The notes under the pieces are model-generated. The model saw only the letters and a program-made list of their open reading frames with translations. It was not told the origin of the DNA and searched no databases. A stretch of DNA of 38,166 nucleotides, from NCBI GenBank assembly GCA_902806205.1, contig CADCVR010000007.1, positions 1-38,166 of the forward strand, written 5' to 3'. Shown here piece after piece: positions 1 through 38,166 of the stretch. This DNA is from an uncultured Solirubrobacteraceae bacterium (GTDB taxonomy: Bacteria; Actinomycetota; Thermoleophilia; Solirubrobacterales; Solirubrobacteraceae). Made by a program: the position numbers and the translations under genes. Each line of letters opens with the position of its first letter. The stretch's first letter is position 1.

Positions 1-1
1 G

Positions 2-223
2 GCCGGAGCGCTCACCGTGGCCGTCGGCCGTGCGGACCGTCACGGCGCCCCGCCGGCCCCGGCGCTCACGGCGCTCGCCGCCGACGCGCGCGCTGACCGG
101 GCGCGGCGCCTGGCCGACCGGGCGGCGAAGGCGGCGCCGAAGATCCAGCTCGTGATCGCGCTGCTGCTGGTGCCGTCGGTGCTGCTGATCGTCGCCGCCG
201 CGCTGGTCGGTGCGCTCACCTGA
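2..223 (+). CDS. TadC-like type II secretion F-domain protein, 3' end only
   Basis: Only the last 73 codons lie in the window; the reading frame is open from base 2. A charged alpha-helical stretch rich in Ala and Arg is followed by AAKAAPKIQ and one long hydrophobic segment that runs nearly to the C-terminus. This is the usual ending of TadC/GspF-type inner-membrane proteins of Flp/Tad pilus systems: a cytoplasmic four-helix unit and then the last transmembrane helix. In that family the protein is the membrane platform for pilus assembly. The assignment rests on the tail alone and its partners lie outside the window. The gene ends 17 bp before the stop of the convergent lipoprotein gene. Confidence 0.5.
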   Translation, partial: AGALTVAVGRADRHGAPPAPALTALAADARADRARRLADRAAKAAPKIQLVIALLLVPSVLLIVAAALVGALT

Positions 224-240
224 CCAGCGGCATGGCCGCG

Positions 241-1812
241 CTACCGGACGCCGACGGAGAGCGTCTGCAGCTGCAGGTCGCCCTCGCGCTTGGAGCCCGC
301 GACGATCGTCGTGATCTTGTCGAGGTACGGCTTGACCCTCGCGTAGCCGGGCTCGTTGCCCGCGAAGGCACCGATCAGGCCGCTGACCTTCGGGAAGTCG
401 AGGAAGAACCGCGGCTTGAGTCCGTCGCCGAGCTGCTCCGTCGCGGCCTTGAACGCGTCGTCGTCTTCGAGCTTCCTGGTGGGGTTGATCGCCGCGTCGA
501 GCGAAGCGCGGTTGACCGCGAGCACGAAGCGCTCGCCGGCGAGAGCGGCGAAGACCTCCACGGGAGCGTTGCCCGGGCTGACGGAGAACCCGTCGTCGAT
601 GCCCCGGCCCCGCAGGTCCCGCGCCGGAAGCCCCGCCCCGGCCACGATCGTCCGGGCTTTCGCCAGCGCCGCCTTGGTTGCCGCGGGGTCCTTGCTCTGC
701 ACGACGAGCGCGCCGCCGATGTCCGTCAGCGACGTGCCGCGTAAGAAGAGACCCGACTGGCCCATCCACGAGAGGAGGTCCTTCTGGACGTCGATCCCGG
801 CCTGCCGCTCGAGCTGATCGAGCCCGCTCTGGATGTTCAAACCGGGGCCACCGACCGCCTTGAGGCCGTCGAGCGCATCGGACAGGCTCTTGCCGAGGTC
901 CCCGAGTCCGAGCGCGGCCCACGAGCCGGCCGGAAGCGCGGCCATCGTCTCCGCGGGCGCGTCGCCCTGACCGCCGTCCTTCACGGGGACGGCGGCACGG
1001 AGCTTCACCGACGTGTCCGTGACGGTCAAACCGGCGGCGAAGGTCTTCAGGCCCTGGCGGTCGAGGAGCTCGCGCACCCCCTCGAACTGCTGCGCGTCCT
1101 CGGTGTCCTGCCGGGAGCTCTTGATCGCGTCGAAGACTTTGCCCAGATCGCCGTAGATCAGGGCGAGCGCGTCCTCGTCCACGGCGTCGGAGACCTTCGC
1201 GTACTCGGCGTTCTCGTCGAGGCCGTCGCCCTTGGAGGCGTCGACGACGGCCCTGAGCGCCGGCTCGGTGGCGACGACCAGGTTCTCCTCGACGATGCCG
1301 CCGGCAAACTTGTCGGCGCTGTCGAAGAGGTACTCCACCCCGTTGTAGGATCGGTCGGCGAGCGTGCCCTCGGCGCTCTGGCGCAGGGTCGCCATCGCCT
1401 TGTCGGCGTCCGTGGTCTCCATGATGGCGGCGAAGTCGGGTTCACCCTCTTCGACCGCGGACAGGCCGGTCAACGCCACCGCGACGCGCTCGCCGAGCCA
1501 CGGCTTGACGTCCCGCGAGTAGTCCAGCTCGTCCGACGAGCCCTGCAGCGCCCGGGTCAGGAGCTTGTCGAGGTCCTGGTCGGGGGCGAACTTCTTGATC
1601 ATGCGGTCGACGTCGGCCTCGCGGTCGCCCTCCGGGCGGATCGCCGCCTCGAAGTAGAAGATCGAGGATGCGGGCGCCAGCCGGGCCAAGCTCTCGCCGG
1701 AGCCCACGCCGCCCGCCTCGTCGCCTCCACAGCCGGCCAGGGGCACGAGCGAGAGCGCGGCGAGCGCGGCGGTGGCGGCGCGGCGGGGCGCGCGGGAGAG
1801 CGTGAGCGTCAC
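241..1812 (-). CDS. DUF3352-like lipoprotein
   Basis: Protein of 523 residues. I chose the GTG at 1812 because AGGAG lies 9 nt before it and because the N-terminus then reads as a lipoprotein signal: basic residues, a hydrophobic stretch and the lipobox LAGC followed by GGDE. The open frame continues to 2406 but that extension is low-complexity and would run through the mraZ promoter. The mature part opens with APASSIFYFEAAI and contains repeated alpha/beta units (ADKAMATLRQ, PAATKAALAK, VEVFAALAGERFVLAVN), as in the DUF3352 family of secreted actinobacterial proteins of unknown function. It is probably anchored on the outer face of the membrane. It is divergent from mraZ and not part of the dcw operon. 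Confidence 0.75.
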   Translation of the reverse strand: MTLTLSRAPRRAATAALAALSLVPLAGCGGDEAGGVGSGESLARLAPASSIFYFEAAIRPEGDREADVDRMIKKFAPDQDLDKLLTRALQGSSDELDYSRDVKPWLGERVAVALTGLSAVEEGEPDFAAIMETTDADKAMATLRQSAEGTLADRSYNGVEYLFDSADKFAGGIVEENLVVATEPALRAVVDASKGDGLDENAEYAKVSDAVDEDALALIYGDLGKVFDAIKSSRQDTEDAQQFEGVRELLDRQGLKTFAAGLTVTDTSVKLRAAVPVKDGGQGDAPAETMAALPAGSWAALGLGDLGKSLSDALDGLKAVGGPGLNIQSGLDQLERQAGIDVQKDLLSWMGQSGLFLRGTSLTDIGGALVVQSKDPAATKAALAKARTIVAGAGLPARDLRGRGIDDGFSVSPGNAPVEVFAALAGERFVLAVNRASLDAAINPTRKLEDDDAFKAATEQLGDGLKPRFFLDFPKVSGLIGAFAGNEPGYARVKPYLDKITTIVAGSKREGDLQLQTLSVGVR

Positions 1813-2229
1813 GGGAGGCGGCTCCTGCCGGCGTGGGTGCCGACGGTTGGGGTCTCTGCGCGGATGGTACGCCCGAAGGCAAGGACCGTGGGGAGGATCG
1901 GCGAGCCGCGCCCAGAAGCCCCGATCAGCAGCGCGCACCCGAGGCACACGGCGCGGACGGAGCGGGTCCCAAACGGGCCGTGGCCCCCGACGGGACGCCG
2001 TTCTGCAACCGCTCTTGCGCTGCGAGACCGACGCAGGCGCTGCGCACACCACCCCAGAAGGTGCTGCGTACGGCCGTATTCCCACGCTGAGGGTCGCGTC
2101 GCTGGACATCTGTGGGATGTCGTGTGCAATTTGGGTTGCTGGTGGGAGAGAGTGGGGATACAGTGCGGGTGCGGGCCGGGGTGGAGGGGCTCCTCCCACT
2201 CCTCCACTCCGGCCCGCCCAACCTTCCTG
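1813..2229. other. Intergenic region between the lipoprotein gene and mraZ
   Basis: A 417-bp divergent intergenic region. Long frames on both strands here are Arg/Pro-rich and resemble no protein I know. The only structure I can support is the MraZ-box promoter at its right end and a 5-bp inverted repeat, ACATC-N5-GATGT, at about 2106-2120. No RNA gene is recognisable. Confidence 0.5.
2132..2164 (+). promoter_or_regulatory. dcw promoter with MraZ boxes
   Basis: TGGG cores occur at 2132, 2143 and 2153, that is 11 and 10 nt apart, with a fourth outlying core at 2113. MraZ is known to bind direct TGGGN repeats separated by about 5 nt upstream of its own gene. A sigma-70-like promoter, TTGCTG (2136-2141), N17, TACAGT (2159-2164), overlaps the boxes, so bound MraZ should block it. 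The leader to the mraZ ATG is about 60 nt. Confidence 0.65.
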
Positions 2230-2664
2230 ATGGCCTTCAGCGGCACCTTCGACTACACCCTCGACGCGAAGAACCGGCTCACCGTCCCGGCGAAGATGCG
2301 CACCTCGCTCAGCGAATCGGTCGTTCTCACCCGCGGCACGGAGAAGTGCGTGTCGCTGTGGCCCCAACGGGACTTCGAGACCTTCGTCGCCGCCGCACTG
2401 GCCCACACCCGTCCGCTGGACCCCAAGCGCGATGCGATCAAGCGCTACTTCTTCTCGAACTCCTTCGAGACCGAACTGGACTCCGCCGGCCGGGTGATGC
2501 TCCCCGCGTCGCTCATGGGCTACGGCGAGCTCGAGCGAGACGTCGTCGTCAACGGGGTGGACGACCGCATCGAGATCTGGGATCGGCGGCGCTGGGCCGA
2601 CTACAACGCCGCGCTGAACATCACCGATCTGGCTGCCCTCTTCGCGGACTCGCCGGTCGCATGA
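2230..2664 (+). CDS. mraZ: Transcriptional regulator MraZ
   Basis: 144 residues, the normal length for MraZ. Two SpoVT/AbrB-like half-domains are visible: FSGTFDYTLDAKNRLTVPAK at the N-terminus and ETELDSAGRVMLPASL near residue 80, each with the family's D-x-K/G-R-(L/V)-x-(V/L)P core. MraZ forms a ring-shaped oligomer that binds TGGG repeats and represses the dcw cluster. The ATG at 2230 is chosen because the conserved FxGxFxxxLDxKxR block begins three residues later. It is the first gene of the cluster and its stop overlaps the next possible start (ATGA). Confidence 0.95.
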   Translation: MAFSGTFDYTLDAKNRLTVPAKMRTSLSESVVLTRGTEKCVSLWPQRDFETFVAAALAHTRPLDPKRDAIKRYFFSNSFETELDSAGRVMLPASLMGYGELERDVVVNGVDDRIEIWDRRRWADYNAALNITDLAALFADSPVA

Positions 2665-3614
2665 GGAGCATCCTGCTCGACATGACCGCCGCCCACGTCC
2701 CCGTCCTCGCCGGCGAGCTCATCGAGCTCTGTGATCCGCAGCCCGGCGAGGTCGCGGTCGACTGCACGTTCGGCGCGGGCGGCCACGCGCGTCTGATCGC
2801 CGACCGCCTCGGTCCCGACGGGCTGCTCATCGGGATCGACCGCGACCCGGAGGCCGAGCACCGCTTCAACCTCTTCGCCGCCGAGGCGTCCTGCCGCACG
2901 CGCTTCGTGCGCGCCGGCTTCGCCGAGGGACTCGAGCAGCTGCTCGACCAGGGCGTCGAGGCCGACACCTTGTACATGGACCTCGGGATGTCGTCCATGC
3001 AGGTCGACACCTTCGAGCGCGGCTTCTCCTACTCCTACGACGCGCCGCTGGACATGCGCATGGACCCAGACCAGGAGACGACCGCCGCGACGATCGTCAA
3101 CACCTGGGAGGCCAGGCAGCTCACCCGGTTGTTCCGCGACTACGGAGAGGAGCGCTACGCCCCGCAGATCACCCGGGCGATCGTGCGCGAGCGTGGCCGC
3201 AAGCCGCTCGAGCGCACCACCGAGCTCGTGGAGCTGATCACGCGGGCGATCCCCACGCCCGCCCGCTTCGCCGGTGGGCACCCGGCCAGGCGCGTCTTCC
3301 AGGCGATCCGCATCGCGGTCAACGACGAGCTCGGGCAGATCGACCGCGCGCTCCCGCTCGCGTGGCGCACCCTCCGGGTGGGCGGCCGGTTCGCCGCGAT
3401 CTCCTTCCACTCGCTGGAGGACCGGCGCGTCAAGCGGTTCCTCGTCGCTCGTGCGCAGGGCTGCATCTGCCCTCCCGAGCTCCCCGTCTGCGGCTGCGGG
3501 CGCACACCGGAAGCTGCGCTCATCTCCCGCCGGGCCATCGCGCCGAGCCCCGGCGAGGTCGCCGTCAACCCACGTTCACACTCGGCGCGCATGCGCGTCG
3601 CCCGCAAGCTCTGA
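2661..3614 (+). CDS. rsmH: 16S rRNA (cytosine1402-N4)-methyltransferase RsmH
   Basis: 317 residues from the ATG at 2661, which overlaps the mraZ stop by 4 bp. A second in-frame ATG at 2682 gives MTAAHVPVLAGEL and fits family alignments equally well; AGGAG at 2664-2668 could serve it. RsmH (MraW) uses SAM to N4-methylate C1402 in the decoding centre of 16S rRNA. The SAM motif DCTFGAGGHA, the YMDLGMSSMQVD block, GGHPARRVFQAIRIAVN and FHSLEDRRVKRF are all present. A CxCPPELPVCxC Cys cluster near the C-terminus is also typical. It lies between mraZ and ftsL, the standard dcw position. Confidence 0.95.
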   Translation: MRSILLDMTAAHVPVLAGELIELCDPQPGEVAVDCTFGAGGHARLIADRLGPDGLLIGIDRDPEAEHRFNLFAAEASCRTRFVRAGFAEGLEQLLDQGVEADTLYMDLGMSSMQVDTFERGFSYSYDAPLDMRMDPDQETTAATIVNTWEARQLTRLFRDYGEERYAPQITRAIVRERGRKPLERTTELVELITRAIPTPARFAGGHPARRVFQAIRIAVNDELGQIDRALPLAWRTLRVGGRFAAISFHSLEDRRVKRFLVARAQGCICPPELPVCGCGRTPEAALISRRAIAPSPGEVAVNPRSHSARMRVARKL

Positions 3615-3629
3615 GGAAGAGGTCCAGGC

Positions 3630-4364
3630 ATGACGCCACCCGCCGCCACCCCCGCCGCCCGCTCCCACGTCCGCCCGTCACGCACCGTGGCGCCGCGGAC
3701 CGCCCGCCGCCCCAGCGGGCCGGGCCGGACACCGGCGCGTGCGCCGCGGGGCGCCGGGGAGAAGGCTTCCGCCCACCCGGTTCTCGCGCCGCCCCTGGGG
3801 CTGCAGCTCGTCCGCCGGGTGGTGGCGCTGCCGGATGCACGCCTGCTCGATCGCCTCGTCCGGGGCCGTCTGTGGATCGGTCTGCTCGCCGCGGGCTTGG
3901 TCGGCGTCGTCTTCCTCCAGATCTCGCTGCTCGAGCTCAACACGGGAATCTCGCGCGCGGTGCAGACCGAGCAGACGCTCGAGCGCCAGAACACAGCGCT
4001 CAAGCTCGACCTCTCGCGGCTGACCGGCGGGGAGCGCGTCCTGAAATCCGCCGCCGCCATGGGCTTCGTCGCCCCGGCGGCGGGTCAGCCCCGGTTCCTC
4101 GACGCGGGCAAGAGCAGCGCGCTGCGCGCGGCGGCGAACATCACGGCGCCCGCGCCGATCCAGCAGCTGCCGCTCGGGATGATCCCGCCCGCCGAAGGCG
4201 GGACGGCAGGGGTCACCGTGGCCCCCGCCGAAGCCGCGCCCGGAGCAGCCGTCGCCGCGTCGACCGCACCCCGTGCCGCCGCGGAGCCCCCCGCCACCGC
4301 GCCGACCCAACCCGCAGCGCCGCCCGCGGCCACCGGCGGCCTGGTCGCCGCGGGCCAAGGCTGA
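3630..4364 (+). CDS. ftsL: FtsL-like divisome protein with long disordered tails
   Basis: 244 residues, starting at the ATG at 3630 with GAGGAAGAGG 7 nt upstream. Residues 1-50 are Pro/Arg/Ala-rich and probably disordered in the cytoplasm. One transmembrane helix (about 80-100, LLAAGLVGVVFLQISLL) is followed by a short coiled coil with alternating Gln, Leu and Glu (about 105-135). The C-terminal 100 residues are Pro/Ala-rich. Small bitopic proteins with a coiled coil at this place between rsmH and ftsI are FtsL; they join FtsB and FtsQ to activate FtsWI. Sequence similarity alone would not prove it, and the long Pro/Ala tail is unusual. The call rests on topology and synteny. Confidence 0.75.
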   Translation: MTPPAATPAARSHVRPSRTVAPRTARRPSGPGRTPARAPRGAGEKASAHPVLAPPLGLQLVRRVVALPDARLLDRLVRGRLWIGLLAAGLVGVVFLQISLLELNTGISRAVQTEQTLERQNTALKLDLSRLTGGERVLKSAAAMGFVAPAAGQPRFLDAGKSSALRAAANITAPAPIQQLPLGMIPPAEGGTAGVTVAPAEAAPGAAVAASTAPRAAAEPPATAPTQPAAPPAATGGLVAAGQG

Positions 4365-4369
4365 AGTTC

Positions 4370-6031
4370 ATGAGTCTGGTCGACCGGCGCATCGGCCTCC
4401 TCTTCGCGGGGTTCTTGCTTCTGCTCTCCTTCGCCTTCGTCCGCGCGTTGTATCTCGGCACGATCAAGGGCGACAACCTCGCGCGCGCTGCCAACGTCCA
4501 GCAGACCGCGACCGAGATCGTCCCGCCCCGCCGCGGCGCGATCCTCGACCGCCGCGGAGTCGAGCTGGCGGTCTCCGAGCCCGCGAGCGACGTCTCCGTA
4601 ACGCCCTACCTCGTCAAGAACCCACGGGCGGCTGCCGCGGAGCTCGCACCGCTCCTCGACCGTCCGGCGGCGGACCTGACCACGGCGATGGCGCGTCGCG
4701 ACACCGGCTTCGTCTATCTCCAACGCGAGCTGCCCGCCGGCCGGGCCGAGAAGATCCGTCGCCTGGGCATCGAGGGCATCGCGCTCGTCCCGTCGGAGCG
4801 TCGCCAGTATCCGCGCCAGTGGCTGGCCGCCCAGGTGCTCGGCCTGGTCGGCATCGACGGCAAGGGACTCTCCGGGATCGAGCTCAGCCGCAACCGCCAG
4901 CTCACGGGCACCGCGGGCCTGCGCCGCTCGGTCCGCGACGCGCTCGGCGAGCAACTGGAAGTGCGCGACGTCGAGCGCGCTCGGCCGGGCAAGGACCTCA
5001 CACTGACGCTCGACGCGCAGATCCAGGATCGTGTCGAGGCGGTTCTGCACGACGTCGGGGCCAAGTTCTCCCCGCGCGGTGCGAGTGCCGTCGTGCTCGA
5101 TCCGCGCACGAACGAGGTCCTCGCCATGGCCAACTGGCCGCAAGTCGACGCGAACGCCCCGGAGGGGGCGCCCGAGGCCGCGCAGCGGAACCTCGCCACG
5201 AACTTCACCTACGAGCCCGGTTCGACGTTCAAGGCGTTCACCGTCGCCGGGGCGCTGCAGGACCGCACGGTCGAGCCCGAGGATCAGTTCACGCTCGCGC
5301 CGACGATCCAGGTCGCGGACCGCGTGATCGGCGAGTCGCACGTCCGCGGGACGGTGACGCTCACGACGAAGGAGATCCTCGCCCAGTCGTCCAACGTCGG
5401 CGCGGTGACGATCGGCTCGAAGATGGGGGCCAGGCGCTTCGACGCGTGGACGCGGCGCTTCGGCTTCGGCCGGCCCACGGGCGTAGACCTGCCCGGCGAG
5501 GAGCGCGGGCTGTCGCTGCCCGTCGAGAAGTACTCGGGGTCCACGATGGGCAACCTGCCGATCGGCCAGGGCCAGCTCGTCACCCAGATGCAGATGTCCA
5601 CGGCCTACGCGGCGCTGGCCAACGGGGGCGTCCTGCGCCCCGCCAGCATCGTCAAGGCGGTCGCCGGAACGCCCGTGCCGCCGCCGAAGGGTCGTCGGGT
5701 CCTCTCGGAGAAGACGGCGCGTGACGTGCGCGGAATGCTCGCGGGGGTCTTCGCACCGGGCGGCACGGCGGCGGAGGTGACGGTCCCGGGGTACTCGCTC
5801 GCGGGCAAGACGGGCACGGCGAACAAGTTCGACACCAAGCTCGGCGAGTACTCCACCGCGAGGTACGTCGCATCGTTCGTCGGCTTCGCTCCGGTGGAGG
5901 ATCCCCGGCTGCTGATCTCCGTGATGGTCGACGAGCCGAAGGGGCAGATCTCCGGCGCGAAGGTCGCCGCGCCGGCCTTCGGGAAGATCGCGGCGTTCGC
6001 ACTGCCCTACGAGAAGATCTCGCCGCGCTGA
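4370..6031 (+). CDS. ftsI: Peptidoglycan transpeptidase FtsI (class B PBP3)
   Basis: 553 residues from the ATG at 4370, 5 nt after the ftsL stop. An N-terminal signal anchor (about residues 9-28) is followed by the pedestal domain with RGAILDRRG and then the transpeptidase domain. All three active-site motifs are visible: S285-T-F-K288, S340-S-N342 and K480-T-G482. It cross-links septal peptidoglycan in the periplasm with FtsW as its glycosyltransferase partner. There are no C-terminal PASTA domains, so it is the division enzyme and not a sporulation or serine/threonine-kinase-linked type. It ends 33 bp before murE. Confidence 0.95.
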   Translation: MSLVDRRIGLLFAGFLLLLSFAFVRALYLGTIKGDNLARAANVQQTATEIVPPRRGAILDRRGVELAVSEPASDVSVTPYLVKNPRAAAAELAPLLDRPAADLTTAMARRDTGFVYLQRELPAGRAEKIRRLGIEGIALVPSERRQYPRQWLAAQVLGLVGIDGKGLSGIELSRNRQLTGTAGLRRSVRDALGEQLEVRDVERARPGKDLTLTLDAQIQDRVEAVLHDVGAKFSPRGASAVVLDPRTNEVLAMANWPQVDANAPEGAPEAAQRNLATNFTYEPGSTFKAFTVAGALQDRTVEPEDQFTLAPTIQVADRVIGESHVRGTVTLTTKEILAQSSNVGAVTIGSKMGARRFDAWTRRFGFGRPTGVDLPGEERGLSLPVEKYSGSTMGNLPIGQGQLVTQMQMSTAYAALANGGVLRPASIVKAVAGTPVPPPKGRRVLSEKTARDVRGMLAGVFAPGGTAAEVTVPGYSLAGKTGTANKFDTKLGEYSTARYVASFVGFAPVEDPRLLISVMVDEPKGQISGAKVAAPAFGKIAAFALPYEKISPR

Positions 6032-6064
6032 GGGTCCGGAGCGCCCCGTAGACTCCGAGGGCAG

Positions 6065-7489
6065 ATGACGCTGCGCGACCTGTTCGGCTCCGAGCAGCCG
6101 CCCGTCGCCGTGGCGGCTCTGGCCTTCGACGATCGGGTGGTCACTCCGGGGACCGTCTTCTTCTGCGTGCCCGGCCTCACGCGGGACGGCCATGAGTTCG
6201 CAGCACAGGCGGTCGCACGCGGCGCGGCCGCCCTGGTCGTCCAGCGGCCCCTTGATGATCCGGCGCTCGCCGGCGTGCCGCAGGTCCGCGTCGACGATGT
6301 GCGCGCCGCGATGGCGCCGGCCGCGGCCGCCCTGCACGGCGATCCGACCGCGACCCTGGTCACGGCGGGCATCACCGGGACCAACGGGAAGACGACCACC
6401 GCGTACCTGCTGCGCGCGCTTCTGGAGGCCGGGGGCCACCGCACGGGGCTGCTCGGAACGGTCTCGAGCGTCGTCGGCGGGGTCGAGGAGCCCACGCGGC
6501 GCACCACGCCCGAGGCGATCGACCTACAGCGAACCTTCGCCGCGATGCTCTCCGCGCAGGACACCCACTGCGTCATGGAGGTCTCCTCCCACGCGCTGGA
6601 GCTGCGGCGCGCCGACGCCATCCACTGGGCTGTCGCGCTCTTCACGAACCTCTCGCAGGACCATCTCGACTTCCACCCCGACATGTCGAGCTACTTCGCC
6701 GCGAAGCGACGGCTCTTCACGGCCACCGAAGGTCCGTCGGTCGTCAACGTCGACGACCCGCACGGGCGACTGCTGGCCGACGAGTTGCCCGGGGTCATCA
6801 CCTTCGGTGAACGCCAGGGCGCCGACGTCCGGGCCACCGATGTCTCGTTCGGATCGAACGGCTCGGACTTCACCCTCGACGGCATGCGGTTGCACGTGCC
6901 GCTGCCCGGGCGCTTCAACGTCGTCAACGCGCTCGGTGCGATCGCCGCGGCGCGCGCGCTCGGGGTGGCCGACACGACGATCGCCGTGGCCCTCCCGGAC
7001 GCCGGGCGCGTCCCCGGGCGCTTGGAGTCCGTCGACGAAGGGCAGGAGTTCGCGGTGCTCGTGGACTACGCCCACACGCCCGATGGCCTGGAGAACGTGT
7101 TGCGCGCGGCCCGGGAGCTCGCCCGCCACGGCCGCATGCTCGTCGTCTTCGGCGCGGGCGGCGACCGCGACCGCGGCAAGCGCCCGCTGATGGGCGCCGT
7201 GGCGGCGGCCCACGCGGACGTCGCCATCGTCACGAGCGACAATCCCCGCTCAGAGGACCCGGAGGCGATCGTCGCCGAGGTGCTGGCAGGCGCGGGCGGC
7301 GGTGCGACGGCGCTCGTCGATCGGCGCGCGGCGATCGCGCACGCGGTGCGCGCGGCCCGGCCCGGCGACGTGGTGCTCATCGCCGGCAAGGGCCACGAGC
7401 AGGGCCAGGAGTTCGCCGGCGGTCGGACGGAGCCCTTCGACGACGTCGCCGTCGCGCGTGACGCGCTGCGTGAGCGGGTCGGCGCCTGA
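6065..7489 (+). CDS. murE: UDP-MurNAc-tripeptide synthetase MurE, meso-diaminopimelate type
   Basis: 474 residues. MurE adds the third stem-peptide residue to UDP-MurNAc-L-Ala-D-Glu using ATP. The ATP loop is G105-TNGK109-TTT, the central block has EVSSHALELRR and NLSQDHLDFH, and the C-terminal domain has VLVDYAHTPDGLENVL. The specificity motif is D392-N-P-R395 followed by SEDP, the form that selects meso-diaminopimelate instead of lysine. TAGACT lies 10 nt before the ATG and a weak GAGGG could act as ribosome site, so an internal promoter is possible. The stop overlaps the murF ATG by 1 bp. Confidence 0.97.
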   Translation: MTLRDLFGSEQPPVAVAALAFDDRVVTPGTVFFCVPGLTRDGHEFAAQAVARGAAALVVQRPLDDPALAGVPQVRVDDVRAAMAPAAAALHGDPTATLVTAGITGTNGKTTTAYLLRALLEAGGHRTGLLGTVSSVVGGVEEPTRRTTPEAIDLQRTFAAMLSAQDTHCVMEVSSHALELRRADAIHWAVALFTNLSQDHLDFHPDMSSYFAAKRRLFTATEGPSVVNVDDPHGRLLADELPGVITFGERQGADVRATDVSFGSNGSDFTLDGMRLHVPLPGRFNVVNALGAIAAARALGVADTTIAVALPDAGRVPGRLESVDEGQEFAVLVDYAHTPDGLENVLRAARELARHGRMLVVFGAGGDRDRGKRPLMGAVAAAHADVAIVTSDNPRSEDPEAIVAEVLAGAGGGATALVDRRAAIAHAVRAARPGDVVLIAGKGHEQGQEFAGGRTEPFDDVAVARDALRERVGA

Positions 7490-8826
7490 TGCGGACCTGG
7501 ACGCCGCAGCAGCTCGCTCGAGCCGCAGGAGCCGAACTCGCCCGGCGGGCCGGGTCGTCGCCGGGTGCCGCCGTGCCCGGCGACGGCGGGCCCGTCGAGG
7601 GCCCGGTCCGCGCGACGATCGACTCACGGGGCGCCGGCCCGGGGGAGCTCTTCGTCGGCCTGCCGGGCGCGCGCGTGGACGGCGGGCGCTTCGCTGCGAG
7701 TGCGCTGGCGCAGGGCGCCTGGGGGGTGCTCGTCGCGCCGGAGCACGTGGCCGCCGCGGCCGCCGTCGCGCCCGCTGACGCCGTCGTGCTCGCCGCCTCC
7801 GACCCGCTCGACGCGCTGCAGCGTCTCGCCACGGCCTGGCGTCGCGCGCTGGGAGCGCAGGTCATCGCCGTCACGGGCTCGACGGGAAAGACCTCGACGA
7901 AGGACGTGCTGGCCGCGATGCTGCTGGCGCACCGGCGGACGGTGGCCACCCACGAGAACTTCAACACGGAGATCGGCCTCCCGCTGACGGTGCTGTCCGC
8001 GCCGCCCGGGACGGAGCTCCTCGTGCTCGAGATGGCCATGCGCGGCGCGGGGCAGATCGCCGAGCTCGCGCGGATCGCCGAGCCCGACGTCGGGGTGATC
8101 ACGAACGTCGGGCCCGTCCACGTGGAGCTGCTCGGCTCGGTGGAGGCGGTCGCCGCGGCGAAGGCAGAGCTTCTCGGGGGCCTGCGTCCCGGGGCGACCG
8201 CGGTGCTCCCGGCGGACGAGCCGCTGCTCGAGCCCTACCTGCGTGACGACCTCCGGACGGTGCGCTTCGGGCCGGGTGGTGACGTCACCGACGCCGACCT
8301 GGCCGCGCTGGAGCTCGGGTTCGGCTCCGCGCACATGCGCCTGAACGCGACCGCTGCGCTCGCGGCCGCGCGCGCCGTCGGCGTCGAGCCCTCCGGAACC
8401 GTCGAGATCGCGCTGAGCGCGATGCGCGGTCAAGTGCGCCACCTCCCGGGAGATATCACCGTGGTGGAGGACTGCTACAACGCCAACCCGATGTCGATGC
8501 GCGCCGCCCTCGACGACCTGCAGCGCGCGGCTCCCGGCCGCCGCGTCGCGGTGCTCGGAGACATGCTGGAGCTCGGCCCCGACGCCGAGATGCACCACGC
8601 CGCGATCGGGGACCACGCCCGGGAGGCCGGGATCCAGCTGCTCGTCACCGTCGGAGCGCAGGCCGCGGCGATGCGCGGCGACCGCGCGGTCGCGGGCGCC
8701 GCCGAGGCGGCCGTGCTGGTGCCCGGGCTGCTCGAGCCCGGCGACACCGTCCTGGTCAAGGCCTCACGCGGCGTCGGCCTGGAGGCCGTGGTGGCGGCGC
8801 TCGTCGGGGCCGCGGAAGCGGCGTGA
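7489..8826 (+). CDS. murF: UDP-MurNAc-pentapeptide synthetase MurF
   Basis: 445 residues. MurF ligates D-Ala-D-Ala to the UDP-MurNAc-tripeptide. The N-terminal domain has the DSRGAGPGELFVGLPG substrate block, the ATP loop is G130-STGK134-TST, and VVEDCYNANPMSMRAAL and VLGDMLELG are characteristic of MurF within the Mur ligases. The start overlaps the murE stop (TGATG). Its stop overlaps the GTG of mraY by 4 bp, so translation is probably coupled along murE-murF-mraY. Confidence 0.96.
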   Translation: MRTWTPQQLARAAGAELARRAGSSPGAAVPGDGGPVEGPVRATIDSRGAGPGELFVGLPGARVDGGRFAASALAQGAWGVLVAPEHVAAAAAVAPADAVVLAASDPLDALQRLATAWRRALGAQVIAVTGSTGKTSTKDVLAAMLLAHRRTVATHENFNTEIGLPLTVLSAPPGTELLVLEMAMRGAGQIAELARIAEPDVGVITNVGPVHVELLGSVEAVAAAKAELLGGLRPGATAVLPADEPLLEPYLRDDLRTVRFGPGGDVTDADLAALELGFGSAHMRLNATAALAAARAVGVEPSGTVEIALSAMRGQVRHLPGDITVVEDCYNANPMSMRAALDDLQRAAPGRRVAVLGDMLELGPDAEMHHAAIGDHAREAGIQLLVTVGAQAAAMRGDRAVAGAAEAAVLVPGLLEPGDTVLVKASRGVGLEAVVAALVGAAEAA

Positions 8827-9803
8827 CGGAGTTGGGCGAGGTTCTCATCGGCGGTACCGCGTCGCTACTGATCTGCATCTTCCTGAGCCCGAAGTTCATC
8901 GGATTCCTGCGCGCGCGCGAGTTCGGCCAGCAGATCCGCGACGAGGGTCCCGCAGGCCACCACGCCAAGGCGGGCACGCCCACGATGGGCGGGATCATCC
9001 TGTTCGTGGCGGTCTCGATCCCGTTCTTGATCCTGGTCGACTACGACGACTCCAGGGCCATCGCGGTCTACGGCGCAGCGATGGCCCTGGCGGCGCTCGG
9101 ACTCCTCGACGACGCGCAGAAGGTCTTCAAGCGCCGGTCGCTCGGGCTGCGCGGGCGCTGGAAGCTCATCGCCACCGTCGTGATCTCGCTGTTCCTCTGG
9201 TACATGGCCACCGAACAGGCCGGTCTGGACACGACGCTGCGACTGCGGACGATCGACGCCACGATCGATCTCGGGCCGTTCTATCTCGCGCTGGTCTACC
9301 TCGTGGTGGCCGGCACCTCCAACGCGGTGAACCTCACCGACGGCCTCGACGGCCTCGCCGCGGGCTGCGCCGCGATCGTGCTGCTGGCCTACCTCGGCAT
9401 CACGTTCATCACCGGCGGCCAGCAGGAGCTCGCGCTGCTCTGCGGCTGCCTCGCCGGCGCCTGCGTCGGCTTTCTGTGGTTCAACGCGTTCCCCGCGACG
9501 ATCTTCATGGGGGACACGGGATCCCTCGGGCTCGGCGGCGCGGTGGGCGGGCTGGCGATCATGACCAAGACCGAGGAGCTGCTGATCCTGCTCGGCGGCA
9601 TCTTCGTCGTCGAGGCGCTCAGCGTGATCATCCAGGTCTTCTCCTTCCAGACGTTCCGCAAGCGCGTCTTCCTGATGGCCCCGATCCACCACCACTTCGA
9701 GATCTCGGGCTGGTCGGAGACGAAGATCATCCTGCGCTTCTGGATCGTGGCGACGGTCTGCGCGGCGATCGGCTTCACCCTCTATCAGAAGTCGATCTCC
9801 TGA
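8823..9803 (+). CDS. mraY: Phospho-MurNAc-pentapeptide translocase MraY
   Basis: 326 residues, starting at the GTG at 8823 inside the murF stop. It is a polytopic membrane enzyme that moves phospho-MurNAc-pentapeptide from UDP onto undecaprenyl phosphate to make lipid I. Diagnostic blocks are GTPTMGGI, the Asp pair in LLDDAQK, NLTDGLDGLAAG, the catalytic-loop FMGDTGSLGLGG and MAPIHHHFE near the C-terminus. About ten hydrophobic helices are apparent. The expected next gene is murD, but a glycosidase-like gene begins 4 bp after its stop. Confidence 0.97.
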   Translation: MTELGEVLIGGTASLLICIFLSPKFIGFLRAREFGQQIRDEGPAGHHAKAGTPTMGGIILFVAVSIPFLILVDYDDSRAIAVYGAAMALAALGLLDDAQKVFKRRSLGLRGRWKLIATVVISLFLWYMATEQAGLDTTLRLRTIDATIDLGPFYLALVYLVVAGTSNAVNLTDGLDGLAAGCAAIVLLAYLGITFITGGQQELALLCGCLAGACVGFLWFNAFPATIFMGDTGSLGLGGAVGGLAIMTKTEELLILLGGIFVVEALSVIIQVFSFQTFRKRVFLMAPIHHHFEISGWSETKIILRFWIVATVCAAIGFTLYQKSIS

Positions 9804-9806
9804 CTG

Positions 9807-10835
9807 ATGAAGTGCTACCTTCCGCGAGTGTCGGCGGTACCGAAACGTGGTGTGCTGCTGGCCGTGGTGTGGGTGCTGGCGTTGGTGCCGGCAACGGTCG
9901 AGGCTCGTGTGCTCGCGATCGCCGACCAGAACGCCCGGACGTTCACCGATCCGATCTGGCAGTCGCTCGAGCTCGAGCACACCCGGGCCAACGTCGCCTG
10001 GGACATCGCGACCGGAGTTCCGGACACCCGGACCGTTGCGATGCTCGACGCCGCGCAGGCCGCCGGCGTGGACGTCCTGGTGACCTGGACGCCCTCGGGG
10101 GCCCGCCTCCCGACCGCAGCCGAATTCACGCGCGCGTTCCTGGCCTTCAGGCAGCGCTGGCCGGGGATCCGCGAGTTCGCGACCTGGAACGAGCCGAACC
10201 TCCGCGGCACGCAGACCAACAACAGACCCTCGTTGGTGGCTCGCTACTACAGGGTGATGAAGTCCCGATGCCTGCGGTGCACCGTGCTCGCGCCCGAGTT
10301 GGTCGATTTTCCGTCGGCCCCGATGTGGGCGCGCCGGTTCGAACGCGCGGCCGGCCGTCACCACATCGCGTGGGGTCTGCACAACTATCGCGACGCCAAC
10401 CGCTTTCACCCCTTGAGCGAATCCGTCACCGCCGCCATGCTGCGCGCGGTCAAGGGCCCGATCTGGCTGACGGAGACCGGCGGCATCGTTCGCTTCGGGG
10501 AGGTGCTCGCCTTCGACGAGTCGCGTGCTGGTAGCGCGACGGCTCGGGTGTTCACCCTCGCTGCCTTGAGTCCCAAGCGCATCACGCGGATCTATCTCTA
10601 CCACTGGCGTGCCCCGAGCCGTGAGTTTCTCTGGGACTCCGGACTGCTGTCGCACGGGGGGCAGCCGCGGCCGGCGTTCTGGATCCTGGCCGAGCGTCTG
10701 GGCAAGACCCAGGCTGCCAAGCGGGCGCTCGCGGCAAGAGACTCAGCTCCCCCGCCGCGCGGGCCGGACGACACTCCAGCCGACAACCCCGATAAGCCGT
10801 CACTCCTCTGCCTGTTGGCGTTGGACTGTCGCTGA
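9807..10835 (+). CDS. Secreted clan-A-like glycoside hydrolase inside the dcw cluster
   Basis: 342 residues. A hydrophobic signal (about residues 14-33, ending ATVEA) is followed by what looks like a TIM-barrel glycosidase. The block FATWNEPNLRG supplies a candidate acid/base Glu129 preceded by Asn128, and IWLTETGG a candidate nucleophile Glu223, the strand-4 and strand-7 glutamates of clan GH-A enzymes (GH5, GH39 and relatives). The tail is Pro-rich and ends with a Cys pair. The substrate cannot be read from sequence; a cell-envelope glycan is a guess. The ATG at 9807 has no good ribosome site and the GTG at 9828 is an alternative. It is not a usual dcw gene, and its codons look somewhat less GC-biased than those of its neighbours, which suggests insertion. 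Confidence 0.7.
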   Translation: MKCYLPRVSAVPKRGVLLAVVWVLALVPATVEARVLAIADQNARTFTDPIWQSLELEHTRANVAWDIATGVPDTRTVAMLDAAQAAGVDVLVTWTPSGARLPTAAEFTRAFLAFRQRWPGIREFATWNEPNLRGTQTNNRPSLVARYYRVMKSRCLRCTVLAPELVDFPSAPMWARRFERAAGRHHIAWGLHNYRDANRFHPLSESVTAAMLRAVKGPIWLTETGGIVRFGEVLAFDESRAGSATARVFTLAALSPKRITRIYLYHWRAPSREFLWDSGLLSHGGQPRPAFWILAERLGKTQAAKRALAARDSAPPPRGPDDTPADNPDKPSLLCLLALDCR

Positions 10836-10877
10836 GCCGTCTGCACCCCAGCCACCCGGGCGGACGCTGCGCCGGGT

Positions 10878-10905
10878 TTGCACGCCGTCGCGCGCTCGGT
10901 AGCTT
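10878..10905 (+). promoter_or_regulatory. Candidate internal promoter before murD
   Basis: TTGCAC (10878-10883), a 16-nt spacer and TAGCTT (10900-10905). Transcription would start at about 10912-10913, where an ATG opens the ten-codon frame MPAASENFVF that ends in a TGA at 10943. This promoter would restore expression of murD and downstream genes behind the inserted glycosidase gene. Confidence 0.5.
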
Positions 10906-10941
10906 CCCGACGATGCCGGCCGCTTCAGAGAACTTCGTCTT

Positions 10942-12141
10942 CTGACCCGGCCGCCGCTCCCGCCCGGGCCGTACCTCGTCGTCGGCCTCGCCCGCTCCGG
11001 GCTGGCCGCCGGGCAACTCCTGGCCGCGCGCGGGGAGGAGGTCGTCGGGGTCGACGCGCGGACGGCGGTGGCCGACGCGGGCTTCCCGACGCACGTCGGC
11101 GACGGGCGCGATCTCCTGGCCCGGGTGGGCGCGGTCGTCAAGTCGCCCGGAGTGCCGCCCCGCGCGCCGGTCGTCGCGGAAGCCCGCGCGCGCGGGCTTC
11201 CGGTGCTCGGTGAGCTGGAGCTCGGCTGGCGGCTGATCGACCGCCCGTTCGTCGCGGTGACCGGCACCAACGGCAAGACGACGGTGACGGAGTGGATCGC
11301 CCACGTGCTGCGCCTCGCCGGCCGCGAGGTGGCCGCCGCGGGAAACGTCGGAACGCCGCTGACGTCGCTGGTCGAGCGGCCGCCCGCGCTCGTCGTCTGC
11401 GAGTGCTCGAGCTACCAGCTCGCCGACACGTCGGCCTTCGCGCCGGACGTCGCAGTTCTGCTCAACCTCGGCTCCGACCACCTCGACTGGCACGAGACGC
11501 TCGATCACTACGCGCAGTCCAAGCTCCTCGCCTTCGCGCGCCAGACGGCCGACCAGGTGGCGATCGCCCCAGCGCGAGTCGCGGTTCCGGGGGCGGCCCG
11601 GCGGGTGGACCTCGTGGCCGACCGGCGTGCCACGCTTCCCGGCGCGCACAACGCGATGAACGCCGGCGCGGTCGCCGAGGTCTGCGCGGCGCTGGGAGTC
11701 GACGAGGCCACCGTCGAGGACGGGCTGCGGAGCTTCGGTGGCGTTCCCCACCGCCTCGAGCTCCTGCGCGAGCTCGGCGGCGTGCGCTGGGTCAACGACT
11801 CCAAGGCGACGAACGTCGCCTCGACGCTCACCGCACTGGACGCGACGCCGCCGCCCGTGCATCTCATCCTGGGTGGCGACGACGCCAAGAACGAGAACTT
11901 CGCGGCCCTGGCGGGCCGGGCGGCGCGCGCCTACCTCATCGGCGCGGCGGCGCCGCGGCTGGCCGAACAGGTCGGCGGCGAGCGGTGCGGGGACCTCGAG
12001 ACGGCGGTCGCCCGAGCGGCGGCCGCCGCCCCCCCGGGCGCGACGGTGCTGCTCTCCCCGGCGTGTGCGAGCTTCGACCAGTTCACCGATTACGAGGAGC
12101 GGGGAAGGCGCTTCACGGCGCTTGTCGAAGCACTGGCCTGA
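10942..12141 (+). CDS. murD: UDP-MurNAc-L-Ala:D-Glu ligase MurD (start unclear)
   Basis: MurD adds D-Glu to UDP-MurNAc-L-Ala. From 10942 it has 399 residues with the N-terminal nucleotide-sugar motif VVGLARSGLAAG, the ATP loop G108-TNGK112-TTV, ECSSYQL, NLGSDHLDWH, NDSKATN and LSPACASFDQF. The frame is open back to a TAG at 10900, yet between 10903 and the VVGLARSG codons there is no ATG, GTG or TTG. The first such codon is the GTG at 11068, which would delete the essential N-terminal motif. I therefore place the start at the CTG at 10942, which overlaps the stop of the ten-codon frame from 10913. A missing base joining that frame to murD is the main alternative. The 3' end overlaps ftsW by 1 bp. 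Confidence 0.9.
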   Translation: MTRPPLPPGPYLVVGLARSGLAAGQLLAARGEEVVGVDARTAVADAGFPTHVGDGRDLLARVGAVVKSPGVPPRAPVVAEARARGLPVLGELELGWRLIDRPFVAVTGTNGKTTVTEWIAHVLRLAGREVAAAGNVGTPLTSLVERPPALVVCECSSYQLADTSAFAPDVAVLLNLGSDHLDWHETLDHYAQSKLLAFARQTADQVAIAPARVAVPGAARRVDLVADRRATLPGAHNAMNAGAVAEVCAALGVDEATVEDGLRSFGGVPHRLELLRELGGVRWVNDSKATNVASTLTALDATPPPVHLILGGDDAKNENFAALAGRAARAYLIGAAAPRLAEQVGGERCGDLETAVARAAAAAPPGATVLLSPACASFDQFTDYEERGRRFTALVEALA

Positions 12142-13364
12142 TGGCCTCCGCTTCTCCCCGCGCACAGCCGCTCGAGTACAACATCGTGCTGACGGCGGTC
12201 CTCTGTCTGCTCGCCGCGGGCACCGTCATGGTCTACTCGGCGTCGAGCTCGCGCCTTCTGCTCGCCGGGGAGGGCAACGGCTCGACGTTCCTGGTCAAGT
12301 ACGTCGCCTACGGCAGCGTCGGGCTGGTCGTCATGCATCTGCTCGCGCGGCGGGGGATCGAGATCGTGCTGCGCCACACGACCGGGCTGCTCGCCGGGGC
12401 CTTCTTCCTGCTTGTGCTGGTCAAGACGCCGCTGGGCGTCGAGATCAACGGCGCCCAGCGCTGGCTCGGGCTCGGCCCGCTCCAGTTCCAGCCGTCGGAG
12501 CTGATGAAGCTGTCCCTGGTGCTCTACGCGGTCAAGATCCTGGCGACCAAGCCCAGGATGGTGATGGCGCCGCGGCTGCTCGTGCCGCTCGGGCTGGTCG
12601 CGGGAGGAGCCTGCGGTTTGATCGCCTCCCAGCCCGACCTGGGCACCGCCCTGGTCATCTGCTTCACGCTGATCGCGTTGCTCGTCGTCGCGGGCATCCC
12701 GATCCGCCATCTGGCCGTCGGGCTCGTCGGCGTCGGGCTGCTCGTCGCGCTCTTCGCGGTGATCGAGCCGTACCGCCGCGCACGGCTCACGAGCTTCATC
12801 AACCCGTGGGCGGACGCCGGCGGTGACGGCTTCCAGTCGGTGCAGGGGCAGATCGCGCTCGGCTCGGGCGGGCTGTTCGGACGCGGCGTCGGCGCATCGG
12901 TGCAGAAGGCGTTCTTCCTGCCCGAGGCCCACACCGACTTCATCCTGGCGATCATCGGCGAGGAGCTCGGAGTGCTCGGGATCACGGTGCTGCTGTTCCT
13001 CTACGGGCTGATCGCCTACGCGGGGCTGCGCATCGCCAAGGCCGCCACCAGCGCCTACGCGAAGCTGCTCGCCGCCGGGCTGACGGCGATGGTGCTCTGC
13101 CAGGCGTCCATCAACGTCTTCACCGTCCTCGGCCTCGCGCCGCTGACCGGGGTGCCGCTCCCGTTCGTCTCCTACGGCTCGACCAACCTCATCGTGCTGC
13201 TCGGCGCGATGGGGCTGCTCTTGAACGTCGCCAGCGGGGGAGCCGCCGAGCTGCGGCTCGTTGCGACACCATCCCGGCCAGATGCTCTCGGTGGTGATCG
13301 CAGCGGGGGGGACCGCGGGGCACGTCGTCCCGGCGCTGACGGTGGCCGACGCGCTGCGGGCTGA
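12141..13364 (+). CDS. ftsW: Septal peptidoglycan glycosyltransferase FtsW
   Basis: 407 residues from the ATG at 12141. It is a SEDS-family polytopic membrane protein with about ten helices that polymerises lipid II at the septum with FtsI. SEDS signatures are VYSASS, INGAQRWLGLGPLQFQPSELMKL, SQPDLGTA, the periplasmic EAHTDFILAIIGEELG and GVPLPFVSYGSTNL. The last 35 residues are Arg/Gly/Asp-rich and read through the first 83 bp of murG in another frame. The conserved part ends around GGAAELRL near 13258, so the tail may be tolerated read-through and not functional sequence. Confidence 0.95.
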   Translation: MASASPRAQPLEYNIVLTAVLCLLAAGTVMVYSASSSRLLLAGEGNGSTFLVKYVAYGSVGLVVMHLLARRGIEIVLRHTTGLLAGAFFLLVLVKTPLGVEINGAQRWLGLGPLQFQPSELMKLSLVLYAVKILATKPRMVMAPRLLVPLGLVAGGACGLIASQPDLGTALVICFTLIALLVVAGIPIRHLAVGLVGVGLLVALFAVIEPYRRARLTSFINPWADAGGDGFQSVQGQIALGSGGLFGRGVGASVQKAFFLPEAHTDFILAIIGEELGVLGITVLLFLYGLIAYAGLRIAKAATSAYAKLLAAGLTAMVLCQASINVFTVLGLAPLTGVPLPFVSYGSTNLIVLLGAMGLLLNVASGGAAELRLVATPSRPDALGGDRSGGDRGARRPGADGGRRAAG

Positions 13365-14340
13365 CGGCGCGCGGGTCTCCTGGGTCGGGGGCGAGCGTGC
13401 CGAGGCGCGACTGGTGCCCGAGGCGGGCTATGAGCTGCATCCCATCCGCGTCGAGGGGTTCTCGCGCTCGAACCCGTTGCAGGCCGCGCGGGCGGTCGCG
13501 CGGGCAGGCGGCGCGGTGGCGGCCGCGCGGCGGATCCTACGCAATCTCCGGCCGGACGTGGTGCTCGGCGGCGGCGGGTACGTGGCGGGCCCCGTCGGTG
13601 CGGCGGCGCTCGCGATGCGGATCCCCGTGGTCCTCACCGAGGCCGACTCCCACCTCGGACTGACCAATCGCCTCCTGGCGCCGCGCGCCGCACGCGTCTG
13701 CCTCGCCTTCCCGATCGACGGGCGCACGGGGGAGCGCTACGTCCTGACGGGCCGGCCGGTCCCGCCGCCGGCGAGCGACCGCGACGCCGCGCGCACCCGC
13801 TTCGGCCTGGAGGACTGGCAGACCTGCGTGCTCGTCTTCGGGGGTTCGCAGGGAGCGCGCTCGATCAACGACGCGGCCGTCGCCGGCCTGCGCGACGGGG
13901 CGTTCTCCGTGCTTCACGCGGCGGGCACCCGCGACTACGACGTGCTGCGCGCGCGGCTCGGGAACGCGGGCTCCTACGACCTGCGGCCCTACATCGACGC
14001 CTTCGGCGAGGCCCTCGCCGCCTGCGACCTGTGCGTCGCACGCGCCGGCGGCTCGATCTTCGAGGTGGCCGCCGCGGGCAAGCCGGCGATCCTCGTCCCA
14101 TACCCGTTCGCGACGGCCGACCACCAGACGACGAACGCCCGCTGGATGGCCGACGGAGGCGCGGCGGCGATCGTCCCCGACGCCGAGCTGACGCCGCAGC
14201 GGCTGCGGGCGGAGGTCGACGCGCTGCTCGGCGACCGCGACCGGTTGCGGACGATGGGCGACGCGGCGCGGGCGCTCGCGCGTCCCGATGCGGCGGCGCG
14301 GATCGCCGCCGAGGTGCGCGCGGCGGCCTCGCAGCTTTGA
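13282..14340 (+). CDS. murG: UDP-GlcNAc:lipid I GlcNAc transferase MurG
   Basis: 352 residues from the ATG at 13282; a TTG at 13261 is also in frame but the family begins with a short strand before the Gly-rich loop, as in MLSVVIAAGGTAGHVVPA. MurG transfers GlcNAc from UDP-GlcNAc to lipid I on the inner face of the membrane. The two Rossmann halves have VVLGGGGYVAGP and VFGGSQGARSIN, and the UDP site ARAGGSIFEVAAAGKPAILVPYP is intact. Its first 83 bp overlap the end of ftsW, far more than other overlaps in the cluster. Confidence 0.95.
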   Translation: MLSVVIAAGGTAGHVVPALTVADALRADGARVSWVGGERAEARLVPEAGYELHPIRVEGFSRSNPLQAARAVARAGGAVAAARRILRNLRPDVVLGGGGYVAGPVGAAALAMRIPVVLTEADSHLGLTNRLLAPRAARVCLAFPIDGRTGERYVLTGRPVPPPASDRDAARTRFGLEDWQTCVLVFGGSQGARSINDAAVAGLRDGAFSVLHAAGTRDYDVLRARLGNAGSYDLRPYIDAFGEALAACDLCVARAGGSIFEVAAAGKPAILVPYPFATADHQTTNARWMADGGAAAIVPDAELTPQRLRAEVDALLGDRDRLRTMGDAARALARPDAAARIAAEVRAAASQL

Positions 14341-14377
14341 GGGCCGCGAGGAAGGCCCTGCCGCCGGACCCGCGAAG

Positions 14378-15007
14378 ATGCGCCCCATGACCCTCTGGGG
14401 CCGCATCTTCGCCACGCTCTACGAGCCGGCCCTTCGGGTGTCGGAGCGCAACGGGCTGTCCGACCTGCGCGCCGGCCTGCTGGCCGGCGCGCGCGGACGG
14501 ACGCTCGAGCTCGGCGCGGGGACGGGGCTCAACCTCGGCCACTACCCCGCGGCGGTCTCCGAGCTGGTCCTCACCGAGCCCGAACCCCCCATGGCGGCGA
14601 AGCTCGAGGCCGGCGTGCGGGCTCGCGGCCTTCCGGCCCGGGTCGTGCGCTCGGGGGCCGAGGAGCTCCCGTTCGCCGACGCGAGCTTCGACACGGTCGT
14701 CGCGACGCTCGTCTTCTGCACCGTGACCGACCTCGGGCGTTCGCTCGACGAGGTCGGCCGCGTCCTTGCGCCCGGTGGCCAGCTGCTCTACCTCGAGCAC
14801 GTCCGCCACCCCGATCCTGCCCGGGCGCGCCGGCAGGAGCGCCTCACGCCGATCCAGCGTCGCGTGGCGTGCGGGTGCCACCTCGACCGTGCGACCCCCG
14901 CCGCGATCGCGCAGGCCGGCTTTGAACTGCGCGACGAGCGTCACGAGCACTTCCCGAAGGCCCCGGGCGTCCTTCAGCCGCTCGCGATCGGCCGAGCGAC
15001 GCGATGA
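14378..15007 (+). CDS. Class I SAM-dependent methyltransferase within dcw
   Basis: 209 residues from the ATG at 14378; another ATG at 14387 is three codons on. Motif I, LELGAGTGLNLGHY, acidic residues after strand 2 (LTEPEP), EELPFADASFDTVVATLVFC and LAPGGQLLYLEHVR mark a Methyltransf_11/UbiE-like fold. Such enzymes methylate small molecules or lipids; no substrate can be deduced. The stop overlaps the murC ATG by 4 bp (ATGA), so it is co-translated with murC. Sitting between murG and murC it could act on a cell-wall or membrane intermediate, but that is only an inference from position. Confidence 0.8.
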   Translation: MRPMTLWGRIFATLYEPALRVSERNGLSDLRAGLLAGARGRTLELGAGTGLNLGHYPAAVSELVLTEPEPPMAAKLEAGVRARGLPARVVRSGAEELPFADASFDTVVATLVFCTVTDLGRSLDEVGRVLAPGGQLLYLEHVRHPDPARARRQERLTPIQRRVACGCHLDRATPAAIAQAGFELRDERHEHFPKAPGVLQPLAIGRATR

Positions 15008-16284
15008 GCCCGTGGGCTGGCCGCACGCTGCACTTCGTCGGAATCGGCGGCGTGGGCATGAGCGGCTGGGCACGTGTCGCCCACCAGCTCGGCGCCACGG
15101 TCTCGGGCTCCGACCGTGCCGACGGTCCCGCGCTCGAGGGGCTGCGCGAGCTCGGGGTCACCGTGCACGTGGGTCACGCCGGCGAGCATGTTCCCGTGGG
15201 CGCCGAGCTGGTCTACAGCAGTGCCATCCCCGCCGAGAACCCGGAGCGCGCCCACGCCCGCGCGCACGGCTGGCCCGAGCGACCCCGCGCGGAGCTCCTC
15301 CGCGAGCTCACCGCGCTCAGGCGCACGATCGCCGTCGCCGGGGCCCACGGCAAGACGACGACCACCTCGATGCTCGCCCACGCACTGCTCGAGCTGGGCG
15401 CGGAGCCGGGCTACCTCATCGGCGGGAAGCTCTCCACCACGGGCCAGCACGCCGACTGGGGGGCGGGTGAGTGGTTGGTCGTCGAGGCGGACGAGTCGGA
15501 CCGCTCGCTGCTCGCGCTCGACGTCGATATCGCGGTGGTCACGAACGTCGAGCTCGACCATCACGCGACCTTCGGCTCGCTGGCCGAGGTCGAAGCGGTC
15601 TTTCGGGCGTTCCTCGCCGGCGCGCCGCGGGCTGTCCTGTCCGACGAGCCCGCCGTGCGCAGGCTGCGGATCCCCGGGCAGCCCGTGACTACCTTCACGA
15701 CCCCCGACCCGGCGCTCGACCTCCGTCTGCCCGGGAAGCACAACCAGCGCAACGCCGCCGCGGCACTCGAGGCGCTCCGGCTCGCCGGATTCGATCGCGG
15801 CGCGGCGATCGCCGCCCTCGCCACCTTCGGCGGGGTGGGCCGTCGCTTCGAGGAGCTCGGCCGCTCCCCGGCCGGCGTGCGGGTCATCGACGAGTACGCG
15901 CACCACCCCACCGAAGTTGCCGCCGCCCTCGCCGCCGCGCGCGAGGTCGCGGAGGGTCGTGTCGTGGCGATCTTCCAACCGCACCTGTTCTCGCGAACCC
16001 AGGCGCTCGCCGCCGAGTTCGGCGCGGCCCTGGCCCGCGCCGACGTTCCCGTCGTCCTGGACGTGTACCCGGCACGGGAGCGCGGGGTCGACTTCCCGCG
16101 GGTCACGGGCCGTCTCGTCGCCGCCGCCGCGGCGGACGCCCGGCCAGGCCACGAGGTGCTCTGGCTGCCGCGCTTCGCCGACGTCGAGCGGATCCTGCCG
16201 CCGCGCCTGCGTGGCGACGATCTCGTCCTCGTCGTGGGGGCGGGGGACGTCGACGCGCTCGGACGTTCGCTCGTCGCGGGCTGA
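15004..16284 (+). CDS. murC: UDP-MurNAc:L-alanine ligase MurC
   Basis: 426 residues. MurC starts the stem peptide by joining L-Ala to UDP-MurNAc. The N-terminal Rossmann motif HFVGIGGVGMSG is specific to MurC, the ATP loop is G113-AHGK117-TTTT, and EADESDRSLL, VTNVELDHH, VIDEYAHHPTEV and IFQPHLFSRT follow in order. The C-terminal part contains the usual LDVYPARE. The order murG-(methyltransferase)-murC-ftsQ-ftsZ is the normal actinobacterial end of the cluster apart from the extra gene. Confidence 0.97.
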   Translation: MSPWAGRTLHFVGIGGVGMSGWARVAHQLGATVSGSDRADGPALEGLRELGVTVHVGHAGEHVPVGAELVYSSAIPAENPERAHARAHGWPERPRAELLRELTALRRTIAVAGAHGKTTTTSMLAHALLELGAEPGYLIGGKLSTTGQHADWGAGEWLVVEADESDRSLLALDVDIAVVTNVELDHHATFGSLAEVEAVFRAFLAGAPRAVLSDEPAVRRLRIPGQPVTTFTTPDPALDLRLPGKHNQRNAAAALEALRLAGFDRGAAIAALATFGGVGRRFEELGRSPAGVRVIDEYAHHPTEVAAALAAAREVAEGRVVAIFQPHLFSRTQALAAEFGAALARADVPVVLDVYPARERGVDFPRVTGRLVAAAAADARPGHEVLWLPRFADVERILPPRLRGDDLVLVVGAGDVDALGRSLVAG

Positions 16285-16326
16285 TGCGCGCAGGAGGGCG
16301 CCGGCGGGCGTCGAAGGCCGGGCCGG

Positions 16327-17073
16327 ATGCTCGCTCCCCGCCGCCCGAACCTCCGCCTGCTCCTTGCGCTCGGCGTGATCACGGGCCTGTTCGCCAGCGC
16401 GTGGCTCCTGCTCCGCGACTCGAGCCTGGTTGCCGTTCGGAAGGTCGAGGTCACGGGCCTCGCGGGTCCGCAGGCCGAGGAGATCCGAAGCGCCCTGACG
16501 ACCGCGGGTCGCGACATGACGACGCTTCACCTGCGCCCGGACGCGCTGATGAGCGCCGTCCGGCCGTACGCCGTCGTCAAGGACGTCGCCGTCGAGCGGG
16601 ACGTTCCCCATGGCCTGCGCATCCGGGTCACCCGGCGCATCCCCGTCGCCAGAGTCGTCACCTCGGGGGCGGCGCTCCCCGTCGCCGCGGACGGCACGCT
16701 CCTACGCGGCACCACCGCCGACGACGTTCCCGAGCTCAGGCTCCGCGTCCCGCCGGCGGGCGAGACGATCACCGACCAGCGCGCGCTGGTGACCGTCGCG
16801 CTTCTCGCGCGCGCGCCTCAGCCGCTGCGCCGGAGGGTGACGACCGCCTTCCCCGGGCCGCGCGGCCTCACGGTGCGCCTGGCCGCCGGACCGTCCGTGT
16901 ACTTCGGCTCGAGCGAGCGGATGACCGCGAAGTGGGCGTCACTGACCGCGGTCCTCGCGAGCCCCGATTCGCGCGGCGCCACGGCGATCGACGTCCGGGT
17001 CCCCGAACATCCGGCGGCCGCGGGGCTCGAGCAGGGCTCCGTCCAGCGAGGCCAACCCTCTACGGGAACCTGA
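16327..17073 (+). CDS. ftsQ: Cell division protein FtsQ/DivIB
   Basis: 248 residues from the ATG at 16327 with GAAGG 10 nt upstream. A single transmembrane helix (about residues 9-29) is followed by a POTRA domain (about 35-105, from VRKVEVTGLAG to RIRVTRRIPVARV) and a beta-rich domain containing the GLTVRLAAGPSVYFGSSERMTAKW block with conserved Lys and YFG-like residues. It links FtsL-FtsB to the divisome in the periplasm. The basic, short cytoplasmic tail and the place before ftsZ support the call. It is 42 bp from the murC stop, so coupling is looser here. Confidence 0.9.
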   Translation: MLAPRRPNLRLLLALGVITGLFASAWLLLRDSSLVAVRKVEVTGLAGPQAEEIRSALTTAGRDMTTLHLRPDALMSAVRPYAVVKDVAVERDVPHGLRIRVTRRIPVARVVTSGAALPVAADGTLLRGTTADDVPELRLRVPPAGETITDQRALVTVALLARAPQPLRRRVTTAFPGPRGLTVRLAAGPSVYFGSSERMTAKWASLTAVLASPDSRGATAIDVRVPEHPAAAGLEQGSVQRGQPSTGT

Positions 17074-17122
17074 GGGTGCAGACGCAGTCGAATCTCTTGT
17101 TCTGGTAGAGGGTTGCCCTCCT

Positions 17123-17181
17123 GCAACAGTTGTTGCGAAGTAGACTTGTCGTTGACACACTCAAAGGCCTGCACGTACCGT
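17123..17181 (+). promoter_or_regulatory. Candidate ftsZ promoter and upstream inverted repeat
   Basis: The 181-bp gap before ftsZ holds an inverted repeat GCAACA-GT-TGTTGC at 17123-17136 and a promoter-like pair TTGACA (17152-17157), N18, TACCGT (17176-17181). FtsZ commonly has its own promoter in addition to dcw read-through. The repeat lies just upstream of the -35 element and could be an operator; no regulator is identified. Confidence 0.5.
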
Positions 17182-17254
17182 GCCTCCGTCTGGGGGCCTG
17201 CCCCTGCTCCAAATCCCTGGATCCTAGGTCGAGGGTAGGACGGAACGCAACACC

Positions 17255-18337
17255 ATGGAATCCGGAAGCTATCTCGCAGTCATCAAGGTCGTCGGCGTCG
17301 GCGGTGGCGGAACGAACGCGGTCAACCGGATGGTCGACGCAGGACTGCGCGGCGTCGAGTTCATCGCGTCGAACACCGACGCCCAGGCGCTGCAGATGTG
17401 CGACGCCGATATCAAGCTGAACATCGGCCATGATCTGACCAAGGGCCTGGGTGCCGGGGCCAACCCCGAGACGGGGTTCGGCGCCGCCGCCGAGTCGCGC
17501 GACGACATCAAGGAGGCGCTCAAGGGCGCCGACATGGTCTTCGTCACCGCGGGGGAGGGTGGCGGCACCGGCACGGGCGCGGCGCCCGTCATCGCCGAGA
17601 TCTCCAAGAACGAGATCGGCGCCCTGACCGTCGGGGTGGTCACGAAGCCCTTCGAGTTCGAGGGCACGCAGCGCATGCGCCAGGCCGACGAGGGCATTCA
17701 GCGCCTGCGCGAGGTCGTCGACACGCTCATCGTCATCCCGAACGAGAAGCTCCTGGCCATCGTGGAGCGCCGCACCACGATCCTCGAAGCCTTCCGCGAG
17801 GCCGACAACGTCCTGCGCCAGGGCGTCCAGGGCATCACCGACCTCATCACGATTCCCGGCCTGATCAACCTCGACTTCGCCGACGTGCGCACGATCATGT
17901 CCAACGCCGGGTCGGCGCTCATGGGCATCGGGACCTCCAGCGGGGAGAACCGAGCCGCCGACGCCGCGAAGGCGGCGATCTCCTCGCCGCTGCTCGAGGA
18001 GTCCGTCGAGGGCGCCACGGGCGTGCTGCTGAACATCACGGGTGGCCGAGATCTCGGGCTCTTCGAGGTCAACGAGGCGGCGGAGATCGTCCAGGGTGCC
18101 ACGGACCCGAACGCGAACATCATCTTCGGCTCGGTGATCGACGAGCAGATGGGCGATGACGTCCGGGTGACCGTCATCGCCACGGGTTTCGACCACGGGC
18201 GGGCCCGGCCGCGCGGGGCACGGGAGGAGACGCGCCGGTCGGCGGAACGGACCACCCGCGACCGCTCCCCGCGCGTCGAGCGCTCGTCGTTGGAGATCCG
18301 TGACGACGACATCGACATCCCGCCGTTCTTGAGGTAA
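17255..18337 (+). CDS. ftsZ: Cell division GTPase FtsZ
   Basis: 360 residues. FtsZ polymerises into the Z ring and recruits the divisome. The nucleotide site is intact: [13 protein letters not shown] at the N-terminus, the tubulin signature G102-GGTGTG108, and the T7-loop residues in [12 protein letters not shown] linker rich in Arg and acidic residues (about 310-345) ends in the conserved peptide [10 protein letters not shown] that binds partners such as SepF. The last gene of the cluster, it is followed by three stem-loops. Confidence 0.98.
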
Positions 18338-18358
18338 GCGGTTCGCAGTCGAACGTGA

Positions 18359-18417
18359 GCGTCGCCAAAGGCGACGCGAAGACCACCGCCCGCAGGGCGG
18401 TAGCAGTGGAGCGCCAC
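18359..18417 (+). terminator. Three tandem stem-loops after ftsZ
   Basis: Perfect stems follow each other: GCGTCGCC-AAA-GGCGACGC (18359-18377), ACCGCCC-GCA-GGGCGGT (18385-18401) and GTGG-AGCG-CCAC (18406-18417). There is no T-run, so if this ends transcription it would do so as a GC-rich hairpin cluster or with Rho. It could also stabilise the 3' end of ftsZ mRNA or be a dispersed palindromic repeat. The start is 22 bp after the ftsZ stop. Confidence 0.6.
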
Positions 18418-18541
18418 CGGTCCGGGCCGTCGCGGCGCCGGGGCTTGAGACAGAATGACCGCATTCGTGGGTCACTTTGTGCCAAACCCCCGCCCGCTCA
18501 CCGAGCGCCGTCCGCCCGACTTCATCGGCTTGAGCCTCGGC

Positions 18542-18547
18542 TAAACT
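18542..18547 (+). promoter_or_regulatory. -10 element for a leaderless dtxR-like transcript
   Basis: TAAACT ends 6 nt before the GTG at 18554, so the predicted first transcribed base coincides with the start codon. No convincing -35 is seen and no ribosome site precedes the GTG. Confidence 0.5.
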
Positions 18548-18553
18548 CTCGGC

Positions 18554-19246
18554 GTGCCCGTCTTCGTCAACGCCCGTCCGCTCGGGGCGGCGGTGGAGGA
18601 TTACACCAAGGCGATCTACGCCCTGGAGACGCGCGACGACAGCACGGCGGTCACGACGAACGCGCTGGCCGAGCGCCTCGGGGTCTCACCCGCGTCCGCG
18701 TCGGCGATGGTCAAGAAGCTCGACGGCCTCGGGCTCGTCGCCCACCAGCCCTATCACGGAGTGCAGCTGACCCCCGCAGGGCACAAGGTGGCGCTGGAGG
18801 TCCTGCGCCACCACCGCCTGCTCGAGCTCTACCTCACCCAGGAGCTCGGGCTGCCGTGGGATCGCGTCCACGCGGAGGCCGAGGTGCTCGAGCACGTGCT
18901 CTCCGAGGAGCTCGAGGCGCTCATCGCGGCCAAGCTCGGCGACCCGAGCGTCGACCCGCACGGTGACCCGATCCCGACCCGCGACGGCCACGTCGACGAG
19001 GCCTCGACCGACGCGCTCGACGCGCTGGCGCCCGGCCAGGCCGGCGTCTTCTGCCGCGTCTCGGACGCCGATCCGGAGATGCTGCGCTACCTCGCAGAGC
19101 GGGGGATCCGTCCCGGGGACGCGTTCGTCGTCGTCGACAAGCAGCCGTTCGGCGGCCCGACCTTCGCCCGCTTCGGCCCCGGCGCCGACGTGCACGTGCT
19201 CGGGGGCGACCTCGCCCGGGCGATGCGCGTCGAGCTGCGGACGTAG
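18554..19246 (+). CDS. DtxR/IdeR-family metal-dependent regulator
   Basis: 230 residues, the full three-domain length. An N-terminal winged helix (ALAERLGVSPASASAMVKKLDGLGLV, about residues 37-62) is followed by the dimerisation and metal-binding domain (HHRLLELYLTQ, EAEVLEHVLSEEL, LGDPSVDPHGDPIP) and an SH3/FeoA-like C-terminal domain. These proteins repress iron or manganese homeostasis genes when bound to Fe2+ or Mn2+. Which metal it senses cannot be told. The GTG start fits a leaderless transcript. It stands alone; the neighbour on the other strand converges 15 bp away. Confidence 0.88.
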   Translation: MPVFVNARPLGAAVEDYTKAIYALETRDDSTAVTTNALAERLGVSPASASAMVKKLDGLGLVAHQPYHGVQLTPAGHKVALEVLRHHRLLELYLTQELGLPWDRVHAEAEVLEHVLSEELEALIAAKLGDPSVDPHGDPIPTRDGHVDEASTDALDALAPGQAGVFCRVSDADPEMLRYLAERGIRPGDAFVVVDKQPFGGPTFARFGPGADVHVLGGDLARAMRVELRT

Positions 19247-19261
19247 CCCTCGGCTCAGGAC

Positions 19262-20302
19262 CTACCGCAGCGCCGACTTGATCGCCCGCTCGACCGCGTT
19301 GAAGCCGAACGAGCCCTCGAGGCGCGTGGTGATGCGACCCCGCTTGTCGACCGCGAAGAGCCAGGGCTCCGTCTTGAGGTTGAACGCCTCCAGCGGTGGG
19401 CGCAGGCCCTTGTCGACGACGTTGTCGACGTAGACCTCCTGGTGGATGAACTGCACTCGGTCTGAGTAGCTGCTCTTGAGCTGCTCGGTGACGTCGACGA
19501 CCGGGCCGCAGACGCGCGACTGGCACAGCTGCGGCGTGGCGAACAGCAGCACCGTGGGCTTCTTGCCGAGCACATCGGCGAAGGAGACCTCGTGCATCGT
19601 GCCGGGCGGTTCGCGGGTGTCGATCGCCTTGACGTCGCCGCCGGCGGAGGCCAGCGTGTCGGTCGCCACCGACGGCGGGCGCTCGCCCACGTCGGGGATC
19701 TTGTCCTGAGCGGGCCGCACGACCTCGACCTGCGAGCCGGCCGCGACGTCCTTCCCGGCGACCTTGGCCACGGCGAGCACGTCGTACATCCCGGGCTCGG
19801 CGAACGGCACGGTCGCCGCGTAGACCGCGGCGAACACGGACTCCTCGGTCGCGGCGGTCTTCGAGCGGAAGGGCGTGTCGGTGACGAGCAGGTCGGCGGG
19901 GGCGACGAACGGCCCGAGCGCCTTGGCCTTCCCGCCGCTCGGCGCGAGGTAGAGCGCCGTGGGCGCGTAGAGGAAGTTCGTCCCCTGGTCGATGAGGCCG
20001 AAGGCGAGGCGCTCGCGCTTGCCCGTGGTCAGCACGGAGCTCGCGAACGCGAGCTGCGGCCCCGTCGTGGTGATCGTGTTCGAGAGCTCCTGGAGCGTTC
20101 GCCCCTGCGTCGCGGGGAACGCGCCGGCAGTCACCGCGGTGGCCTTCGCCAGCTCGGCCCGCAGGCGCGCGTCCTGCGGCCCGCGCGGGGTCGGCGCGTC
20201 CCCGGAGGGCGCGGAGCCGCCGTCTCCGCCGCACCCGGCGGCGAGCAGCGCCACGGCGAGCAGGGCACGGCACGAGAGGTGACGTATCGAGCACTCGGAC
20301 AT
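19262..20302 (-). CDS. Thioredoxin-fold lipoprotein
   Basis: 346 residues from the ATG at 20302, which gives a short basic N-terminus, a hydrophobic stretch and the lipobox LAAGC followed by GGDGG. The middle part is beta-rich (GLIDQGTNFLYAPTALYL, EPGMYDVLAVA), like a small immunoglobulin-like domain. The C-terminal part, from about residue 225, has a thioredoxin-like order: KPTVLLFATPQLCQSRVCGPVVD with a CX4C pair, then TEPWLFAVDKRGRITTRLEG. CX4C instead of CXXC recalls SCO/copper-chaperone and DUF proteins more than a disulfide oxidoreductase. It is probably membrane-anchored outside the cell. It is divergent from gcvT, with 89 bp between. Confidence 0.7.
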   Translation of the reverse strand: MSECSIRHLSCRALLAVALLAAGCGGDGGSAPSGDAPTPRGPQDARLRAELAKATAVTAGAFPATQGRTLQELSNTITTTGPQLAFASSVLTTGKRERLAFGLIDQGTNFLYAPTALYLAPSGGKAKALGPFVAPADLLVTDTPFRSKTAATEESVFAAVYAATVPFAEPGMYDVLAVAKVAGKDVAAGSQVEVVRPAQDKIPDVGERPPSVATDTLASAGGDVKAIDTREPPGTMHEVSFADVLGKKPTVLLFATPQLCQSRVCGPVVDVTEQLKSSYSDRVQFIHQEVYVDNVVDKGLRPPLEAFNLKTEPWLFAVDKRGRITTRLEGSFGFNAVERAIKSALR

Positions 20303-20391
20303 CGCTTCAGCGTACGCGGCGCTCCCCCGGTACGTCACCGCTTGCCCCGACTGGAACTGCCGCCAGGCCGGTTGGTAGCGTGCCCGCTTTC

Positions 20392-21468
20392 ATGGACCCC
20401 GTCGGCCCCCCGCTCCGGACCCCCCTCTTCGACCGTCACGTCGCGGCGGGAGCCCGGGTCGTGCCGTTCGCGGGCTGGGAGATGCCCGTCCAGTACACCG
20501 GGGTGCTCGAGGAGCACCGCACGGTGCGCACCGCCGTCGGGGTCTTCGACGTCTCGCACATGGGCGAGGTGGAGACGACGGGCCCCGGTGCCGCGGACTT
20601 CCTCCAGCGCGTGCTCTCCAACGACGTCTCGAAGATGGCGCTGGGCGGCGCGCAGTACTCCCTGCTCTGTCGCGAGGACGGCGGGGTGCTCGACGACCTG
20701 TTCACCTACCGCCTCGGCCCGGAGCGCTACCTCACGGTGACCAACGCGGCCAACCACGCCAAGGATCTGGGCTGGCTGCAGCAGCACGCCGACGGCTTCG
20801 ACTGCACCGTCACCGACCGCGCGGGCGACTTCGCGATGCTCGCCGTCCAGGGTCCGCTGGCGCGGGAGACCGTGCAGGCGATGGCCGACAAGCCGCTTCC
20901 GGGGAAGTTCACCGCCGAGCCACGTACGATCCGCGGCCACGAGGTTCTCGTCTGCGGGACGGGCTACACGGGGGAGGACGGCGTCGAGCTGCTCATCCGG
21001 CCCGAGGACGCGGTGAACGTGTGGGACGAGCTGATGCGTCGCGGCGCCGCGCCCGCCGGCCTGGCCGCGCGCGACACCCTGCGCCTGGAGGTCTGCTTCC
21101 ACCTCTACGGCAACGACCTCATGGAGTCACGGGGGCCGATCGAGGCGGGCCTGGGCTGGGCCTGCAAGGAGGACACGGGCTTCATCGGCTCAGAGGCGGT
21201 CCGCGCCACCCGGGAGGCCGGGCCGGCGGAGAAGCTCGTGCCCTTCGTCATGACGGCCGGCGGCCTGGCGCGCCAGGGCAACCCGGTCGTGGGCGGCGGT
21301 GAAGTGACGTCGGGCACGATGGGGCCGTCGCTCGGCGTCGGCATCGGCATGGCCTACGTGCCGGCCGAGCGGGCCGCACCCGGAACCCCGCTGGAGATCG
21401 ACGTCCGCGGCAAGCAGCGCCCCGCCGAGGTCCACACCAAGCCGCTTTACACCAAGGAGAACGCCTAG
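20392..21468 (+). CDS. gcvT: Glycine cleavage T protein (aminomethyltransferase)
   Basis: 358 residues from the ATG at 20392; a GTG at 20380 is in frame, but TAGCGT at 20376-20381 looks like the -10 element, which makes the ATG more likely. GcvT releases ammonia from the H-protein-bound aminomethyl group and forms 5,10-methylene-THF. Diagnostic blocks are LFDRHVAAGARVVPFAGWEMPVQY in the N-terminus, FDVSHMGEV, NAANHAKDLGWL, GTGYTGEDGVE and LAARDTLRLE. It is the first gene of the operon, and its stop abuts the gcvH ATG with no gap. Confidence 0.96.
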   Translation: MDPVGPPLRTPLFDRHVAAGARVVPFAGWEMPVQYTGVLEEHRTVRTAVGVFDVSHMGEVETTGPGAADFLQRVLSNDVSKMALGGAQYSLLCREDGGVLDDLFTYRLGPERYLTVTNAANHAKDLGWLQQHADGFDCTVTDRAGDFAMLAVQGPLARETVQAMADKPLPGKFTAEPRTIRGHEVLVCGTGYTGEDGVELLIRPEDAVNVWDELMRRGAAPAGLAARDTLRLEVCFHLYGNDLMESRGPIEAGLGWACKEDTGFIGSEAVRATREAGPAEKLVPFVMTAGGLARQGNPVVGGGEVTSGTMGPSLGVGIGMAYVPAERAAPGTPLEIDVRGKQRPAEVHTKPLYTKENA

Positions 21469-21855
21469 ATGGCCGACGCAAGCTATCCCGAGGACCTGCT
21501 CTACCACCCCGAGCACGACTGGGCACGGATCGACGGGGAGATTGCCACGCTCGGCATCACCTGGTACGCCCAGGACGCGCTGGGCGAGATCGTCTTCTTC
21601 GACCCGCCCGAGGTGGGGACCACGATCAGCAAGGACGCCCCCTACGCCGAGGTGGAGTCCGTCAAGGCCGTCTCGGACGTCGTCGCGCCGCTCTCGGGCG
21701 AGATCGTCGAGGTCAACACCGCGCTCTCCGACACCCCCGAGAAGGTCAACGAGGACGTCTACGGTGAGGGCTGGCTCGTCAAGCTGCGCCTGAGCGATCC
21801 CTCCGAACGCGACGCGCTGCTCAGCCAGGCCGACTACGTGGCTACGCTCGGGTAG
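21469..21855 (+). CDS. gcvH: Glycine cleavage H protein
   Basis: 128 residues, the usual length. The lipoyl attachment lysine is K66 in AEVESVKAVSDV. HDWARIDGEIATLGIT and GEIVEVN match the H-protein fold. It shuttles the methylamine group between the P, T and L proteins. No L-protein gene is in the window, so dihydrolipoamide dehydrogenase must be supplied from elsewhere. Its TAG overlaps the GTG of gcvPA by 1 bp. Confidence 0.97.
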   Translation: MADASYPEDLLYHPEHDWARIDGEIATLGITWYAQDALGEIVFFDPPEVGTTISKDAPYAEVESVKAVSDVVAPLSGEIVEVNTALSDTPEKVNEDVYGEGWLVKLRLSDPSERDALLSQADYVATLG

Positions 21856-23234
21856 TGAGCCGCTACACCACGACGACCGAGGCCGATCTGGCCGCGATGC
21901 TCGAGACCATCGGGGTCTCCTCGCTCGAGGAGCTCTTCGACCGCCAGATCCCCGAGGGCGTCCGCCTGCGCGAGCGACTCGACCTGCCAGAGGGCAAGTC
22001 CGAGCAGGACGTCTACCGCCACCTGCGCGCTCTCGCCGCGAAGAACACGAGCGCCGAGGACGAGCTGACGTTCCTCGGGGCCGGCATGTACGACCACTAC
22101 GTGCCGGCGGTCGTCGACATGCTCATGTCGCGCTCGGAGTTCCTCACGCCCTACACCCCGTACCAGCCCGAGATATCGCAGGGCGGGCTGCAGGTCATGT
22201 TCGAGTACCAGACGGCGATCTCCGAGCTCACGGGCCTGGCGGTCTCCAACGCGTCGGTCTACGAGGGGCCGAGCGCCGTCGCCGCCGCGGGGTACCTCGC
22301 GAAGCTCACGAACCAGAAGGGGAAGTTCGTCGCCTCGGCCGGCCTGCACCCGCACTCCCTGGAGACGCTGCGCACCTACGCCCACGGCTACGACATCGAG
22401 GTCGTCGAAGTACCGCTGCGTGACGGGGTGACCGACGCGGAACGCTGGTCGGCGTGCATCGACGGCGACACGAGCGCCGTCTTCTTCGCCCAGCCGAACT
22501 TCCTGGGCGCCGTGGAGGACGCCGAGGCGCTGAGCGCCGCCGCGAAGGACTCACCCGCCGTCGTCGTCGCGCAGGTCGATCCGATCACGCTCGGCGTGCT
22601 CAAGCCTCCGGGCGAGTGCGGCGTCGATGTCGCCGTCGGGGAGGGGCAGTCGCTCGGCCAGCGCCTGGACTTCGGCGGGCCCTCGTTCGGCTTCTTCGCC
22701 GCGACCGAGGCCTACCTGCGACGCATGCCGGGCCGCATCGCCGGCGAGACGACCGACGTCGACGGGCGACGGGGCTTCGTGCTGACCCTCCAGACCCGCG
22801 AGCAGCACATCCGCCGCGAGAAGGCCACGTCGAACATCTGCACCTCCCAGGCGCTCAACGCGCTCGGTGGCGTGGTCTACCTGAGTTGGCTCGGCAAGGA
22901 CGGGCTGGTCGAGCTCGGCGAGCTGCTCGTCCAGCGAACGCACTACGCGCGCGAGACGCTCGCGGCGCTCCCGGGCGTCGAGAAGCTGCACTCCCAGCCC
23001 GTGGTCCGGGAGTTCGCGCTCCTCCTCGACGTCCCCGACGTCGGCGCGGTCGTCCGCCGCTGCCAGGAGCACGGCGTCAACCCGGGTCTGGCGCTGTCCG
23101 CACCGCACCCGCCCGGCCTGCTCGTCGCGCTGACCGAGCAGCGCACGAAGGCCGACATCGACCGCCTGGCCGAGGTGCTCGGCGCCGCGATCACCGCGGA
23201 GCGAAGCGGCGCCCGGCAGGAGGTCGCGGCATGA
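21855..23234 (+). CDS. gcvPA: Glycine decarboxylase subunit 1 (GcvPA)
   Basis: 459 residues starting at GTG 21855. The P protein is split into two subunits here, as in many Gram-positive and thermophilic bacteria. Subunit 1 has the family's LGAGMYDHYVPAVV, YTPYQPEISQGGLQVMFEYQT and LTGLAVSNASVYEG blocks and REKATSNICTSQAL further on. Together with subunit 2 it decarboxylates glycine with PLP and passes the methylamine to lipoyl-GcvH. The stop overlaps the gcvPB ATG by 4 bp. Confidence 0.97.
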   Translation: MSRYTTTTEADLAAMLETIGVSSLEELFDRQIPEGVRLRERLDLPEGKSEQDVYRHLRALAAKNTSAEDELTFLGAGMYDHYVPAVVDMLMSRSEFLTPYTPYQPEISQGGLQVMFEYQTAISELTGLAVSNASVYEGPSAVAAAGYLAKLTNQKGKFVASAGLHPHSLETLRTYAHGYDIEVVEVPLRDGVTDAERWSACIDGDTSAVFFAQPNFLGAVEDAEALSAAAKDSPAVVVAQVDPITLGVLKPPGECGVDVAVGEGQSLGQRLDFGGPSFGFFAATEAYLRRMPGRIAGETTDVDGRRGFVLTLQTREQHIRREKATSNICTSQALNALGGVVYLSWLGKDGLVELGELLVQRTHYARETLAALPGVEKLHSQPVVREFALLLDVPDVGAVVRRCQEHGVNPGLALSAPHPPGLLVALTEQRTKADIDRLAEVLGAAITAERSGARQEVAA

Positions 23235-24799
23235 CGCTCGTCAGCGAGAACAGCCTGCGGGGCGATCCCGGGGTGGAGCGCGAGACGCCGCACCCGGACG
23301 TGCCCGTGGGCGCGAGCGCCGAGAGCGCGCAGCAGCGTGAGCACGCGACGACGATCTTCGAGAAGGGAGCTCCCGGCCGCCGCGCGTTTGCGTGCCCCGA
23401 CACGGATGTGCCCGTCGTGGACGGCGTGCTGCCGGAGCGCTTCCGCCGCGCGCGGCCTGCCCGCCTGCCGGAGGTGTCAGAGCCCGAGCTCGTGCGCCAC
23501 TACGTGCGCCTGAGCAAGCGCAACTACGATCTCGACTCGGGCTTCTATCCGCTCGGCTCGTGCACGATGAAGCACAACCCGCGCCTGCACGAGAAGGTCG
23601 CGGCGCTCGCGGGCCACGCCCGCCTGCACCCGCTGCAGCGTCCCGAGCACGCCCAGGGCGCGCTCGAGCTGATGCACCGCCTCGAGCACGCGCTCGGCCA
23701 GATCGCCGGCCTGCCGCACGTCTCGCTGCAGCCCTCCGCGGGCTCCCACGGCGAGCTGCTCGGCGTGCTGCTGACCCGTGCCTACCACGAGGCGCGCGGC
23801 GAGCGGCGCGCGAAGGTCCTCACGCCGGACACCGCCCACGGCACGAACCCGGCGACGGTCACGATGGCCGGGTTCGACGTCGTCCGCGTGGCCACGAACG
23901 AGCAGGGGGGCGTCGACCTGGACGACCTGAGGTCCAAGGCGGACGAGCACGTCGCCTGCCTGATGCTCACGAACCCCAACACGCTGGGAGTCTTCGACGC
24001 GAACATCGAGGAGATCGCCCGCATCGTCCACGACGTCGGCGGAACGCTGTACTACGACGGGGCGAACCTCAACGCCGTGATGGGGATCTCGCGGCCGGGC
24101 GACATGGGCTTCGACATCGTCCACTACAACCTGCACAAGTCGTTCACCCAGCCCCACGGGGGCGGCGGGCCCGGCTCGGGCCCGATCGCGGTCTCCGACC
24201 GCCTCGCGCCGTTCCTGCCCAAGCCGCTCGTGATCCGTGGGGACGACGGTCGCTTCACGCTCGACTACGACCGGCCGCAGTCCGTCGGCCGCCTGCGCGG
24301 ATTCCAGGGCAACTACGGCGTCTTCGTGCGCGCCTACGCCTACATCTGCTCGCTCGGGGCCGAGGGGCTCAAGGACGCGTCGGAGACCGCGGTGCTCAAC
24401 GCGAACTACCTCCTGGCCAAGCTCCGCGAGCTCGACACGGAGCACCGCATCCCGCTGGCCTTCGGGCAGCTGTGCATGCACGAGTTCGTCCTCTCGGGTG
24501 CGCCGATGAAGCGGGAGCTCGGCATCCGCACGCTCGACCTGGCCAAGCGGCTGCTCGACCACGGCTACCACCCGCCGACGGTCTACTTCCCGCTGCTGGT
24601 CGACGAGGCGCTGCTGCTCGAGCCGACCGAGACGGAGACCAAGGAGACGCTCGACGCGTTCGCCGAGTCGATGGTGGCGATCCTCGCCGAGGCCGCCGAG
24701 GATCCGGCCGTCGCGCAGAACGCGCCGTACACGACGCCCGTGCGCCGCCTCGACGAGGCAGGAGCCGCGAAGCGTCCGGTCATCCGCCAGCCGCTGTAG
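23231..24799 (+). CDS. gcvPB: Glycine decarboxylase subunit 2 (GcvPB)
   Basis: 522 residues from the ATG at 23231. This is the PLP-binding half: the Schiff-base lysine is K303 in HYNLHKSFTQPHGGGGPG. YPLGSCTMKHNPR, QPSAGSHGELLG and TPDTAHGTNPATV are also diagnostic. About 60 residues precede the conserved region, slightly longer than usual, and contain an acidic, low-complexity stretch (ASAESAQQREH). It is the last gene of the operon; no terminator with a T-run follows. Confidence 0.97.
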   Translation: MTLVSENSLRGDPGVERETPHPDVPVGASAESAQQREHATTIFEKGAPGRRAFACPDTDVPVVDGVLPERFRRARPARLPEVSEPELVRHYVRLSKRNYDLDSGFYPLGSCTMKHNPRLHEKVAALAGHARLHPLQRPEHAQGALELMHRLEHALGQIAGLPHVSLQPSAGSHGELLGVLLTRAYHEARGERRAKVLTPDTAHGTNPATVTMAGFDVVRVATNEQGGVDLDDLRSKADEHVACLMLTNPNTLGVFDANIEEIARIVHDVGGTLYYDGANLNAVMGISRPGDMGFDIVHYNLHKSFTQPHGGGGPGSGPIAVSDRLAPFLPKPLVIRGDDGRFTLDYDRPQSVGRLRGFQGNYGVFVRAYAYICSLGAEGLKDASETAVLNANYLLAKLRELDTEHRIPLAFGQLCMHEFVLSGAPMKRELGIRTLDLAKRLLDHGYHPPTVYFPLLVDEALLLEPTETETKETLDAFAESMVAILAEAAEDPAVAQNAPYTTPVRRLDEAGAAKRPVIRQPL

Positions 24800-24988
24800 G
24801 GGCGGTCGCCTCCTCCGCGCCGGCTGGACCGGGTGGCCGCTGGACGGCGAACAGCAGGTGCGCCTCACCGACGTGGTCGAACAGACGACGTAGCCGGACG
24901 GCTGGGTCGGCTTCTCCCTCCACGCGCCGATGATGGCACGGAGCGGTCCATGGCCGGACGCGGGACGGCCGCATGCCGGGCCGGACGC

Positions 24989-25130
24989 TAGCTCCGCGCT
25001 GATGCGGATCTTCAGCGGCGTCCAGCCCACCGGCGCCGTGGAGGTCGACGATGCAGTAGATCGCGGGCATCCCCCGGTCCTGGCCCTCGACGTACTGGCG
25101 GATCGCCCCGATGTAGTTGCCCAGGTGCTC
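24989..25130 (+). pseudogene. Rearranged trpS 5' fragment with inverted codons 13-43
   Basis: TAGCTC (24989-24994) and the ATG at 25002 copy the intact trpS promoter and start. Bases 25002-25037 match the first 12 trpS codons with two mismatches. Bases 25038-25130 are the reverse complement of trpS 26051-26142, with five mismatches in 92 and a perfect 55-nt stretch (25075-25129 against 26051-26105). The inverted piece follows exactly where the sense piece stops. It cannot encode TrpS. The region before it, 24800-24988, holds no gene I can recognise; a short open stretch there is broken by a stop and could be another remnant. Confidence 0.8.
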
Positions 25131-25219
25131 TGTCAGCGGAGGGCGAACGCATCACGAGTCGTCCTGCAGTGGCGCTGGCAGGCGTCGTTCCAGTGCCCAA
25201 CCGACACCGTCATACGCGG

Positions 25220-25225
25220 TAGCCT
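25220..25225 (+). promoter_or_regulatory. -10 element of the toxin-antitoxin operon
   Basis: TAGCCT ends 6 nt before the ATG at 25232, the spacing of a leaderless transcript. No clear -35 is visible. Antitoxins of this type normally repress their own promoter. Confidence 0.45.
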
Positions 25226-25231
25226 TCGCGT

Positions 25232-25486
25232 ATGACGATGCTGACCTTCCGGGTGCCCGACGACGAGGCGGTCGAGCTGCGGCGGTGGGCCGAGACGCTG
25301 GGCGTCGACCGGTCGGCGTTCCTGCGCGAGGCGCTTCACCGCTACATCGTCGCCCTGCGAAGCGAGCAGGACGCGGAGGCGTGGGCGCGAAGCCCGGCCA
25401 CCGCCGAGGAGCTGTCGCTGGCACAGGCCGCTGACTGGGGGCCGGCGGAGGACTGGAGCGACTGGGTCGACGATGCGCCGCGGTGA
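25232..25486 (+). CDS. Ribbon-helix-helix antitoxin (MazE/CopG-like)
   Basis: 84 residues. The N-terminus MTMLTFRVPDDEAVELRRWAETLGVDRSAFLREAL fits a ribbon-helix-helix fold: a short beta strand, then two helices separated by a turn. The acidic, Trp-rich C-terminus (WGPAEDWSDWVDD) is the kind of flexible segment that wraps around and inhibits the toxin. It overlaps the toxin gene by 14 bp. It should bind its own promoter as a dimer. Nothing indicates a defect in the gene. Confidence 0.8.
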   Translation: MTMLTFRVPDDEAVELRRWAETLGVDRSAFLREALHRYIVALRSEQDAEAWARSPATAEELSLAQAADWGPAEDWSDWVDDAPR

Positions 25487-25781
25487 GATCTGGTTCGCGA
25501 CGACTCCCGGTGGCGACCGCCCGGTCCTCGTGCTGACCCGCGACCCCGTCGCCGACCGCATCGGGTCGGTGGTCGTGGCCGCGCTCACGCGGACGACACG
25601 AGGGCTCGTCTCCGAGCTCCAGCTCACCCCCGAGGCGGACGGCGTGCCGAGCGCGTGCGTCGTCAACTTCGACAACGTCCACACCCTCCCTCGCCCGGCG
25701 TTCCGCCGTCGGGTCACGGCGCTTCGGCCACCGCGCATGGCCGAGGCGTGCTGTGCGCTGCGCGACGCGACGGGCTGCTGA
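25473..25781 (+). CDS. MazF/PemK-family endoribonuclease toxin
   Basis: 102 residues. MRRGEIWFATTPGGDRPVLVLTRD is the family's N-terminal strand pair and loop, followed by VVVAALTRTTRGLVSEL and a VVNFDNVHTLPR block. MazF toxins cleave single-stranded mRNA at short motifs under stress; the cleavage motif of this one cannot be predicted. The C-terminus contains three Cys residues, which is not typical. The pair lies between the rearranged trpS fragment and intact trpS. Confidence 0.85.
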   Translation: MRRGEIWFATTPGGDRPVLVLTRDPVADRIGSVVVAALTRTTRGLVSELQLTPEADGVPSACVVNFDNVHTLPRPAFRRRVTALRPPRMAEACCALRDATGC

Positions 25782-25955
25782 GCTGCTTGCAGCCGGTCAT
25801 CTGCCAGGTGTGCTGCAGCGCGCCGCCGCGTCGGCCAGGCTGTGCTCGACCAGGGCGCGGGGGATGGAGGCTCAGGAGCATCGGACTCGCAGCCGGGGGA
25901 GCCGTCGCGGACGGCGTTGACCTGAGCGGCCGGACACGGCCTCGCGATCTTGAGC

Positions 25956-26004
25956 AGGTCTGTCAGGCCGCCGACAGACCTCGGCAGGCAGGCCCCGCTA
26001 GCTT
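25956..26004 (+). promoter_or_regulatory. trpS promoter with upstream inverted repeat
   Basis: A perfect inverted repeat AGGTCTGTC-N8-GACAGACCT (25956-25981) stands directly before the trpS promoter, whose -10 is TAGCTT (25999-26004), 9 nt before the ATG. The repeat covers the position expected for the -35, so it could be an operator; it could also form an RNA hairpin ending the mazF transcript. No T-box or TRAP signature is seen. The rest of the 25782-25955 gap shows nothing. Confidence 0.5.
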
Positions 26005-26013
26005 GCCGCGCTG

Positions 26014-27018
26014 ATGCGGATCTTCAGCGGCATCCAGCCCACGGGCGCCAAGCACCTGGGCAACTACATCGGGGCGATCCGCCAGTACGTCGAGGGCCAG
26101 GACCGCGGCGAGCCCGCGATCTACTGCATCGTCGACCTGCACGCGATCACCGTTCCCTACGAGCCCGCCCGGCTGCGCGAGCGGGTGCTCGACACCACCG
26201 CGCTGCTGCTCGCGGCCGGGCTGGAGCCGGAGCGCTGCGTGCTCTTCCGCCAGGGCGACGTGCCCGAGCACACCGAGCTCAGCTGGCTGCTGACGAGCGT
26301 CACCGCCACCGGAGAGCTCAACCGCATGCACCAGTTCCGCGACAAGTCGGCCGCCCAGCGCGAGCTGATCTCCGCGGGTCTGCTCTTCTACCCCGTCCTG
26401 CAGGCCGCCGACGTGCTCGCCTACCGGGCACACGAGGTGCCGGTGGGGGAGGACCAGCGCGAGCACCTCGAGCTCATGCGCGACGTCGCGCGGCGGTTCA
26501 ACGCCCGTTTCGGCGAGGGGCTGCTCGTGGTGCCCGAGCACCGCATCCCGGCCGTGGGCGCGCGGATCATGGACCTGCAGGACCCCGCGCGCAAGATGTC
26601 GACCTCGGGCGGCTCGGTCGAGGGCACCGTCTACGTGCTCGACGGCCCGGAGGCGATCGAGAAGAAGCTCAGGCGCGCGGTGACCGACTCCGAGGACCCG
26701 TTCGCGATTCGCCGCGACCCGGCCGCCAAGCCGGGGGTGACGAACCTGATCGACATCACCGCGGCCGCCCGCGGCGTCGACGGCGACGTGGTCCTCGCCG
26801 AGCTTGCCGGCGCCCGGGGCTACGGAGACCTCAAGCTCGCCGCGTCCCGGGCGATCGTGACGCTGCTCGCGCCGGTGCGCGAGCGCTACGCGGGCCTGCG
26901 GTCCGACGAGACCTATCTCGACGCCGTCCTGGAGCAGGGGGCGGCGAAGGCCCAGGCCCTCGCCGCGCCCGTCCTGGCGGACGTCCGCGCGGCGATGGGC
27001 GTCGGCTCGGGGCGCTGA
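26014..27018 (+). CDS. trpS: Tryptophanyl-tRNA synthetase
   Basis: 334 residues, normal for the bacterial enzyme. It charges tRNA-Trp. The class I signature GxKHLGNYIGA has H14 and GN of the HIGH-type motif, and K194-MSTS198 is the KMSKS motif. The block PTGAKHLGNYIGAI and DVLAYRAHEVPVGEDQREHLEL are typical of TrpRS. The start is close to its -10 element, so the leader is very short. The stop abuts the stop of the next gene on the other strand. Confidence 0.97.
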   Translation: MRIFSGIQPTGAKHLGNYIGAIRQYVEGQDRGEPAIYCIVDLHAITVPYEPARLRERVLDTTALLLAAGLEPERCVLFRQGDVPEHTELSWLLTSVTATGELNRMHQFRDKSAAQRELISAGLLFYPVLQAADVLAYRAHEVPVGEDQREHLELMRDVARRFNARFGEGLLVVPEHRIPAVGARIMDLQDPARKMSTSGGSVEGTVYVLDGPEAIEKKLRRAVTDSEDPFAIRRDPAAKPGVTNLIDITAAARGVDGDVVLAELAGARGYGDLKLAASRAIVTLLAPVRERYAGLRSDETYLDAVLEQGAAKAQALAAPVLADVRAAMGVGSGR

Positions 27019-27951
27019 TCAGCGGATCGCGGGATCGATGCGCTGGACCCCGCGCGCGTCGAGGTAGCGACCGAAGAGCCTCGAGCTGTCCCCGCCTGCG
27101 GAGCGGACCGCGGCGGGCAGCGTCCGCGGAGCCTCCACGACGGTGAGCTCGAACGGACCGCCGGAGCCGGCGAAGCGGCGCGTCTGGAACACGCGCGTGA
27201 CCCCGTCGCCCGGCAGCAGCCAGCCCGCGCGGTACCGCGTGATCTGCGGCGAGAGCGGCTCTCGCTCCAAGCGCGCGGCGGCGACGAGGGTGCCGCCCTC
27301 GCCCGAGGACTGTCGGATCTGGACGCCGAAGCCGCGACCCGAGTTGTAGGTGAAGACCATCCGGCCCTGGCTGGTGGCCGTCGCTCGAGCCAGCGTCGGG
27401 CTGAGGCGCTCGAGGCCGCGCGAGCGGCCACGCTCCAGGTAGGAGTACGTGCCCTTGCGGGCGCCTCCGCCGCGGCGCACGACCGACCAGTTGCCGAACG
27501 TCAGGCTGGGGGCCGTCTCGGAGTACGTCTTCGACGCGAGCGCCGGGACCTTCGCCTCCCGCAGCGTCGTGAGGTCGAGCGCGTAGACGTCGCAGCCTGC
27601 GAGGGCCGAACTGCCCGCGCACCGCGAGTAGACGGCCGACAGACGGCGCGAGGCCGGGGTGTTGATGCCGTCGGCCCCGCCGCGGGTGCCGATCGCCGGA
27701 TCGGCCGGGGCGCCGAAGCCCGCGATGTCCGGGGTGAGGATCGCGCCGTCCGGGCGGCGCAGCCGCAGACGGTGGGTGCCGTCGGTGGAGGGGGCGCTCC
27801 AGGCCTGCCACCCCGCGGCGGAGACGAAGTTCGCCCCACCCACGACCGGGGTCTCGAGCGTATCGGCCTGCGCGGTGGGGGCGCCGGCGAGCACGAGGCC
27901 CGCGCCGAGCCCGAGGAGCATGGTGGGGATGCTGATCGTGCGATGGGTCAT
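27019..27951 (-). CDS. Secreted protein of unknown function
   Basis: 310 residues from the ATG at 27951; the open frame goes on upstream but would remove the signal peptide. The N-terminus has a basic start, a hydrophobic core and a signal peptidase site after APTAQA. The mature protein has many short strands with Ser, Thr, Gly and aromatic residues (GWQAWSAPSTDG, YALDLTTLREAKV, FGNWSVVRRGGG), reminiscent of a beta-propeller repeat, and a Cys pair (SRCAGSSALAGCD). I recognise no family. It is convergent with trpS and divergent from scpA, so it is a single-gene unit. Confidence 0.7.
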   Translation of the reverse strand: MTHRTISIPTMLLGLGAGLVLAGAPTAQADTLETPVVGGANFVSAAGWQAWSAPSTDGTHRLRLRRPDGAILTPDIAGFGAPADPAIGTRGGADGINTPASRRLSAVYSRCAGSSALAGCDVYALDLTTLREAKVPALASKTYSETAPSLTFGNWSVVRRGGGARKGTYSYLERGRSRGLERLSPTLARATATSQGRMVFTYNSGRGFGVQIRQSSGEGGTLVAAARLEREPLSPQITRYRAGWLLPGDGVTRVFQTRRFAGSGGPFELTVVEAPRTLPAAVRSAGGDSSRLFGRYLDARGVQRIDPAIR

Positions 27952-28017
27952 GCCGCTACAACGCGCGGCACCGCCGAAAGCAACGCCGGCGGCGATGCCG
28001 CCGACCGGAGCGCTGGC

Positions 28018-28023
28018 TACGGT
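28018..28023 (+). promoter_or_regulatory. -10 element of scpA
   Basis: TACGGT ends 7 nt before the GTG at 28031. No ribosome site precedes the GTG, so scpA is probably read from a leaderless transcript. Confidence 0.45.
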
Positions 28024-28030
28024 TCCCCCT

Positions 28031-28840
28031 GTGGGCGCGACGATCGAGGAGCTCGAGCTGGACCTGGAGGTCTTCACGGGTCCCTTCGACCTGCTGCTGA
28101 CGCTCGTGCTGCGCGAGGAGGTCGACCTCCTGGAGGTGGAGCTCGCCGACGTGGTGATCTCCTACCTCGACGTCCTCGAGGCCCGCGGGGAGCTCGACCT
28201 GGGCGTCGCCACCGAGTTCCTCGTGCTCATCGCCGCGCTGCTGGAGCTCAAGTCACGGCTCATGCTCCCGCAGCCCGAGGAGGAGTTGCTCGAGGATCTC
28301 GCGCCGGACGAGGCCGCCGAGGAGCTCCTCGCCCGGATGCTGGAGGCCCGGCGCTACCGCCACGCCGCCGACCACCTTCGCGATCGGCTGGAAGGCGAGC
28401 GCGGCCATCGCTACCGCGCCGCGGCGCCGCCCCTCTTCCTGAAGCAGGTCGTGTCGCCCGATGCCGGCACCGCCCGGGCCGCCTACGACCCGGCGCAGCT
28501 CGGGGCCGCGGTCGGCGGACTGCTGCGCGTGCCCGAGCCGATCGCGCTCGACCACCTCGCCCTGGTCCGCGTCACGGTGGCCGAGCGCCTCGGCCACCTG
28601 CGGGAGTTGCTGCGGCGCGGCGCCTGCACGTTCACCGAGGCGGTCGGGGACGCCGACCGCGTGACGGTCGCGGTGACGCTCTTCAGCCTGCTCGAGCTCT
28701 ACAAGCAGGGCGAGGCCACGTGGACGCAGGACGGCCCGTTCGCCGAGATCCACATCGCGCCGCGTCGGCCCGTCGGCGTCCCGGAGGCCCAGTCTGAGGT
28801 GCGTGAGCCGATCCGGTCGCTCGCGGGGCGCGGAGGGTGA
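28031..28840 (+). CDS. scpA: Segregation and condensation protein ScpA
   Basis: 269 residues from the GTG at 28031. ScpA is the kleisin that bridges SMC heads in bacterial condensin. The N-terminal block LEVFTGPFDLLLTLVLREEVDLLEVELADVV and the following ATEFLVLIAALLELKSRLMLPQ are its signature; a winged helix at the C-terminus (VTVAVTLFSLLELYKQGEATWTQ) binds the SMC cap. It overlaps scpB by 4 bp, the usual arrangement. No smc gene lies in the window. Confidence 0.93.
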   Translation: MGATIEELELDLEVFTGPFDLLLTLVLREEVDLLEVELADVVISYLDVLEARGELDLGVATEFLVLIAALLELKSRLMLPQPEEELLEDLAPDEAAEELLARMLEARRYRHAADHLRDRLEGERGHRYRAAAPPLFLKQVVSPDAGTARAAYDPAQLGAAVGGLLRVPEPIALDHLALVRVTVAERLGHLRELLRRGACTFTEAVGDADRVTVAVTLFSLLELYKQGEATWTQDGPFAEIHIAPRRPVGVPEAQSEVREPIRSLAGRGG

Positions 28841-29439
28841 GCGACGAGCTGACGCGGCAGCTCGAGGCGCTGCTGTTCCTCTCCCCCGAGCCCGTCACCC
28901 ACGCTGAGCTGCTCGCGGCGCTCGAGTGCGCGCCGGATGAGCTCGGCCTCGCGCTGGCCGCCCTCCGCCGGGCCTACGCGCCCGGGCAGCGCGGAATCGA
29001 GCTCAGGGAGGTCGCGGGAGGACTGACCTTCTCGAGCGCACCGGAAGCCGAGGATGCCGCCCGCCGCCTGCTGGCCAAGCCGCGCACGCCGGCGCTGACC
29101 CCCGCCCAGGCCGAGACGCTCTCGATCGTCGCCTACCTGCAGCCCGTGTCGCGTCCGGAGATCACGCGCATCCGCGGCGTCTCGGCCGACTCGGCCTCCT
29201 CGACGCTGCTCGAGCGCGGGCTCATCGAGGAGGCCGGCCGCTCGCAGTTCGGCGCGGTGCTCTACCGCACGACGCCGCTCTTCTTGAAGCTCTTCGGCCT
29301 CACGGCGCTCTCCGACCTGCCGGAGGTCGCCGAGTGGGATCCGACGCCCGAGGAGACCGCCGACCTCCGCGACCGCCTGCTGAGCGCCGGCGAGGCCCGC
29401 GCGGGCGGGCCGGTAGGCGCCGATCCGGCGGCGGATTGA
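28837..29439 (+). CDS. scpB: Segregation and condensation protein ScpB
   Basis: 200 residues starting at GTG 28837. ScpB is a dimer of tandem winged helices that binds the middle of ScpA. LEALLFLSPEPVTHAELLAAL, LRRAYAPGQRGIELREVAGG, ALTPAQAETLSIVAYLQPVSRPEITRIRGVSAD and RTTPLFLKLFGLTALSDLP follow in the family's order. In many actinobacteria an RluB-type gene follows directly; here it is displaced by about 2 kb of other sequence. Confidence 0.93.
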   Translation: MSDELTRQLEALLFLSPEPVTHAELLAALECAPDELGLALAALRRAYAPGQRGIELREVAGGLTFSSAPEAEDAARRLLAKPRTPALTPAQAETLSIVAYLQPVSRPEITRIRGVSADSASSTLLERGLIEEAGRSQFGAVLYRTTPLFLKLFGLTALSDLPEVAEWDPTPEETADLRDRLLSAGEARAGGPVGADPAAD

Positions 29440-29543
29440 GTCGCGCGACGCCGGCGTATTGCCTGCTCAGGTGGGTTGCGGCCATGGGGTCGCGGCCTCG
29501 CTGATCTGCGAACGGCCAAGCGACGGGCGGCTGACCGTCATCA

Positions 29544-29829
29544 AAGCTCGGCGAGGACGCGTTCGACAAGCTCTTCGCCGTGACGTCGCGGCCTTCCGGC
29601 GTCCGGGAACCGGTGCGCTGACCGCCGCACGTCGGCTGCTGCGCCCGGGCGGGACGCTGCACCCTCCCACCACGCCCCGGGATGGCGCGATCGGGAGGCG
29701 CCGGCCTCCTTCGTCGCCGCCCTCACCGCCACGCTCGCCGAGGGTGGATTCGCCGTCGAGGCCGCGGAGGCAACGTCCTCTGGCCCCGCAGTCAGCGTCC
29801 ATGTCCGGCGCTCGCATGACCGGCGCTGT
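29544..29829 (+). pseudogene. Decayed SAM-dependent methyltransferase
   Basis: The 441 bp between scpB and the S4 gene have no intact gene, but three pieces of one methyltransferase appear in successive frames. GEDAFDKLFAV comes first, then ALTAARRLLRPGGTL (the typical RPGG turn after motif III), then FVAALTATLAEGGFAVEAAEA with a final strand VSVHVRRSHD. At least two frameshifts separate them, and motif I is missing. Hence this is the 3' half of a dead gene. Bases 29440-29543 hold nothing I recognise. Confidence 0.6.
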
Positions 29830-29880
29830 CCCGGTTCCGGGCGGGCGCGCGACCCGCGGCGCGGGATCCGGTCGAGGAGC

Positions 29881-30276
29881 TCAGCGCCGGCCTCGCCGGG
29901 TTCCCGGCGTCGCCTCGAAGCGGCGTCGGTCGCGCTTGGTCGGCCGCGGGCCGCTCTGGCCCAGGGGCACGCCCGTGAGCTTCTGCTGGGCCGCGAAGCG
30001 CGCTCGCTCTTCCCGGCTGGCTTCGGTCTCGGCGTAGAGCAGCACGGCCTCCGCGGCCGGCCGGCGGTGGGCGGAGAGCCCCACGACCTCGACCGTGAAG
30101 CGTCCGTGCTCGGTGGAGATCCGCAGCTCGTCGCCGATCGCGACCTCCTTGCTGGGCTTCGTCCGCTGGCCGTCGAGCCGCACGAAGCCGCCCTTCACCG
30201 CGTCGACGGCGACCGCGCGCGTCTTGTAGAAGCGCGCGGCCCACAGCCACTTGTCCAGGCGAACGCCGGCTTCCAC
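29881..30276 (-). CDS. S4-domain RNA-binding protein (HslR/Hsp15-like)
   Basis: 131 residues. The first 50 residues are an S4 domain: VRLDKWLWAARFYKTRAVAVDAV, then GFVRLDGQRTKPSKEVAIGDEL. The rest is basic and Arg-rich (RPTKRDRRRFEA), as in Hsp15, which binds free 50S subunits carrying nascent-chain tRNA. It follows rlmN on the same strand with 20 bp between, so the two ribosome-related genes probably share a transcript. Confidence 0.85.
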   Translation of the reverse strand: MEAGVRLDKWLWAARFYKTRAVAVDAVKGGFVRLDGQRTKPSKEVAIGDELRISTEHGRFTVEVVGLSAHRRPAAEAVLLYAETEASREERARFAAQQKLTGVPLGQSGPRPTKRDRRRFEATPGTRRGRR

Positions 30277-30296
30277 GGCTCAGAGCCCAGCGGCGG

Positions 30297-31289
30297 TCAC
30301 GACGCACCCACGGCCGCCCTGGCCGCCAGCTGCCCGCAGGCAGCGTCGATGTCGCGCCCCATGGTCAGGCGGACCGTCGCGCGGATGCCGTGCTCCTCGA
30401 GCACTGCGCGGAAGCGCTCGATCGTCGCGCGCGGGGAGCCGTCGTACATCCCCGTCGGGTTGTAGGGGATGAGGTTGACCTTGTAGACCTTGGGGTCGAG
30501 CACCCCGGCGAGCTGCCGCGCGTGGGCCGCGCCGTCGTTGACGTCGCCCAGCATCACGTACTCGACGAACACCTGGCGGCGCTTGATCGCGTAGAAGCGC
30601 TCGCAGGCGGCGAGCACCTCCGAGAGCGGGTATCGGTCGTTGACCGGCATGATCTGCGAGCGCAGCCGGTCGTCGGCCGCGTGGAGCGAGAGGGCGAGCC
30701 GGATCGGCATGGTGGCGTGGGTCAGCGTCTCGATGCCGGGGATCCAGCCGACGGTGGAGATCGCCGTGCGCCGGTGGGTGACGCCGATCGACGGCAGCCG
30801 CCGGCACGTGTCCAGGACGTTCGGCAGGTTCATCATCGGCTCGCCCATGCCCATGAACACGACATGGTCGACCTCGTGATCCCGGCGGAAGTGCAGCGCC
30901 TGGTCGAGGATCTCGCCCGCGGTGAGGTTGCGGGTGAACTTCATCGCTCCCGTCGCGCAGAACGTGCAGGTCAACGGGCAGCCCGACTGCGAGGACAGGC
31001 ACAGCGAGTTGCGCCCGTCGCGGTAGCGCATGAGCACCGCCTCGACGGCGCGCCCGTCGTGGGTCGTGAACAGCGCCTTGACGGTGCCGTCGCTCGCGTG
31101 CGCCTCCCGGACGAGCTCGAGCGAGGAGAACGGCACCGCCGCGGCCAGCTCGCCGCGCAGGGCGGCCGGCACGTTGGACATCTCCTCGTAGGTTCGTGCG
31201 CCGCGGGCGGCCCACTCCCACACCTGACGCGCACGGAAGGCGGGTTGGCCCAGGCCGGCCAGCGTGCTCTCGAGGAGGACGGGGTCCAC
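30297..31289 (-). CDS. rlmN: 23S rRNA/tRNA adenine-C2 methyltransferase RlmN
   Basis: 330 residues from the GTG at 31289; a GTG at 31349 is also in frame and adds 20 residues of low similarity. RlmN is a radical-SAM enzyme that methylates A2503 of 23S rRNA and A37 of some tRNAs. The iron-sulfur motif C104-X3-C108-X2-C111 is present, along with FMGMGEPMMN, STVGWIPGI, LALSLHAADDRLRSQIMP and EYVMLGDVND. The catalytic Cys near the C-terminus is in IDAACGQLAA. It is divergent from the RluB-type gene. Confidence 0.94.
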   Translation of the reverse strand: MDPVLLESTLAGLGQPAFRARQVWEWAARGARTYEEMSNVPAALRGELAAAVPFSSLELVREAHASDGTVKALFTTHDGRAVEAVLMRYRDGRNSLCLSSQSGCPLTCTFCATGAMKFTRNLTAGEILDQALHFRRDHEVDHVVFMGMGEPMMNLPNVLDTCRRLPSIGVTHRRTAISTVGWIPGIETLTHATMPIRLALSLHAADDRLRSQIMPVNDRYPLSEVLAACERFYAIKRRQVFVEYVMLGDVNDGAAHARQLAGVLDPKVYKVNLIPYNPTGMYDGSPRATIERFRAVLEEHGIRATVRLTMGRDIDAACGQLAARAAVGAS

Positions 31290-31411
31290 CCGCCCATGGT
31301 GACAATCCGCGAGGAAACATGCGCGGAAACGATCACCAGTCGGCTCCACGGCTCGGCACTGCTGCCTGCGGTCGACTCCGGCGGCGCGGCGGGTCTGGGA
31401 GGCTCGGGGTG

Positions 31412-32161
31412 ATGCGGCTCGCCAAGCACCTCGCGCACGCCGGCGTCGCCTCGCGCCGCGCCTCCGAGCGGCTCGTCTTCGACGGGCGCGTCGAGGTCGA
31501 CGACGAGGTCGTCACCGATCCCGCGCGCGACGTGAGCGGGCGGGAGCGCATCCGCGTCGACGGCAAGACCCTGCGCGCCCACGAGCGCGGGGCCGACCGG
31601 GTCGTGTACCTGCTGCACAAGCCGCCCGGGGTCGTCTCGACCGCCAAGGACACCCATGGCCGCAAGACCGTCGTCGAGTTCGTGCGTTCGCCCGGCACGC
31701 GGCTGTACCCCGTCGGCCGCCTCGACGCGGACACCACCGGCCTGATCCTGCTGACCGACGACGGCGACCTCGCCCACCGCCTCACCCACCCGAGCTTCGA
31801 GGTGCCCAAGGTCTACGTCGCGGAAGTCGCGCACGGGCCCGTCCGCGAGCCTGCCCTGCGGCGGCTGCGGGAGGGCGTGAGCCTGGAGGACGGCATGACG
31901 TCCCCCGCCAAGGTCCGCCAGCTGCGCCAGGGCCTCCTCGAGCTGACGATCCACGAGGGCCGCAAGCGGCAGGTCAAGCGCATGTGCGCCGAGGTCGGCC
32001 ACCCCGTCAAGGCGCTGCAGCGGGTGGCCTACGGGCCGCTGCGCCTCGGCGACCTGGCCCAGGGCGGCGTCCGCAGGCTCTCCCCGGCCGAGGTCGAGCG
32101 GCTCAGGAGCGCGGGCGCCGAGCCCGGCGGCGCCACCGGGCGCGACGGGCGACGCGCCTGA
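31412..32161 (+). CDS. RluB/RsuA-family pseudouridine synthase
   Basis: 249 residues from the ATG at 31412 with GGGAGG 9 nt upstream. The S4 domain at the N-terminus (RLAKHLAHAGVASRRASERLV) precedes the synthase domain with VVYLLHKPPGVVST and the catalytic block YPVGRLDADTTGLILLTDDGDL, whose Asp attacks uracil. The block HEGRKRQVKRMCAEVGHPV is characteristic of the RsuA/RluB/RluE/RluF group. By its partner genes scpA-scpB it is most likely RluB, which modifies 23S rRNA. It precedes aroH by 13 bp. Confidence 0.92.
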   Translation: MRLAKHLAHAGVASRRASERLVFDGRVEVDDEVVTDPARDVSGRERIRVDGKTLRAHERGADRVVYLLHKPPGVVSTAKDTHGRKTVVEFVRSPGTRLYPVGRLDADTTGLILLTDDGDLAHRLTHPSFEVPKVYVAEVAHGPVREPALRRLREGVSLEDGMTSPAKVRQLRQGLLELTIHEGRKRQVKRMCAEVGHPVKALQRVAYGPLRLGDLAQGGVRRLSPAEVERLRSAGAEPGGATGRDGRRA

Positions 32162-32174
32162 CATCATCGCCGCG

Positions 32175-32540
32175 ATGCGCCTGTTCGCCCTCCGCGGAGC
32201 CAGTTCGGTCGAACGGAACGACGCCGAGGCGATCGTGGGGGCCACCGAACGGCTGATGCGCGAGATCATGGAGCGCAACCAGATCGGCCCCGACGACGTC
32301 GTCTCCTGCATCTTCACGCTGACCGACGATCTCGACGCCGAGTTCCCGGCGGTCGCCGCACGCAAGCTTGGCTTCGGGAAGGTGCCGCTGCTGTGCGCCC
32401 AGGAGATCCCCGTCCCGGGGGCGCTGGGGTCGGTCATCCGCGTGCTGATCCACTACCACGCCGACGAGCAGCACGCTGCCCGTCACGTCTACCTCGGCGA
32501 GGCGCGCGCGCTGCGCCAGGACCTCGAGGACGCGCAGTAG
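32175..32540 (+). CDS. aroH: Chorismate mutase, AroH type
   Basis: 121 residues, the size of the monofunctional trimeric AroH class. It turns chorismate into prephenate for Phe and Tyr. Residues matching the Bacillus enzyme's active site are visible: R7 in MRLFALRGA, E77 in CAQEIPVPG, R89 in VIRVLIHY and Y106 in HVYLGEA. The family's L-P-DDVVSxIFTLTDDLxAEFPAxAAR block is complete. It probably shares a transcript with the RluB-type gene. Confidence 0.93.
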   Translation: MRLFALRGASSVERNDAEAIVGATERLMREIMERNQIGPDDVVSCIFTLTDDLDAEFPAVAARKLGFGKVPLLCAQEIPVPGALGSVIRVLIHYHADEQHAARHVYLGEARALRQDLEDAQ

Positions 32541-32546
32541 CAGCGC

Positions 32547-32579
32547 GTACGACGTGTCGCGCGATGCCTCGTGTCGTAC
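32547..32579. promoter_or_regulatory. Inverted repeat in the gap after aroH
   Basis: GTACGAC (32547-32553) and GTCGTAC (32573-32579) are perfect 7-bp arms separated by 19 nt. They lie 40 bp before the next start, so this may be an operator of the following gene. No promoter elements are certain. Confidence 0.35.
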
Positions 32580-32618
32580 TACGGGCGACGGAACGTCACA
32601 CTACGGAAGGCGAATGAC

Positions 32619-32917
32619 ATGTTTGGCGAAACGCCCGAGCCGTCACCCGCGTCGCAGCCGGTCACGGACGACTCGATCCAGGTCCGCCATCTCAACCACT
32701 ACCAGTTCACCTGGGTGGCCGCCGGTGAGCCCGGCGCCCCGGGGATGTCACCCTGCAGCTGGTGCTCGACGAGGGCGCGTGGGAAGTGGTCGTGACGATC
32801 CACGCCGAGGATGCCGAAGTCCTCCAGGGCTTGCTGCGGTCCGCGAAGACCGTCTTCTATGACGTCCGTCGCCGCACGCTGATGTTCGGCACGACCCGGG
32901 TGGGCAAGGGCGGTTGA
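32619..32917 (+). pseudogene. Hypothetical protein gene with a frameshift in a G-run
   Basis: From the ATG at 32619 (GGAAGG upstream) the frame gives MFGETPEPSP and then HLNHYQFTWVAAGEPGAPG, but it drifts into an unlikely Cys/Arg/Ser tail ending at 32795. From the GGGG run at 32740-32743 another frame continues with DVTLQLVLDEGAWEVVVTIHAEDAEVLQGLLRS and ends at 32917. One extra G in the run would join them into about 100 residues. This can be a real mutation, a phase-variable tract or a sequencing error. I know no function for it; the protein looks small, soluble and beta-rich. Confidence 0.7.
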
Positions 32918-32974
32918 AGAACTTGCGCGGGCTCGGGCACAGAGGCCCGGGTTCGGGCACACCGGTGAGCAAGG

Positions 32975-32993
32975 CCGCGGCCGCCGGCCGCGG
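32975..32993. repeat. GC-rich perfect hairpin
   Basis: CCGCGGCC-GCC-GGCCGCGG, 8-bp arms. A second, weaker hairpin GCCG-N6-CGGC follows at about 33007-33020. Without T-runs, a termination role is uncertain. The rest of 32918-33047 shows only a direct repeat of GGGCTCGGGCACA / GGGTTCGGGCACA. Confidence 0.4.
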
Positions 32994-33047
32994 GGAGAGC
33001 AGCGCCGCTCAAACGGCGGCAGCCGTCGAAGGAGAGCGGCTCGATGC

Positions 33048-33311
33048 TCATCGGGCTCGACTGGGGCCGTGGCCGTCGGCCTGAACGACCCTTCCGGCGA
33101 CGAAGTCGCGCAGGCTCTCGTGGTCCTCGTGGCAGGCCGGGCAGCCGTCGAGGTGCTCCCGTATCCCGGGGAGCCGGGCGTCGGCATCGTCGCCCGCCGC
33201 GGTCGAGTCGGCCGCCCCCGCCGTGCGCCCTGCGACGGCGAGCAGTAGTGCAGGATGTTGTCGCGCGCGGCCGCCGGGGATGCGAAGGCGGCGGTGCCGG
33301 GCTCCCCGCAT
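33048..33311 (-). CDS. Possible zinc-finger anti-sigma-like ORF
   Basis: An 87-codon frame whose middle reads REHLDGCPACHEDHESLRDFVAG. H-X3-C-X2-C within a helix is the zinc-binding signature of anti-sigma (zf-HC2-like) proteins. The N-terminal 30 residues are Arg/Ala-rich and unlike any start of that family. The gene may therefore be truncated or frameshifted. No sigma factor is next to it. I list it because the motif is hard to get by chance in a shadow frame, but it may not be expressed. Confidence 0.35.
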   Translation of the reverse strand: MRGARHRRLRIPGGRARQHPALLLAVAGRTAGAADSTAAGDDADARLPGIREHLDGCPACHEDHESLRDFVAGRVVQADGHGPSRAR

Positions 33312-33440
33312 CGGACGCTCGACGAGGAATCGAGCGCTTGGCTGGCCGTGGTCGTGGTGGTCATGAAGCGATTGGCGTCGGTTGGCGCGTCGTCATTACC
33401 GAGGTTCGTCGCTTCGGTCCGCGGGCAGTCAGGCCGTGGA

Positions 33441-33899
33441 ATGGCGCGGGTGTTTGTGAGTGACGCATTGGCCGACGGGTTCGCAGCCGGCGGCTTCGCC
33501 GCACTGCTGAGCGGCGCCCCCTCGACGCTGCACGCCATCGTCGTGGGCGCCAGTCCACTGGAGGCGACGCTTGCCGCCGGAACGCTCGTCCTGCCGTGCG
33601 AGCGGCGCTTGCTGCCGCTGCTGCTGGCCGCCGTTCCGGCACACGCCGCGATCTCGCTGGGCTGGGGCGTCGCGCTCGCGCTTGTCCTACCAGCCCGGCG
33701 CACCGTGGGGGCCGGGGCGGTCGCCGGGCTGGCGATCGCGGCGCTCGACCTCGGCGTCGTCGCCCGGCGCTTCCCCCGCGTCCGCGCTTTGCCCGTGCGG
33801 CCCCAGCTCGCCGACCATGTCGTCTACGGGCTGGTCGTCGGTGCGGTCGTTGCTCGCCGGCGAGCGGCTCGCCGCGAGGTCGACGCGCACGGTCAGTAG
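33441..33899 (+). CDS. Small integral membrane protein
   Basis: 152 residues from the ATG at 33441; a longer frame from 33255 is Ala/Val-rich and doubtful. At least four hydrophobic stretches are seen: DGFAAGGFAALLSGAP, LHAIVVGASPLEATLAAGTLVL, LLPLLLAAVPAHAAISLGWGVALALVL and AGAVAGLAIAALDLGVVA, then a last one around HVVYGLVVGAVVA. The end is basic. I recognise no family. Its last 213 bp are overlapped by the opposite-strand reductase gene, so one of the two ends is probably not original. Confidence 0.6.
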   Translation: MARVFVSDALADGFAAGGFAALLSGAPSTLHAIVVGASPLEATLAAGTLVLPCERRLLPLLLAAVPAHAAISLGWGVALALVLPARRTVGAGAVAGLAIAALDLGVVARRFPRVRALPVRPQLADHVVYGLVVGAVVARRRAARREVDAHGQ

Positions 33900-34199
33900 A
33901 TCGGTGCCCATGGCGCGGACCACCGCGGCGTTGAAGCGCAGACCGATCCGCCTCTGGCGCTCGCGCGGATCGTCGTCGGGCAGCACCTCAGCGACACCGT
34001 CACGCCAGCCCCCGTGCACCCTGACGCGCACTCGTGGGTCAGCCTCGATGTTGCGCACGTAGCCGGCGCGCCGGCCATGCTCGGCCACGATCCAGAACGT
34101 GTCGCCGTCCAGCCCGTTGCCGACCGGCGTCCGACGCGGCTGCCTTGACTTCAGCTGCAGCTCCCGTTCGAAGCCACCGGCTTGTCGGAGCGGATCCAA
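33687..34199 (-). CDS. F420-dependent nitroreductase-like (DUF385) protein, altered at both ends
   Basis: The core QPRRTPVGNGLDGDTFWIVAEHGRRAGYVRNIEADPRVRVRV, followed by GVAEVLPDDDP and LLTVRVDL, matches the split-barrel family of deazaflavin (F420) dependent nitroreductases common in actinobacteria. They reduce small electrophiles with F420H2. Family members normally end soon after the last strand, at about position 33875 here. This frame runs on for some 60 unlikely residues through the membrane-protein gene. The N-terminus before the core seems shortened, and its first codons overlap the start of the Rep-like gene on the other strand. It may be a relic cut by insertion of the plasmid-like segment. 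Confidence 0.6.
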   Translation of the reverse strand: MDPLRQAGGFERELQLKSRQPRRTPVGNGLDGDTFWIVAEHGRRAGYVRNIEADPRVRVRVHGGWRDGVAEVLPDDDPRERQRRIGLRFNAAVVRAMGTDLLTVRVDLAASRSPASNDRTDDQPVDDMVGELGPHGQSADAGEAPGDDAEVERRDRQPGDRPGPHGAPGW

Positions 34200-34961
34200 G
34201 CCAACGGTTCGCTGAAGTTGACTCCCGACTACGACGTCTTCGCCTGGCTCTGCGAGCGCTGGCAGACCCGCCCCACCGAATCGGGATGGATGCGGCCCAC
34301 CCTCTACGAGCTCGGCTCGGCGCTCTACGACAGCGCACCCTCCGGCAAGGACTACCGGACCCTTCGCGAGTCCCTCGACCGCCTCGCCTGGGTGAACGTC
34401 ACCATCGACGGCTACGACATCGAGAGCGGCGCGTTCCGCGACAACTGGGTGTCGCGATCAAGCCTTCTCGAGCTCAGCCGGGCGACCGGGGATCCGCACG
34501 GACTGCAGCGTCCTGCGATCCAGCTGTCGGGCTGGCTGCGCCAGGCGCTCGCTGAGGAGAAGGTGGTCCGCGTGCACTGGCGCACGCTTCGGGCCTTCGA
34601 CGAGCGGCAGAAGCTGGCCAAGCGGCCGTGGCTCTACCTCGCGGCCGAGCGGTGGAAGAAGACCGGTCGCGAGACCGAGGGAACGTGGATTGCGTGCGGC
34701 GACCGCCTCGAGGCGGCCCTCGGGATGAGCTACGAGAGGCCGCGAGATGCACGCGCCGCCCTGAAGGCAACCTGCGTGACCGTGAGAAGGGTCGACCCGC
34801 GCTACTCGGCCGGCGAGCTCGACGTCGTGAAGCTCGGCACCTCATGGCGAGTGCAAGGAGAGCGTCCGACGTGGGACGTCTGGAAGGCTCAGGCACCGGA
34901 GCAGCTCCGTGTTCGCGACGAGATCCGGCGCTCGCTACGAGAGGGGAAGCGCCGCGCCTAA
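34182..34961 (+). CDS. Plasmid replication-initiator-like protein
   Basis: 259 residues from a TTG at 34182; no better start exists, so the 5' end may be lost at the junction with the reductase gene. The start of the protein proper seems to be LTPDYDVFAWLCERWQTRP. The order of helices and strands (LRESLDRLAWVNVTIDGYD, then RPWLYLAAERW and ALKATCVTVRRVDPRY) fits the tandem winged-helix layout of RepA/TrfA-type initiators. Family membership is not certain from sequence alone. The strongest support is the array of palindromic repeats that begins 11 bp after its stop. If it is Rep, it would bind them to start replication or to control its own copy number. Confidence 0.5.
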   Translation: MSERIQANGSLKLTPDYDVFAWLCERWQTRPTESGWMRPTLYELGSALYDSAPSGKDYRTLRESLDRLAWVNVTIDGYDIESGAFRDNWVSRSSLLELSRATGDPHGLQRPAIQLSGWLRQALAEEKVVRVHWRTLRAFDERQKLAKRPWLYLAAERWKKTGRETEGTWIACGDRLEAALGMSYERPRDARAALKATCVTVRRVDPRYSAGELDVVKLGTSWRVQGERPTWDVWKAQAPEQLRVRDEIRRSLREGKRRA

Positions 34962-34971
34962 CGCGCCTCAA

Positions 34972-35113
34972 CCTCACGCGAGGCACGGGGGTCCTCAAAC
35001 GAGGCAGCCAAGCCCCAACCTCGCCTGAGGTCGGGCATGCCTCACAAGAGGTCGCCAACCTCACAGGAGGCAGGTGGAACCTCGTCAGAGGTAGGGGGTG
35101 CCCGTTCGAGGCA
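34972..35113 (+). repeat. Iteron-like array of CCTC-N4-GAGG palindromes
   Basis: Six copies of CCTC-N4-GAGG start at 34972, 34993, 35019, 35040, 35059 and 35080. Starts are 21, 26, 21, 19 and 21 bp apart, close to two turns of the helix. A degenerate seventh (GTTCGAGGCA) ends at 35113. Four copies are preceded by AA, and each GAGG is followed by CA, TC or TA. The four middle bases differ in every copy, so this is selected half-site structure and not simple duplication. Iterons next to a rep gene are the hallmark of theta-type plasmid origins; operators for the following HTH gene are the alternative. Confidence 0.8.
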
Positions 35114-35148
35114 GGAAGGCGTCGGGCGGGCCCGAAACACTCTCCGTG

Positions 35149-35583
35149 ATGCACAGCTACACGCTGCGGGAAGCCGCCGAACTTTGCGACACCACGGTGA
35201 AGGCCCTGAGGAACAGGGCCGATCGTGGGTCGCTGCAGACTGTCCTCGTTGACGGAGAGCGTCGCGTGCCTCACGCCGAGCTCGAGCGCGCAGGGCTACT
35301 GCCCGGCGCCGAGCTCCGCGACCTGCGCCGCCGTGTCGAGCTGCTGAGCGACGAGCTCGCAACGTCCCGCCAGCTGGTCGTCTCAACCGAGCGAGCGGCC
35401 GAAGCTGAACGCGAGGCTCGAGAGCGTGCTGAGGCGGCGCTCTTTGAGCGTGAAGCCGCCGCGGCGGTGGCGATGGCCGCGGCTGACGAGCTCCGTGCCC
35501 TGGAGGCTGATCTGCGGGCGGCTGGCCCGATCAAGGCGTGGAAGCTTGCGCGGACGCGCCGCAGGGCCGCAGACGCGGCGTAG
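35149..35583 (+). CDS. HTH plus coiled-coil DNA-binding protein (MerR/KfrA-like)
   Basis: 144 residues from the ATG at 35149. Residues 1-50 form an excisionase/MerR-type winged helix (YTLREAAELCDTTVKALRNRADRG, then VDGERRVPHAELERAGLL). Residues 55-130 are a continuous heptad-like coiled coil rich in Ala, Glu and Arg (ELRDLRRRVELLSDELATSRQ onwards). This layout is like plasmid proteins such as KfrA that bind DNA and form filaments for segregation, or like small excisionase regulators. It follows the palindrome array, which may be its binding site. A 14-codon piece of it is repeated at 35787-35829. Confidence 0.65.
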   Translation: MHSYTLREAAELCDTTVKALRNRADRGSLQTVLVDGERRVPHAELERAGLLPGAELRDLRRRVELLSDELATSRQLVVSTERAAEAEREARERAEAALFEREAAAAVAMAAADELRALEADLRAAGPIKAWKLARTRRRAADAA

Positions 35584-35591
35584 GCCGCGGC

Positions 35592-35790
35592 TCAGGCGGT
35601 CGCGCGACTGCGGCGGCGCCTGGGTAGCGCGGGGAGGTCGGCGCGTGGCGCGGTGCCCGCTCGGCGTTTGTAGCCGGCGGCGCTTTGCACGGACGACACC
35701 CGCCACTGTGCGGCACCGCGCAGGGTGGGGGACACTCTCGGCGTTGAGGGCGTCGGCGATGGCCTGGTAGGTCAGCCCCCGCTCGCGGAG
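35592..35790 (-). pseudogene. Remnant of a serine recombinase C-terminus
   Basis: About 200 bp closely resemble the 3' end of the intact recombinase gene (36835-37036), including the stop codon TGA and the HTH coding stretch ELRERGLTYQAIADALNAE. Downstream of that the frame is shifted, though the DNA similarity goes on: TAGCGCGGGGAGGTCGGCGC and TAGCCGGCGGCGCTTTGCAC occur in both copies. The catalytic domain is absent. It is joined at its upstream end to a piece of the HTH gene at a GAGCTCGAG sequence. Confidence 0.8.
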
Positions 35791-35829
35791 CTCGAGCGGG
35801 CCGGCCTGCTGCCGGACGCCGAGCTGCAC
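35787..35829 (+). repeat. Repeated fragment of the HTH gene
   Basis: The codons for ELERAGLLPDAEL match ELERAGLLPGAEL of the HTH/coiled-coil gene (about 35278-35316), with most changes at third positions. The similarity stops at both ends against unrelated remnants. It is too short to have a function and marks a recombination event. Confidence 0.65.
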
Positions 35830-35832
35830 TTT

Positions 35833-35935
35833 TCAACTCATGGACCATCCCCGGTAGACGGCGAGGCGGGTGATCTTGTCGTCCTGGTCGATGGCAAAGA
35901 CGTCGACGAATCGGAACGATCCCGTGCTCTGGATG
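35833..35935 (-). pseudogene. C-terminal remnant of a SnoaL-like protein
   Basis: On the minus strand the last 30 codons before the TGA at 35833 read STGSFRFVDVFAIDQDDKITRLAVYRG, the closing strands of SnoaL/NTF2-like folds. The open frame continues further, but there it becomes the antisense of the riboswitch-like element and the Clp_N gene, so only the tail is real. It is the third broken gene piece within 250 bp. Confidence 0.55.
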
Positions 35936-36001
35936 GTCGCCTGTCGTAAGGCGGGGACGCAAAGCCACGGGGCCTTTAGGGTCGAGCCGGGTTGCCGCGA
36001 C
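35936..36001 (+). promoter_or_regulatory. c-di-GMP-I (GEMM) riboswitch-like element
   Basis: A 6-bp stem closed by a GTAA GNRA tetraloop (35940-35955) is followed by GACGCAAAGCC (35956-35966), then ACGGGGCC and CCGGGTTGCCG (35987-35997). These match the tetraloop, the ACGCAAAGCC core and the second-helix receptor of the c-di-GMP-I class. Flanking GTCG (35936-35939) and CGAC (35998-36001) could close the structure. The class also has a GGCAAAC-like joining segment before the first hairpin, which supplies a ligand-contacting guanine; I do not see it here. The 5' part may have been lost where the SnoaL remnant begins, or this is a variant. The Clp_N start is 28 nt downstream. Confidence 0.6.
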
Positions 36002-36028
36002 TGCAACCCAATGTCGAAGGAGTCCCCC

Positions 36029-36715
36029 ATGTTCGAGCGCTTCACAGAACGGGCCCGGCACGTCGTCGTCCTAGCGCAGGAGGAGGCCCGCATCCTCCAG
36101 CACAACGACATCGGCACCGAGCACATCCTGCTCGGCCTGCTCCGCGAGAAGGAGGGTCTTGCCGCGCGTGTGCTCGAGTCGCTCAACATCACCGTCGAGC
36201 GCGTGCGCGCGCAGGTGGTCCGGATCGCCGGCTCGGGCGGGGAATTCACCTCCGGGCAGATCCCCTTCACACCGCGCGCCAAGAAGGTGCTCGAGCTGGC
36301 GCCGCGCGAGGCCCTCAGACTCGGGCACAACTACATCGCCACCGAGCACATGCTGCTCGCGATCGCGCGCGAGAACGAGGGCGTCGCGGCGCGAATCCTG
36401 CTCGACTTCGACGCCGACTCCGAGAAGATCCGCGACAAGGTGATCATCCGCATGCTCTCGGGCCCCGGCGGGCGTCAGCGCTCGAGCGGTCGGCAGGACA
36501 TCGACGCCTCGGGGCAAGACGCCGTCTCGGCCAGCGAGGCCAAGCCGCCCGAAGTGGGTGGCCTCTCCGACGAGCAGATAACGGACCTGATCACCCAGCT
36601 CACTCAGCGCGAACAGGAGATCTCCTACGAGCGGAGGATCCTGCACGCCAAGATCGACATCCTGCGCTACGAACTAGTCAACCGCGCTGGGCGGCGGCAC
36701 CCGCCAGACTCGTAA
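36029..36715 (+). CDS. Stand-alone double Clp_N protein with RsiG-like c-di-GMP helix
   Basis: 228 residues from the ATG at 36029, with AAGGAG 6 nt upstream; an ATG at 36011 is also in frame. Residues 2-70 and 78-148 are two Clp_N repeats (FTERARHVVVLAQEEA, IGTEHILLGLL; FTPRAKKVLELAPREA, IATEHMLLAIA), as in the N-terminus of ClpC. There is no ATPase domain. After a linker, residues 180-220 form a helix with E195, S199, R202, H206 and D210, the spacing of the RsiG motif E(X)3S(X)2R(X)3Q(X)3D with His for Gln. In RsiG this motif binds c-di-GMP. An adaptor or substrate-binding protein for Clp gated by c-di-GMP is my inference. Confidence 0.85.
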   Translation: MFERFTERARHVVVLAQEEARILQHNDIGTEHILLGLLREKEGLAARVLESLNITVERVRAQVVRIAGSGGEFTSGQIPFTPRAKKVLELAPREALRLGHNYIATEHMLLAIARENEGVAARILLDFDADSEKIRDKVIIRMLSGPGGRQRSSGRQDIDASGQDAVSASEAKPPEVGGLSDEQITDLITQLTQREQEISYERRILHAKIDILRYELVNRAGRRHPPDS

Positions 36716-36834
36716 GCCCGCTCCCGCACGCGTCGAAAAGGAGTAGCAGCGTTGTTGTGCCCCTAGATCCGCTGGGGTTCGGAGGGCGATTCGGTGGCCG
36801 GAGCGGCACTAGCATCCGAACGACCGCCTTGAGG

Positions 36835-37536
36835 TCAGGCGGCGGCGATGCGTGTGCGGCGGCGTTTGGGTAGCGCGGGGAGGTCGGCGCGGGGCGTGGT
36901 GGTCGCGCGGCGTTGGTAGCCGGCGGCGCTTTGCACCGAGGAGACGCGCCACTGCTTGGCGCCGCGCAGGGTGGGGACTTGTTCGGCGTTGAGTGTGTTG
37001 GCGATCGCTTGGTAGGTGAGGCCGTCTTGGCGGAGCGCGTGGATCGTGTTGGCGAGTGGGCCGGTGACTGAGGGGCGGCTGATCGGTAGGCCTTGGGCTT
37101 TGCGGGCGGCGAGCGCGTCGCGGGTGCGTTCGCCGATGACCGAGCGTTCCCATTCGGCGACGGAGGCCATGACGTTGGCGACCAGGCGCCCGGAGCTTGT
37201 GCTGGTGTCCATGCCGAGGTCGAGCGCGACGAGCGTGGCGTTGGCGGAGTCGAACCATTCGAGCAGCTGGCCGAAGTCGACGACCGAGCGTGAGGCGCGG
37301 TCGAGCTTGGCGACGATGAGGCCGCCGGCCTTTCCGGCGGCGATCTGCTGCAGGGCGGTGTGGAGGGCGGGGCGGTCGAGGTTCTTGCCGGAGTGCCCCT
37401 CGTCGCGCGCGACATCGAGCAGCCTCCAGCCGCGGCGCTCGCATTCGGCGCGGATCGCCTTCTCTTGGGCGGCCAGGCCGTTGCCGGCGTCGGCTTGTTC
37501 TTGGGTGGAGCAGCGGGCGTAGCCGAGCGCGATCAC
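36835..37536 (-). CDS. Serine recombinase (resolvase/invertase family)
   Basis: 233 residues from the GTG at 37536. The N-terminal catalytic domain has the nucleophile S10 in YARCSTQEQ, DEGHSGKNLDRPAL and the arginines of AKLDRASRS, then the ERTRDALAARKAQG helix. The C-terminal HTH (LTYQAIANTLNAEQVP) and a basic tail bind DNA. It is the small resolvase type, found on plasmids, transposons and integrated elements. A duplicate of its 3' end lies at 35592-35790, so the two copies bracket the Clp_N gene as direct repeats in the same orientation. Bases 36716-36834 hold no gene. Confidence 0.92.
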   Translation of the reverse strand: MIALGYARCSTQEQADAGNGLAAQEKAIRAECERRGWRLLDVARDEGHSGKNLDRPALHTALQQIAAGKAGGLIVAKLDRASRSVVDFGQLLEWFDSANATLVALDLGMDTSTSSGRLVANVMASVAEWERSVIGERTRDALAARKAQGLPISRPSVTGPLANTIHALRQDGLTYQAIANTLNAEQVPTLRGAKQWRVSSVQSAAGYQRRATTTPRADLPALPKRRRTRIAAA

Positions 37537-37544
37537 GCCGCGCG

Positions 37545-37572
37545 ACGTTACGCAACGGGTCGGATGCGTAAA
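37545..37572 (-). promoter_or_regulatory. Recombinase promoter within an inverted repeat
   Basis: TTACGCA (37548-37554) and TGCGTAA (37565-37571) form perfect 7-bp arms around 10 nt. On the minus strand they overlap a promoter-like pair TTTACG, N16, TAACGT, which ends 8 nt before the GTG. This is the place and size expected for a recombinase binding site that also gives autoregulation. Confidence 0.5.
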
Positions 37573-37613
37573 CGACGGTCCCCAGAACAGGCGGCCTTCG
37601 GAGGCGCCTATCT

Positions 37614-38166
37614 CTATCGCGCGTCCTCATCTGCGGCGCGGCTTTGGGCTTTCCGTCGCTGTCGGCGCCACCTCTTGGCCCGCGCGGCGATCAGCGGTCG
37701 GGCGTACCCGAGCCGCGAGAGGGCCACTGTCTTGCGGTAGTCCTTGCCGCGTGCGTCGGTGTCCCACTCGACAAAAGAGCGGCCAGCTAGCTCGGCTATC
37801 AGAGCACCGCGCGCTTCATGGTCGCGCTCGAGCGCGGCCAGCATGGCGAGCTCCTTCAGCGACGCCACGGCGTGCCAGCCTTCTCCGGTGGTTGCGTGGC
37901 CGAAAGCTGCGCGAGCTTCAGCGCGGTCGCCTCGCGAAAAGTGCAGCAGGCAGCCGAGGAGGTAGCTGGCGTATGTGCTGCGCTCGAAGGTTTCTGCGGC
38001 AATTGCCGCGCGCAACGCTTGCTCTTCCTCTTCTTCGCGCCCGGCTTGGCATCCAAGCGTGACGGCCAGCTCAAGCCAGGCGGCGTCTTGACCGGCGTCG
38101 ACCGCGCGTCGGAAGGCGGCCTCTGCGGCTTTGATCTTTCCTGGCTCGTCGGCGAGGGCGAGGCCT
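37614..38166 (-). CDS. TPR-like repeat protein, 5' end outside the window
   Basis: The frame is open from the right window edge to the stop at 37614, 183 residues. Pairs of helices recur about every 34-38 residues with small residues at TPR positions: AAEAAFRRAVDAGQDAAWLELAV, ALRAAIAAETFERSTYASYLLGCLLHFSRGDRAEARAAFGHA and HAVASLKELAMLAALERDHEARGALIAEL. Such proteins are scaffolds for protein contacts; no partner is indicated. The end is basic (KRWRRQRRKAQSRA). It lies upstream of the recombinase on the same strand, 77 bp apart. Confidence 0.7.
   Translation of the reverse strand, partial: GLALADEPGKIKAAEAAFRRAVDAGQDAAWLELAVTLGCQAGREEEEEQALRAAIAAETFERSTYASYLLGCLLHFSRGDRAEARAAFGHATTGEGWHAVASLKELAMLAALERDHEARGALIAELAGRSFVEWDTDARGKDYRKTVALSRLGYARPLIAARAKRWRRQRRKAQSRAADEDAR

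Follow-up and report, generated by a model that had tools for sequence, protein, structure and literature searches.

This locus raises the question of what is served by six perfect CCTC-N4-GAGG palindromes that stand at 34972–35091, between a replication initiator (rep) gene and a helix-turn-helix (HTH) gene, in the 38,166-nucleotide stretch of DNA analysed here (the window). An initial annotation had reported six such palindromes, with five spacings of 19–26 bp, three of them exactly 21 bp, and had proposed that a dimeric protein binds them on one face of the DNA and that, together with the Rep-like gene upstream, they may form the origin of a plasmid of a so far unassigned family, now lying in the chromosome. 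Exact sites were found at all six positions (starts at 34972, 34993, 35019, 35040, 35059 and 35080), with successive spacings of 21, 26, 21, 19 and 21 bp. Taken in pairs, they read CCTC-ACGC-GAGG (34972–34983) and CCTC-AAAC-GAGG (34993–35004) in pair A, CCTC-GCCT-GAGG (35019–35030) and CCTC-ACAA-GAGG (35040–35051) in pair B, and CCTC-ACAG-GAGG (35059–35070) and CCTC-GTCA-GAGG (35080–35091) in pair C. A degenerate seventh site, GCCC-GTTC-GAGG (35101–35112), follows 21 bp past the sixth with its right half intact.

The array is far above chance expectation. The whole window should hold 1.9 copies of the motif, and six sites within 130 bp were seen in none of 300 window shuffles, in which the maximum was three; when any 4-bp palindrome family was allowed, the largest cluster in 60 shuffles was five. 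In the 3.38-Mb genome from which the window comes, the array is the sole cluster of CCTC-N4-GAGG. Identity among the six sites is 100% in the half-sites, as compared with 32% in the loops and 31% (near random) in the outer flanks, confirming that the half-sites are kept while the middle bases vary; all 48 half-site bases are invariant, and loops and spacers are as divergent as random DNA. Judged from sequence, this combination of fixed half-sites with random-looking loops and spacers is as expected for protein-binding sites. Searching the array DNA against plasmids, as had been suggested, gave no match, and a pattern scan for CCTC-N4-GAGG across genomes of 84,980 species, together with viral contigs, listed many matches, the number for the genomes being a lower bound. 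Other multi-copy arrays among the matches listed mostly had near-identical loops and regular spacing, as plain tandem repeats do, and none of those fetched lay near a rep gene or a clear HTH relative. That our array is likewise a neutral tandem repeat without a binding protein is scarcely credible, given random-like loops and spacers here against near-identical loops elsewhere, and 48 half-site bases held fixed.

The array is best divided, on its sequence, into three double sites, with 21 bp inside the pairs and 26 and 19 bp between them. These 39-nt double-palindrome units begin at 34969, 35016 and 35056 and show a mutual likeness of 64–72%. With 10.5 bp to the helical turn, the seven sites are centred at phases of 0, 0, 0.48, 0.48, 0.29, 0.29 and 0.29; pair members are thus in register and the pairs mutually out of register, so that no single DNA face carries the whole array. 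Of the proposed dimeric protein on a single face, the dimer-type pattern stands and the single face does not.

Palindromes may also act in RNA, as hairpins between the rep and HTH genes that attenuate or stabilise a transcript, and the array region does fold better than its own shuffles (z −3.95). However, any palindromic array would fold well, the stems are invariant in sequence rather than carrying paired changes, and no terminator was found; we therefore regard action at the RNA level as very unlikely. No promoter was recognised either.

The strongest candidate for a binding protein is the product of the HTH gene itself (35149–35583, forward strand), whose start codon lies 57 bp beyond the last full site. 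This 144-residue protein matches HTH_17 and was modelled with high confidence (pLDDT 93.7) as a MerR/Xis-type winged helix (residues 1–50), a long helix (54–124) and a C-terminal helix (127–143). Its nearest folds are Xis, BldC, RdfS, pSK1 Par and RacA (Z about 6–8 over about 50 residues), structural matches by which only the fold class of the model is established. All six HTH family members, the window protein included, match HTH_17 and align along their length. In Pfam the protein matches HTH_17/MerR only, without the KfrA N-terminal domain or the C-terminal region DUF536, and it found no matches among plasmids and viral contigs. Symmetric sites suit a symmetric dimer, and a protein with an HTH and a 70-residue helix directly downstream of the array is a plausible binder. 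On balance we favour reading the array as a multi-site operator of the 35149–35583 protein, and perhaps in addition as its centromere-like site, within the remnant of an integrative plasmid. Against this operator reading count the lack of a recognised promoter and of an adjoining ParA-type partner, none being apparent by eye among the open reading frames of 28000–38166.

The gene upstream of the array (34149–34961, forward strand, with a possible TTG start at 34182) is, on modelled structure, a theta-type initiator with two winged helices like those of pi and RepE. It matches the Pfam RPA family (PF10134) at E = 5e-5 and 23.4–23.8 bits, below the curated cut-off of 27 bits, as do its relatives (18–23 bits, all under the cut-off); affinity to the RPA initiators is to that extent weak. 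The model, with a pLDDT of only 70, aligns to pi (Z 10.8, rmsd 4.3, 188 residues) and to RepE54 and RctB (Z 9–10). Match and fold together uphold the earlier description of the gene as Rep-like. It shares the modelled two-winged-helix fold with the Rep_3-type iteron initiators pi and RepE, and its relatives have iteron-like repeats; it differs from them in having no sequence match, a truncated 5′ end and no upstream iterons.

That truncation can be placed closely. The profile of the rep family aligns to the window gene from position 35 only. On the reverse strand, a gene resembling F420H2-dependent quinone reductases (33687–34199; PF04075) is also 5′-truncated: its homologues have about 38 extra N-terminal residues, mostly ending ..TGR, that are missing here, and the homology ends at 34149–34151. 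Within a few bases (34146–34154), homology to the reductase ceases and homology to rep sets in, and an in-frame TGA at 34146–34148 immediately precedes the rep frame; on the rep side, the exact position depends on a brief LQLALP-like similarity to relative L007. As both homologies end near 34150, we infer a recombination junction (or an assembly chimera) there, at which the rep 5′ end and any upstream iterons would have been lost. No direct-repeat iterons were found upstream of the window rep, where that region is missing; the palindromes might take their place.

Relatives of rep were recovered with profile searches, single-sequence searches of genome, viral, plasmid and phage collections having given nothing useful. 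The rep family profile found 17 of 399 genomes of the host's class, including the window's own. The rep and HTH families adjoin in L220 (where the HTH gene is inverted), L221, L225 and L226, as they do in the window, which counts in favour of an operator for the HTH protein. A HicA gene follows the HTH gene in L221 and L225, with a HicB gene too in L221, and the L225 rep matches 'replication initiator protein A' on two Deinococcus plasmids. We also observed that the 5.7-kb contig L221 (1–5735), whose ends are identical over 15 bp, carries rep, iterons, HicAB, a pair of HTH-family genes and recombinase-like sequence, and is possibly a whole small plasmid. In L006, a ParA-like frame lies by the rep relative, with CCTAG/CTAG repeats between them at 1330–1420 that are a possible partition site.

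In the main rival to the operator reading, the array is the rep-binding set of the origin, lying on the 3′ side of rep as either iterons or a dimer operator, at which Rep binds to start or limit replication. We regard this as possible, at a tentative level. It draws on the modelled fold that the window rep shares with the iteron-binding initiators pi, RepE54 and RctB, on the binding of RepE dimers to an operator (entry 2z9o), on a spacing that fits iterons, for which 21–22 bp is typical, and on direct repeats just after rep in four distant members of the family (L231, L232, L234 and L236); spacing and repeats also count against the HTH protein as binder. However, six palindromic operators 3′ of the gene would be unusual, and the repeats of distant and close relatives alike are asymmetric direct repeats rather than palindromes. 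At 10 of 20 other rep loci, yet not in the window, an 8-mer was repeated above all of 40 single-base shuffles, and in the nearest relatives the asymmetric direct repeats upstream of rep are likely, from their sequence, to be the rep iterons, unlike the palindromes of the window; this counts for the HTH protein. By eye, tRNA 3′-like sequence was also seen upstream in L232, L234 and L236, where ARAGORN found no complete tRNA. The proposed plasmid origin for a locus now in the chromosome thus fares unevenly: descent from a plasmid or integrative element, lying among chromosomal genes, is upheld, while the array as replication origin is doubtful, since relatives have their likely iterons, which are asymmetric direct repeats, mostly on the upstream side of rep, a part missing here.

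If the array serves the HTH protein, comparable arrays might be sought at HTH genes, and ten of these were examined for over-represented 6- and 7-mers. Around the HTH gene of L218 lie eight GGGGAC half-sites, as many as which occurred in none of 200 shuffles; the half-site extends to AGGGGAC and includes the 7-N4-7 palindrome GTCCCCT-CGGC-AGGGGAC, whose spacer is N4 as in the window. In the window, where the array itself is matched in 0 of 300 shuffles, the wider stretch was marginal (0.03), and the GC-rich L222 was borderline (0.025). The other seven genes, L221 and L225 among them, showed no significant over-representation. L221 has GAGGC-A-GCCTC twice, a half-site resembling that of the window, at a count that is not significant; GAGTC repeats in L225, suspected of being an array, were not significant and were set aside. 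Nearly all listed genomes of genus g65 (L173–L190) have two HTH-family paralogues, and no palindrome array was found upstream of these. The check whether homologues of the upstream gene ever have such arrays gave a mixed answer: no CCTC-N4-GAGG array occurs at the other rep loci examined, whereas an HTH relative, L218, has a significant array of its own, with a different palindromic half-site, around the HTH gene. The L218 array supports the HTH protein as binder, and the lack of any HTH relative with six regular palindromes weighs against it.

Several known systems resemble this arrangement. In the IncU plasmid RA3, KfrA binds a set of five 9-bp repeats located at the promoter of its own gene, and the repeats are needed for plasmid maintenance (PMC7783346). 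The likeness lies in an HTH head with a long helical tail, a repetitive operator at the protein's own promoter and a role in plasmid maintenance (PMC7783346); the differences are that the RA3 operator consists of five 9-bp repeats and that the window protein has no KfrA Pfam match and a much shorter tail. RacA and pSK1 Par combine a MerR-type winged HTH with a coiled coil and bind repeated sites (PMC11500499). With pSK1 Par, RacA and RocS the window protein shares a predicted winged HTH and long helix (fold matches 8csh and 5i44), but the match is at fold level only (Z about 6, 48–58 residues) and DUF536 is lacking. By analogy, we think that the window protein works like KfrA, RacA and pSK1 Par, yet by sequence it belongs with none of them. 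Actinomycete integrative and conjugative elements (AICEs), which are marked by an FtsK/SpoIIIE-type transfer gene alongside rep and int, likewise bring rep, a small HTH gene and a recombinase gene near each other, as in relatives of the window, whose family differs in having another rep type and a long-helix HTH protein.

In a further alternative, the HTH protein would be a directionality factor of the excisionase type, with the array belonging to an attachment region. The protein's fold does match Xis proteins and RdfS, and HTH relatives adjoin tyrosine recombinases, as xis does in AICEs: one is next to the HTH gene in L141 (which coincides with L220), another beside the relative L143/L218, and by eye a tyrosine-recombinase-like stretch follows in L221 and L225. 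No such enzyme was seen at the array itself, and we consider a recombination role very unlikely. To our knowledge, long palindrome arrays are not usual as Xis sites and a long helix is unusual for Xis.

To the right of the HTH gene, a second HTH-family gene survives as 16 codons (35779–35826, forward strand; translation PLAELERAGLLPDAEL), 81% identical to 35269–35315. It abuts a duplicated 3′ piece of a serine recombinase gene (35595–35794, reverse strand; 84% and 75% identity to 36841–37039); the source of this piece of about 200 bp is the serine recombinase gene at 36835–37536, and the copies flank a riboswitch gene. There, at 35925–36715, a c-di-GMP-I riboswitch (35.9 bits, cut-off 35) immediately precedes a Clp_N repeats/RsiG-like fusion gene, whose Clp_N part shares about 80% identity with the opening of an 885-codon frame in two same-genus genomes. 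The F420 enzyme and the RsiG domain are actinobacterial traits and point to a host within Actinomycetota. With its truncated rep, a second HTH gene cut to 16 codons by a recombinase fragment, and chromosomal genes at its left (including scpB and rlmN), the locus is probably the remnant of an integrative plasmid.

Under the favoured operator reading, we infer the identity of the binder, its dimerisation, repression and partition as follows. The MerR-type winged helix would read one GAGGY half-site, and the long helix would hold the protein as a dimer, one dimer filling one palindrome. Two dimers might join on palindromes 21 bp apart, and the three double sites could thereby nucleate a large nucleoprotein complex. 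As the last full site lies so close to the start codon, the protein, once bound, would repress its own gene. In the intact plasmid, array and protein may have aided stable inheritance, in the manner of pSK1 Par, RacA or KfrA.

A bolder proposal, which we hold to be rather unlikely as it stands, is that these genes represent a new single-protein module for plasmid partition or copy control, in which a MerR-type long-helix protein and system-specific arrays of palindromic half-sites are coupled to RPA-like iteron replicons in integrative plasmids of the host's class. The favoured operator reading, if right, would define the rep–HTH module in small integrative replicons of a group that has been little studied and, with identical repeated half-sites and one candidate protein, would offer a clean test case for the assembly of long-helix winged HTH proteins on arrays.
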